From Endocalyx cinctus (taxonomy: Eukaryota; Ascomycota; Sordariomycetes; Amphisphaeriales; Apiosporaceae), in NCBI GenBank assembly GCA_001600455.1, contig BCKC01000010.1, positions 1 to 64,000 on the forward strand: DNA of 64,000 nucleotides, written 5' to 3'. Shown here one piece after another: positions 1 to 64,000 of the stretch. The position numbers and the translations under genes are program-made. Each line of letters starts with the position of its first letter. Position 1 is the stretch's first letter. The notes below the pieces were generated by a model. The model had not been told where the DNA came from and did not search any database. It saw only the letters and a list, made by a program, of their open reading frames with translations.

Positions 1-2176
1 GGCTTATAAAATAAATAGAAATTAAGTTTAGATTTTAGTTAATTTAAGCCTTTTATAATATATTTTAATAATTAAAAAAAATCTTTTTTTCCTAAATAAT
101 AATTTATACTTATAAATATATATTCTTTTTTACCTGCCCACCCCTCCGGCCCCCTCCGGTCCCCCGCGCCGGGGGAGGAACCAAATTTAAATAGTTTTTT
201 TAAATAAATCCAAAAAAACCTCAGGGCGAAAAACAGGCGACATTACAATAAGTTTAGGACATTAGCGAGACTTAGCCAGCGTATGTCCACTAATTTCCTC
301 TTTTACTCCCCTTTGCATTACATTTTCTTGGAGAAGACTTTTTCGCAAAGCTTATACGTCTTGTTTTATCCATTTTCACTCGTACGTTCTTGCATCGTCC
401 AAATCCTATTTTATATCTTCATGGCGTGTTATGTTATGACTTTCTTGACTTTCTTTTATATCATTGTAGTTTGAGCGTCTGCCTTTATACCTAGTAAGAG
501 CTCTATGACTATCCTTTTCCGCGGCATTTTAATATAGTTTTCTCATTTCCTTCCCTTTGTCCGCGTTGTTGCCGGGTATGCCCTTTCAGATATTGTTGCG
601 AGGGATAACTTCCCACTACTCTCGGGTACAGATTCCTGGGTTATCTCGCTCATGCCATGGTTATGCAGTTTCTTATTATCGGATTCACTGTCGTATATGT
701 CCCTTGATATATTCCATGGGAAGCTTTGGGTGTGCATTTTGCCGCATGTCTTTGTGTGGAGATATTACCACAGCTACACCTCCGTGCACTACCTCGTCAT
801 CCAGTTCTCTTTTTTGTGCATCGTGTAATTGTATGTGTCAGTGTCCTCCATCTTCATTTACCACCCTATTAAGTTTTAGCTTGAGACTTGAAGTTGTAGC
901 TGCATCGTTCTTGCTAAGCTTCTTTGTTTGATGATGGCTTGTAATGACCTACCTGCTGTCTTATTGTTTCTACCGAGTGCCCTAGCTACACCGGGCAAGC
1001 CCCAGTGTATTTAAGCAATATAAACTTCCTTCCTTTATGAGACAGAACCATCGCCGCTCTTTGATCAATTGCGAGAATAATGCGGGAGCGGGTGCGGGAG
1101 TGGGGCGGGGTCTACCGGAGTTAGAGTACGGCTCCTATTATACTAGCTAGGTATACGTAAGGTAAGGATAGGTCTCAACAATATATTGATTCCTGGCTCC
1201 CTCTTCATACCAAATATATGGGAGGGAGGCCGCATATATATACACATCGTAATGATACATTCACAGCAGGGCAGCTGGTAGCTACCTGACACCTAACACC
1301 TGACCTTGACATTGGTAGGAGGGTACCCATATAACTAACTCACTATAAGCACAGTCTCAAACGTCCTTGGGGACATATTGTCATTAAGTTCCATGAGCTG
1401 AATCGGTTATTACATTCCTCCAGCATCAATTTATGTGTTATAATTCACTATACGATCTTACCTGGTGGCAGCTGATAATGTATTATTCAGGTGGCAAGAC
1501 GCCAAGACACGTCTGTGAATGGCATAAATTCAACGACTAGGTATCACGGTATCCTCTTCAGTTTCCGCTAGAACAGTTATTTGGTTTCTCTTTGGTTTAC
1601 TAGTTTACTTTACTCCCTCCTTTTCACTTGCCCGCCATTTGCCCGCGCACGCACTTGGAAATGACGATGCTATCATGGGACGCCGGGCGAGAGCACAACC
1701 CTGTTCACGGTTGGAGTGGCAGCGTATAAGGTATTACACTGCGTGATTTGAAATTTATTTCTTCTCGCGATGCCCTAATTTTTTGTTTTTGTGGTTTTAC
1801 GTATGTACATTTAAAATTGATGCGTCCGCTTTAGCTCATCCCGCGTTGAAGCTGAGATATCAACGAGTGGTGACACCAATACGTTTCTCCAAGAGAACTC
1901 GATTGGCTCGCGACCAACTGTAAGCACTTGCAACGCCTGATGAATGCATGCAAGGATATCCGTTTTATCGTAACCGAGACCTAAACAAATAAACCAACAA
2001 ATCCCGTTTTCCCGTGTCCCTTAGAGTACTGTTGAGTTGCCCCTTTGATTTTATGTCACACCTGGGTTGAACCGCAGAATATGACCCTCCGTCATGTTTT
2101 TATCGCCATTTTGATTGAAGTAATGAGAACTCGAAGAGAAGAGATTGAAAAGAAGACGAACAAAAAAAATCACGGA
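1..2176. other. gene-free left edge, AT-rich with a GC cluster
   Basis: No convincing gene. Bases 1-130 and 181-230 are extremely AT-rich; between them, 137-175, lies a C/G-rich block. From 260 to 2176 the composition is ordinary intergenic. Short open frames at 283-474 and 557-931 have no recognisable protein features and no plausible intron structure, so they are not called. Confidence 0.6.
137..175. repeat. GC-rich palindromic cluster in AT-rich DNA
   Basis: A block of C runs ends in a perfect inverted repeat (five C, GCGCC, five G at 161-175). The minus strand has four G runs of three or more separated by short spacers, a pattern compatible with a G-quadruplex. Its setting in nearly pure A/T DNA resembles GC clusters of fungal mitochondrial intergenic DNA; that origin is inferred only. 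Confidence 0.5.
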
Positions 2177-3809
2177 TTAGATCCCAGCATCCATCCTCCA
2201 CCCTTCAACGGGTAAGGGGAAGGTCTGACTCCAGAGGGAAATCTCTTTCTTAAGATCGTTAACCTTGCTAATCTCGCCACTGGCGACCTTGGCCCTGAAG
2301 TCCTTCAGTTTGTTGGCTTCCTTGGGAAGCTGAGCCTGAATCTCCTTGCAAAGTTTAATGCTCTGGTCGATGTACTCAGCGACACGCTCAAAATCGCGCT
2401 CGCCAAAGCCGCGCGACGTCATGGCAGGCGTACCAATGCGGATTCCACAGGGGGTGAGGGCTGATTTATCTCCCGGTATGCTGTTCTTGTTGCATGCAAT
2501 GTTGATCTGCTCGAGTATGGCTTCGACCCGAGCGCCGTCCAACGCCTGAGGTCTCAGGTCAAGAAGGACCATGTGTGAATCTGTGCCGTCGGAAACCAGC
2601 TTGTATCCGAGGGACTTGAACTTGGTTTCTAGTGTTTTTGCGTTCGCGACAACTTGTTTCTGGTACGCGATAAAGTCCGGGGACGCAGCCTGCTTGAGGG
2701 CGACGGTGAGTGCGGTTATGGTGTGATTGTGAGGTCCACCCTGGTGGCCAGGGAAGACGGAGAAGTTGATGGGACCCTCTAAATCATACATGATCTGCTT
2801 GCCGGTCTTGGCGTCAGTTTTGCGTACGCCTTTCCGGAAGAAAATCATGGCGCCGCGAGGGCCACGGAGAGATTTGTGGGTTGTTGTAGTCACGATATCG
2901 GCATGGTCAAATGGTGACTTGATGACGCCGGCAGCAATCAAGCCTGAGATATGAGCCATGTCGACGACCAAGTAAGCACCGACTGAGTCGGCGATCTTAC
3001 GCATCCGAGCATAGTCAATTTCACGGCAGTATGCCGACGTACCGGCAACGAGGATCTTGGGTCGGAATAATTGGGCATTCTCTTCCAATCTATCGTAATC
3101 AATAATGCCAGTGTCGATGTCAACGCGGTATGGCATGGTCTCAAAGTAGGTGGAGACGGCGGATATTTTCTTGGCTGGGGTCTGGTAACCATGGCTAAGA
3201 TGACCACCGTGAGGAAGATCAAGACCCATCAATCGACCGCCGGGGGACATAAGAGCTTGGTAAACTTGGAGGTTGGCGGGACTGCCACTCAAACACTGCA
3301 CATTGACGCCCCATTTTTCAGGATCGCAATGAAAGGCTTCGAGAGCACGCTTCTGGCATAGCAGCTCGATCTCGTCAATGTGCTGGTTGCCGCCATAATA
3401 TCTCGCACCCGGCAAGCCCTCGGAATACTTGTTCGACATGGGGGAACCCAAAGCATCGAATACAGCTCTCGACGTGACATTTTCCGAGGCAATCAATATG
3501 ATGGATTCCCTCTGACGCTGGATTTCTTTTTTCTAATAAGGGGGGGGGAAAAGATTAGTATCGTAATATTTTTGTATTGGTTTACAGAAATGAGATGGGA
3601 AGGCTATGAAATAAAAGAATACGGGACTAGTCGTACCATGATCTCGGCAACCTCGGGGTCAGAGTCCAGAAGAGACCTCTCGAGCATCTAAAAACATTAC
3701 AGTGTAAGTAATCTATATCCCTATTCCATGAAATCGATCTGATGGGGGCTTAGCTCGGGTCACTACAAACATCTTTATGCTCCTTTGAAAGAGAGTAGGT
3801 GGCAGCCAT
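2177..3809 (-). CDS. serine hydroxymethyltransferase, cytosolic type
   Basis: PLP enzyme interconverting serine plus tetrahydrofolate with glycine plus 5,10-methylene-THF; one-carbon metabolism in the cytosol (no transit peptide seen). I read three exons on the minus strand: 3809-3771, 3687-3637 and 3532-2177, giving 481 aa, the usual length of fungal cytosolic SHMT. The N-terminus [13 protein letters not shown] joins in frame to [17 protein letters not shown] and then [10 protein letters not shown], matching the family. The PLP-binding lysine is in [15 protein letters not shown] (about Lys250); SNKYSEG and the Gly-rich [11 protein letters not shown] segment are also present. Intron 1 has the less common donor GTTTGT; intron 2 is GTACGA...TTAG. 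Two tiny 5' exons mean a start called at 3496 would be wrong. Identity is very secure; the first exon slightly less so. Confidence 0.95.
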
Positions 3810-5239
3810 GTTGACTGATTGGATATGTAAATGAGTGTATTCGGAATGAACAAAATGTGATGGTTGCGATGTGGGATAGGAAATAAACGAGGCAATATAG
3901 ATTCTTATGCAGATAAATAAATACTAAGTAGTCGGTAAATATGGCATAGATAGAGAGAGAACAGATGAGATGAGGGGGGAGGTGGGAGAGAAAGAGAGAG
4001 AGAAAGAGAAAAAGGTGAAGTCTGACATGATATGATGACTTTTTACTTTTTTTTTTTGGTCTCTGCTCTTCATTTNTATTAGCTCCGATCTTGGGATTTT
4101 TTTTTTTTTTTTTTTTTTTTAATCCTGGTTCTTTTCAGCATGAGGGGCGGAGGGGTAAAACGGACGATGTCAGCTTAGTGCTTAGTGTTGGCAGCTGGTA
4201 ATATGAGGATTAGTCAGGTGACATCACGCGCTTAGGTAGCGAATGACCTAAAATCACCGTGTTCGGACCTCTCTAAAATTGTAAAACTGTACTATTACCT
4301 AAATACCGTACACAGGTACTGTGGAGTGGACATTACAAGATATGGATATGACTTATCAGTCCCCAGGGCCCTTCCACATTTTCCACCCCAAGTACCTAAA
4401 GCTACATTGACTGGAAATATATAAACCCGACAATGAGAAAAAAAACGAAAGAAAAAGTAAAAGCAATAGCCGAAGGACGCAATAGATATCCTTTTCATTG
4501 GTTGATCATAAGAATATGGGGTTTGGCAAGGAACATGGGTCAAGAATCAAAAGCAGCCAGAGTTAATATAAAACCTGGAGATCCAAAGCCCGCATCGAGC
4601 CCAGTTTCGTGTAAATTTCGGAGAGGAAAGCCTAGTAAAAGTAAGATGGGGGGTACTGAAAGGATGGAGGACGCATGCGGTACTTAAATAGTCCCGGTCC
4701 ATTAGTCCAGCGCCCTCACTACTACCAACTTCATTTTCCCTTCGGAGGGAGAAATTTGATAGGTATAAAAATGAGTATCAATATTTGATTCGAAAAAGGT
4801 GTCGTGGTCGTAGATGGAGTTGAATGGGTAAATACTAAAAGGGCCTGCACGTAACAAAATATATTAATACATACTCCGTACTCCGTACTGCCCAGTTTAA
4901 TGTCCATATTAAGCACCTAACCTGCCTACCAGCCTACCTAGGTAGGGTAGTGGACAAACCTAGCAGCCCTAGGTACCTAACCAGCGAGCCAGCTAACGTA
5001 GGCAGCTAGGTACCTAGGCTTGCAGGGTAGGTTTATCGATAAGATAAAGATTTTATTTTATTTCTTTTTATTATATATCATTTTCTGTTGCGACACCCTG
5101 TGCACAATCCTCTCTTCGTCGGTCAATTGCTGATACATTGTAATTGACATCTTCACTTGCGTGGTCGTTATATTTTCTCGTAGAAGCGTTGATCCAGCGT
5201 GACGGAAAAGAAAATTCACAACCTCATATAACTTTTAAT
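3810..5239. other. intergenic, microsatellite and palindromic repeat rich
   Basis: Divergent promoter region between SHMT (-) and Nop9 (+). Holds a purine-rich GA tract (about 3952-4017), a T run of about 24 bases ending at 4120, the undetermined base at 4076, two overlapping TACTCCGTA motifs at 4872-4887 and a dense cluster of CCTAGGTA-type words at 4916-5031. No gene seen. Confidence 0.6.
4916..5031. repeat. TACCTAGGTA-type palindromic cluster
   Basis: Imperfect, closely spaced copies of short palindromic words built from CCTAGG, GGTACC and AGGTAGG lie about 210 bp upstream of the Nop9 start. The same words recur at 14860-14882, 15500-15556, 25990-26085, 26955-27000, 50930-50955 and 51110-51240. 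Confidence 0.6.
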
Positions 5240-7387
5240 ATGCCGAAACCACGGTCGAAAAGACAAGCTATCCGCGATGAACGCAAGGCGAAGCAACGAG
5301 CCAATACGCTCGCAACCGACGAAGAGCAGGGAGCAAGGAAGAGGCAACGGTTCAATAATTCGTATGATAAAGATGACACAATAAGTGATAGAATTCCTGT
5401 CCTTCAAGACAACTACGATCACACCCAACCGATACCGACACCTACACCACAAGTGGATCGCGAATTTTTCGGAATGCTCTCCGACCAAGAACAAGAATAC
5501 TTCCGGTCCGTCGATGAACAGCTCGATATAAACGACTTTTCTTCTCAGGAAGAGCGACAGATCTATTTATCTAGCGTATTCGCCGAAGCACGAGGAAAGG
5601 AATTAAAGTTAGCATGTAGTCAATCATGTTCAAGATTAATGGAACGATTGATTCTGATGTCGAATACCCGCCAAAAGAAGACAATATTCGAACAGTTTGG
5701 TGGACATTTCTTAAACTTGGTACAGCATCGTTTCGCCAGCCACTGCTGCGAGACTCTTTTCCTGCAATCTGCCCCAGTGGTATCCAGAGAACTAGGGGGG
5801 GATATAGATGACGCTCCGGACGATACCGACCAGGGCGCACCGCCATCTATGGAAGAATTGTTTCTCCTCACGCTTGATGAATTCGATGGACACCTCGGAT
5901 ATCTTCTCACCGACAAATTTGCATCCCATGCGCTGCGAGTGATGCTAATCATTTTATCTGGCCAACCCCTCGAGCTATCCCAGACAAAAACTCTAATACA
6001 CAGCAAGAAGAAAGAGCAGATCTCGGCACCATGGACTTTCAACCTTTCTGATGAATCCAAAGGTCAAATTCGCCCAGTTCCCAATTCTTTCAACATGGCT
6101 GCTAAGAAGATTATATCTGACTCTACCTCTGGTATGAGCAGCACTGAACTCCGGGTCTTGGCCCAGCATCCCACGGGAAATCCGGTCCTACAGGTCCTAG
6201 TCGAGTTAGACATATCTTTGAATTCAAACTCGAATGTAGGTGAGGACGAGGAGAGGATGGAACTTTTATGGAGACTCTTGCCTGGAGCTCCAGCTTCATT
6301 GAAAGATCCTGCAACCCCTGCCTCCGACTTTGTCAACTCTATGCTCTATGATCCTGTCGGATCACGACTTCTCGAAACAATCATCACCAATTGCCCTGGG
6401 AAGCTGTTCAAGGCTCTTCATAAACACGTATTCGGTCCTCGCATACAAAGTCTTTTACGGAATGACATTGCCTCCTATCCTGCCGTCCGCATCCTCAATC
6501 GATTGAGCAAAGACGATTTGATAGCTGCCGTGAAGAAGTCATTACCTGAAATCGAGAAATATGTGTCTCTAGGTCGCTTCAACGTCATCAAAACCTTGTT
6601 TGAAAGATGTGATGCTAGGCAGGCCACTACAGAAGTGACTGCTCTTACCAAAGCGCTTATTGCGGCTTGTGGGTCAGACTCGAAATCCATCCTTCCGAAG
6701 CTCTGTTTTCCACAGCAACCAAATGGCAATGCCAAGTCGCAATCCCAATCCCCATCTCAAAGTCCTTCAACTTTGGCGTCACACGGTTCTCAATTGGCTA
6801 CCGCGATGCTCTCGATAGCCGGATTTCCATCCAAGGTCGTTCAGGAATCGATCTCAGCGCTACCCGAAGAACAACTTTTACTCCTAGCAACTTCTTCCGC
6901 GCCAACCTCGCGTCTCTTGACCCAAGCTTTTGAGATACAGTCGAAGAACAAGATATTCCACAAATCACTCGTTGCTGCTTTAAAGCCTCATACCTTGGCA
7001 CTAGCTGACTCGAAATGCGGCAGTAGGGTGCTTAGTTGTATTATAGCCATTCCATCTAAGGCTGAGGGTAGATCGGTCCCTTTCCACGTCAAAGAACAGA
7101 TAATGGAACAATTGGGTGAACATGAAAAGGAACTCAGGGAATCATTTAATGGACGACAGGTCTGGCGAACATGGAAAGGGGATTTATGGAAGAACAGGAG
7201 GACAGACTGGATTGCGTGGGTTAAGGAGGTTGATCACAAGCCTGACCAAAAGATGCCAGGACAGCAGCCAACTTCTAATAGACGCGCCATCACAAGTGGA
7301 TATGGTAATGACATGAAGAATAGTACGAATCCTAATTTTAAGAGCCTGGGAACAAAAAGAAAATGGGGTATTGGCGAAGCAGTGTAG
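5240..7387 (+). CDS. NOP9: Nop9, nucleolar Pumilio-repeat protein
   Basis: RNA-binding nucleolar protein needed for early processing of pre-18S rRNA and 40S assembly. Single exon, 715 aa from the ATG at 5240. The open frame extends further upstream to 5144 only through a non-ATG codon; the ATG is preferred because it is followed at once by the basic nucleolar-type N-terminus MPKPRSKRQAIRDERKAK. Pumilio-like helical repeats follow: RFASHCCETLF, KFASHALRVML, HPTGNPVLQVL, DPVGSRLLETI and SKCGSRVLSC. The C-terminal HEKELRESFNGRQVWRTWKGDLWKNR region (shown here only as its position, about 610-640) and a basic tail fit the family. Length and repeat spacing are normal for fungal Nop9. No intron is needed. 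Confidence 0.9.
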   Translation: MPKPRSKRQAIRDERKAKQRANTLATDEEQGARKRQRFNNSYDKDDTISDRIPVLQDNYDHTQPIPTPTPQVDREFFGMLSDQEQEYFRSVDEQLDINDFSSQEERQIYLSSVFAEARGKELKLACSQSCSRLMERLILMSNTRQKKTIFEQFGGHFLNLVQHRFASHCCETLFLQSAPVVSRELGGDIDDAPDDTDQGAPPSMEELFLLTLDEFDGHLGYLLTDKFASHALRVMLIILSGQPLELSQTKTLIHSKKKEQISAPWTFNLSDESKGQIRPVPNSFNMAAKKIISDSTSGMSSTELRVLAQHPTGNPVLQVLVELDISLNSNSNVGEDEERMELLWRLLPGAPASLKDPATPASDFVNSMLYDPVGSRLLETIITNCPGKLFKALHKHVFGPRIQSLLRNDIASYPAVRILNRLSKDDLIAAVKKSLPEIEKYVSLGRFNVIKTLFERCDARQATTEVTALTKALIAACGSDSKSILPKLCFPQQPNGNAKSQSQSPSQSPSTLASHGSQLATAMLSIAGFPSKVVQESISALPEEQLLLLATSSAPTSRLLTQAFEIQSKNKIFHKSLVAALKPHTLALADSKCGSRVLSCIIAIPSKAEGRSVPFHVKEQIMEQLGEHEKELRESFNGRQVWRTWKGDLWKNRRTDWIAWVKEVDHKPDQKMPGQQPTSNRRAITSGYGNDMKNSTNPNFKSLGTKRKWGIGEAV

Positions 7388-8700
7388 CCAACCAAAAGGG
7401 GGGAGAAAAAAGAAAGAAAGGTGGGAAAAAAAACATCTCATTAGCCAAAGACAAAAGTATCTCCTAATTCACAGTTAATGTGATATGGTTTGCCTTGCAA
7501 TAAATGCATTGCAAGTCATAATTTTCAGTGTCTCTTATTGCTTACGTGTCAAAATTCATGGGTCAGAGTTCAATCATCTATTCCATATCATATTGTTTCT
7601 TTCGTTATAAATACAGGTACTTATATATACTAGGTTCCATATTCATGTTCCTTTCACCATTGGGTACTATTAACTTCTGTGATTTCTCATATTTGCGAAA
7701 ATAATACCTCCAGTCGTGCTGCTTCACTTTTTGTCATGCCTTTCTAAAGTTATCCACATAGATTCATATATAACTAACTCAGATCTTAGTAAATATGAAT
7801 CTGTTATTGCTTTTCTCGTTTCAATCATTGGACTTGTGAGTACTTTATTGATTTTATACCTGAGATAATCAATAACGTTGTAGCTGTATGCTGCGTTGTA
7901 ATATTCAGCTGTTTCCTTTTTGGTTCTTTGTAGAATCATGACTTCGCTATCATTATCTTTTTCGTTATCTTATTGCTGGTTTTGTCTTTCTTTTTATGAA
8001 TTATTTGACAGAGTACTGCATCATTGTTTTCTCCCATAGCCTGCGACGTGTCTCGTGATCAGTATTCCCCCCCAATCGATACGGGAAGAGCCTCTTCAAG
8101 AGACTGCGATTGTGATTCCTAGCCTTGTAGTTATTCCATGTGGGCAATTACCTAGTTGAAATTTATAGACTTCGGCACTTTGACTGAGATTCTCCCACTG
8201 CTAGTACAGTTTTCGTGACAAGTGATCCATCCGGACATCCCAAGTTGAGGTACTTCCACCTGGGTGATTATTCCAGTAACTATAAACTACTCTTTCCAGC
8301 TTTCTACACAACATATTCAAAAGATTGATCAGTGATCTGGCCAATCTCTTCGATATTATTTTAAACTTCGAAATAATTAATATTGCAAACCCTTTCAACA
8401 CCCGCGTAAGTTTTGAACTACTATGCTATCTCTCCCCAAATTCCATCTCATTGTTCCCATTAACTCTGACGATAATTTTTGTCGTAGTGTTTACTCTAAA
8501 ATCTTGAAATTGTAATAATTTTTCTTTTAATAAATCCATTGGTACTATCTGGTCATTTATACTACTGTTTAGGCCGCGATATCATTCCTAACTCCATTTA
8601 TACTCATCGCGCATTCTTCTACCTTCGGTCCCTTGATTAAACACAACATTTCCATCCTCCTGTTGTTTTATTTTCGACACAAGTGCATTAGTAAAAAATA
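7388..8700. other. intergenic, no gene seen
   Basis: 1.3 kb of AT-rich DNA between two tandem plus-strand genes. Small open frames at 7724-7939 (-), 8201-8401 (-) and 8325-8507 (+) have biased, Ile/Leu/Ser-rich translations typical of AT-rich noncoding DNA. Confidence 0.5.
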
Positions 8701-9678
8701 ATGCCTAGAAACGGATATGATCTCTCTAACTTTCCAGAGGGACACCCTGCTCGACAGCAGCAACGCGAATCTCGGCGGCTGGGCTCTCAATCACCGTCTC
8801 CTGGATCTTCATCAAATCCACACACTTCGCATGACCAAGAAATCCAGCCTGCCAGCTCTTCTTCCTCTTCATCGTCGATATCCGCCCCTCCAATCCCTGC
8901 CGCGTCGCATCTCGACCTACCTCCTCCGACCCCCGCTCGAGTAAGCCCTGGTTTCGTTGCCGGCACTGGACCCTACTCGCTGTACAATCCGTTGACAGGA
9001 CGAGGATGGGTCAACGACGATCGCAAGAAGCGAGAGAGAGAACCTGCTTCTTCCTCCTCCTCTTCTTCTTCTTCTTCTCCTTCAAGTAACTTACCATCTG
9101 ACAACTCTAGATCGGACGATTCAGTCGCGCAGAGGGGAGGCCCTAGAGGAGAGAAACGATACAGGCCTATTCTCCCGGCACCCCCTCGAGAATCGATAGC
9201 GAATACAACAATGGGAATGGGTACGGGATTTGGATTTGGAATGGGAATGGGAATGGGAATGGGAATGGGAATGGGAATGGGAATGGGAATGGGAATAGGA
9301 AGAGGAAGAGGAGTAGGAGTAGAAGTAGGAATAGGATACCATCCTCCGTCACGTCCCCACGAAGCACACCCAACCGGTGATAGAGGCAGAGGTGCAAGCA
9401 GGCAAGGAAGATCAGGACCTACAGTAGCGCCAACGCGTGGGGGGTACCTCGCTCCTCCGGGTCAAGTATACCACCACCGCAAGCGTCTTCATGGCTCGAC
9501 TAATAATGCAGGGGGCAGCGGTGATACGTCGAACGATTCATCTTATCCCAGCATGAATATTGATCCGACACTAGTGGATATACCGTCTCTCGTGGTGACA
9601 GCACCATCGTCAGATGAAGAAGACGACGAGACGGAAGCTCCTTACGAACCGGCGAGAAAAAGGCGCAAGGGGAATTAG
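8701..9678 (+). CDS. hypothetical low-complexity protein with Gly-Met repeat
   Basis: Unrecognised, probably nuclear protein of 325 aa from an ATG at 8701, single exon. The N-terminal third is Ser/Pro-rich with homopolymeric serine runs. A short ordered-looking segment, GPYSLYNPLTGRGWVND (about 97-113), is the best candidate for a conserved motif. Residues about 178-201 are a Gly-Met dipeptide repeat encoded by a hexanucleotide tandem repeat, followed by a Gly/Arg-rich stretch. The C-terminus is acidic (SSDEEDDETEAPYE) and ends in the basic cluster PARKRRKGN, a likely nuclear localisation signal. The frame stays open through very biased sequence and has sensible ends, so I think it is real, but no function can be assigned. 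Confidence 0.6.
   Translation: MPRNGYDLSNFPEGHPARQQQRESRRLGSQSPSPGSSSNPHTSHDQEIQPASSSSSSSSISAPPIPAASHLDLPPPTPARVSPGFVAGTGPYSLYNPLTGRGWVNDDRKKREREPASSSSSSSSSSPSSNLPSDNSRSDDSVAQRGGPRGEKRYRPILPAPPRESIANTTMGMGTGFGFGMGMGMGMGMGMGMGMGMGIGRGRGVGVEVGIGYHPPSRPHEAHPTGDRGRGASRQGRSGPTVAPTRGGYLAPPGQVYHHRKRLHGSTNNAGGSGDTSNDSSYPSMNIDPTLVDIPSLVVTAPSSDEEDDETEAPYEPARKRRKGN
9241..9294 (+). repeat. (ATGGGA)9 coding minisatellite
   Basis: Nine perfect head-to-tail copies of the hexamer ATGGGA, continuing into degenerate ATAGGA/AGAGGA units to about 9330. It encodes (Met-Gly)n in the hypothetical protein at 8701-9678. The hexamer keeps frame, so copy-number change would lengthen or shorten the protein without breaking it. 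Confidence 0.9.
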
Positions 9679-10869
9679 GTTAGCTCCTTTCTTTTAGCTC
9701 TGTTTCTGTTCTTTTGTTTTTTAACCCCCCCCCCCCCCCTTTTTTTTTTTTTTTCCTCTTCTTCTTCTTCTTCTTCTTCTTCTTCTCTATTTATACTAAC
9801 TATCTACGAGACAAACAGAGACCTTCATTCAATGCCCGTCTTCTGGCTTAGTCGCTGGCAAGAATTCTTCGAAATTTACTTCAGTTGAGTATCCCGAGAA
9901 AAGACAACCCTCCCTAAATCTTTTTTTTTCGGCAAAGAGAGTAGAGTTAGAGGAAGCCATATATACACAGAAGTAACTAGACTTCTATATCTTCATATAT
10001 TCTCTTCACGAGAACTGGCGCCGGCGTTGCTGCCGTTTTTTTTTTTCATGATACCCCATCGTGCTGCAAATGTAAAGTAGCTGTTTAATGGGAGTATATC
10101 AGCTGAGAAGCTTCATCTGAAATTTCAAAATTGTTCCCCGACGATCTTCGGAAGGCTTAAATTTGCCGTGTTTCTTTGGTAGCTGGATTGTCGGTGATAT
10201 TGTTGGGAGAACTAACTACATGAATCCCCACGAGTAACTCAATTGCTCCAAGCGTAAACCAGCGGCGCCGCACGCCAAGATACTGGAGATAATAGGAGCC
10301 AGTCGACTCATGGGAAGAGGATGGAATGGGGTTTGAATCCTCGGAATATTTGCGTCAAATCTAACTAGCCGCTTCTTTCAAATTGCTCTTCATTGACGCC
10401 TGACCAATCCTCCCAGCGTGAAGTGCTGGGCCTTAATGAACATCTTATTTCTCTAAATGGATTAGTGCGGCTCTATTGAGCACATACTGCTGTGTGTAAT
10501 CGACACCGCGATCGGCATGTAGATCCGATTTGACTAGCCTAGCGGCCCTAGGTTATAGGTTTTACATCAACCTTGGTTTTTGACAGATCAAGGGTAGCGC
10601 ATTTGCTGCATTTACTCGGGATGTCAGGCTCGCTTCAGCCATGGCTTAGTCAAGTGCCCTGAGCAGCTGTATTAATACATACTGATGACGAATTATACAA
10701 AGAAAACGGATCTGGAGAAAACAGTAAAGTAGAGTATCACTGTTCCTTGCTTAAGCAGACGGGTTTTTTTTTTTTTTTTATCGACCTTCTTCTAAGATCC
10801 ACATAAATGGACGTGGGAATAACCCCTATAACGTTTACGGGCATAGTTCCTTTAATATTATACACCCTC
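9679..10869. other. intergenic, homopolymer and CTT microsatellite
   Basis: Begins with a long C run, a long T run and a CTT repeat (about 9725-9787) just after the stop of the upstream gene. The rest shows no open frame with protein-like character. Confidence 0.6.
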
Positions 10870-11724
10870 TCAGTCCACGTCTTTCTCCTTAATCCCTAGG
10901 TTACGATGTTGATAACTCCTATATACGCGAATTACCATCCTCCAAATGCTATACCGTAGACTAGGGACCGGGTACGTCATCCGTAATCGATATAGTTGAT
11001 GTAATGCACGCCCCCGGCAAATACCTATAGGATTAAACTTCAACTGACCTCTCTTACTAAGGACAGAGTTGACTTCAGACATATATCGGGTTCCAGACCC
11101 GTTATCGTGACCGACGCATCCTGATAGCCACAGTTTAAAGTTTTTCCAGGCGAGTGATACATTAATTGTGACGGTTCCTTCGGCATAGTTGGTTTCTTCG
11201 GTTTCCTCGCCGAGACCCGAGCGCAGTCTCTCTGTTGTAGCGGATAAAAGATCCATATCGAGCTGTATTGCTTGTATATTAAGGTCTTTCTCGTCAAGAT
11301 TAGCGTATGAAAGAAGTTCTTGTATTGTTGATGTGTCGTAGTCTTGTGGTAAACAGTGAGGACATAATGCATGGTGATATTTCGCGAGAGACTCTGACAC
11401 TATATGAGGATGGTCGCATAAATAACAACAGCAGAAACACCGACACTGCTTCCTTTCTGTCCCGTAATTAGGGTAGGAGAATAGTGATATATATTCGGAT
11501 GAAGGCAGGTCATCTATGGCCTCCTCGTCCCGCACATTCGGTCTAGATGTCGGCTCTGAATGCTGACTCTTCATTTCAAGCAACTCATCCACTACGTCCA
11601 AATCATAGGGCTTCATATTCCAGTTCTCAAGACCGCGTTGCAAAGCTAGAAGTAGTTGTTGAAAGCTTTGTTCATATAACTTATAAGTATGTGCGATATA
11701 GCGACTTAGAAAATGTAAATTCAT
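10870..11724 (-). CDS. hypothetical protein with Cys/His cluster
   Basis: Unrecognised. About 284 aa from the ATG at 11724 (a longer frame to 11757 uses a non-ATG start). The N-terminal half is helical-looking (YIAHTYKLYEQSFQQLLLALQ). The middle carries a conspicuous Cys/His cluster: CRCFCCCYLCDHPHI followed 10-15 residues later by HHALCPHCLP, which could bind zinc. The C-terminal part is basic and aromatic-rich (MTYPVPSLRYSIWRMVIRVY). The start looks like the middle of a protein, so an upstream exon may be missing; I could not place one. It could also be a fragment of a larger gene. Seven or more cysteines in about 25 residues are unlikely in noncoding DNA, but the call stays tentative. Confidence 0.45.
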   Translation of the reverse strand: MNLHFLSRYIAHTYKLYEQSFQQLLLALQRGLENWNMKPYDLDVVDELLEMKSQHSEPTSRPNVRDEEAIDDLPSSEYISLFSYPNYGTERKQCRCFCCCYLCDHPHIVSESLAKYHHALCPHCLPQDYDTSTIQELLSYANLDEKDLNIQAIQLDMDLLSATTERLRSGLGEETEETNYAEGTVTINVSLAWKNFKLWLSGCVGHDNGSGTRYMSEVNSVLSKRGQLKFNPIGICRGRALHQLYRLRMTYPVPSLRYSIWRMVIRVYRSYQHRNLGIKEKDVD

Positions 11725-12503
11725 GATGTATACTGTAGAGAGTAAAGTAGATGGCAAAGAAATATTTAATTGAACAGATCTCTCGTTGGATTTATATTTC
11801 GAGCCAAAGACATCTGCTAGAACGTTGACTCATAATAAAGTGAGCCGAGCCCAAAAACCGAAAAAGGTCAATGTAAATCCTATAACCCCACGTACAGAAA
11901 GAAAAGTCATAACATAGCGTACAGCCTATTCAGCCCTTAGTGCTGTATATAAGTCAAGTTTGGTACGAATAGCTATTGGAAAGCTTCTATTCGGTATGTA
12001 TCAACTTTGTTGTACAGCTGTACCTCCTTAAGTACTTAAGTAGTCAGCCTGGCGTGGTAGCGTGGTTATCGCCGACTTCATTACGACAACATCGGTATAT
12101 ACAGTAGATTATTATGCGGTCGCTAATTTCATTTTTCCAAAAGAAAATGTCACTATTGAAACTTGTCTTCTGCTTTTTAGTCATTTGTTTTATTTTATTT
12201 TTTTATTTTTATTTTTTTTGAAGCTAAATAGACATCTTGGTTGATGGCGAACAAAGTAATAGGGCAAGTAGACGCCGATTTTGAGTTAGAATAACAAGAT
12301 AAACCGCAATCAATATATCCATATCCTAAAAGATATATTTACAACGTAATGACAGGGTGGTATCAAATAGGAGATGATGACATGTACGTATATATATGGG
12401 CAGGGGAGGTTCTTGAGTTCCGGTTCCTATAAGCCAAAAAAAATTTGATGATAGAAGTGGAGTGTGGGTGAAGGCACGGTAAAACAAGAATCACTTTTGA
12501 TCT
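11725..12503. other. intergenic, no gene seen
   Basis: AT-rich spacer between two minus-strand genes. The small frame at 12062-12244 is Phe/Leu-rich translation of T-rich DNA. Confidence 0.5.
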
Positions 12504-13699
12504 TCACTGGCCCGAAAAATCTACTAAATTATCGAAATCCCAGCCTTCCACCGGCCCTATGGGACCTTCGGTCGGTGAGAAGATAGGTGTATCGTCGTCG
12601 TCGTCGTCTGTGGGGTCTCCCGTGTCGCTCAGTATATTTCTCATCATCGATCCTTCGCTAAATTGAATGTCGTTGGAGTAATCGTCACACTGCTCATACA
12701 TCGGCGGGGTTCCCTTGAAGAAGTGAAACGCCATGGGATCATGAGGGTTTATGTGTGTCATCATTTTCACCTCGTTTGGGAGCTCCGAGGTGAAAACGGA
12801 TGAAGTCGAACGCCGAGACTCGAAGCGATGCTGCTGCATAAGTCGCGGGTCAATTTGAAACTCCTCGAGCGAGGGAGCAAACGCGATGCTAGCTCTGCGG
12901 GATTCAGCGATAGAACTAGGACTCAGTGGCGGAGGCGAGGCTGTGGCGGTAGTGGCAGTATTAGGAGTAGATGCATCTAGTGAGGTGGTGATCTGCTGTT
13001 CTTCTATTGAAATGGGGAGACCAACCGACTTGGAGGTCGGGTTTGTCGTAGATGGTGATACTTCAGGCGATACCTGCGACGGCCCGGGCCCGGATCCGCT
13101 GCTCATTCCTGCTAGGCCAGACGAGAAAGACTGGGTGTCTAACAGAGGTGTTGTATATATGGATTCACTGAAAGGTAGCGGGCCTGATGCAGAGGGGAAG
13201 GCCTCTTTGAACTGCTTGTTGATCTCATTGTACCGTGCCATCGCCGCCATGGCGGCTTGTGCACTCACGTACGATGTCATTCTCCTATTCAATTCTGGAG
13301 AATTCGTCTGCAAGTGAGCGGTCAATAATCTGTACTGGCGGGGGAGATCGTCGTCTTCTTCCTCGTACATCTCCTCTCTCATTACGATGTCTTCGTTCAC
13401 TTTTAAGCTTCGTCCCGTCCTCTTTCGATGTATCTCGGATGCCATCCTTGCGGATTGAACCCTAGCTTCTAGACTTCGGTCTGCTCTTCGCGACGCGGCG
13501 ATGTATGCTCTCTCCTGGTTCTCTTCGTGCGATCGTTCCGTCTGTAATGAACGACGCGGTCAGAATCTTGATTCAACAAAAGTAGCGGATTAGGCATCGT
13601 GGAAATGACCAGGCAACATACCTTCTGCGCCTTCGCTGGCGGGCCATTGTCATTCGGCAACATACTCAAATTAGACTTTTCGATAGCTCTTTTGACCAT
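12504..13699 (-). CDS. conserved Pezizomycotina protein of unknown function
   Basis: Two exons on the minus strand, 13699-13622 and 13541-12504, joined by an intron with donor GTATGT and acceptor TTACAG; 371 aa. The first exon gives MVKRAIEKSNLSMLPNDNGP. The second opens with TERSHEENQERAYIAASRRA, a highly charged helical block followed by EEEDDDLPRQYRLLTAHLQT. I recognise this block as a type of sequence conserved in filamentous ascomycetes without an assigned function. The remainder is Ser/Thr/Pro-rich and disordered, with an Asp run (DDDDDDT) and a hydrophobic/acidic end WDFDNLVDF that resembles an acidic activation-type tail. A nuclear role is possible but only inferred. Gene structure is well supported by frame continuity. 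Confidence 0.75.
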
Positions 13700-16600
13700 A
13701 TTGTAAACTATTTGGTACCTAGTCGGTACCGAAGATCGTTGAGAAAGTTGGGTTCTCCCTTTTTCTTTTATGCTAATGCTAGTAGTATGGACTCTTTGGC
13801 AAATGATACCATCGGATTGGGCGAGGTCGGTGACGAGACTAGATTCGTATATATTTCTACTCGTAATAATATACAAATATCTCCGCTTAGACTAATTGAA
13901 ACGACTTTATCTCGCGCGAGTCTCTCGGTTTTCGGGGCTGAGAGTTCTGATTAAGGCTATTTTCCTTGGAAAGACGACGAGGTTCTGTAAATCGAGAGCA
14001 CTTCCGTATGCGATTACTTCCGCCTTGTATCACGAACGGCGTCGGGTAAGAGACAGGTAACCAACAAAGGTGCTGGATAGCAAGGATCGAAGTATTATTA
14101 ATGCCTATAGAACTATCTATAGGGTCAAGAAGAAGGCGTTCCAGATTTCAAAGAGCCAGTGATTTATTATACCGGCGAGAATCTTCTGCCTTGAGAGTCT
14201 CGATCAGTATAGTAAGCTCAAGGAATGCGAAATGCTGTCGAGCTTAAGCTAAATCCTAACGTAAACAAATGGCTGGGGGTGAGGGGATGGTGATGGTAAA
14301 GGAACGAAATTCGATGTTTGCTTAAAACAAAGGTGTTTTCGGATTCACAAGGGAAAATGTTGAAAAGGAACAAGAACAAACATTCCCAAAGCTGGGACAA
14401 AAACAATATATGTATAACAATAACAACACAGCTAGGTAGGTATTCTGTAACTAGTGTAGGAGCACCTAAAGTAATTGCAGCTGTGCATGTCTAGTTACCT
14501 GATGCGATCGATCGTCGATGAAGCTTCTGGCCAAACCAATCACATCCCGGTAGATATCCCATTTTGGAACAAGGATCGGTAATCTCAAGACGCCTAGATA
14601 CTGGGTCAGGTATCTTTTTTTGGGATGCCTACCTACGTGTAGTCTTAGATATGTACCATAGATCCATAGTATGTACTGTGTCTTGAAACAGGATAGCGTG
14701 CGGGAGGTTTACGTACCGTACTATGTTAGGGACAAAGTAACCACCAGTAGCATATACCTAGCCCATCTAGCCCTCCTAGCCCTGGAGGTGTACTCTATGA
14801 TATCTTACATAGTACGTGTAGGCAGTAGATATCTACCTGTTCGCTGTATCGTAGGTGAATTAAGTACCTAGGTAGGTAGCTAATTAAGTACTGTACTTAC
14901 TTGATAGTATGTATATCCCACGTACAAGAACAAAAAAAAGGGTAAATAAGTTCTTTTAGACTTGAACTATACCTGATATAAGGTCATAACGGTCACATCT
15001 CATAGTGTAGGACCGATACTAGTTTCAGTAACATAAGAATATCAATCGTCAGGAAATGTGGAGGATCGACGTCTTGGGATTTCCACTAGGTACCCCTACA
15101 CGGCTAATACATTAGTGTACGCCACAGCGTATGAAAACTGGCTGGCAGGAAAGTTGGTAGGGAGGTAGGCTGGCGTAGGTATAAAATGGCCGGATCTAAG
15201 CTCCGGGTAATCGCCGATCCACCAAAAAGAATCGATTCCCCCCCCACTCCGCCACATTTTCAGCCTTTGAACTTTGAACTATTCATTGGACGGTGGTGAC
15301 TGGTGACTGGTGACTGGTGAGTGATTCTTGAGCATTCTCAAGATTTCTAGAAATAACGTACATTATTATTATTATTATATACATACATATGTGGGATATC
15401 CGGAATGGGTTATTCGGGTTATAATAAACTCTGTGCCATTACAATTTACCATATGTACGGAGTACGGTACTTAAAAACTCTAGGCTTTACGTCCACGTAA
15501 GTACCTTACTTACTTAAGTACTTACCTACCTAGGTACCTACCTAGGTAGGTAGGCATGTATTAGGTATAATAGCATCCAAGGATATTTGTGTACATACAA
15601 AACACAACAAAACAAAACAAAATAAAACGCATAAGCTTAAAGCTAATGAAGTGAAATGAGAAACTAGGTTAGTACGGTATACACCGTTAAATCCTCTCCT
15701 GGCAAAAGGGTTGTAATGCGAGGCCAATGATATTGTTACAGTTACAATCATAGTAGTTTAGAGTTTCAATTTTCTACCCATATCCCCGCAATAGCGAGCG
15801 CTACGGTTGATGATCTTTGCTCTGGATCAACTTCAAGTCACCTCTTATTATGTATTTCAAGACTAAAATAATCTCGTAAAATATGGTTATCATATATATG
15901 TATACCTATGTAGGTATGTATATATAATCAATTAATCAAAACGAGATAATTCCGATCTGTCCGATCCTTTCTTTCTATTTGCTATCTTTTTTGTCTTTTT
16001 TAGCTGTTGAATTTCCGGAGCAAATTGTCCGCATCCTTGTTTCTTGTTTTTTTTTTTTTTTTTTTTTTCTTCAATGCAGAAATACTTTGGAACCTAACAA
16101 TTTTATTGATCACCTTGCCTTTGCTTGTATCCCCCCCCCGACCCACTCCAATTCTATCCTTTTAATCCAATGAGAAAGAAAAGCAACTTCTTAAAGGAAT
16201 TAGGTACGTATGGCTTTCTTGACCGTCAAAAAGCCCAAGGGAATTCGAGGAGTCTAGCCCCTCCCCCTTCCTCATCACCATGACGTTTTAAGCATGTCGC
16301 ATACATAACAGAACAGGATAGATATCCAAAAATGCCATTCTGACGCAACATGGGATTTCTCATTTCTCAATTATCTACCCCATGTATCGCCACCTCGATA
16401 TCCCATCTATCCATCCTTCCGTAGATATCTTCTCGCTCGAATATTTCTCTCCAATCGTACGATCAATTGGATTTATAATATTGACCGTCTTGAAATGATC
16501 CCAAAGTTCCAACAACCAAATCGCCGAACATGTCCTTTGATATTAAAACCTTACGACTGTGAACCAATTTTACGTCTTTGCATAGTCCGAACTGAGACCG

Positions 16601-18475
16601 CCAATTTTATGTTCTTCTGATTGAATTATATGTAGGCAACCATTAGTATCCATGGATATAAGTATAGTATGGATAGGTATGGGCATCTGCCGAGATAATC
16701 CATCCCCTCCCCTCTCCTTTAAAAAAAAAAAAATTACTTTTATCTATATTTTTCAAAAACATCTTGATATCTGATCGTTGCAGCCACATTGGATTCTAGC
16801 TCCGCAGGTATCCGATCTTAGTGCAAGATCCAGACGGCTCAAATCTTAATTCATAGAGCCGTTAGGCCGGCCACCGCCATTTTCTCCTCCATGCCTAGAC
16901 CCAAGGATATTCGCGAAAAGAGTGCTTATTTGACTAAAGACTCCAAATACTCTACCCCCTGCCCCTCTCCTTCCCCTTTCCTTGAGCATATCCACCATGC
17001 TTGGTGCTCATTTGCGCCACTGCTCTGCGGAAACTATGTACTCTTGCGAACCAGCGGACAAGTAAGACATGCCATTCGAGCCTCATATCCTATATCGGCA
17101 GATCCTCGTATAAGTCAATTCACAAGATTTAGTGTGAAAGCGTAAATGAAGACCCAAGTACCCCCCCGGTCTCGTATAAGTGTGCGTCTAAAGACTGGGA
17201 GGTAAAGAACAGGTAATCTGATTCCTATAATTCTCACAGAATACTATATGATCCCATGGGCAATCTTGATGTGTTTCACGATATATATTTTATAAATTTT
17301 ATTCGACATATCCAAATTCTGTAGCTTGACTCCAATGACTAATGACGCTCGGTATAAAGTTCAGGCCCCCTACTTATTCTCCTGTGCGACGGTCAAATGC
17401 GCGTATCGCCGTCACAGCCCTAATGCTCTAACTCTGTAGGCTATCATACCAGAGCGCGGAAAGAATTGTCTGATCCTAGGTTTTACCAACAAGAGAAACA
17501 AGTCACATCTTACAGAAGGGGACGGTGGTCTCTGCCTGGAGGGATTTCTTTTAAAATTATTACCCTGTTGAGATCCTTGGTCCTCACTCGTTCATAGTAA
17601 ACAACAATTGCGTTGGTTTTATAACATTATTTTGCTGGCGTCCTGCTTCTTCTTACGTTTGAAGTACTACACACGGGAGTCCGGTCTCTCGGTTCTTTTA
17701 ATTTAGGTTCCTAGAGTCCGTCGCCGTAGTATCATATCATGATCAGACGTGTACAGCAAGATGTAGTATCATACCAGGGGCTCGGGTTATTAATCACTCT
17801 ACATTGAGGAGGAAAATATTAACATGCTTGTGTGGTGCTACACGGGGTGTCACAACCCTCTCCTCGGGCAGAAATAGTTAAGAAGCAGCATAAGCACTAC
17901 TTGAACTGTCGAATGCAAACCTTCTACTATCTGGCTGACGCCATGTCAAATAGTCTTCAACCTTTCTACCATCACGAAAAAGCCTCGGGTAGCACCCGGA
18001 TTGACAGTGCCATTGATAAAGCTAGTTATCTCTCCAAGAGACACGGCAGGTCAATTAACTCAGCGGCGGTGTGCTGATAAAAAAAATGACTACTACATAA
18101 GTAGTCTAATACTTCATTTCAGGAGAAAGATCCCCTATCAATTTTTTTCATCAATATAAATACTTGGCCATGTTCTTCTCCGACTCTGGCTCTTTGGATA
18201 TCAGTTTGAGAGTCAGGACTCCTTTGAGAATGAAAGAAGACGTCCATCCACAGGAACTAGGATTGATATTCGCCCTTTTGACACTCAACGAGTTTCGTTC
18301 GAACTTAAGTTGTGATCTGATTGCTGCAGATCTCACGTCCCACATGGGAGTCAGAGAAGACAGAAAAATCCATTTGGTCGCTAATGTGCCGAATTAACCA
18401 CGATGGAATACTTCGATGCTTACCGCGTAAGTGGAGTTGGGGTATATCGTATCGCATGATTATCACACCGGATAT
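13700..18475. other. long gene-poor stretch
   Basis: No convincing gene in 4.8 kb. Contains TACCTAGG-type clusters (14860-14882, 15500-15556), a TACGGAGTA word at 15454, TGGTGAC tandem copies near 15294-15319, ATT and TA microsatellites near 15362 and 15890, and a T run at 16048. Frames at 16891-17145 and 17832-18077 look somewhat protein-like but have no recognisable domain, neighbours or splice structure. Confidence 0.5.
15294..15319 (+). repeat. short TGGTGAC tandem repeat
   Basis: Three to four head-to-tail copies of a 7-bp unit TGGTGAC, the last one ending TGGTGAG. Confidence 0.7.
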
Positions 18476-18694
18476 TGTGGTGTTAGCTTTAATAGGTAAT
18501 GTATTATTCCTTTAGCTTTCAGTAATATCTCTATGTACTTTAGCTAACTGGAATAAATGGTTAGGTTGCAGTTCCTCCTTCTCTCGAACTGCCAGAAAGT
18601 TGAGGACTTATATACCTATTGGAATATTAGGCTACCTCGTTTTTCTAGGCAGTTGAGCTCCCCTAGAAGTATCTTCTATCTTCTAGGATCCTCA
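18476..18694 (-). mobile_element. solo LTR-like repeat, copy 1
   Basis: About 219 bp, reading TGTGGTGTTAGC at the left and GGATCCTCA at the right, i.e. the reverse of TGAGGATCC...TAGCTAACACCACA-type ends seen in other copies. Flanked by a 4-bp direct repeat ATAT (18472-18475 and 18695-18698). Shares the internal landmarks of the family: paired AGAAGTATCTTCT near the GGATCC end, CTAGGCAG..GAGCT, and TATATACC. Confidence 0.75.
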
Positions 18695-19810
18695 ATATTT
18701 TTGTGATTTTACCTCCCCTATTACAATAATGAATCGGTGACTCCTCAGGAGACTGTATATAATCCATGATGCACGAAGTCCCTTTTGACAAATAGCGATA
18801 CTGTTTTTCATTATTATTCATCAATTGGTCATGACCTCATGCTTTAAAACCCTCGACGCTTTTCATAATAACGTATGGTTCATTGAGTAAGCATGAGAGC
18901 TCCGGCATCAGGTCTCCTCAAGTTTCACTTCCAATACATAAAAGTAAATTCTGCACAGTCTAGTTCTACATACTATTTACCATCCAATATACATAGACCG
19001 TCGTTATTTATACATGTAGGCTCCTCTTTTGAACAGATTTTCAAGGGGTAGTGCGTAATTACTCGGCAGAGAATCGAGCCTACCTCCATCATAAACTGCA
19101 CAATACCTATGTCTATGAGGCAACAAGGGGTTAAACTCCCATTATTCTAATTGATGTCGTATAGAACCTTTTTCGCCATACATACAGTTCGTGATGATCA
19201 GAAATTCGACGCTGCCCTCACGACAGTGTTTGCTGACCTGTGATGTTCGAGGGAAGCAGCACGTTGAGACGTAAGTATGCGTCCTGTACTCATAATTAAC
19301 CTTTATCGGCCGGAGCCGCGACTACAGCAATAGGCAGGCCAGCGATGTAGGTCTCACTCCGGCAAGGGGTAGGGAAGTAATAACCCTTATAGCTGACCTA
19401 CCAAATCACTTAATGGCAAATACGAGATGCAAACCGACTTGACGGGCGATACGCGAAAAATTAAGATTGACCATAATATAAGTATCGTGTTAGTTGTTTT
19501 TAGACATATGGAACTTTTCTTCCTCTTGACATAACATAGAATTTGTCTGCCTATTTAATGCACGCTGGTGAAATTGATTGCCTAGGACAGAAAATCATTG
19601 GATAAGATATATTAAGTATAGTATATAAAGTATCGCAGGGAGCCCTAGCGTAAGAAGTACATGATAAAATATTAATATTTGATATTCAAATTAGCTACGG
19701 GTGATCCTGATTTATTTCCTTCTCCCAACATTGTGCTTAGACGTTCTCCTGAAGTTAGTCTATTCTGCTATCATATTCCTTTCCTTATAGTAATCTACTC
19801 AAAGCACCTC
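18695..19810. other. spacer between two LTR-like copies
   Basis: 1.1 kb between copies 1 and 2, which point the same way. No internal retroelement coding sequence (no gag, protease, integrase or reverse transcriptase motif) was seen, so the two are better read as independent solo repeats than as ends of one element. Confidence 0.45.
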
Positions 19811-20028
19811 TGTGGTATTAGCTTTAGGTTAATTGTTTGTCATTCCTATAGCTTTCAGTACTAAATCTATGTACTCTAAGTTAAATGGAATGAAGATTAA
19901 ATTGTTATTCCTCCTTCTCGAACTGCAAGGAAGTTAAGGACGTATATACCTATTAGAATATTAGGCAGCCTTATTTCTCTAGGCAGTTGAGCTCTCCTAG
20001 AAGTATCTTCTATCTTCTAGGATCCTCG
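19811..20028 (-). mobile_element. solo LTR-like repeat, copy 2
   Basis: About 218 bp in the same orientation as copy 1 and clearly alignable with it (TGTGGTATTAGCTTTAGG at the left, TTCTAGGATCCTC at the right). The right terminus reads CTCG instead of CTCA, and no target-site duplication is recognisable, so it is an older or damaged copy. It ends about 160 bp from the stop codon of the small secreted protein gene. Confidence 0.7.
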
Positions 20029-20186
20029 CATCTATATCCATGCCTTCTAATAGAATAAAATCATCCAGAACCGCCGGATCTCTATTAACCCCACGGGGCA
20101 CATATCGAAGTGAGCAGGTGGATAAAACACTTGCTCTTCAATTCCACATATATGTAATGGATTACTACTTATCCATTATAAGTAAT

Positions 20187-20666
20187 TTAGCAATATCCGA
20201 CAGTCATAAAAGGACCGTTTTCCTCCGTAATTGGGAAGGATAGGGAACCAGTCTCAGTCTCGGGTGAGAATTTGAACTCCCATTCGTGCTGAATCTGACA
20301 TATGAAGAAGTTGATAACCACGTCGGTGACCTGACCGGATATGACAGTGAAGGAGCCAACATGAGCACCGGTCTTGAGAATGTCGATACGCGAAACGGTG
20401 CCCACGGGACCAGCTTTGACGAGATCCGGGAGGTCTGCTCGGATGCGGGCGCGGAGAGTGCAGGGGCCCTCGCTAGCGATTGTGGTGCCGATATCGAAAT
20501 TCAGGACAGCGGACATTTCAACGCTAGTGGCCGCGTCTTTGTAGATGCTAAGTTCGCGCTCATTGGCCGTGACCTCACGGCACGAGCTGGTAGTCTCTCG
20601 GATCCTGCCAACCGAGGCGGCCGAGACGGCGGTGAGTGCTGCGAGTAATAGGGTAGCGAATTGCAT
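20187..20666 (-). CDS. small secreted protein, candidate effector
   Basis: 159 aa from the ATG at 20666, single exon. Residues 1-18 form a classic signal peptide (MQFATLLLAALTAVSA followed by ASVG). The mature part has four cysteines: in SSCREV, GPCTLR, FFICQIQ and the terminal GYC, enough for two disulfides. It contains alternating hydrophobic/polar stretches typical of a beta-sandwich (GAHVGSFTVISGQVTDVVI). A longer frame upstream uses a GTG start and would hide the signal peptide, so it is rejected. No known domain is recognised. It lies between a solo LTR and a tRNA gene, a repeat-rich setting common for fast-evolving secreted proteins; a role in host or microbe interaction is inference only. 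Confidence 0.65.
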   Translation of the reverse strand: MQFATLLLAALTAVSAASVGRIRETTSSCREVTANERELSIYKDAATSVEMSAVLNFDIGTTIASEGPCTLRARIRADLPDLVKAGPVGTVSRIDILKTGAHVGSFTVISGQVTDVVINFFICQIQHEWEFKFSPETETGSLSFPITEENGPFMTVGYC

Positions 20667-21777
20667 TTTTGAACTTCTTGCTTTATGCACATATGAATCT
20701 ATTAGATAAAAAGAGACATATGTATTGGATTAATACAAGAGGTTGAATCGTTTAAATATTAAGTATAAAGAAGTAAAGATATTTGTCGCGTTGATGCTAG
20801 GTAGCGATAAAAATCCATTCAAGACACAGAGGAGGGGATGATACTCTCTTTATTATAGAAACCTAAAGTTCCCAAATAAATCTCTACCACTCTTGAAATC
20901 TATATTTCGGCACATTTGTCAGATATACGAGTTGTTGTTACATCTAAATATCGTAAGCAGTGTCAATAAGTTGTGACTATCTCTTGATCATCGCCCAGCT
21001 GATAGATAGTATGGTGGAGATGTCTAAACAAGAAAGAGGGAAAAAGAGAGAGGAAACCCTCAAAGCACACGATGCACAAATGATAAAGTTAAGCACCGCG
21101 GCAGCTAGCTACAGTAACTTCACTACCGATGGACTTGGGATAAAAGTAACCTAGTGCTTTTAAGAAAGTATCAGAACGCCAAGCCACCATGTACATTAGG
21201 ACCAAAATTTGTCTCGTAGGGTTTCCCGAGACAACTACAGCGCCCACGATACGGCTATAATGATATATGCTGCGCCCTATCCTCCTTGAAGCAATGGTAC
21301 TCGAAAAACATCTAGGCAAATAATCTGTTTACTGGAACGAAACTGCGGTGATAGCATATCACCAGATATGAAGCATCTAACCTCGTAAACTCCTAAGATA
21401 AGGCCCGAAGCTTGCCCAGACGCCGCTATATCCTTCTCAAAATCCGTAATAAACCCGCAGTGAAGGAGTGATGAGGGTATGACATAACGACTGGTGCCAG
21501 GTCCCAGTCCGTCTCTGCTCGGGACTACCATACATATTCTCAATCCAGTTGTGGATAGATCAGAAACCACTTAATTGATCAAATGTAACGTCGCATAGTC
21601 ACTACTAATAAAGTCAATATATATTTTTAAGGTGATCAGAAATAGCTGACTCGTCATGTCTTTTTACAAAAAGACATGCCCATGAGTACTTTTATACGTG
21701 AGTAGAGAGCAAAAATTCTTAGATGAATAAATAGAGAAACTATAGAACTTGAAAGAAAGAAAAAAAAAAGAAAAGAG
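20667..21777. other. intergenic, uncertain minus-strand frames
   Basis: Spacer between the secreted-protein gene and the tRNA. Minus-strand frames at 21089-21319 and 21277-21570 are moderately protein-like but have no recognisable motif and no good start; they could be a decayed gene. Confidence 0.35.
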
Positions 21778-21789
21778 AAAAAAAAAAAA
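21778..21789 (-). terminator. possible Pol III T-run terminator
   Basis: Twelve consecutive T on the minus strand, 51 nt beyond the last tRNA base. It is the first long T run downstream of the tRNA; the distance is larger than usual, implying a longer 3' trailer. Confidence 0.45.
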
Positions 21790-21840
21790 GGGGTTGTCCA
21801 TGGTTGATATCTCACTGTGGAAGTGAGGCACCGGGAATTG

Positions 21841-21969
21841 AGCCCGATGCGGGGGTCGAACCCGCAACCTTGAGATTAAGAGTCTCACGCTGTGAAATGG
21901 ATTAGTAATTGAGGTATAGAATCAAGAATCTATGATATTACTGACCTCTACCGATTGAGCTAACCGGGC
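21841..21969 (-). tRNA. tRNA-Lys (anticodon CTT) interrupted in the D arm
   Basis: Minus strand, 5' end at 21969, discriminator base at 21841. Without the insert at 21890-21945 the sequence folds into a complete cloverleaf: acceptor GCCCGGT / ATCGGGC, D stem GCTC / GAGC, anticodon stem TGAGA / TCTCA around loop CTCTTAA (anticodon CTT), and T stem GCGGG / CCCGC with loop TTCGACC. Both internal promoter elements are present: an A box (TAGCTCAATCGG) and a B box (GGTTCGACCCC). The gene lies 312 bp beyond the stop of the decarboxylase at 22282. The insert falls between positions 24 and 25, not at 37/38 where eukaryotic tRNA introns normally lie. Either it is removed by an unusual route or the gene is inactive. 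Confidence 0.85.
21890..21945 (-). other. 56-bp GT...AG insert inside the tRNA D stem
   Basis: On the minus strand the insert begins GTCAGTAATA right after ...GGTAGAG and ends CATTTCACAG right before CGTGAGACT. It has a donor-like GTCAGT, a branch-like ACTAAT 11 nt before the end and a CACAG acceptor: all marks of a short fungal spliceosomal intron. Precise GT-AG removal regenerates a perfect tRNA. A small hairpin (ATAGA / TCTAT) lies inside. Confidence 0.75.
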
Positions 21970-22281
21970 TTAATGTGTTAACAAGTTTTGTTCTTATCAA
22001 AGTATATTTCAGCCGGCAGTATCACAGTGGGGAAATCACTCCACCCTGATGATTTGATTGGACTGGATTTGCTCTCTGTATTTACAGCATGAGAGAGAGA
22101 AAAAAAGAAGCATATAAATTCTTATGCAGTAAGTTTTGTAAGAATGTGTATGTGGTACTATTTAATGACCGTCAGTTATCTTCCAAAGATAGTACTGTAG
22201 CCGTGAGATCTAATGTACACTGAGCTGGCCTGTTGAATTTATGCCATCTCCACGATGCTCTGATGGTGGCGCAATATATTA
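21970..22281. other. short intergenic spacer
   Basis: About 310 bp between the tRNA and the decarboxylase stop codon. Nothing specific is seen. Confidence 0.5.
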
Positions 22282-24161
22282 TCAAACAATGATCTCTTTC
22301 CCAACCTCCTGGAGCGCCTTCACTAAACCTTCTACTGTTCCCTTCAATGTCTGGATGTTGACAACGACACGGAAGAATTCGCCGTTTTCACCAGGCGCGT
22401 AATCGATCATAAAGGACCGCTGTACGAGCTTTGAAGCCATCATCCTTGTTCTACGAGTATTTTCCTTGTTATCTGGGAGCGGAGTGCCATTTGGTGTATA
22501 GTAGAAGCAAACCTGGAGGCAAGGAGGTGGATTCTCAGACAGTAAGTAAAAGTGTGGCGACGTCGCGATAAGATCAGAAAGATAGGCCGCCGCCGCAAAG
22601 GCACCATCAATCTGGGTCTCGAACCCGTTCGCGCCGTAGTAAATCCATGATAAAGCTAGCTTGAGACTGTCGCCACGACGCCCGCACTGCAATGTTAAAT
22701 CAGCCAAGTCCCAATACTCTGTTTCCGGTCCGCCTGCTCCATTTTCGTTACCATCGTTTTCGTCACTACCGTGGAAGAGATACCCGGCGGGCAGCGTGTT
22801 CGCCCGGTGGAAGACGGAGAGGTCGTTTGTCAGCAGGAATGAACAAGTAATGGGCACGTTCATCATTTTGTGCGGGTTGACAGTTATACTGTCGGCTTTC
22901 TCGATGCCGCGAAATTTTCCCGTTCGCTTCTGTGCATCGGAGAAGATGGCGGGACCGCCCCACGATGCGTCCACGTGAAGCCACAGGCCGAATTCTCGGC
23001 ACACGTCGGCGATTTTGTCGAAAGGATCGAAAGACCCAAATACGGTCGTCCCCGCTGTGGCGTTGACGTACAGCGGCGCCATGCCTAGCTCATCCCTTGC
23101 TCGCAATATCGCGTCACGCAAGTCACCCGGTAGCATCCGCCCTGATGCGTCGACGGCGACAACCACGACGCTTGAGGAACCCATACCGCAGGTTCCGGCC
23201 GCTTTCTCAACCGAGTAGTGACCGTGGGCGCTGGTGAAAAGGGCGAACTTGTGGACGCCGTTGCCGCCTGCCTTCGTTTCTGGGAAGAGCGTGTTGCGCG
23301 CTACTACTAGGGACGTCAGATTAGAGCCACTACCGCCCTGACAGGTCACACCGCCGGCGCGGGGACCCGTGAACCCGAATTGGTGTGCGAAAGCGCGGGC
23401 TGTTGTCTTTTCAATTATTGTCAAGGCCGGCGAGGTAGAATAGATGTGCACCTAGAACATTATGAGACTCGTGTAACTGCCAATCTATTAAATGTGATAG
23501 ATAGTCTGCCGCTTTATGAAGCGTATTTGTGACTTTAAGCAGTATACTTACATTTGTATTCAAGACCGATATGAGGAGCTCGGAGACAACGCCTACCTGT
23601 ACGGAATCACTCACTATCGCGTTAGCCCGTCATATTCCCGTTAAACATAGTAGGAAAACGATTGTTTTGGGTGATAGTTGGCACTAACAGCATTCGTGCT
23701 TGAGTACAGTTTATCTAGGAACCCTTGATCCCAAGTATTGACACTGAATTTCAAAATGCTTTGAATGGTGTTAAGTAGACCCTCTCTACCTCTTCCATCC
23801 GCCATAGGGAGCGAAAACTCAAGCAGCCTATTTAACTCTTCTGGGCGATGGGAATCGACCAAGACATTGTGACGATGGATCGAGCCTTGGATATCTTTAT
23901 CATTACTGCCAGAGCCGTCTGAGTCGCCGCTAGACCTATTGAGTAATGCATTGTCTGCACTCCGGATGTATGGAATTATGAGAATTTTGACAGCTTCGAT
24001 TAGCTTGAAGTGGAAAGGATCGAGACCATTATTAGCTAGTTAGGATGGATCTTTGCTGAAATGGATATAAATCAAATAGGGGGGAAGCAAAACCGGGCAA
24101 TTTGCTCCTCTTCGCTATGACTTACTTCCTCGACCTCGGCAGCCCTGCTCAGCGTCGCCAT
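22282..24161 (-). CDS. group II PLP-dependent decarboxylase (glutamate/cysteine-sulfinate type)
   Basis: Decarboxylates an amino acid, probably glutamate, aspartate or cysteine sulfinate; the substrate cannot be fixed from sequence. Four exons on the minus strand: 24161-24126 (MATLSRAAEVEE), 24003-23689, 23596-23552 and 23451-22282, all joining in phase 0, 521 aa, a normal length. Intron 1 has donor GTAAGT, branch CTAAC and acceptor TTCAAG. Key motifs: SVNTWDQGFLDKLYSSTNA, SVLNTN, GGVTCQGGSGSN, HVDASWGG (Asp near 293, contacts the PLP ring) and VNPHKMMNVP with the Schiff-base lysine near 327. No transit or signal peptide, so probably cytosolic. This is the animal-GAD/CSAD-like clade rather than the bacterial GadB type. 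Confidence 0.9.
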
Positions 24162-24882
24162 CTTCGCGATACTCTTGTCACGCCTACTCTAATCTGTGTG
24201 ACGTCGAGAATGGGTGGTTGATACTTCTCGTGGCGGCGGCAACTCGGTATAGCCGAATAACTTTAGAACTAGCAGGTGATTCAAAGCCCTGTGTGGCAGT
24301 TCGTCTTTACATCCGCATTTAGATGGTCATCCTCATCCAAAGGAGTTATCTTGAAACAGGTAGCTCCGCAGGAAAAACGATAGAATTCGCAGTCTGAGAA
24401 TGGGCGTCGTATATTACCCACTCTGCCGCTGTGCTTAGACTGGTTATTGATGCCGAGACTTAACCGAAAATTAGATCATTTTTACTGTACATAATTGGAG
24501 AATGGAACTGCTACTTTGAGAATCGTGGTGGAAGTGGAGCTGTTCTTGATTACATCTTACAGATAGTCAAGTGAGGTAACATGTTAGATTTGGCCGCCAC
24601 ATCATCTCTACACGCGCCCATGTTCAGCAGCTATGTTTCAAATTTAGTAGATCTGCTGAGGATCTATAATCACAGTATGCCCCGAGGAATGAACGTTATA
24701 GAAAAGAAGGGAGCAAAATCCAGAGCCCTACATTAGGATTCATGGTTCGTAATATCATTAACCTCGTCTCTTTATTCACATAAAGACTGATAATAGAATT
24801 CCTTCCAATTGTACCGTCTTGAGAAATCATTGCCAAAATGAGTCATGATTGGAACCAGGGCTGGCGTATTCATCCAAGAAGC
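24162..24882. other. intergenic, no gene seen
   Basis: Spacer of about 720 bp upstream of the decarboxylase and downstream of the VanZ-like gene; no supported feature. Confidence 0.5.
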
Positions 24883-25597
24883 TCAGTCTAGTCTTTTCTT
24901 CCTGTCGATACTGCCAATCCCATTCTCTCCGGGCGCAGTGACCCCGGAGGCTGCGTCACCGGTATTGTCTTCCTCGTCCCAAGAATCAGCTGCGTTTTCA
25001 TCCCAGTTGTCAACCTCCTCTTCCATGGTCATAGATTGCTGGTTAACGCTAGGAGAGGTGATGCCTTCCTCCTGATGTCCGATGGAATCTCCAAGCTCGA
25101 CGTCGGCATCGTCTTCGCCGGGAACGGCATTGTATTGTCTACGTTGCCGTTTTCGTTCCAACATGCGCGAGTGGTACCACGAACAAAGAGCGACTCCAAT
25201 GAGGCTACCAATGACATTAGCGACAATATCGTATATATCGAATTCGCGGCCGTTTGGGAGGAAGCCTTGGAGAAATTCGGAACCGACACCGAGTATGACG
25301 GTACAGACTATAACAGTAAAGTTGAGGGTACGGCGGCGGTTTGTGTCAAGGATCCAGTAGAAGACAACGGTGAGAAGGAAGAATGTGAGGAAATGGAGGA
25401 GTTTGTCGTTTATGATACCGCCGAGCTGGAGTGAGGATAGACCGGCATAGCCGGCGAGTAAACAGAGCAGGAAGAATACGCCTTTTCCAAAACAAAAAGT
25501 ATATTAGCTAACCACTCGAAAAAAAAAGAAATAAGCATATATATATATAAATCAGAGAACTGTGAAGCCAACCTGCGAAAGCGGGCCTTATGCGCAT
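24883..25597 (-). CDS. VanZ-like family membrane protein
   Basis: Two exons on the minus strand, 25597-25573 and 25481-24883, donor GTTGGC and acceptor AAAAG, joined through a split glycine codon; 207 aa. The N-terminus reads MRIRPAFAG-VFFLLCLLAGYAGLSS. Four hydrophobic segments follow in VanZ-like order, with INDKLLHFLTFFLLTVVFYW, the loop FLPNGREFDIYDIVANVIGS and a last helix ending in a basic RMLERKRQRR. The acidic-arginine loop between helices 3 and 4 is the family signature. VanZ-like proteins are best known in bacteria (teicoplanin resistance), but related proteins of unknown role occur in ascomycetes. The last 60-70 residues are acidic and disordered (DNWDENAADSWDEEDN), a fungal addition. 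A plus-strand frame at 25036-25434 is its shadow. Confidence 0.8.
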
Positions 25598-27351
25598 ATT
25601 CGGTTATGGAGAACGCCCGAGATGGTACCTGGTAGATATAGATTACCCCAGATATATAGGGACGCGAGAGGTATAAAAGGTAAATAAAATATGATCAATT
25701 GGATGAGGTGAGCATCATTGTGCCAAAAAAGGTTATATCATATTTTCATGATACGTCGGTATAGAAACGGGAAGACGATATTATGATAAAGCTCAGTTGA
25801 GTACTTGAGTATGAAAAGGTGAATATGAACTTTATTTTAGACTCAAAGCAACAGCCTAATAATAACAGGAGGAAGTACAGTACAATAATTACAGTACGGT
25901 ACGATCTAAGCTCTGGTCCGAACTCATTACAGAGGCAATATGTACCTTAAGACCTCTGTAAGTACCTGGGTAATTAACCAGAAAAGGGGATAAATACCTT
26001 AGGTACCTACCTAGGTAGGTAAGTACCTACTTACCTATGTACCTAGGCAGCTAGGTAGGTAGGTAGGCTAGGTTTAGAAGTGCTTAACTTACTTACTCAG
26101 CCAGGTACTTCCTCTGCTCTCATAGTACATACAATTAACAGTTGGGATTAGTCAGATAACTTACTATCTTTCCAAGGTTAACTAAAAGAAAACTGAACGG
26201 ATTCTTAATAAATTATATAGAATCTTTACATAGTATGTCCATATATCATAGAATTTCTAGTTAGAAGCAAGAAAATGTCTTCTCAGTTTGTATTTATAAA
26301 TATTGCGAAAAAGCATATTTCGGTAAACACTGTTCTACCTACCGGCAAAGTTTCCTTTAAACTTACTATATAAGTCCGTATTATCTTGATCCATTCCGAT
26401 ATCAAATTTTAAAGTCACGTGGTCATTTTTGATTGAGTCGCGGGTGATGTCAAATCGCCGCTTGCGGGGATTACAACAGCAGTATGTTCTACACATAATG
26501 TAGACGGTATTTCAAGAACCTAACCGGGTTTTTTTTTTTTTTTTGGAAGTATAATAGAAATTTAATACCCGAGACAAACATTCGCTATCACTGTTAATAA
26601 CGTATACCTAATTCTTATTTTTTTTTCTTGCATCATAGTATTGTTCTGTATACAAGGCTCAGTACTCAGTAGATAGGTATTTACTACTACTACGACTACT
26701 ACTAGGAGAGGTACTTAAATACTAAATACTCAGGTTAAGATAGTGTAATAAAATCTAATTACAGTGCCTCTTAGAGTCTTAGATCCCCCTATAGTGAACA
26801 GATGGCTGTAATTATTTCAAGCTCTCTTATTTACAGTGGAAATCCGTTGCCGACATACTTGTAAAATTAAGCCCCAGATAGCGCAAACCCATCATTCAGT
26901 CACTAAACTGCACTATACTTGTAGAGTACGATAAATAATACTTAGGATTTGGGTACATAAAGTACCTAGGTACTTACCTAAGTAGGTACCTACCTCTTAC
27001 CAAGAGCAATTCATCGGCATACTACAGGTGAGATCCGATCCCCCAAAATCCCAACTCCGCTAAACTTGGACAACATCTGAAGACTAAATTGCCTTGCTTG
27101 GACCTCACTCTTTAATCATACGCGAAATCAAAGTAAATTTAATTCATCAAATCATCAACTCTCCCATCTTTTTTTCACTAAAATTATCAAATTTCATCTA
27201 TTTCGATGTTGCTGATTTTATAAATGTTAATTTAGGGGCGAAATTCCCCCTACAAAGAATTGACGCGATCGTCTATTTCACTCTTACACGCAACTCTCCG
27301 TATGGCGACTACCCATCACCCATTTCATTCTAACTCAGCCCACCGGCTATC
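25598..27351. other. intergenic with palindromic repeat clusters
   Basis: 1.75 kb separating divergently transcribed VanZ-like (-) and Spt7 (+). Holds TACCTAGG/GGTAGG clusters at 25990-26085 and 26955-27000, a T run near 26530 and a TAC microsatellite near 26680. No gene found. Confidence 0.55.
25990..26085. repeat. TACCTAGGTA-type palindromic cluster
   Basis: About ten overlapping copies of ACCTAGGT / GGTACCT / AGGTAGGT words within 100 bp in the divergent promoter region. Confidence 0.6.
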
Positions 27352-30300
27352 ATGTCTATCATGAACAGTCAGAATTCTTGGGGGAACAGGTCATTTCATC
27401 ATCCTGATGAAACCCCTACGCGAACTTCCGATTCTTTTGATACTACGATGGCCTTGATACCCGACCCCCCAGATATCGAACAAGACCGACAACCATCACA
27501 TTTCGCCCATATCTATCGTCGTAGCGAAGCACGAATTGCGCAACTATTCTTAGATGACGGCTCGTACAACTATGATGCCATAGAATCTTGGAAGCAACCT
27601 ATTTCTTTCAATGCCGCTTTGCCTGCTCCCGCTACAGATTACACCCCTATACAAGAGCGTCCAGCGAAGAGGGTCAAGAGGGTCATCGATGAGGATGACT
27701 ATGGTGATGACGACGATGAAGAAGATGACGAAGAACCAAACGTCAATATCACGTCCAGTATCTCTCCCCTGAAATCTAAAACCGCTTCCGCGTCCAAGGG
27801 TTTATTATCCCCGTCCAAATCTGGGAGTTCCCCGGTGCAGTCTGCCACATCCCCAGACAAAATTGCCGATAAGACGCGGGAAGATGGATCGCAAGCATCT
27901 CAGTCGCTATCATCTCAACCTAAAAATGCCGAAGACGCGCGTAAAAAACTCGAGGAAGCTCGAAAGGACATCGAAGAAGCCGCGAAACGTCGATTTCATA
28001 CCATATTCTATACCCTTGAGAACGACCGTACTGCTATGCTGGAACAGCAACAGCTCGAAGAATCAGAGAAGCAGTTGCAAGCTGAGATTGATAAAAACAA
28101 CCATGGCAACGCGACTGGGGCTGCTCCGGGTGGAAATCACGGTTCTCTGAGTAGCGCGAATCTCGGCGCGTCCAGCCTAACTTTAAAACATCTCATCGCG
28201 CGCATAGATATGAAACGAGAGCTTGTTCTCGCGTCCGATGCCGAGTTACGCGCCCTCATGAATGAGGTGCGCAAGAATAGAAGTAAATGGGCTAGCGAAG
28301 AAAATGTGAACCAGGAAGAATTATACGAAGCCTTAGAGAAGGTATTAACAGAACTAAAAGCGCACACCGAATTCTCCACCCCATTTTTACAACGAGTCAA
28401 CAAGAGAGATGCCCCTGACTACTACAATCGTGAGTGATAAATGGAAAAATTGCAATTTTGAGGAACTACACTAATGAATTTTTTTCCTCGGAACAGTGAT
28501 CAAACAACCAATGGATCTCGGCACTATGACCAAGAACCTTAAGTCCCTAGTCTATAAATCCAAAGCCGACTTCGTTGCTCATCTCAATCTGATCTGGGAC
28601 AACTGCCTGAGATATAATCAGGAGATGACTCATCCCCTAAGGAGGATGGCCAATGGCATGCGCAAGGAAGCTGAGAAGATTATCCCGCTCATTCCAGACC
28701 TCGTTATTCGATCCCGTGCCGAGGTAGAAGCGGAGGAAAGACGGAAGCAGAACGGTGGCGAGGACGATGGCGGCGATGATTCAGATGACGAGCCGATAAT
28801 GTCGTCTCGTGGTCGCATCGCCGGTGGAGCCAAAGGCACCAAATCAAGGAAAGCGCCGACGGATCAGAAGGAAGGGACCCCCAGTGTGGACCACAAGCCT
28901 GTCTTACAGCTTAACGGAATACTTGCGGCTCAGTGGAAGGGTCAACGTGAAGGCTCCGAACTTGACGGTAGTAATGGCTTTGGGACACCACCGGTAGGAG
29001 GGTCAATGACCCCGAGCGGTGTTAATGGCCACTCAGGAATGGCAAGTAATGCCGATGCCATGGACATTGATGGCCCTTCCTTGAATGGGATGGCGCTTGG
29101 ACATGCCCTTGACGAGGCAGCTCAGCAGGCCTTCGAGGACGAAGAGTACAAAATATGGAAGCAGGTGACTAAGAAAGACCGCGCCCTCGTCGCTAAGCAA
29201 CGATTTGATCTTTTCGACGGAAATAAGTTGAATGTAGACGAACCAGCACTGCTCCGAACCAAAGCAGCCATGCGTCGATTCTTGCGCGGCCGACAACAAG
29301 CGGAAACTGACAGTGTCTCGGGAAACGACCACAACGATACCTCTGCGGGCCCGCCCAAGGAAGACGACAAGGCACCAGAGACGTTGGCAGAAGGGATGGA
29401 GCAAGATGAGGAAAAGAACATTCCCGACTACTACGAGCCTCAATGTTTAATACCCGATATTCCTTCAAAACTCCAGTGGATCGAAGATAACGAGGGCGAA
29501 GTCATCAACCATCACGAAGAGTTCCTCCGCACTGTACCCTCCGGCTATTTTACTGCACCCCAAAGTCAACTCTCACATAAGTTTGATGCCAATCTCCGTC
29601 AGATGCAAGAGACGAGGAAGATATGCTCTAAGATTAGCGTAATCAAACAAATGCAACTTCAGACCCAGGTACGCCGCGATGGTAGACACTGACTTATTTG
29701 TTTGCTAACTTCAAATTAGGTGTATGCGAATCAGTTTCCCAAGTACAATATTGAGCCCTTCCAAGAGGCTGATATCGAACCACACGTTACTTGCGGCGAC
29801 AACCTTGTCATGGCAGCCGAACCTTGTAGGGCGGCCATGCAACGTTCTGTGGCCAAGATTTTTTATCACGCTGGCTTTGAAGAGTTTCAACCTTCTGCAC
29901 TTGAGACGATCACCGATATTGCGGCGGATTATTTTTCCAGGCTGGTCCAGACTTTCAACAACTATTCGGAGATAGAGATGAAGGATCCTAACGCGGCCTA
30001 TGAGCAAAAAGGCGAGAAGTGCCAGCCACGGTTCAATGATGAAGAACGCGTGTTGCATATGCTTGTTGAAGGCGGATATACCGTTGAGGAGTTGGAGAGC
30101 TACGCCAAGGATGAAGTGGATCGGCTAGGGAATAAACTAGGCGGCCTTCACGAACGCATGAAGTCCCATCTAAGTGAACTCCTCCGGCCAGCTGTGACTG
30201 AGTCGGGACAGGATGGAGCTGCCGCATTCAACGATGGGAGTGAACAATTTCTTGGAGGCGATTTCGCCGAGGAGCTTGGCGAAGATTTCTTCGGATTCAA

Positions 30301-30895
30301 AGAGCTCGGTCTTGCCGGGGAACTGGGTGGTGTATTGTCTGTTCCGCTTCATCTCCTTCAAAGCAGGGTTCGCAGTCAATACCAGGCCCAGAATCAGACT
30401 CAAGGTCAAGTTGATGCCCTATTGCTCGACGAACTTCCGCCTTCCGAATCCGTTACGAAGGAAAACATCCAGGGAGAGATCGGTCTCGTCAAAAACTTCT
30501 TCCTCGCGAAACTGCACGCTAATGGCGATTCACCGTTGGTGGAAGATAAAGACCTGCCCGTCAAGCAAAGACGACCTCAGCCCCGTCTGGGTGCCACGGG
30601 CAAGATCGTGTCACCTCAGAAACGTCCTCCAAAGGAGCAAAACGCCATCAACAAAAAGAAAAAGAAGCTGGAAGCTCAGGCTGCAGAAGCCAAAAAGGCC
30701 TTAGCAAGCAGTCCCGAGAAAGGGAAGGCAAAGACAGTATCCATATCTACTGGTACAAACCAGCCGAACCTGCCCTCGGTAACTTCGGCCTTGCCGCCTA
30801 TGGAACGAACCGACAGTGTACAAAGCCAAGGCAATAACAGTCAGACAGATAAGGATGAGACTGGTATGATGAGCCCGGAAAGTATCGAGCGCTAG
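27352..30895 (+). CDS. SPT7: Spt7, bromodomain subunit of the SAGA complex
   Basis: Scaffold subunit of the SAGA histone acetyltransferase coactivator, nuclear. Three exons: 27352-28429, 28497-29668 and 29720-30895; introns GTGAGT...ACAG (68 nt) and GTACGC...TTAG (51 nt); 1141 aa, normal for the family. Acidic and basic disordered regions fill about 1-310. The bromodomain (about 315-425) is split by intron 1 and contains [16 protein letters not shown] and the acetyl-lysine-site region CLRYNQ. The SPT7-specific [20 protein letters not shown] lies near 680. A bromodomain-associated histone fold is near 775-830 ([20 protein letters not shown]); in SAGA it pairs with Taf10. The C-terminus is basic and disordered. 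The start is the first of two near ATGs; the second, four codons on, cannot be excluded. Confidence 0.93.
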
Positions 30896-31215
30896 TGACT
30901 TCGCCGATGACTAGTCGCATCAACCACGTAGTCATTTACGCATCTATGTCTCTTTCCAGTTATTTCTCTTACGGCCATATTACATACTACATGCGTCCGT
31001 TCATATTGCCACATGAACGTATATAATCTTCATGGTATCGTATATTCTATAATCTTCCAGTTGGGCTTGTATTCAGTATTAGATAGAGAAGTGAGGGAAG
31101 GCGAATGGATGGAGCGACAGGGCTAAGGGATGGCGCAGCAGATTTCGGGTTTGGCGTTCTTGGTTTCAACAGACGAAGCCATTTCAGCTTCACTTTTCTC
31201 ATTTTTCAATTCTTT

Positions 31216-31250
<35 letters not shown>

Positions 31251-32027
31251 CTTTTTTGTTCCTTGTTCTATTTGGTCATTGATGATATCATGGCATGAGT
31301 TGCATATATTGAGCGGACGAGACGAAGCGATGATTGGCCGATAAGGTACTATACCATGCCACGAGGCTAATAGTGCCTTGGTTGGAACAACCAAGTATTG
31401 GATGTCTGAAGCAACGCAGAGAGAGTAGGCACTTTTCACTGCCGTTGTACATACAGGGCCTATTCTCTCCCTCGGCGTTTTTAATTTTATTGTTCATTTC
31501 TTTTCTCACGTTCCCGGGACACAATAAGTCTTGTCTAGATCTGATAGACATACTTAAATCGTCCGTTTGGCACTATATCTCATAAAAATAATCCTTACGA
31601 TTTATAGCTATTGATAAATAAACGGCGCTGGCAAGCTGGTGTGATAGTAGTATTCTACGAGTATGGCAATACATGTTTACATAAACATACATACCGCCCA
31701 TGTGACTATGTGCCACTGTTTCACCTAATAGCAATGTTCACCTCTACATCCGCTTACCCGACGTTACGGGACTATTACAGTAGTCATGATATAATATTCT
31801 TTCCGAGACCGCAATTCTGCACCCGCCCTTCAACCGGATGGTGTTCCTGAGATATTGTTGACATGCACTATGGGCTGGATAGTATGGCTAGTTCACTATA
31901 CATGTGAAGCATATCGGAGGATAGTGCTAGAAAGTTTGTTGATAAAGTATTCTCGTAACCACTGTAAATAATTGATTTTTTAAGCTAAACACTTGACTTC
32001 TTCAAAACTACAGATTGATGATATACT
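30896..32027. other. intergenic with TC microsatellite
   Basis: Downstream of Spt7. A (TC)n tract lies at about 31219-31247. Frames at 31105-31344 and 31288-31585 run through it and are not supported as genes. Confidence 0.5.
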
Positions 32028-32241
32028 TGTGGATCTCAGAAGAATGTAGATACTTCTGAAAGATTTCAGCTGTAGCAAAATGAGGTTACCTGATATTTCA
32101 ACAGGTATAAAACTTCTCTACTCTCTGACACCTTCAGAAGAAAGAAACTATCCATCCTCATGCTATATTGGCTTAGAGTACATAAATGTAATACTTAAAG
32201 ATATAGGAGTGATAAGCAATTAACGTCAAGCTAATACCACA
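32028..32241 (+). mobile_element. solo LTR-like repeat, copy 3 (divergent subtype)
   Basis: 214 bp, from TGTGGATCTCAGAAG to GCTAATACCACA. Resembles copy 6 more than copy 4 in the middle (GAGGTTACCTGATATTTCAA). The 4-bp flanks TACT and AACT differ by one base, consistent with an old target duplication. Confidence 0.65.
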
Positions 32242-32459
32242 AACTGTTCACGTAACATCTTTCAAGGATCTATATACACATATATATGGCGGGCTTTACT
32301 CAATGTGACATTGTGCGGGGGCGGCATGTCTGGAATGCAAGGAAGTACATTGACTACCTAGTAATTTGATCTCATACACGTTTCTACAGACTTTAACTAA
32401 TGTCGTGTGTTCATCTCTAGTGTTTGGAATTTAATTCCTACATGATTAAGAGGCAAGCC

Positions 32460-32675
32460 TGGGGATCCTAGAAGATGAGAGATACTTCTAGGTCAACCCA
32501 GCTGCCTAAGAGAATTAAGGCTGCCTAGTTCTACTGGGTATATAAGTCCTTACTTTTCTGCAGTTGAGAAGAGGGAAAAATAATCATTAACAACCTTTCC
32601 TAGTTAGCTTAGAGTACATCAATATAATACTTTCAGCTTAAGGAATAATTGTTACTAAATAAAGCTAATACCACA
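32460..32675 (+). mobile_element. solo LTR-like repeat, copy 4
   Basis: 216 bp, TGGGGATCCTAGAAG to GCTAATACCACA. This is the clearest copy for defining ends: AGCC flanks both sides (32456-32459 and 32676-32679); a 5-bp reading AAGCC is possible if the last A belongs to the duplication. It contains a TATATAAG box-like word at about 32539 and AGAGTACATC downstream, which could be remnants of an LTR promoter. Confidence 0.8.
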
Positions 32676-33725
32676 AGCCATACCCACGTAGTTCCATACG
32701 ACGGGCTTCTATTATAGCTTAAAAGGAAAAACTAACCCCATGGTCTTTCTTCTTCTTTTATTTGGGTGCGGGAGGGGAGGCGGGTTGGCTTTACTTTACC
32801 ATAATGAGTCTTCGAGAGATTGAGTTGCCTCATAACTGTTGGCGTTACCTGCAGAGGTGCTGTGACATTTCCTCGCCATTAGAAGCTCCACGTAACAGCA
32901 GCTAAACGATCTAGACAAACAATATCAGACTGATCCTGTCTCAACACCATTTTCATTGTATCATGCTCTGCGAATGCTATTACAACCATTAATTATCGGG
33001 GATAGTATAGCCGTCATATTCTCATATGCTGATTAAAGAATACCTCGAAGGATACATAAAGCGTCATCATGGCGTGAAATAATAGTATTAGACTTCATCT
33101 AGAGAAAAATCACCATGTAACGAGTATGGACAGAGAAGGAAGCATACACTGTATCATGTTTGTGGTACTCTAGATAGCATTCTAAAGACGAACATAAATC
33201 AATTGGTAAAAAAAAAAAAAAAAAAAAAGAGAGGGAGAGAGGGAGAGAGCTTATAGTGGAACGTTACGGCGGCAGTGTCAAAGTCAGAATAAGTTCGGAT
33301 GTAGTGGGAAGGAGACTGTTCCACGAATAGTGCTCCCTGCCATTTAAAGACTAACACTTATATCATAATTCAGCTTTACCTACGATGCGCCCAAAGTAAT
33401 ACTGGAGCCATCCAAGGACATTTTCTTGTGATATCTAAAAGTCAATAGCTTCCCATTAGGAAAACATTACGTTTATCAAAGAGATGCAGCATACCCCGGA
33501 GTCCTTACTGCAACCCACCTCCCTTATCTAGTGTAATAGGAAACTGAAAGCGGTCTCGCGAGTAGACAATTTGCGCTTAACCCTAGTCACACAAGAGTTA
33601 TGATCGAGATGTTGGATGGGACCTGCAGTGCCTGTTTTACCAATGCAGCCCAAATTAAGACGTAATCCTGAGCCATGCCGCTTTTAACCTGAGCCTAGCC
33701 TGACCTGGCTCCAAATTTTCATAAG
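32676..33725. other. spacer with poly-A and GA tract
   Basis: About 1 kb between LTR-like copies; A run at 33208-33228 followed by GAGAGGGAGA repeats. No gene seen. Confidence 0.5.
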
Positions 33726-33950
33726 TGAGGATTCGAGAAGTAAAAAAGATACTTCTAATGAATTCCTACTACCTGGAGGGAAAAGAAGTTACCTATGTTA
33801 ATAGTTTGTGGTATAAAACTATCTCTCTGACTCATCTATTTCAATATTCTTAGAAACTCAACAATCATCATTCCAGATTAGCATTAGTACAGAGATTATT
33901 ATACTTAGGTCTATAGGAATGACAACTATCAATTACAAGCCAATACCACA
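33726..33950 (+). mobile_element. solo LTR-like repeat, copy 5 (degenerate)
   Basis: About 225 bp from TGAGGATTCGAGAAG to CCAATACCACA, strongly diverged in the middle, with no clear target-site duplication. Order and spacing of landmarks match the family. Confidence 0.55.
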
Positions 33951-36900
33951 TGATTACGTACCATTTTAAATCACCAAACTGTCGATTTACTTTCGGGGTT
34001 GAGGAATTAGAGGGCTGACGAATATTTTGTAATCAACCCCGTTGATTCCTTTGATCAATCATACCCTTTTCACCATCATCTCGCTCACGTTTTCGGGCCC
34101 GTTAGAGTTCCTCTCCAACTTTTTGAATATGTTCTTTCGTAAAAAGTTAGGTTACCAGCACCATAAAGAACCCAAACCTCATGAAGAATAGATTTCATTT
34201 GAGATGTATCGACTAATCCAGTTTGAGGTTCCAGGGAAACTTGGTGAGCTGGAAAATTGAAATAGACTTGAATAACTATAAGGCAGCCCCCCGCACACTG
34301 GTGACTGGAGTTGTCATGTGGAATCGTAGGTGGGCTGAGATCGTCTATACTTTAGTAGTTGAGTCCGTATTATAAGGATGAGAGCAGTTTCAACTGTTTT
34401 CTAAACCGTGTTGCTCCGTAGGCGATTGCATTTTGTATAACTTTTACATAAAATATAGTTCATTCAGCAGTCTGAGAATGGACTGAGCAGAGCCTGAGCA
34501 AAAGCGGCGATCTTAAAATAGTGTTGTGGGAAATGTGAATATCTTCGTATGACAGATTCAGAGCCTGAAGGAACATGGGGTGAAAACAATAGTGGTAGAA
34601 GATGACTAATGTTGTGGCGTGATAATAAAAAGGGGGATCGTATTTTTAATCTACTCCGTAGGGCGCAGACAAAGCACGGATAGGCAGGTAAGTAAGAGGG
34701 AAGGACAAACATTTCATGGTATTTATTATTGGCACTTTGTGTGGGGCCCTTCGGTACTACGTCGGCGGTGCCGCCATCGATATTAGGAATTTTGATCGCG
34801 GAAATGTCTCCTAATGCGATGCGGCCAACTGACAGGTCAGAGTTGGGGTGCATACTTTTCGACGGATATGCACAGTAATTTTTACCACCGAAGAGTTGAA
34901 AGATCGCAAAGTCTATCTCACTCGGTCCACCCGGGTTCGCAGAGGTACAGGCGAGTAGTTTTATTAATTATACCACAACCGAAGAATCCTTTTTTATTGT
35001 TAAAGCAAGCACGCGAACGACTTACCCAAGGATTTCGAGTAGAGTTGCCTTGCCATTATTCCTTTGACCCAAGAAAAAAAAACGATATTCGGGCCGCTCG
35101 CGGTGATGCTGTTGATAATCAAGCTGTACGTTTCCCCTTTCATAACGAGGGGTATGAACAGGCACAATTCAAATCAGACGTACTTCAGCTGTCTTGAAAC
35201 ATTTGAGTTTTCTTAGTTATATAGGTAATTCATTACTTAAACGTGTATACTATAGTACTTTTGTTAAGACGGATGAAACGTAGATGAGTTTATTAAACGA
35301 ACATGGATAAGTAGTTTAGCACATTCGTCTCCATCTCCAATCGGCAGCTTTATCAGGGAGCATAACAGAAAGCCTCCAAGCCCCTTTCATATTATCTCCG
35401 AAGCATATATGTTTCATAAACATGGAGAGGCTGAGAATGTGGACGAGAAATCTTCGAGGTCCAATCAAGCCCGTTTGGACGTTGATGACAATATTTTGAA
35501 TCCGACCAACCACATTTGGTTATTAGGTATGTTTCAGATCTGGAAATGTCGTACCTTGCATAGGTTATACTGTGATCGACAACCAAGATTTTACCCTTAG
35601 CCAGTCATCAACTCAAAAACCCTGCTTATAGTGATATATATATATAATATTTTATATAACGTATACTAAGTAGTATATATAATCAGAACCAGAAAAGCCA
35701 AGTTCAAACGATGAAGAAAATTATTTCTTAAATCTTAATTGACGTTTATTAACTTGACTACCTAATGTAGGGTAGACTGTAGTCAGATTGTTTCGACCAA
35801 ACACCCTGGGACCGGGAGATCACCAATTTGGAGATCAGCGATATTCTCCATAGTGGGGGGGGGGGGGGAGAGATCAGTAACCTTGAACCATCCTTTAGCC
35901 AAAACGAAGACCCTGTCACAACGTATAGCAGAATACGTGCATAGTGTAGAATCTAGCTGAGGGATCAAGGTTGAAATCCTGATAGGTTATATATCTTTAA
36001 ATAGGTGTCATGGGATAAATTTAAATAATGAACGTTGGCCACAGATTTCTACCAACTACGCCGCGGATGCAGCACATGCCATAAGATACCCCGCAAAACT
36101 AACGTTGGACTCAAGTTCATCTTGACATGTAGACAACCCAACGCGCTACAATCTCTATAGCAACAATGAAGATGTTGATAATTTCAGCCCCAGGCGAACT
36201 GGTTTTCTTAATTATACGCATCTGACCCTGATGTCTGATTGTCATTACTACTTTCTTTTTGGTGATATGTTGAAGTAAAGGCATGGTGAAAGATGATGAA
36301 GAATGAAGGTCATCTGTATTGGATAGCCAATGCACTAAGCGCAAAACTAACAAGTAACTCCCTTGATGCGTCCCTCAGGAATCGGTTAAAAATCTCCGCT
36401 TCCATCTCACGATGTTCATTAGACTGCTGTTAGTCTCTAATCCATACTCCAAATCCCTCCATCTGATCCTGTCCTCTATATCGTTAGAACGGAAAGGTCA
36501 CGCATACACTTAGCTATCCAATGTTCTAATTCTCGGAGAGGGGAGAAAAAGATTGGTTTGTTAATAAAAACTGCTTCCGCGATCTCCAGAATTCTGTTAC
36601 TGTAAGGGTTTCTCTTGAGAAGGTTCGATGAATAAGAAGGCGGTTAGATGACCATTAGTTACCCTACTTCTTCACTTAATGGGAGGTGGGTTAAGAGGCT
36701 GCCAGGAAGTTAATCGTGATCTTTGTAAGTATGGTAACGAAACGGTTGTTACATTGCACATGCAGGAGCTGCTATTTAGGATTGTGATTGGTTTGGGTTC
36801 GGATTTCGTTCCTGACGATCCCTGTCTAATTTGGGAGGTAAGGAAATATGTCAGCATAACCCTCCATAAAGCCCATGCGTGAGCGTTTGCGGAGGTTCTA

Positions 36901-37639
36901 CGGACAATTACAATTGTGACCCTAGTCCCAACCCCAGACATTCTACGCCTTCATTTTAGAATATGATCGATGGATAACCTCTATAGTGTAGAGGGGCGGA
37001 GGGCGCATATTGAATCGCACGTAGGTTATTATAACATAAGACTTGGCCCACAGTCGGCGATCAGCGCAAGGGTATTCATTGCTGGGGGGAGGCGGCATGA
37101 TCTGGAAGGAAGAAAGCCTGTGACGTCCCCATAATTAGTTTAGTTTAAATCAATCAAATCCCCCTTTCTCTAAGAGGAAGGTAAGGCAAAAGGCATGTCA
37201 GGTGTGTCTGGCTTGTAAGTGAGCTGAGCTGTCTCAGTTGGTAGTCAAATAAATGATATGTTACCATAGGGTCGTCTGGGAAAACACCTCGTAACGTTTC
37301 CCTTGACGTTTGATTGGGCGAAGTCGTGAGATTGAAGGTGAAGGTTCGACATATATAACGAAGGTGCCCCAGACGGCATTCAGCCTCTCACTCTGGTAGA
37401 ATACTTTCAGAGGCATGAAGCAATAATCTTCCGTTCTATCTTAGAACTGTCATTCCTTTCTTTGCTTGCCGGGTTCATAATTAGTGGTATACATTCTTAT
37501 TCAGTGTGCGTGGATCACACCAAGACATTTTCTTAAAATATTGAACATACATATACACATAAAATAAAGCGGGGGGGGGAATACAAATAAAAAGAAACAC
37601 CTCGCTACCTTATCCAAAGAAGAAGAAGGAAGAATCACT
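33951..37639. other. gene-poor accessory stretch
   Basis: 3.7 kb without a recognisable gene apart from the weak frame at 34464-34853. Holds a TACTCCGTA word at 34652, a G run at about 35855-35868 and a TA-rich tract near 35630-35680. Frames at 34814-35197, 35409-35600 and 36672-36941 have no recognisable content. Confidence 0.45.
34464..34853 (-). CDS. orphan open frame, possible gene fragment
   Basis: Not recognised. The frame from the ATG at 34853 begins MHPNSDLSVGRIALGDIS and has even, protein-like composition for its first 50 residues. The frame is open further upstream and would add ...IFQLFGGKNYCAYPSKS before the ATG, suggesting a fragment or an internal exon. The last third is less convincing. 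A 19-bp word from its 3' end (34490-34508) recurs exactly at 57785-57803. It could be a decayed gene; I found no acceptable exon chain. Confidence 0.25.
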   Translation of the reverse strand: MHPNSDLSVGRIALGDISAIKIPNIDGGTADVVPKGPTQSANNKYHEMFVLPSYLPAYPCFVCALRSRLKIRSPFLLSRHNISHLLPLLFSPHVPSGSESVIRRYSHFPQHYFKIAAFAQALLSPFSDC

Positions 37640-38950
37640 ATGCGTTGTCTACTCGGCTTGGCTGTTGCCACTGGTGCTGCCCTGTTTAACCAAGCATTAG
37701 CTGCTCCCATCATAGTTACCCCTGGAACGGTCGAGGACCTCATAGTAACGGTAGACAACACTCTCAACGCAACCGGTATCTTCAGCAATGCGAGTCAATC
37801 GGCATCGTCATCTTTAACTATCTCGCTTACCAACAATTTTGACGGAGATACGGTCAACGCCTATATCAGCGGCCAGGATCCCAACGGGAAGGTTGTCTTG
37901 GTCGCGACAGATGGGTCTTTCTACTACGTGGATGCCGGTGGAAGCAGTACACCCGTCGCCCTCGATGGTTCCGCGTTTACGCACACTCTAGGCGCTAAAG
38001 GCTCGACCACCGATATCGTCCTACCCGATTATATGAGCAGCGGCCGAGTGTACCTTGCCGAGGGTGAGCTGCAGTTCTTCGCCTTGGTCAATGACCTCGG
38101 GGCGAACGTGCTCGTCGAACCGTCGCCGGCTAGCGAGAAGGATCCGTCGGCAGGTCTCAACTGGGGATTCGCGGAGCTCACTAACAACGACGGAGGCATT
38201 TACGCCAACATCTCCTTTGTAGATTTCGTCGGCCTGGTCGTGGCCATGGTGCTCACGCTCGCGAGCGGCGAGACGCAGACAGTCAAAGGCCTGCCGCAAA
38301 ACGCGGCTCAGCTCATCTGCGACGACATGAAAGCGCAGGCCGCCATAGATAATCAGCCGTGGGGCGACATGTGCGTTACGGACGAGAGCGGGAAGCTGGT
38401 CCGCGTAGTGGCGCCGAACATTTATCTCAGCAACCACCCGGAAGCGCAGGCAGACTATTACACGTCTTACGTCGACCAGGTGTGGGAGAAGTACACTAAC
38501 GAAGATCTCACCATCGACACCCAAGGGGCCAGCGGTCAAGTCGCCTGCCGGGTAACAGACAACCTTCTCCAATGTGACGGCGGTGACAATCGGGGTTATC
38601 CCAAGCCTACCACTATCGATATCTGGGGCTGCAATACCGGCCCATTTGGCATTTTCGACACGGACAACGATCTCCACAAGCGGATCGTCCCGATCCTCTG
38701 CGCTGCCTTTCATCGTACCACGCTTCTCTTGGATGGGGGGAACGTCCAACCATCGCTCCCGTCGTCTAGCTATTACAGCGTCGAGCCAACCAGCCACTAC
38801 TCGCGTATCATTCATGAGAAAGAAATTGACCAACTTGGCTACTCGTTCTCGTACGATGATGTTAACCCCGGTGGAGAGAATGCAGCTGGTGTGGTGACAG
38901 GAGCTGACCCAGTTCGACTAGAGATCATCGTTGGTGGTGTCAGTTCGTGA
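37640..38950 (+). CDS. secreted beta-1,3-glucanase, GH64 family
   Basis: Cleaves beta-1,3-glucan (laminarin, fungal cell wall), probably outside the cell. Single exon, 436 aa from the ATG at 37640. Residues 1-21 are a signal peptide (MRCLLGLAVATGAALFNQALA). An N-terminal beta-rich region (SSLTISLTNNFDGDTVNAYI, about 57-76) corresponds to the thaumatin-like fold of GH64. The C-terminal lobe contains IWGCNTGPFGIFDT and AAFHRTTLLLDGGN... SHYSRIIHE. GH64 catalytic acids are known to be a Glu/Asp pair; candidates are in FAELTNNDGGIYANISFVDFVG, given here by region only. The coding sequence is more GC-rich than its surroundings. Family assignment is confident; native substrate (own wall, other fungi or plant) is open. 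Confidence 0.85.
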   Translation: MRCLLGLAVATGAALFNQALAAPIIVTPGTVEDLIVTVDNTLNATGIFSNASQSASSSLTISLTNNFDGDTVNAYISGQDPNGKVVLVATDGSFYYVDAGGSSTPVALDGSAFTHTLGAKGSTTDIVLPDYMSSGRVYLAEGELQFFALVNDLGANVLVEPSPASEKDPSAGLNWGFAELTNNDGGIYANISFVDFVGLVVAMVLTLASGETQTVKGLPQNAAQLICDDMKAQAAIDNQPWGDMCVTDESGKLVRVVAPNIYLSNHPEAQADYYTSYVDQVWEKYTNEDLTIDTQGASGQVACRVTDNLLQCDGGDNRGYPKPTTIDIWGCNTGPFGIFDTDNDLHKRIVPILCAAFHRTTLLLDGGNVQPSLPSSSYYSVEPTSHYSRIIHEKEIDQLGYSFSYDDVNPGGENAAGVVTGADPVRLEIIVGGVSS

Positions 38951-39473
38951 TAGGAAATCGAACTGTTGATTATTTGGTAAATAAAGCAGCCGGTCTTCTT
39001 CTTCATCTTCATCTTTTATTACTGTATATACTTCGCATGGATTTTGTTGGATTAGGTACGTCATTCTCGCTAAGTGACATTGTATATATTTTCGTTGGAT
39101 TAGGGTTCATGGGACTCAGGATTCATAGATACATATCATCATCTGGAATGTTTATATGAAGGGGAAATGGCATCAATTTTGAATGTATCCAACCTATGCC
39201 TCACGTGATATTCGATATATCCATGTAACCTTTACTAAGCTTGCCAGGCCACATTGTTGGTGTGAATTGGATTAATTACTATAATTATAAAGGTTTGTCA
39301 TCATGATAATCTCGGTATCTCTCCGCCAAGCTTGTGGTTCAGAGCTATCAACAGGAATGTCTTATCATAGGGAAAGCTCACGGAGGTCTTGATCATGCTG
39401 GTTATTCGAGCGTTTATATATCCTCACCCATCTACTATAACTCCCGAAAGGCTTATGTTCGCATACATGCTAC
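38951..39473. other. intergenic, no gene seen
   Basis: 3' flank of the glucanase gene with a CTT/CTTCAT-rich tract at about 38996-39017. Confidence 0.5.
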
Positions 39474-39689
39474 TGTGGATCCTATAAGAAGCAAGATACT
39501 TCTAGAGGACCTTGGTTGCCTAGAGATATGAGGTTGCCTGATATTTCAACAGGTACAAAAACTCCTCTACTTTCTGGCATTTGAGAAGGAGGAATCAACC
39601 CATCATTATTCCAAACTAGCTTAGAGTACGTAAAGATAGTACTTTCAGATAAAAGGAATAACACATCATTTATCACAGCTAATACCACA
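39474..39689 (+). mobile_element. solo LTR-like repeat, copy 6 (divergent subtype)
   Basis: 216 bp from TGTGGATCCTATAAG to GCTAATACCACA. The 4-bp flanks CTAC and CTGC differ at one position. Shares GAGGTTGCCTGATATTTCAA with copy 3, so copies 3 and 6 form a subfamily. Confidence 0.7.
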
Positions 39690-40387
39690 CTGCACGAGAG
39701 AAGATAAATAGTTAGACACCTACATATAAGGTTTAGTCGGTCGAGAAGTCATGTAAGTCCAGAGGCGGCGTTCACAAGCGGAAGGCATATAACCGACGAT
39801 CCGTCAACATCGTTTCAGGCCCCGGAAAGCTCAAGGTAGGACTATTGGCTGCGCCGCTTTATATCTTCTCGGAACCATTCGCTCGGACTGCGATAATTTT
39901 TCCTCTTGATGCCAACCGTCATTCCTACTATAGTAGATGAACTCTAACACTGTATCGCAAATCATGGCGGCCTACAAGTACAGTTTGCCATTATGGGAAT
40001 CCATGCAATTCTGCCGAACTGAACGAAACAAGAATAATGATAGTTATTTGATGTCTATATTACTATGGCGGTTCGTAACATAAACAGGGTATATAAGGAA
40101 AGTCGAGAATATGGCTGGTATGATATTGAATCGGGATGGGTGATGGACAGCTATCCACTTGTTCGATGAAGAAGTATTTGTCGAGGATGTTGTCGCTCAA
40201 ACGGCTGCACATCCAAGCCTCTTCAATGAATATTCTTCTAAACCCGACGTATTAGCTCATTGAATCCGCTAAGTCGGAAAATTGCAACCTTACCTTGAAT
40301 TGCGTGTTTCACCCTACATCTGAGAAGAATGCAGGGTACATTGTCCTCCTCAGAGGTAGGTAGCGTAATCAAATGAGAATACACCAT
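39690..40387. other. intergenic between LTR-like copies
   Basis: About 700 bp with no supported gene. Confidence 0.45.
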
Positions 40388-40540
40388 TGAGGATCCTAGA
40401 AGTTGGAAGATACTTCTAGGTGAGCTCAGCTGCCTAGAGAATTAAGGCTGCCTAGTTTTACTAGGCATATAAGTCCTTAACTTTCTGAGAAGGAGGAAAA
40501 GAATCTTCAAGAATCATTCCTAAATAGCTTAGAGTACATG
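40388..40540 (+). mobile_element. truncated LTR-like repeat, copy 7
   Basis: Starts TGAGGATCCTAGAAGTTGG and follows copies 4 and 8 closely through AGCTTAGAGTACAT, then similarity stops at about 40540; the last ~60 bp of the repeat, including TACCACA, are missing. Confidence 0.7.
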
Positions 40541-40838
40541 TTTGACACTCTCTTTTGGATATACGGAATTGTGCTTTTACATAATATATGCTTTATTTAT
40601 ACGATCATTTACTCTATCCATTTGCTAGGTACCAAGTATTTCCATAAGACGACGACCATCCAAAAGGATGGAACGAAAACAATTTTTCATAATATAAAAC
40701 GCGCCGGTCTCCATTGCTCGATGCTTTTTAGAAATCTATGGACGCAATATCGACTTAATTCAAATAACATGGTATCAATAGGAATCTTTTCATCACGAAC
40801 GTGTTCGACATTAAATCGTTTTTTTTTCTGTTTCTTTT

Positions 40839-42528
40839 TTATTGAATATCGCGCCTCGTATTATGGCGCACGTGCTCCTCCGACGCGGAGCCGGTCCTGT
40901 CCGACTCGCTGTCTCCATTCGCCTCGGTGGTGACATGTGTCTCGCTCTTCTTGTAGATGCGGAGGGGCATATCGAACGACTCGTTGATCCGCTCCTGGCT
41001 GTCGGACGAGGGTAGCCTGACGCCGTCGTGTCTGTCGCTCTTGATGATGGTGGTGGTATGCCCGGTTCGGCCGAAGGCCGTCAGGCGGGAGATGTTGTTC
41101 GAGTAGGCGTTGTTGCTGGTGCGGCCGCCTGTGTTGGACTTGGCGTGGAAGGATTTGAAGTTGAAATACTGCTGCAGGAGCGACCACGTGAACGGCAGGT
41201 TCGCGGTGATGAGCGCCGTCGACGACTCCCGGACGTACCAGAACGTCCAGGCGGAGCCGAAGGGGTCGTGGAAGCTGTAATACTTGTTGAGGGCGGCGGA
41301 GAGGATCTGCATCAACTCATTCGTTTTAGCAACACACGCCGATTAAGTAAGCACTCGCAGGCAAGGAAGCTGGATAGGGAAAGATAGGTGGAAGGTAAAT
41401 AAAACTGACTGTGAACGTCCCGAGTCCGAATATGCCGCAAAGGATAAGCTTCTTCTTAAGAGGTAGATGTGACATTATCAAGAGAGGCATCGGGATCAAG
41501 ATGATCATAACGTCTGATGAAATATTGAGCACCGCATTTGTAATGAGATGATTAGTGGCTGCGGAACATTGGACTACGTTGATGGTTAGTTAAAATGATT
41601 CTGTCACGAGCCTAAGGGGAAGTAGTTTTCGATTAGCTTACTGCTGCTAGGAGGGACAGCCCAACTGGTCAACCGGAAACACTCTATGTTAGTAACTCTT
41701 TTTTATCTCCTTTATCTTTCTGAGCGGCGCTCCGAAGATTTATAATAAAACTATCGGATACTTACTATAGTCAAAGTATTAGCTGAAGAGCAGGATAAAG
41801 AGAGAGCGTGTGAGATTGGGAGAGGAGAAGAAAGATCACCGCCATGTGATATTTATGTACTTACCTACTGAGAGAATGGTCTGCACCAGACCCCTAAGTA
41901 GAGAATTTCCATCACAACGAATCCTAAGGCGACATACACGGCCACTAACTTCACGGCCAGGTTCTGCTTTAAGCTCATCCTAAGATATATTAGCAAGATT
42001 GATTTATCAACGTATAACCGAGTCCACGTACGTCAGCCTTCCAAACATTAGAAGTAAGCAGGCTTTGACAAGCCATATTGTCGCGATCTGCATCTGCTCG
42101 ACCACCAGCACTATCTTAGATCCGTATATCCTCAACTTTATGTTCTGCTCGTCGATTGCCACGGGGTCACTGGGGTCGATGAGATTGGTAGGCGTATTTG
42201 CAAGGATATTGATCCCGACCATCAAGACCGTGTCGGTGATCTGAAGAACAGCGGCGCGTAAGCACAAGTCGATCACCCCGTTCGAACCGTAGGGTTTCTC
42301 TTTTCCCACCTACCATAGCCACGATCATGAGCCCATCATCGATCGCCATTTTCTTTATTGATCCAAGCAGCGACCATCTCGCCGCTCTGGTACCCCCTAG
42401 ATATTAATAATCATCTTAAAAAAAAAAAAATTAATTATGCAGATTCAAAGTATCACTTACATTCTAGCGAGCACCACCGTCCAGGATAAGGAATACCACG
42501 TCCATGACTCGGCAGCCAGTGAGGACAT
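40839..42528 (-). CDS. rhodopsin-domain integral membrane protein (PTH11-like)
   Basis: Seven-helix fungal membrane protein of the PTH11-related group; some members act in surface sensing, most are uncharacterised. Seven exons on the minus strand: 42528-42461, 42386-42314, 42240-42032, 41979-41869, 41664-41642 (23 nt), 41573-41410 and 41306-40839, totalling 1116 nt, 371 aa, all phases consistent. Landmarks: ESWTWYSLSWTVVLAR, SIKKMAIDDGLMIVAM, VEQMQIATIWLVKACLLLM, VWCRPFS, WAVPP, QCSAATNHLITNAVLNISSD, PLKKKLILCGIFGLGTFT and NKYYSFHDPFGSAWTFWYVR. The tail of about 100 residues is polar and cytosolic-looking. The 23-nt exon and one donor (CA|GTAGGT) are the least certain points; other splice choices give stops. 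Confidence 0.8.
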
Positions 42529-44463
42529 AGCTAAATTGATAAGAAAAACTCGTCGCGCGGCACAGTAGCAATTGTGATATTTGATTTGACGAGAAACAAT
42601 ATATTCATCGTTGGAATACTTCCGAACGATGGGGGTATCTGGGAAATATGAGGAACATATAGTCAAGAGTCCTAGGAAGTAATAGAGTATACTAATATCA
42701 GGGAATGTTGTCAAGAAATAGAATGAAGGCGTACCGGGGTGTTCGATCGGTAGAAGGGACGTCAATCAAGTTTGGTCTGGCCCAAAACACTGGTATTTTA
42801 TGTGGAGAGAAATCCTGGTAATCTATTCGATGACCCGTATAACAGCTTACCTGCGCCATGGGCTGCATGGGTGTCGATAAGGCGGTAAATTCGTGTAATT
42901 ATACCTTATGGGCGTACTTGTATACATAATGCTGAGGGCACCAAGAATGCCAAGCATACTATGTAGATACCTTGTAAATACTAGTGTGTAGAAACGTGCC
43001 TCGTAAAGTGGCATGTTCCAGAGTCTTACTGGTATTGGGATAATGTCCTGCTCTCTCGGAAATGAACAATATGATTCTAGTCGCAGTATATGTACTCATA
43101 ACTAACATTGCCTGAGAGAAGCACAACTCTAGTTTCTTATCTTTCTCAAATTCTGCTAGGTGGGAGTAGGGGGACTACGTTTCATGATGGCGTCAAAACG
43201 CGATTCGGAAAATATACCGTATTTTATCGTTCTTGCGTAGTGTACAGATTTTTAATCTACATAGTACAAGTAAATCAAGTATGAAAGTGCAATTATCGTG
43301 GTATCGGTACCGAAAAAAAAAAAATACCATATCAAAGCTACTTATAGACCCACTCCCGGGAGATTGTACATATACAGAGTAGTGCATGATACGTTTGACC
43401 ATTATCTTTCGAGTTGTGAAGATCCAGCCCTATTAGTTTTCATCATGAAAGATAAAGCAGTTTTGATCTATCTACGTGTGTACATAGTACATAGTAGAAT
43501 ACCGTCTCCATAGCTTGAACGATGCACGGACATTGCTTCATAAATATAAAATTAATCTAATAAGGTAACCAATATTTGGAAGACTAGAAATTCTATCACC
43601 GCCGTCTAGCCTGCCCTTTTTTGCCGTGACACAAAGACATCTTGTGTAACGACAGGGATGGTAATAATGAACAAGGCCAGATCGGGTATATTACTACAAA
43701 TTGACTTTGAAACTGCTCTCTCGGCAGGAGGATCGAAATAGACAACTTGGTTCTGTACTGCCTGATCTGCTGTTTTTAATTTATCTACCTTCCTCTACTT
43801 TTATTTTATGATCGTTATTTTCTTGGAGTTTTTAATTATTGTTAGGTAAGTAAAGAAAGACTCTGTTTATGCTATGTGATAACTAGAGATGGTTGAAGTG
43901 TAATCAGTATACTCAGTATAAATTTTGCTGCCGAAGTCATTTATTATCGAGGCGAGGCTTATCTATCACAACGAAGTAGTGGCTGAGTTCATGATGATGT
44001 ATTTATTTACTTATGCTTTGCTATAAAGCCACTAGGTTATTTATAGTTTTCATGGACTATTCCTTTACCACACCTCTCCCTCCCATCCCAGGTTTGCCCA
44101 TTCAGCAGGGCCAGGAAAGATCAACAGAAAATCGAGTATGCTAGTATATGTACAAATTGAAGGGGGGAAAATTCAAATAGACAGACAGTTGCAATTTTGT
44201 TCTTCTTCTGTATAGCAATGCTATCTCCATTGCGTGTTTTAAACTCCTGAGAATGCATAGCAAGATCACCGCGTAAATACGTACGCATCGCGCCGACGGA
44301 AAATGCTGTGAATGTGACAAATAAGAGCAAACCCCCTACTTAATTATCATTTCGATACGGTATGACTGGTCGAAATTGTCAGAATTGTTAAATATTTGTT
44401 AGGATTTAGTATCGACTTCAGAGAGGATACTACCGTGCTTGGTCAGACTCCTTATGAACGTGA
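42529..44463. other. intergenic, no gene seen
   Basis: 1.9 kb. Frames at 42457-42765 (-), 43193-43402 (-) and 43298-43513 (+) are either extensions of a real exon or noncoding. A short A run is at 43314-43323. Confidence 0.5.
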
Positions 44464-47400
44464 TCAGGAAGCCCGCCTAGGTGATTGCTGGATGCCTAAT
44501 CCAAGTCCGACTTTCCCCTCGTCAGCCTCGGTGGTTCGTCCTTGCATCACAGTCGGCGTATCAGAGACCCGAGGACCCGGGCTCCTAGCTAGCGAAGATG
44601 CGCTACTATTACCCGTACCAGGCCTTTTCTTCGTCAGCTTTCCACGAGAATTCGCGCGTCTAGATAGCCGATCGCCCCTGCTTCTGGTGCTCAACCTCGC
44701 AAAGAGACCTTCCCTTTCAGGGTTCGTTGTTGCTATCGTAGTAGCATCCGGAATGGGAATAGCGGGGGGGAACGGAGAGTTGGGAAGGCTACTGTCTAGA
44801 CTACTCCTTGGTATATTGTGGCGTTTTTTGCTACGATGACTGTGCTTGCCATGTTCATTCTGTAGATTGTGCTCGTTGTAAAGCCTATAGCTGGTGATAA
44901 CCGGGCTTCCTACCTCATCATCAAACAGAGCTCCGAGTCGTGGGCTGGGTTCCGTTTCCACAACACTGGGACGTCGTGAGCGTGGCTGTTGCATTACTTG
45001 CAATGGGGGGGATGAGGACGCGGAGCGAGGAGGAACAGGAGAGTAAAGCCCCTGTCCCGATGTTGAGTGAGGTGATTGAGGGTAGGGCGGAGATAAGTGT
45101 AGAGAATGGCGGGAGCCGTATGAGCTTCTGGAATAGTTAGACCCATGGCTTCCACTTGACTGGTGGCTAGTGTTGCGGGACATTGGCTGACTGGAATAGC
45201 CACTTGGGTGAAGATTAGGTGAAGCTACCCACGGAGCCGGGTGTTGTTGGATGCGCTGGAGTGGAGTCAATGACCTGTCTTCAAGGCTAGCGGTACCCTG
45301 TGGTGGTATGTGTATGGTGTGAGGATAAGCTAAATTACGATCAGAACTCGGACGAGAGGATGCTATCGACTGAGTCGAAACTCTTAACTGATCGCTATAA
45401 TCATAACCGAGCGGCTCGTCCATAGAACGTCGTGCAACGTGAGTGGCTGGTGACGATGTAGGATACGGAGAACGCAAACTGCTGGTCGTGTTTCTTTCAA
45501 TTGGGATAGGAGGTGGCTGAAAAGGGCCTGTTGCATGACCAGGGCTAGATCCAGCACTACGGGACTTTAGGCTTGAAGGTCTCGATGGTGACACCGAGGG
45601 GGGTCTAGATACAGGTTGTGAGAGTGGCCCGGAGGGTGACCTGGAGAGCTCGATACTTGTTTCAAGCCCAGCTATATGAGATGGAATAGGGGAAGGCAAC
45701 GTGCTTAATGTCCCCGCGTTCACGACCGCGGTCGCCAGGGGACTTGAAATTTTCACCGGAGCAAGCCCATCAATGGATACTTGTCGACCATCTTGCTCCC
45801 TTAGCCGCATGATAGTGGCAGCTGCATCTTTTGACGATGGTGCCGGATATGAAAATACCGGAGTGATGGCCATATCGTGTTTTGCTTCTTCCGTGCGAGC
45901 GTCCGCGTACGACGTTCTTCCAGAAATGAGTTTGGGACGAGTGAGCAATGCCGCATCTGCATCCGCGAGTACAGTGAGATCTTGTTGTAGTGTGGGAATC
46001 GATCCTTGATTGATCTGATTCAAGCTGAGTTCCGCCTCAGTCATGCTAGCCGGATCGCTGCCGCCGGATGAATCCGGTATACCATTACGTGGGATGGGGG
46101 GCGCGTTGATTAAACCCTTCACTGTCTCACGACTAATACTAACGCGAGGATCGCTAACGATCTGAGAAGAAGCTCTCCAAGCTCCCGCATGATCACGGTA
46201 TCGTCTTTCAGCATGTCTCTTAATTGTTCTGTGATTAGGACCGAAAACTTTGCGGGTGACTTCGTCATCATCAGGCATCGAGATCGCTTCAAAGATCTCT
46301 GTGGGTGGAGCTTGGGGAGTGGCAGTCCTTGAGAGATCCAAGTCATCCTCTGCCGTGAATGGTGCACCGTGTGGGTAAGTAACATGCCAATGATAAGGAT
46401 TATACTCGCCGTGACTGAAGACTCCTGGGGATTCGGTTGCTTCGGTTTCCTCATCCAGCATATATGTGTCGACTAGACTCGAATTACTTGGCGGACTCTC
46501 GGTATCAGGTTCGGACCAGCTGTTAGTGCGCTCAAACACAGATACGATAATCCCTGCAGAATCCTGACCAACGTCTTTCATTCTCTTATTAAGGTGTTCG
46601 ATCTGGCCTTGGATTTTTTCAAGGCGAGTCTCAAGCTGGTTACGACATGTCTTGAGCTCTGGGGAACGCCTTGCAAACCGATCTAGGTGCTCTGCCAGGC
46701 GTTGACCATGTATCAAGAATCGCCTAAAATCTTCAGGGACGCCAGTTTGGACATCCTCATCTACCCGATTGCTGCTGGTATCAAAAGCTTTGCAGAAGAC
46801 GCATGTTGCTCTTTCTAACCAAAACTGTACTTCCTTCTTATCGGCAAGAAGGTCGATAAAGAAGGCTTGGACGATTCCATGTATTCGTAATATGTCCAAG
46901 TTATCCTGCCCCATATCAACGCTGTGGGTGCTTCGAGAGCTTGCTGAAGAAGTCTCGCCGTTTTCGTTCCGCTCTAACAGTGCAAATGCTATTAAAATCT
47001 TGAATGTGTTATTCAAAGACACCGTCCGAGTTGTTATGTCGGGAGATTTCACAGGCGTTCGCTTGTCTAATGCTTTTGCCCCTGTAATATCGTCAACAAA
47101 TGAGTCGAATGATTTAAATGGATGAAATCTTACCAAGAACAATCATTTCAACAGGGACGTGCGTGCCGAAGAATGAGAGAAGAGACATTAAGTTCAAAGC
47201 AGCCATTGCACCTCTGTGCTCGAGTTGCTCAATCACGGATCGATAGGCCAATAAATTTCCCACCTTGGGGCGAGATTGATACGATCTTAGGTATTTTGCC
47301 AACGGCTCTCTGGTTGCTTTTAGATGAAGGGCTGCGACATGGATCATAAGTGGTAAGCGATCCATTAACTCGACAAGATCGTCAGCACGCCCAAGGTCGT

Positions 47401-49792
47401 CTTGAGTCCATGGCTTCTTCTTTCCCATCTCCTCGAGAAGTAACTCCTGCGCTTCCCGCTTGGTCAGTTGGTCTAATATGAGAACCTGTGGGTTGTCGAA
47501 CTGATAATCTTCTCCGGCGGTCTTTTCGGTCGAGGTGTATATGATGCTAGTGTTCCTGGCGAAAGGGATAAAATCTGGGAGGTTAGGTAAATCGAATAGT
47601 ATACCATCTAGGACGAGTAGCCAGCCGTCGTTTCGACTCAACCACCCCCGGACTGCTCTAACCATCTTCTGTGTGTCCTTGAGCGCATCCTGGTCAAGAC
47701 TTTCGCTTTCATCCAGCCCCGCGGTTTTCGCGATGTCCCAGTAACCGTATTCTAATTCCTGGATGCTCTTGGCCCTTATCCAAAAGATACCGCCTGGATA
47801 ATCATACTTATGCTGAAAGACATAGTGCCTTGCTAGATGAGTTTTCCCACCACCTGGCATGCTCTGGATCAGTACAGACGAAGTTCCCGTAGATCGCCTC
47901 TTTTTATCCGTGAGCATCTTATGCAACTGCTTCAGTTCTTTATCTCGACCTTTGAAATGGGTGTTAGGCCGGAATATAGTCGGTTTCACAAATATTGGCA
48001 GATCCTTAGATGTGTCTTGGTCAGATTTAGATTGTTGAGAGGGATATTCTTCATCTTGAGGTGTTTCCGGCTCGGGAAGAGCTGGTTTAGGTTGACTATC
48101 GATTCTGGCGGGCTCTTTATAATTGGGTAATGTATTTTCATTATTTTGCTCTGCGACTATAGAAAGCATATAAAATCAGCCATTGTTATCCTCAAACAAA
48201 CAGATGTACACGTATAATCTATCTTTAAGTCGTGGTATCTTCCATTTCTTCAATCTCAAACGGCAACTCGACATCTTGAAACGCTGATGCTGTAAGAAGT
48301 CGGCCGTGAGAGCCATTTATGAGTCCTTTTAAATGAGATGGTGACGGTGACCTACTGGATCCTGACCCTGGTGGGTGTAATCTTTGTTGAGATTGTAGCT
48401 GCGCGGTGTTAGTGTATTTTATTCTCGACTGCATCGTTCATTTTTTGATAAGTATTGATCACATACCCATGGCTTCATGCGTTCCTCGATTTCATGCTTT
48501 GCGCGTGCCAACTTTTCGTCTTCTTCTACCCCCCAGCGAGTGGCAATAACGTCTGGTGCATCAAACACCCAATCTCGAATGGCAGTCGCGACGGTTCGGT
48601 ATCCCGGCGCATTCTTGCTATCAAACTTACACATGCCAGAATGAGTAGCTTCAATGGCGTAATAGGTAACTCCGGGCAACTGCGGGCTCGCCGAGTTCGC
48701 GTCTACCACCAGTGCTCTTGTTCCTTTCAAGTCTGTCTTATGATTCTCGTGTGCCATGAGGATTTTGAAGCGTTGATATATATCAAGGAAGTGATTATTA
48801 ATGTTTTGAAGTGTCTCGTTATCTCTCTTGAGCGTCTTGAGAAGCACTGACTCGGACTGAAAGAAGGATCTGGGAACTACTGCGTCCGACATTGCTTGTA
48901 AGGTTGTACCCCACGTAGCCAAGCCCGAGCCCGTGTGTGGCGTCCCTAGAAATATGATGCCATACGTCGAGACATATATCGAACGGTAGTCTTCATGCTG
49001 TGCGGTACGCAGGTCGTTCGAGTACAATATCGCTCTCTTAGTCAAGATTCCGCCGAGACTATGGCAGACCCAGATGATGGGGTTATGTGACGATAATTCA
49101 TCCTTGCGGTAATGCGTCAAGGATGTGACGAGTGTCTGGGCATGTTGATATATGAAGTTATCGCTCGGGTTCGAACCGTGTTTCTTGGAGTAGACGTCGG
49201 CATTGTATCCGTACACGAGGATGTTCGCGCGCGCTTCTCTCAGCGAGGTAGGCAACAAGTCGGCCGGCCAGAAGACGCCGTTCTTAGAGGTCCAAGTCTT
49301 CTGCGGGTCGCCATTTAGGCCGTGAACCAGTACTATATCTACTTTGGCATCGGGGTGAGTGTATACGGCGGTAGCTTCGTAACGCGATATCTGCTTGTTG
49401 ATGGAGCCCTGGAAAAGGAAGCAATAAGTAACAGAAATCACAGGACCTCACGAGAATGCATAGTAGTCCTACGCATGTACGTACCATATTTATTATGAGC
49501 AGGGCGGAAAGTTGGCCCAGGTATCGAAGTCGTGTTAGCCCTCTCGAGTCGAAAAGAATGTCGAAATTATTGTTGATGGAGAAGTTGTATAAGGCTTTGC
49601 TGAACTTCTAATATCAGAAGAATGACCTGCGACGGTGATAAAAGAGAAGAAGGCAGGTGATATAAATCATAGACAAGAAGAAATATGTAGAATTCAGGTA
49701 AGCAAGCACATACTGACAGATACAAATGGTCTAGTCAGTGTGTCTAGCTTTCGGCTGTGGAAAGGAGGCATAGGGTCGAATGTTGATCTCAT
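44464..49792 (-). CDS. NOD-like receptor: alpha/beta-hydrolase + NB-ARC + disordered tail
   Basis: Fungal NLR, the class linked to heterokaryon incompatibility and immune-type cell death. Proposed exons on the minus strand: 49792-49718, 49607-49485, 49408-48467, 48398-48273, 48148-47134 and 47081-44464, total 4899 nt, 1632 aa. Residues about 85-330 are a SesB/lipase-like serine esterase domain with IVLVHGLNGDPQKTW and the nucleophile motif VCHSLGG (Ser about 183). A linker precedes NB-ARC (about 480-760): Walker A SMPGGGKTHLA (Lys about 524), Walker B WLLVLDG (about 585) and DRLPLMIHVAA (GLPL-like). After a helical region (to about 950) comes a long Ser/Pro-rich disordered tail; no WD40, TPR or ankyrin repeats are seen. 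The 48273/48148 junction is the weakest splice (donor GTCGAG). Domains are secure. Confidence 0.85.
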
Positions 49793-49874
49793 CCGTCGGT
49801 AACAAGCTCAATAGGACGAGAAGGGTATTGAAGGTCTTATGATTCGTCCAATAAAAAAAATAAAGTCATGTCAT

Positions 49875-49916
<42 letters not shown>

Positions 49917-52607
49917 TTTTTTCTCTCTCTCAGTTTTCAGTAGTATAGTATGTAAATAGAAATTTGAGAAACGTATCACATCGTATCAAGAAACATACAA
50001 ATAACATTTGTAAATCACTTTATGTACACGAGAGATGATTTGAAGTGTGGGAAATAAAAGAGAATAAAGAGCTTGCGTCACGGGGTTCTATCAAATGTGG
50101 AGGGTGAACCTTGTGATGGGGGGCAGCTGGTTTTAGCGGATTGTGGTACAGGATAATTATAAAAAATAATCAAGCTACTACGGTAGTCAGTTAACCTATG
50201 ATGTTACCGCCCGGCCCTCCTGTGTCTCTCTGCCTTGGATTTATGATATGCTATATTGGCCAAAGGGAGCCTATTATACGAAGAGGTGGGAATGCGAATG
50301 CGAATAGGGTAAAGGGGCAAACAGCTTAAGAGATCTGGCGTACGTTTTTTTTTTCTTCTTCTTCTTTCTAGATCTCCCTGACGACATCGCTATACTACAC
50401 TACACTAGCAATACCCCTACGTAATGGAGGGGAGGGAGCAAGGATATGTTTCAGCGTACGGTAATAGTGTGCTTACACTAGTGTAGTGATCTGGGGATAT
50501 TTGCAGGGATAGATGCAAGTATGATAATTGCCCACTCACTCTGTACAAGTACTCCGTAGTATATTTTTATACCACAATATCCATCTCTCAAGTACCGAGT
50601 CAGCGAGTCCATCAGTCTGTGAGTTATAAGTCGAAATATGAGTCAAAAATAGTACTATACTACTAATAAAGGTAAGGATCGGATTATATTACCTAATATT
50701 TAAAGAGGCAACCTTGGAGCAGAAATACTTGGTACTTTGTATTAATATTATATGGTGGTAGCCTGTCAACCTTGACACTTCGTATGAATACGAAAGCTCC
50801 CGAGGTCGGGGATTTCAAATACTTACAGCTATACTACTATGTACTGCGTAGAAAGACATTCGTATATAAGCGACTAAGTAATTTATCATTCACACAACGA
50901 GTGTTAAGTGAGATACGCCGATATGTATTACCTAGGTACCTAGGTAGCTATCTTGGGTTGGACAATGTCGTCGTTGTGCAAAATCTTTGTGGTTTTAAGC
51001 TTCAAGTTCCATTTTTATTTAAGGTTTATGTAGAATTACGGCCTACACATACTGTACTGTGTATATATACTTCCGTACAGAGTACTGTACTCTCCGACTC
51101 TGTACAGAGCATATTACCTACCTAACCTTTAGCTGCTTAAGTACCTATAAGCATACCTGGATATTATACTAGAATTACCCTAGACATACCAGAGAACCTA
51201 GGCTGCCAGCTAGGGTAAGCACTAGAAGATACTTATGCGTACTTGTAAGTATAGCGGCTTCCACGGCGGTTGCGGATCATGCACGACGGGAACGTGACTC
51301 CCGAGTTAGCTACCCCTGCTGCCCTGCAGCCGCTGACATCTCCAATATATCAGCGTATGTCACTCGCGGATAATGCCCCCGCCTTAACTTACTGAGCTGC
51401 TGAGCTACTTAAGTAGCTAGCCAGCTGGCTAAATAGGTTATATAATATGAGAGTACCATTGCTGCAAATACCTATTATTACATCGGATGCGATATGTAGA
51501 TCCATAGATGTAGATTGATAAGTCTCATCGCGTACGAGAAGCATATATTCAGATCTATTTTATTAATCACCCAATATGCGGACGGGCAAGGGAGAATGGT
51601 GTTAATTATACGATATATGTATGAACCGAGGAATATCATACCTAGGTAGTATTTGATATTCTCGCCTTTCCCACCTTCCGAGCCTCCTTTTCTGAGTCAT
51701 TATACTTTTCGCGATTTGACTAGTCACCACCACTTTGACCACCTGTATCCTTTACAAATTCCAGACCTAACAACCGGTTTCCTCGCTGAATACCTAGCTT
51801 GTGAACATGATAGCCTTACCAAAGCGCTTGGTATATATACTAGTTTCGCGAAATGGAAATGAGACATGCAAGCTGGAGAGAACCGGTCTCGGACGAGCGG
51901 TTAAAGAAGGCTAACCGAGAGAAAAGTCGGAAAATAGGAAACATAAATTTATTCCATCACAATAAATAAATCACATATCAACTACGCCCAAGGGAACGGA
52001 AATGTTTTTTTTTTTTTTTGGTGGCTCGGATATCTGCGGAGAACGGTGAGTGTTGTGATCCATCACATAAACTTTGAATCGGGCGTTCTTTTTGCGCTAA
52101 GGAGTAAACGAGTCCTAGTGTAACGAAAATCTAGTTAAGGTTGTTCGGCTTTCCGGACCAAGGATCTACGAAGGTGTAGAGTACCGTTAATACGGCATCA
52201 CCGCCCGTCATCCTTAATCATTGGTTATCCTTTGTTGGTTATGTGAGGGTCGCCCCAGAGTGAAACCTGTGATGACAATTATTCCAGAAAGTATAACATA
52301 TTTTGCTCCAGGCAAACGCGAAACTATACAGATCGTGCACATGCGCTTTGACTCTCAGAACGTCGCTTTATTCACACACGCCGATGATAGCCTGATAGGA
52401 GCTGAATGCTTCCTTGCTACGACATAGAGTAGGCGAAAATCATGGATGGTCTTTCGCCTGCATAACCTGAATTCATCTCCCAGAAAGTTTGCTTCTTTGC
52501 GTCTTTGAATTTTCACGTCTCCCGATGTCTCGCCTGAGCTGGGTGATGGCGATTCCTTAGGGCGTGGCGAGGATTCGCTGGTATGGGCGGCGGGTCATGA
52601 GACAAGT
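49793..52607. other. long intergenic region with microsatellite and palindromic clusters
   Basis: 2.8 kb. (TC)n followed by a T run at about 49883-49922, just upstream of the NLR; TACTCCGTA at 50549; TACCTAGG clusters at 50930-50955 and 51110-51240; T run near 52005. Frames at 50772-51125, 51653-51862 and 52221-52427 have no recognisable domain. Confidence 0.5.
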
Positions 52608-53549
52608 TCAACTTTTAGGCGCAAGCATTATCACGTATTCTCGCGTGCTCTGGCCAAATTGTATCATGTCCTTATCTCTAAGCTCGAGATATCGACTATC
52701 GGGCACTTTCTTAGAATTAAGGGTGGTACCGTTGGCGCTCTCTAGGTCGATGAGGTAAGGTTTGACTTTGCCGATCTTGTCGCCATATTCATTTCGTTTT
52801 TCGATGTAGCGAAATTGGATAACGGCGTGCTGTTTGCTGATACTCGGATGCTCAGCCGCCATGTCGACAACCGATAACTCCCTCCCGATCAACCAACAGC
52901 TGCGAGTGCTGAGAGGGACCGTGTCAATAATTTCATCGCCCTTAAAAACGAACAATTTCCACTCGTCTTTAGGCGACGGTTTGCGTGCTTCGGGGGGCTC
53001 GTGGTACTTGAGAACGACGGCGGAACCGTCCGCCTGGACTATCGAGTTAGAGGCGGCAGCCAAGGCACCGGTATTTCCATAATTGATCTTCTCTTTAGGC
53101 TTTGGGGGCTCTTCGCCATTTGTGATGGCAAAAGAGTCCTCCTGAGAAGGCAAAGGGCCATTACGCCTCACTGCCTGCTTGCTACGGTTGTGTTTATCCG
53201 TTTTTTCCCTACGTCGGTGAGATTCTCGATCTTCGCGTCTATCGTCTTCGGGTGAACGTCGCCTCGTGCGTTCCCGCCTGTCTCGTCGATCATCGTCTTT
53301 AAAGTAGGACCGTGAATGCGAATTTATGTCTCCTGGTGACCGTGACCGTGACCGTGACCGTGACCGCGTTCGCCTATGTTTCCTTCGCTCTCTTGACCTA
53401 TCTCTAGACCTATCCCTTCTTGTTTGTTTCGACGATCTATTTCGGCGGGGAGATGTCTCATTGTCGGAGGAATAATTATCAGGACGAGAACGGCGCGATG
53501 TTTCCGTAGAAGCTTGGTTCGATCCCATTTCTATGTCTTTCCAATGCAT
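52608..53549 (-). CDS. FHA-domain protein, SNIP1/Pml1 homologue
   Basis: Nuclear protein; yeast Pml1 is a subunit of the RES complex that promotes pre-mRNA retention and splicing, and animal SNIP1 is its relative. Single exon, 313 aa from the ATG at 53549; a second in-frame ATG seven codons on could be the real start. Residues 1-120 are Arg/Ser/Asp-rich with an RS repeat (RTRSRSRSRSRSPGD) encoded by a TGACCG-type tandem near 53337-53366. A conserved linker (KEKINYGNTGALAAASN) leads to the FHA domain at about 220-305, with phosphopeptide-binding signatures WLIGRE, HPSISKQHAVIQF and ESANGTTLN. The C-terminus REYVIMLAPKS fits the family. Confidence 0.88.
   Translation of the reverse strand: MHWKDIEMGSNQASTETSRRSRPDNYSSDNETSPRRNRSSKQTRRDRSRDRSRERRKHRRTRSRSRSRSRSPGDINSHSRSYFKDDDRRDRRERTRRRSPEDDRREDRESHRRREKTDKHNRSKQAVRRNGPLPSQEDSFAITNGEEPPKPKEKINYGNTGALAAASNSIVQADGSAVVLKYHEPPEARKPSPKDEWKLFVFKGDEIIDTVPLSTRSCWLIGRELSVVDMAAEHPSISKQHAVIQFRYIEKRNEYGDKIGKVKPYLIDLESANGTTLNSKKVPDSRYLELRDKDMIQFGQSTREYVIMLAPKS
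53337..53366. repeat. short TGACCG tandem encoding the RS repeat
   Basis: Four to five near-perfect copies of a 6-bp unit (plus strand TGACCG) within the FHA-protein gene; they encode Arg-Ser dipeptides on the minus strand. Confidence 0.8.
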
Positions 53550-53979
53550 CAAGCGTTTCTTGCGGACGAAGAAAAGGAAATGCTTTGATTGAAAAGTAAG
53601 TAGTTATGGTAGGTCTACTTTAGGTAATTACTCTCTGTTCGAAGTACCCTACTGTGTATGCTTATTTTAACGCGTATACTACACTAGTCCTAATTCAATG
53701 ATATTTTTCCAGTCTAGTACAAATCGGGTGTAATGCATTTTCTGCTTTCACTCTTACCAACGTTGTTCTATCTACTCCGTACTCCTTACTCCGTACCTGA
53801 CGACTTAATACTCCAACACATATCAGTGCTTTGGTACTCCGTAATAATAAAAATAAGTAAACTCGCTAGACCCGCTCGCCAAACCTCCGTACGTATCAGA
53901 TTATAGAAGAGTACAGGTAACTACACAGTTAGACAGTCTGACCGTGAGTAACCAGAAGCAAACCTTTCACAGCGTTTTT
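53550..53979. other. intergenic with clustered TACTCCGTA words
   Basis: Upstream of the FHA gene; contains TACTCCGTA at about 53773, 53787 and 53834 within 70 bp. No gene seen. Confidence 0.5.
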
Positions 53980-54590
53980 ACTGAGGATTCTGATTACCAC
54001 CCTGGCGGTTATCATCCAGTACATTGAGGGGACATCTTTGATAATGGCCAATACAAGGTTATCCGTAAGCTTAGAGAAGGTTCTTACTCAACCGTCTGAT
54101 TAGCATATAACTTAAGGTAGGTAAATCTTAACTTAAGTCGCCCCAGAAAACGCAACCTTAGATATTACTCAATTATTAAACGAGTTCAAACATGGTTAAG
54201 GAATTACCCCAGTTCAAGCCGTGTAAGTTGGGAATGAAGATTCGTTATCCACTCAACTCTGGATGGCAAAAGCTATCCTTGAACAATCTCTACAAGCTTT
54301 ATTATTTCTACACGAAAATGGCGCCCAAGTGGATTTACAACCAGGAAATATGCTTTTCCGTCTTAACGACATTGATACGAAACCTGAAAACATCTTCCGG
54401 CAAGAAGATGTAGATGCCCAGTCAATTTCACCTCCTGTACAAAGGTTAGACGGCAAATATGACAAATGGGCCCCTCGATATCTTTGTATAGCACAATCGT
54501 TAGCATCCTTTATACGTGCTTATTACGAGAAAGGTTTCAAAATTAAGTAATCTGATATCGGCGGCGGCTAGTATTTTCTGAAATTTATTA
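53980..54590 (+). pseudogene. decayed SRPK-like protein kinase, N-terminal part
   Basis: Translating by segments gives a recognisable kinase: DYHPGGYHPVH then a stop, GDIFDNGQYKVIRKLREGSYSTV (glycine loop) then a TGA where family members have Trp, LAYNLR, an apparent intron, DITQLLNEFKH, an apparent deletion of about 25 residues, MVKELPQFKPCKLGMKIRYP, a frameshift, then MAKAILEQSLQALLFLHENG (54263 onward). The catalytic loop reads AQVDLQPGN, lacking the usual His-Gly-Asp order, and stops interrupt the DFG-equivalent region (KIK stop SDIGG). The match ends at about 54590, where low-complexity DNA begins. Several independent lesions make this a pseudogene rather than a sequencing artefact. The C-terminal piece is at 57252-57557. 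Confidence 0.8.
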
Positions 54591-54596
54591 TTATTA

Positions 54597-54638
<42 letters not shown>
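54597..54638. repeat. T12-A30 homopolymer junction
   Basis: Twelve T directly followed by thirty A, at the point where kinase similarity ends and retroelement-related DNA begins. Confidence 0.9.
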
Positions 54639-54641
<3 letters not shown>

Positions 54642-54664
54642 GTACTGATTTTAGTAACATATTT

Positions 54665-54771
54665 TGTTGGGGTAAAATCGTAAGATTTTACTGTTAAAAT
54701 GAAATTATTTTTGATTCATGTGGTATGTGAAAAATAATTCTGCTAGTCAGATTAGCTACTAATAATCAACA
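54665..54771 (-). mobile_element. possible short LTR of the gag-bearing element
   Basis: 107 bp bounded by TGTTGGGG on the left and AATCAACA on the right, so it reads TGTTGATT...CCCCAACA on the minus strand: perfect TGTTG/CAACA terminal inverted repeats typical of LTRs. It lies beyond the 3' end of the minus-strand gag frame, where a 3' LTR would be expected. A matching 5' copy is only hinted at in 56741-56900 (ACCCAACA on the minus strand). Confidence 0.4.
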
Positions 54772-54823
54772 CTGGCAACTTTTTCAAAAATCGAAAGTTC
54801 CAGTAATATAACAAAGTAATTGG

Positions 54824-56647
54824 TTAAAGAAATGCACGGTAAATGAATGAGGCTATTCCCAACCTCGTCGTCATTGTCCTCGTTATCGTCTTCGTCTTCG
54901 CATCCTTCGAAGCGAGAAGATATGACTCATAATCGGGTGATTCCCCTCGATTATGACAGTTCATAAGGTAGACCGATCGCGCACTTCGCCGTTCGTTCTC
55001 GGGGTGCTTGGTTGACCAGCAGCCTTCTTTTCCGTACACGAAGCACTGTTTCCGCTATGGTTTCCTGTCAAATTTGCCGTTGTTTGTTTGGAACCTTTAG
55101 TTTGGTCTTCGGCTTTTATTGTTGTACCGGGGGCCGGGTCGTCCGCGGCTATTAGTTCTATGCTGAGACCGGGGGCCGTTGGTTCGGTATCTCCGGTCAG
55201 TGAAGTATAAATCGTCGGCGTGTGCGTTGTCAGGTTTATCAAGGGTTCGTTCATCGGACCTTATGTTGAATTGGTCGGTACGGGCGTGGGTTCGTCGTTG
55301 TGCGAATGTCGAAATCGATGACCGTAATGCAGATATCATCATATTGCTTTCCGTGTGGGTACTGATAAGGGCGTATTCCAATTCGGTAACTCCTTGGCAT
55401 GCTCGCGTTAGACAGACTATCAGTTTTTGTTCGCCAGCAAATGATGGTCCTAATGCTCGTTGGCATATCATGATTTTGCTAACAAGGGTTCCCAGAACCT
55501 TATGTAGATCGTCAGATGGATTGGCTCTTCTGACTGAGTTAAATGTTATCGTTGTCCATACAGTATGGTAGTACTCGCGGTTGATTTCAGTACCAAAGAC
55601 GCGGTTTAATTCGTGGTACATCTGGTAGAATGTCCAATCTGGCCGCATTCGGTTCAAGAAGTAGTCTGTTACCTCCCCAGTAAATATCATTGGGTATACG
55701 ACGTTCATCTGGCTCGTGCGAATATCGAGGATGTAGCAAATGGACAGGAAGTTTTTCGTCTTGGCGTCCAGCAAGTCATACGGTTCGCCACTATAGGAGA
55801 ACTTCTTGTCAAATACTTCTAAAAATCTAATCAATGTATCGGGATCAAGTCGTTCGTTTGGTACGTCATCTGGTGGGAGTCGATAGAACTCGTTGTTGTC
55901 CGTTATTTGAGGTGTGTGGGTTCGCTGGGGTTGATATGTTTGCCCTGGTGACGGGGAGTAACCGGGTGTGATTCTTTTCCTACTCCCGGGTAACTCGCGT
56001 GGGATGATATTTTCATTGTTCATAGGGGTCGGGGTTCGGTCTGGGATGACTGATCGGAAGGTTGGTCGGGTCGTTCGGGCATGGAATCGTCTGGATGATG
56101 GGTGTAGAATATTGCGATCAGCGAGCTCTTGAAGGTCTTGTTCGGTCCATTCGTGTGGTTTCTCCAATTGTACGGACTTAGCGAGGGCGACGCTGTCAAT
56201 GTTGCCTTTTCCTGGTATGAAGACTCCGCGTTGTTTGAGGACTTTCTTCAGTGTTTTCCGGAGTGTCCCCATTTTATCGAATTGTTTCTTCGTCCAGTCT
56301 GCGAATTCGTTGCGGAAATCCCACCATAGTTCGTCGTCGACTAAGTCATTCTCAATCCAACTTAGTATTTGAGATATCCCGTATGTTATGATCTCGTCAA
56401 CTGTTTCTAGTTCAAAGCTCTGGTTGACTGTAATGCGGAGTCTGTCGTATATGATGTTTGGGGCAAATCCGATGGGTATATCACATTGTTCCAGAATAGG
56501 GATAACCCTCGGATCGACTTTCTTGTCCGTCGGTCCCGTTGCATCCTGAGTATCGGGGTCCGGTTGTGGTGTGAGTATGTTTGGGTCGGTGTTTGGTGAT
56601 GGATCACGTGTTTCTTGTGCCATTGTTGTTAAGTTTGATGTTGGCAT
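54824..56647 (-). mobile_element. gag-only LTR-retroelement remnant
   Basis: A 516-aa frame (56647-55097, ATG start) has the character of a retrotransposon Gag: acidic N-terminus, helical capsid-like middle (LDAKTKNFLSICYIL, MYHELNRVFGTEINREYYH, TLVSKIMICQRAL) and a basic Arg/Asn-rich end. Similarity then continues in another frame, with a zinc-knuckle-like CFVYGKEGCWSTKHPENERR at about 54990-55050 in which the second Cys of the usual CFVCGKEGCWSTKH pattern is Tyr, and with a frameshift before it. No protease, integrase, reverse transcriptase or RNase H remains before 54824. Ty1/copia affinity is likely from the knuckle pattern but not proven. The element is dead. Confidence 0.7.
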
Positions 56648-56656
56648 GGATGTACT

Positions 56657-57030
56657 TGAGGATCCTAGAAGTTGAGAGATACTTCTACGTGTAGGTTAGC
56701 TCAGCTGCCTAAAGGAATGAAGGCTGCCTAGTTTTACTGGGTATAGAAAAGAGGATTGATGAGGAGTATATGAGCGGGAGAAAAGAACGCGTTATTATTA
56801 GGGATGTTGGGTTCTCTCTTTTCAGCTAGCTAACGAACGAGGAGAACCTTTTCTTCTATACTAATTATTCTGACTAATCCCGCACGAGCCCATCTTCCTG
56901 GTATATAAGTCCTTACCTTTCTGCAGTTGAGAAGAGGGAAAAATAATCAACAACAACCATTCCTACCTAGGTAGTTAGCTTAGAGTACACCCATATAGTA
57001 CTTTCAGCTTAAGGAATAATTGTTACCTAA
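56657..57030 (+). mobile_element. LTR-like repeat, copy 8, left arm of a palindrome
   Basis: Begins TGAGGATCCTAGAAGTTGAG ten bases from the gag start codon and matches copy 4 except for an insert at 56741-56900. Ends ...TTGTTACCTAA, lacking the terminal AAAGCTAATACCACA. It abuts copy 9, which is the same repeat in opposite orientation. Confidence 0.8.
56741..56900. mobile_element. ~160-bp insert nested in LTR-like copy 8
   Basis: Interrupts the repeat between TTTTACTGG and TATATAAGTCC; the sequence CTGG(G)TATA occurs at both borders, as a target-site duplication would. Inside are TATAGAAAAGAGG and its near-inverse CCTTTTCTTCTATA, plus ACCCAACA (minus strand), which looks like the end of another LTR. 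Probably a fragment or short non-autonomous element. Confidence 0.5.
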
Positions 57031-57249
57031 TGGTATTAGCTTTATTAGGTAACAATTATTCTCCTTAAGCTGAAAGTACTATATGGGTGTACTCTAAGCT
57101 AACTACCTAGGTAGGAATGGTTGTTGTTGATTATTTTTCCTTCTTCTCAACTGCAGAAAGGACTTATATACCTAGTAGAACTAGGCAGCCTTAATTCCTT
57201 TAGGTAACTGAGCTAACCTAGAAGTATCTCTCAGCTTCTAGGATCCTCA
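57031..57249 (-). mobile_element. LTR-like repeat, copy 9, right arm of a palindrome
   Basis: 219 bp, TGGTATTAGC to GGATCCTCA, nearly identical in reverse to copy 8, including the family's CTACCTAGGTAGG word. Its right end is two bases from the surviving kinase codon series at 57252. Confidence 0.85.
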
Positions 57250-57251
57250 AT

Positions 57252-57557
57252 ATGCTCCCTGACAATCTTAATGAATATTGGAAGAGGTCTTTCTTATATT
57301 TTACACCCGAGAGGAAAATTTATCAACGTCAACTCGGGGGAGTACCTCAAAACCAAGAGCCGTTAATATTAGAGGAGGAGTTGATGGAAGAATTATTTGA
57401 TCAAGCAAACCCCGATCTTAATAAGGAAGAAGCGTATAAGGTAAAGGCGCTCATTCGTAGAATATTGCAGTACGACCCTGCAAAGAGGCCGTCGCCTGCA
57501 GAGATTCTAAGCTATCTGTGCTTTGGCGAGGAAATAGGGGCCAGGTCGTCTAAGTAA
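57252..57557 (+). pseudogene. decayed SRPK-like protein kinase, C-terminal part
   Basis: An open stretch of 101 residues, MLPDNLNEYWKRSFLYFTPE... to ...ILQYDPAKRPSPAEILSYLCF, is the C-lobe end of the kinase whose N-lobe is at 53980-54590; DPAKRPSPAEIL is the conserved subdomain XI motif. About 100 residues between the two pieces (activation loop to helix G) are missing and replaced by 2.7 kb of retroelement-derived DNA. The frame is intact here and ends at a TAA, so this part alone could look like a small gene, but it has no catalytic centre. Confidence 0.8.
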
Positions 57558-58238
57558 ATACATGTAAATTATTCCAGCCCCTTATTCTGGTTCCTAACTT
57601 TTGAAGGCGTGCTCGTAACAACAAAAATTTAGAGGCCAAACTTATTTAAACAATAGTACGGCAATACTCAGACTCCTCATTTTCCTTTTAAGGTCTGATA
57701 TTTCTTCGTATAATATATTCATGAGTGCTCCGTGTGCACAATCCAACTGCGCAAGGCACTTAACTAGCTGACTAGTGTTGAACCGAGCCTGAGCAAAAGC
57801 GGCAAACGTGCTATTCCGAATTTATTGAAAGAAAAGGTCATTATAAGACATCTTATTATCAGTATGAAAACTAATCCCACAGGTGTATAGTGGTCGCCTT
57901 TCGGGCAGTGCACTGACCCCGAATAGACGCTGAGGGTAGCGGACCACTGTCGATATCTCTGGTGCAAACCGAGGTTGCTTTGTCTCGCTTTCTTGCGCTG
58001 GGGCTTTCGTCAGCAGCATCTGAGTGGCTGAATCAACCGGAACTATCGTTCCAAATTCAGTATTTAAGTCTTATTTTCCGATAGAGTGTTATAAGATTAC
58101 GACTCGCAAATCACACTACGCACGTAAGTTTGAAGTCCTGGTTAATTTGGCACAGTCATGAAATAACGTCCTATTCAAGTAACCGAGTGAGAACTAAATA
58201 CATAGACGGCCAAAGAAAAGAAAAAGCCTCTTATCCCC
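57558..58238. other. intergenic, weak minus-strand frame
   Basis: About 680 bp. A minus-strand frame at 57822-58019 is somewhat protein-like (PEISTVVRYPQRLFGVSALP) but unrecognised. Contains the 19-bp word shared with 34490-34508. Confidence 0.4.
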
Positions 58239-60257
58239 TTATAACGCCGCAGAGCATTCCGCCGTCGCAAAAACAGAAGGGTCAGACTCAGACGTGGCCG
58301 TGAGCGTGACCACAGCGTTAGCGGTAGCATTCTCAGCCGGCATGATCCCCGCGCTGACGATAACGGACTCGCCGTACTTGGCCGTCGCGAGCTCGTTCGG
58401 CAGCACGGCGGTCCAGCCCTCGCCGTCGACCGAGACGCTCAGGCGGTAGATATCCGAGGTGAGGTAAGCGGCGAGGTCCTGCGGGTGGGCGGCGCCTCCG
58501 TCGACGTAGGTGCCCGAGTTAGTGAGCTCGAACGTGCAAGTCGTCGTCGTCGCCGCGGCCGCCCCGGCTCGGGCGGTCGCCGAGCTTAGCTCCACGCCGT
58601 ACGTGCTCGCCCCGCTTCCCTCCAGGGACCGGACGCCGACCGTGTAGTGCAGGACGCCGCTCTCCTCGCGGCGGATGTCGATCACGTAAAAGTGAAGGCT
58701 GTTGGGCTCGTCGACGAACTCGTACTGGCTGCCGGACCGCGTGCCCGCGTGGAAGAGCGCGTCGGCCAACTGACGGTAGTCACCAATGCTGATCATGAAA
58801 GGCGTCCCATCCGGGCGGTAGAAGTCCACCACGTCAATGTCTTGCGGGTTCGCATCGATTGTCCATTGGAAGGGGCTGTTGTCGTTCTCTTTCGTCTTGC
58901 TGATCATGACTCCCGAGTCGGGAGTAAAGGAGTCGGCACCCATCCTGTCTATGACTTCGAGGTCGTAATTATTAAAGCCACCCCCGTCGCAATACGGATC
59001 TGTGCTTGTATCGCAAGTAGGCGTTAAATCTTCGCCCATAATAACATGCACGCCCATCAGCATAGTATCACCGGGATCGACAGATCGAGCGGTGATTTCG
59101 GCCACTACGAGGCCGGACTCGGGCAAAGCATCTCGCGAAACCATGAGCACGCTCTCCTCACCCACCAGTCCGATGCGGAGCTTGTCGCCCATGGTGTGCG
59201 CCGAGCCTAAAGCTTCCCCCAGCAGTGCGGGGACCTGCCAACGCGTGTGCGGTCCGCCAGGCCCATTGAAACTTCCTCGAGATAGCATAGACCACGGCCC
59301 AGTGTAAGAGCGACGCGGTGGGTCGCTGAACGGGTTATTATAGTTATCACCGATTCCAAGCAAGTGGCTGAGCTCGTGAGCGTACGTGGCCATACCCGAA
59401 CTTTCGGCCTGCGTAGACGAGCCGCCCCCGGCGTTGGGCCAGATGGACGCGGCGGCGGCCCAGGACGTCCAATCGATGTATCGGGTCTGGGCATAGTTGG
59501 GGATCGAATCGTCGGGCGGGCCCCATTCCGCCGGCACGTCTTCCGGCGTCTGGAACATCATCTCGCCAAACTCCTGCCACGTCGAGGACTCGTCCTGCCC
59601 GGCGGTAAGGATAAAAGCGAGCTCGAAAGAAGACGCCGTTTCGTTCCCCACGTCGGCTCGCCAGGCGGCGAACGAATCCGTCCGCAGGTCCACGGCGCAC
59701 GGGCCCACGGCCGGGCAAGCCCCTTCGTTGAACCCGCCCCTTTCGTCGTCGATGCCATATTGGTAGGAGAGGCTGGGGAGCCGGTAGGGACCGAACACCG
59801 TGAGGTCGACGCCGAATCGTCCGCCAGAGTCCTCCATCCAGTACTCGTGGAGCGTATGGTTTCGGTTAAGCTCCGAAGGCGTGTTGAGCAGATCGCGGTA
59901 GAATGCGGGCACCTCATCGCGTTGCAGGCCAGAAACAATAGGTTGGGGGTTCTTGAAGATGGTCGACTCGGCTGGTTGCGTGATGATAAACGGTAGGTCG
60001 GAGTAGTCAACGGCAACTAGCGCGATGTTGAAATTTCGGTTTGATCCTTTTACGCTCGGGTCTGACCAATTGGTCCCCGGGGGAGCGACGTACTCTGACC
60101 ACGTCTGGTTATCGGGAAGAACAACCTTCTGCGGGTCCAAAATTGCGAATGGATCGTCGACTTGAATCGAAACTGGCACCGCGGAGGCAAAGTCTGTGAT
60201 GAGCAGGCCGGCTAAGGCAGCTACCCGATGGGCTCGTCGTCCATAGTAGGATCGCAT
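58239..60257 (-). CDS. secreted M6-family-like metalloprotease
   Basis: Predicted extracellular zinc endopeptidase related to bacterial immune-inhibitor-A-type M6 peptidases. Single exon, 672 aa from the ATG at 60257. N-terminal signal sequence about 1-26 (ending ITDFASA). Catalytic domain about 70-400; zinc site HELSHLLGIGDNYN with His294, Glu295 and His298 and a downstream Asp as probable third ligand; preceded by YWMEDSGGRFGVDLTVFGPY, and followed by GPWSMLSRGSFNGPGGPHTRW, the Met-containing turn. The C-terminal third is beta-rich and resembles an accessory domain ending ATSESDPSVFATAECSAAL. The gene is markedly GC-rich compared with its flanks, which makes long open frames on the other strand (59364-59996) that are shadows. 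Enzyme class is confident; substrate unknown. Confidence 0.85.
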   Translation of the reverse strand: MRSYYGRRAHRVAALAGLLITDFASAVPVSIQVDDPFAILDPQKVVLPDNQTWSEYVAPPGTNWSDPSVKGSNRNFNIALVAVDYSDLPFIITQPAESTIFKNPQPIVSGLQRDEVPAFYRDLLNTPSELNRNHTLHEYWMEDSGGRFGVDLTVFGPYRLPSLSYQYGIDDERGGFNEGACPAVGPCAVDLRTDSFAAWRADVGNETASSFELAFILTAGQDESSTWQEFGEMMFQTPEDVPAEWGPPDDSIPNYAQTRYIDWTSWAAAASIWPNAGGGSSTQAESSGMATYAHELSHLLGIGDNYNNPFSDPPRRSYTGPWSMLSRGSFNGPGGPHTRWQVPALLGEALGSAHTMGDKLRIGLVGEESVLMVSRDALPESGLVVAEITARSVDPGDTMLMGVHVIMGEDLTPTCDTSTDPYCDGGGFNNYDLEVIDRMGADSFTPDSGVMISKTKENDNSPFQWTIDANPQDIDVVDFYRPDGTPFMISIGDYRQLADALFHAGTRSGSQYEFVDEPNSLHFYVIDIRREESGVLHYTVGVRSLEGSGASTYGVELSSATARAGAAAATTTTCTFELTNSGTYVDGGAAHPQDLAAYLTSDIYRLSVSVDGEGWTAVLPNELATAKYGESVIVSAGIMPAENATANAVVTLTATSESDPSVFATAECSAAL

Positions 60258-61479
60258 GGTGATGGCTTACAACCAAAGCGACAGGTTGAAAAGCGCGATT
60301 GAAACAAGATGCAATAAAGGGAAAAGAATAAAAATTTTACAATTTCTTGGGGATGCGGAGGCTTTTGATCGCCACGGCGGGAATAGTCTTACCGCAGTGT
60401 ATACCCATCGGAATCAGAGCCGGGTGCAAGGCCTCGAGCCTTCCAAAATTGGGGTATGTCGATCCATATTGTTCCTTCGGATCTTCATCTCTCCTCTCAA
60501 TTGTAATGGGCAGATGGGTAAATATTGGCCAAGCAGGCAGAACAGGGTCACATTGATCGTTCCAAGGTAGCAGATATACAGGACTCTGCAACCCCCTGTA
60601 CACGGATACCGCAAGTAGTTTAGAAATTATTTGTTAGCTTATTACTACCTGCTCTTTTTGGAAAGCTCCCTAATTGAGCAGTTGAGAATCAGATAGCGGC
60701 GGAGAATCGCGCAGATGATAAGAACTAGAGCGGATAGCAACATACTTACCTACAAGGATACTTGCTGTGTATAGCACGGGTACAACTTTATAAGGATATC
60801 GTTGGTTCAACAGCACCTGATTGCGCTACGTATTGGGATAATGACGATACTGTTATTGGCCAGTCAGCGTATTTCTATACGGAGGGCAGTTTTTAAAATT
60901 AAGAGGACAATGCACAAAGAGCCAGAGAGGGTAAGTATGCTATCAAAGAGAATAAGAATTCTCTCTTTTTCAAAAGAGACTATCAAATTACTTACACCAC
61001 AATTATCCCTTCTTGCATTCCACTCGTCAAGTAAGTTGGTTGACCTGCCATATCTCCTAGGCAGCCACCCGTATCAGTGTCATTCGGTATAATGTAGTGG
61101 TGCGTACACTTAGGGAAGTTGGTGATAATTTCATGGATTAAACCAGTATTCAGGTATAAAAGTAGTTAGGAAAGGGAGTGTATATGTGAGGATATATCCA
61201 ATCGACCAACGGATAATTAGCACCGCCAGGAGGTTAAGAAGTGTTGTACGTTGTGAATCACAGATATTGTATAAAAATCATCATCATTCATTATTCTTTT
61301 ACATAACCTAGTTACTCAGTAAATGGCTCCTGTTGATTAATCAAGGCCTCACTTAATGTTAGAAGAACTTATTACTTCGTGATTCCAAGATATGCCTAGT
61401 AACGGATATCTAGTGGAAAGATGCCTGTCTTGTTCGACCAATTACGGGTTTTAGTATACGTATCGCCGTTATTATAAGT
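60258..61479. other. intergenic, no gene seen
   Basis: 1.2 kb between two minus-strand genes. Frames at 60256-60570 (+) and 60802-61092 (+) are not supported. Confidence 0.5.
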
Positions 61480-62572
61480 TCATCGGCCCTTGAAAACAGG
61501 TTTCCTCTTCTCCCTAAAAGCTTCTAGGGCCTCGTTGCGGTCCTCGGTGTTTACCACGCGCTGATACATAGCATTCTCGACGTCCTCGCGCGCCCACTGC
61601 ACGGCCTGCAAGCCCGCGCGAACGGCTATCGGACCGCCGCCGCATATCTCGGTAGCGAGCCTGAAGGCCTCCGAGAGCGCGGCTCTGCGGGAGCGGGAGG
61701 GCAGGGAACGGTCATCCTTCCCGTGGTCTTCGGGGGCGACGGCGTCGCGCTCGTCCTCGGGCAGGACCTCGACCAACCTGTCGGCTATGCCGAGGAAGTA
61801 CGCCTCGGGCGCCGAGACCCTGCGTCCCGTGAGGATGAGGTCTCTCGCGCGCGCCACCCCTATCAGCGCCGGTAGCCGGAAAGTGCCTCCGGCGCCGGGT
61901 ATGATGCCGAGTCGGGTCTCGGGCAGGCCGACGGTGGCGGTCGAGGAGAGGACGCGGAAATGGGTGCAGAGAGCCAGCTCGAGACCGCCGCCTAGGGCTA
62001 GCGAGGATATGGCGGAAATGGTGGGTATGGGGAGGGCGGAGAGGGAGGAGAATGTCCTGCGGAGGTTGGAGAGAAACTGTGCTGTCCTGCAAAAATAGCA
62101 ACAATCGGTCGAGGTTAGCATCGTAACAAAATGACGACTTTTGAAAGCCGAGATATTCACTCTCTTTCCAAAACACATACTCTTCCTCCGAAAATCCTCT
62201 CCTTTCTTTCAGATCGGCGCCGGCGCAAAAACTCGCGTCAACCGCGCTAGCAATTATCAGCGCTCTTGTCGGATCCTTTTCGTCTGTCTCGGCGGCGCCC
62301 CCAAACCGTGACCGAATGGCGGTCTCTTCGCCATCGGCGGTATATTGTGCTTGGATATCGTTTATCTCGGTCTCTAGGGTGGTTAATAACGCTCTCGATA
62401 TGGCATTGCGCGCCGACGGTCGATTGAGCTCGAGTATACGGATGTGACCGGAGTTCGCAGTCGGGAGATTGGTGACTCTGATCAGCGGACTGGCTTCGCT
62501 CGAGTATGGACGGATGAGGCGTCGAGAGCCTGTGGAAATCAATCGAACACTACAATTAAGTCGAGGAGGCAT
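61480..62572 (-). CDS. enoyl-CoA hydratase family, likely methylglutaconyl-CoA hydratase
   Basis: Crotonase-fold enzyme; closest in pattern to AUH-type 3-methylglutaconyl-CoA hydratase of leucine breakdown, in mitochondria. Two exons on the minus strand, 62572-62181 and 62086-61480, intron GTATGT...TGCAG (94 nt); 332 aa. The first 30 residues are Arg/Ser-rich without acids (MPPRLNCSVRLISTGSRRLI), a good mitochondrial presequence. Motifs: LNRPSARNAIS; ASFCAGADLKER (oxyanion hole); AISSLALGGGLELALCTHFR; LPETRLGIIPGAGGTFRLP with the catalytic Glu; and the terminal FREKRKPVFKGR. A longer frame upstream begins with TTG and is rejected. An insert of about 20 charged residues (EDERDAVAPEDHGKDDRSLP) after DRLVEV is typical of fungal members. 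Exon 2 is very GC-rich. Confidence 0.88.
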
Positions 62573-63219
62573 GACTGGTATTATGTGCAATGGGGGTTAT
62601 TCACGTCAAAGTTCAAGAATAAATGAGACGGAAAAGAGAAGATAGCTAGCTTTACGGTGTAATTGACGATAACCACCAGTATTGTAATCTAGTCGGTTAA
62701 GCTCGGCTTCATTCGGCAAATATATATAAATATATAAATATATATATTTACTTAACGCTGACTCTACCCTGCTGCCCTGGTAATTTTTGATTTTGATTAT
62801 TATTATTATTTTGTTCTCTCTTTTTATAGTTTATATTTTCTCTGTAATTTTAATATAATAATCTATACTACTCGAAATAAATTGAAATGGATGAATGTTG
62901 TATATAATCTAAACTTTGAAATAAAACCTTCATGGAGGTGTTCTCCATTGTGGGTAGATGGCTTTTGGCTTGGTAGCGTGCATTGAATCATTGGCCCCAT
63001 ATGGACCTGTAAGAGTTGACTTTAACTGATGACTTCATTATATGACTTCTGCGTATAATTGAACATGAAAATTTCTTTACAGTTTTTGTACGTATTTAAA
63101 CCAGAATAAATATATATATATATATCATTGATCCCGCACTTCTATATTCTATATTTACCGAACGATAGCATTGCTAGTTTCGACAGAATCTCCCTTAAAC
63201 AATATACGCATAATCAACT
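62573..63219. other. intergenic, TA microsatellite
   Basis: Divergent spacer between the hydratase (-) and ankyrin protein (+); TA-rich tracts at about 62720-62750 and 63108-63125. Confidence 0.55.
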
Positions 63220-63864
63220 ATGGCAAGCACTGAAGACATCACTTCCGAGGAGACAGTCCCGCCACCTATTCCAGTCGAAGCTATCGAGTTTGCAAGCCGT
63301 ATGTACGCCGCAGCTCGGGCGGGAGAGAGAGAAGTGTTTGAACAAGCTTTACCTGCTGGGTTACCACCTAATTTAACAAATGACAAAGGGGATACTCTTG
63401 TACGTAGCCTAAGTTTGAATATAATTGAATATGTAGTACAGCGATTAACCTTTTGTATATTAAAAAGCTTATGCTCGCTGCTTACTATGGACACGCCGAT
63501 CTAGTCAAGCTGCTGATCCGGCACGGCGCGGATCCTAACCGCTTGAACGATCGAGGTCAATCCCCACTCGCCGGAGCCGTATTCAAGAAGGAGGATAATG
63601 TGATAGATGTATGTATCTCCATATTTCCTTAACCACTTGATCCGATAAGTTTTCATACAATCTGTCGATATTCTCATCGAACGATTGAAGAGACGGTAGA
63701 GTAGAATGTTGCTAAACAGATATCAGGTATTAATTGAAGGGGGCGCCGATCCCGAACATGGTTCCCCTTCTGCTCTTGCGTGTTTGGCTATATTCAAACA
63801 AGAAGATAAATGGGGTGAAAAGTTCGCTGCTGCACCGGGAAAGGGGAAGATTAGGAAATCATGA
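63220..63864 (+). CDS. small ankyrin-repeat protein
   Basis: Three exons: 63220-63399, 63468-63608 and 63727-63864, all phase 0, 152 aa. Introns GTACGT...AAAAAG (68 nt) and GTATGT...ATCAG (118 nt). Ankyrin consensus is clear across exon borders: AGEREVFEQALPAGLPPNLTN, then KGDTL-LMLAAYYGHADLVKLLI, RHGADPNRLNDRGQSPLAGAVF and VLIEGGADPEHGSPSALACLAIF, i.e. about three repeats with a basic end KGKIRKS. Protein-protein interaction scaffold of unknown partner; probably cytosolic or nuclear. Similar short ankyrin proteins are common in ascomycetes. Start ATG at 63220 is preferred as the first in frame after a short leader. Confidence 0.85.
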
Positions 63865-64000
63865 TCTCTCTTTTTTGTAAATATATATATATATATATAA
63901 GAGAGAGATAGTGGGATAGAGAAAGATGGATAAAGAGAAAGAGAGATATACCCGACACTACGAATTACCAAGGGTACACGGATACCTAAAAGTGAGCAAA
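63865..64000. repeat. TA and GA microsatellites at window end
   Basis: (TA)n at about 63880-63898 followed by GAGAGAGA-rich purine sequence; 3' flank of the ankyrin gene. Confidence 0.7.

Follow-up and report, generated by a model that had tools for sequence, protein, structure and literature searches.

The window, the 64,000-nt stretch of Endocalyx cinctus contig BCKC01000010.1 that was analyzed, carries on its minus strand a tRNA-Lys(CTT) gene whose D arm is interrupted by an insert with the ends and internal motif of an mRNA intron. The features of the gene, its trailer, and its presumed terminator are listed in Table 1.

Table 1. Features of the interrupted tRNA-Lys(CTT) gene, in window coordinates
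Feature	Position	Strand	Details
tRNA-Lys(CTT) gene, D arm interrupted	21969-21841	minus, 5' end 21969	129 nt; 73 tRNA bases
Exon 1, tRNA positions 1-24	21969-21946	minus	24 nt
56-nt GT-AG insert, putative spliceosomal intron	21945-21890	minus	sits after tRNA position 24
Exon 2, tRNA positions 25-73, anticodon CTT	21889-21841	minus	49 nt
Donor GTCAGT	21940..21945	minus	flanks GAG|GTCAGTAA
Branch-site-like ACTAAT within TACTAAT	21901..21906	minus	putative branch A 21902, 12 nt before last intron base
Acceptor CACAG	21890..21894	minus	
A box TAGCTCAATCGG	21951..21962	minus	all in exon 1; by inspection
B box GGGTTCGACCCCC	21851..21863	minus	all in exon 2
51-nt 3' trailer with hairpin	21790..21840	minus	common to all five Lys(CTT) genes found
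12-T run, presumed Pol III terminator	21778..21789	transcribed (minus) strand	

The insert begins GTCAGTAA, carries TTACTAAT near its end, and closes with CACAG. The preliminary description had noted an otherwise perfect tRNA-Lys(CTT) with 56 extra bases after position 24, which open with GTCAGT, contain ACTAAT 11 nt before their end, and close with CACAG; the exact match, the coordinates, and each of the motifs were confirmed. It had also proposed that removal of the insert restores the tRNA, and the joined 73 nt proved identical to two uninterrupted genes of the same genome (73/73 nt with both C10:1538822-1538894 and C10:1580992-1581064). Because AG is present at both borders, the insert can be placed in three ways that leave an identical tRNA, and one of the three gives GT...AG. 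ARAGORN reported zero tRNAs in the window, and in the covariance search that had been proposed, the interrupted gene barely passed Rfam RF00005: its score of 29.2 bits just exceeded the cut-off of 29, in an alignment of the model to 21841-21914.

A DNA search of the genome with the window locus identified five Lys(CTT) loci, and a second query returned the same five. Two are uninterrupted, one has an ordinary intron of 14 nt, and two, the window gene and the gene at C6:425866-425996, have a D-arm insert. The C6 insert, which is 58 nt long and occupies the same site as that of the window gene, reads GTTAGTAA...TGCTAACTC...TTCAG, with the donor GTTAGT and the branch motif TGCTAAC; this gene scored 29.6 bits with Rfam RF00005, again against the cut-off of 29. 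The tRNA bases of the two interrupted Lys genes are identical (73/73). Donor, branch, and acceptor are retained in both inserts, and the cores between the donor and the branch region are unalignable (score, -1.0, versus a shuffled mean of -0.97 with an sd of 2.26). Over their whole length, the inserts aligned with 38 of 62 columns identical and a score of 8.5, which none of 300 shuffles reached (mean, -1.1; sd, 3.1), because the insert ends match and the core does not.

A third interrupted gene, a tRNA-Arg(ACG) at C12:490911-491057, contains a 62-nt insert in the D loop directly after GG. This insert reads GTACGATAACA...GTGACTAACAATTTACCATAG and has a GTACGA donor, a GACTAAC branch motif, and a CATAG acceptor. 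The gene has a second, ordinary intron in the anticodon loop (11 nt as split). Its 74 exon bases match 74/74 bases of both other Arg(ACG) genes in the genome, which lack a D-arm insert, and the ordinary introns of these genes differ. The Arg gene was discovered from B-box patterns in the genome, the corresponding regions being scanned by a script that required an A box together with an acceptor stem and T arm and ignored splice signals. Rfam did not report the gene, even at permissive thresholds.

The genome (44.8 Mb in 15 contigs) was surveyed for tRNA genes by several routes, and the resulting census is incomplete, the whole-genome Rfam search having scored 63 of 1,473 first-look candidates; the genome may therefore hold more interrupted tRNA genes. 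A query of nine yeast tRNAs returned six Gly(GCC) genes only. The B-box regions fetched comprised 43 of 43 places not already known for GGGTTCRANYCCC, 6 of 27 for AGGTTCRANYCCT, 11 of 15 for GAGTTCRANYCTC, and 12 of 21 for TGGTTCRANYCCA, together with 44 further places for GGTTCRANYCC from 100 listed of 405. The resulting table of 92 rows was reduced to 87 by dropping L106, L112, L137, L148, and L169 as false or tRNA-like only. The cloverleaf test was passed by 86 of the 92 rows; the passes of L112 and of the interrupted gene on C6 were false, leaving 84 ordinary genes. The 87 tRNA loci kept thus comprise 3 with D-arm inserts and 84 of ordinary architecture, and 50 of the latter have an anticodon-loop intron. 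His and Pro genes detected by Rfam (L087, L088, and L102) stand outside the table, and Phe (GAA), Tyr (GTA), and Cys (GCA) anticodons were absent among the collected loci.

The preliminary description had suggested looking for other GT-AG inserts in tRNA genes of this genome, and the C6 Lys and C12 Arg genes are two such cases, each with a branch motif. A rule was set by which an insert should start with GT, end with YAG, and contain CTRAY with its A 8 to 25 nt before the end; every placement that yields the intact tRNA was allowed. All three D-arm inserts found fitted GT...CTRAY...YAG, with GT...AG ends in 3/3. When the letters of each insert were shuffled 300,000 times, the rule was satisfied at frequencies of 1.6e-4 (window), 2.5e-4 (C6), and 1.5e-4 (Arg). 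The figure for the window locus is post hoc, as the motif had already been noticed there; the C6 and Arg loci were located without splice motifs, by tRNA homology and by architecture, respectively. The C6 test may not be independent of the window test if one insertion is ancestral to both, and the Arg test is independent of both. As a control, ordinary anticodon-loop introns were examined in eight placements each, and 0 of 50 fitted the rule or even GT...AG; these introns are mostly short, with 43 of the 50 below 40 nt and only 7 of at least 40 nt. A chance match to the motifs was set aside on the basis of the shuffle frequencies and this control.

The putative branch A lies 14 nt (C6) and 13 nt (Arg) before the last intron base, close to its position in the window insert. 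The U1-complementary donor consensus is CAGGTAAGTAT and the branch consensus is TACTAAC; both Lys donors match the former at 8 of 11 positions and the Arg donor at 5 of 11, a weak match, and the branch motifs of all three inserts match the latter at 6 of 7. Introns often sit after AG or GG, as these inserts do.

The inserts were compared with mRNA introns of the host. Protein homology delineated five introns of 83 to 122 nt in two window genes, with the donors GTAAGT (twice), GTTAGT, GTACGA, and GTTTGT. Three of the five, including those opening with GTTAGT (23688-23597) and GTACGA (3636-3533), are flanked on both sides by tblastn matches, and for the remaining two the upstream exon was recognized by eye. 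CTRAY occurs within 36 nt of the end in three of these introns, and the full rule is satisfied by only two, those with GTTAGT and GTACGA. The donor GTCAGT opens a 71-nt intron at L189 4405-4475, which has CTAAC 21 nt from its end and joins the frames YTIQ|ETLRLHPPVP; from a P450 motif, we take these frames to be P450-like. All three donors of the tRNA inserts therefore also begin mRNA introns in the examined sequence, GTTAGT and GTACGA in the window and GTCAGT at L189. The inserts, at 56, 58, and 62 nt, are shorter than the five window introns; the P450-like intron measures 71 nt, and a candidate from a reading-frame search measures 51 nt. That search was contaminated, giving 24 candidates from 41 segment pairs, with CTRAY in the expected place in 4 of the 24. 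Motif counts over 43 loci (212 kb), which include two of the tRNA inserts themselves, showed no excess of acceptor-like sites (77, versus 72 in shuffles), and donors were modestly enriched (GTNNGT, 18 versus 8.9 in shuffles, maximum 15; GTNAGT, 9 versus 2.7, maximum 6).

The window proteins resemble those of Xylariales: a serine hydroxymethyltransferase is 91% identical to its Monosporascus counterpart, and a pyridoxal phosphate (PLP) decarboxylase is 70% identical to that of Biscogniauxia. The PLP decarboxylase gene (22282-24125, minus strand) has three introns by homology, one of which opens with GTTAGT like the C6 insert.

Judged by sequence, each of the three interrupted genes retains an intact A box, B box, and T run, the downstream T runs being of 12, 8, and 18 residues, and from such signals the genes are predicted to be transcribed. 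A test for pseudogene decay found exons identical to those of insert-free copies (73/73, 73/73, and 74/74) and no decay of exons or boxes. The inserts lie outside the ordinary 37/38 position, after position 24 in both Lys genes and in the D loop after GG in the Arg gene. Before splicing, the Lys precursors lack a normal D arm in their minimum-energy folds, and the joined sequence folds into a cloverleaf. Folding gives no information on the Arg gene, whose minimum-energy structure is not a cloverleaf when the ordinary intron is retained.

These inserts are almost certainly mRNA-type introns, and it is very likely that they are spliced in vivo; taken as a whole, we consider it likely that three Pol III tRNA genes carry mRNA-type introns in the D arm and that the spliceosome removes them. 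Pol III, directed by the intact A and B boxes, would transcribe each gene as far as the T run, and the spliceosome would then excise a U2-type intron with a GTNNGN donor, a CTAAY branch, and a YAG acceptor. The exons would join as a normal tRNA-Lys(CTT) or tRNA-Arg(ACG), with end processing to follow, and the Arg precursor would also need the tRNA endonuclease for its anticodon-loop intron and would thus pass through two splicing systems. Identical exons beside unalignable cores, together with intact boxes and T runs, argue for use of the product, and that the spliced RNA yields a used tRNA seems reasonably likely. Gene conversion could also keep the exons identical. With moderate confidence, we favor the joint proposition that spliceosomal introns were gained at least twice (in Lys and in Arg, at different sites) and kept by selection for splicing, and that the Arg precursor needs both machines. 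The suggestion of a spliceosomal intron in a tRNA gene, as put forward in the preliminary description, was much strengthened by two more tRNA genes with GT-AG ends, branch motifs, and no bulge-helix-bulge; the removal itself is something we infer.

The same genes could instead be dead, with small insertions having killed single copies and plain copies supplying the tRNA, a reading that fits the existence of insert-free copies for each isoacceptor and is how eukaryotic tRNA genes with D-arm insertions are usually viewed. In section 5 of PMC4090602, insertions of the D-arm type are described as mostly hitting one of many synonymous genes and as marking supposed pseudogenes. The interrupted copies are dispensable, because such inserts are absent from three further Lys(CTT) genes and from two further Arg(ACG) genes. 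Several intact tRNA-Lys(CTT) genes together with an absence of spliced reads had been named beforehand as favoring a dead copy; intact copies do exist (two uninterrupted and one with an ordinary intron), which is half of that sign. Dead copies would not be expected to share GT...CTRAY...YAG in 3/3 inserts, to keep identical exons beside unalignable cores, or to retain A and B boxes and T runs intact, and we regard this explanation as unlikely. A further reading accepts the inserts as real mRNA-type introns and confines their splicing to Pol II read-through from the upstream gene, leaving the Pol III product unused. All three genes do lie no more than about 350 nt downstream of a same-strand coding frame: the PLP decarboxylase at about 310 nt, a deaminase-like frame (recognized by eye) at about 350 nt, and a P450-like gene (by eye) at about 80 nt, as measured from the last frame read. 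With random strands, however, a same-strand neighbor in three of three cases has a chance of about 1 in 8, and it would be a coincidence for 3'-untranslated-region introns to fall between the A and B boxes at tRNA-restoring points each time; we regard read-through splicing alone as a real but improbable alternative.

Removal by the tRNA splicing endonuclease is the route for ectopic introns in red algae, nucleomorphs, and certain archaea, such introns being documented in Cyanidioschyzon merolae and nucleomorphs (PMC4090602, section 5, and PMC3978253), and three of the four central pairs can form at the annotated junctions of both Lys inserts. A bulge-helix-bulge at the borders had been named beforehand as a sign of this enzyme and was not formed: the best arrangements reached 5 to 6 of 12 pairs, scores attained by 34 to 57% of shuffles, and bulge-helix-bulge cutting was set aside for this reason. 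Endonuclease cleavage does not predict GT-AG ends with branch motifs, and the eukaryotic enzyme is considered, in section 5 of PMC4090602, to measure distance from the tRNA body, which leaves this route very unlikely and spliceosomal removal preferred.

Transposon or introner copies were also considered as a source of the inserts. Introner elements are newly gained spliceosomal introns that occur in many near-identical genomic copies, and the present inserts would resemble them in being newly gained. No inverted repeats of at least 7 nt were present in the 81-nt stretches around the inserts, and no second copies of the three inserts were returned from the genome at E <= 10, a weak result in view of the short queries and the skipping of common words. 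This origin was set aside on these two results.

Among known systems, the closest is the U6 snRNA of fission yeast, a short Pol III RNA with an mRNA-type intron (PMC10484740, in a passage citing Tani and Ohshima 1989 and 1991); that intron has been proposed to arise by reverse splicing near the catalytic bases. The host RNA here is instead a tRNA, in two isoacceptors and at two positions. In the present genome, the single U6 gene that scored above the cut-off covers family positions 1-105 in 110 nt and thus has no insert of intron size. Ectopic D- and T-arm introns of tRNA genes in C. merolae, nucleomorphs, and archaea likewise lie outside 37/38 and include D-arm positions, but they are linked, in the sections of PMC4090602 that treat them, to bulge-helix-bulge cutting, and those of the Guillardia theta nucleomorph measure 3 to 24 nt, whereas the present inserts have GT-AG ends and a branch motif and lack a bulge-helix-bulge. 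Ordinary 37/38 introns, found in the 50 of 84 other loci and in the interrupted Arg gene itself, differ from the inserts in position, ends, and motifs. Fungal nuclear rRNA genes hold mRNA-type (spliceosomal) introns, according to an excerpt of PMC11782384, and thus also place such introns in a noncoding RNA, although rRNA is a Pol I product and not a tRNA. Among the titles and abstract openings listed from mostly open-access literature, with two of the listings cut short, none describes a nuclear tRNA gene with a spliceosomal intron. U6 provides the known example of such an intron in a Pol III transcript, and the putative introns described here would extend it to tRNA.

Splicing of tRNA and splicing of mRNA are taught as separate systems, which a spliceosome-processed tRNA, if true, would join. 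Intron gain would then be able to reach Pol III genes beyond U6, and the genes would offer a system for studying spliceosome action on a first exon that is uncapped and very short and that also folds. Such genes elsewhere may be missed or filed as pseudogenes, since the Arg gene went unreported and the Lys genes barely passed the Rfam cut-off; the portion of PMC8450103 consulted describes the noncanonical-intron search of tRNAscan-SE 2.0 for archaea.

The trailers of the five Lys(CTT) genes (window 21840-21790, minus strand; L064 5134-5182; L002; L001; and L014) share the arrangement CAATTCCCGRTGCCTC-hairpin-GATATCA before the T run, with GATGTCA in the C6 copy, and the 5' flanks of these genes differ. 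Changes occur on both sides of the hairpin stem. The trailer motif CCCGRTGC is complementary to the 3' end, GCATCGGG, of the tRNA-Lys itself. When intronless Lys RNA was folded together with its trailer, the minimum-energy structure was a cloverleaf for two of the five trailers and an alternative fold for three.

Several further loci were observed during the survey. L137 (C1:3202907-3203060) and L148 (C10:787969-788135, minus strand) are tRNA-like genes that combine A and B boxes with an acceptor stem and a T arm; in place of an anticodon arm, each has a long insertion that appears to form an extended hairpin. Neither matched Rfam, and L137 carries a GT...CTAAA...CACAG stretch. L121 (C5) and L122 (C8) are similar to each other and have the B box TTAGGTTCGATCCCTAA, with no tRNA fold found and no Rfam match, and perhaps represent another Pol III RNA family. 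L039 (C6:1523641-1523790) is a 55-bit tRNA with the UGA-decoding anticodon TCA and a 77-nt anticodon-loop intron, and it resembles an opal-suppressor or tRNA-Sec gene, in an ascomycete.
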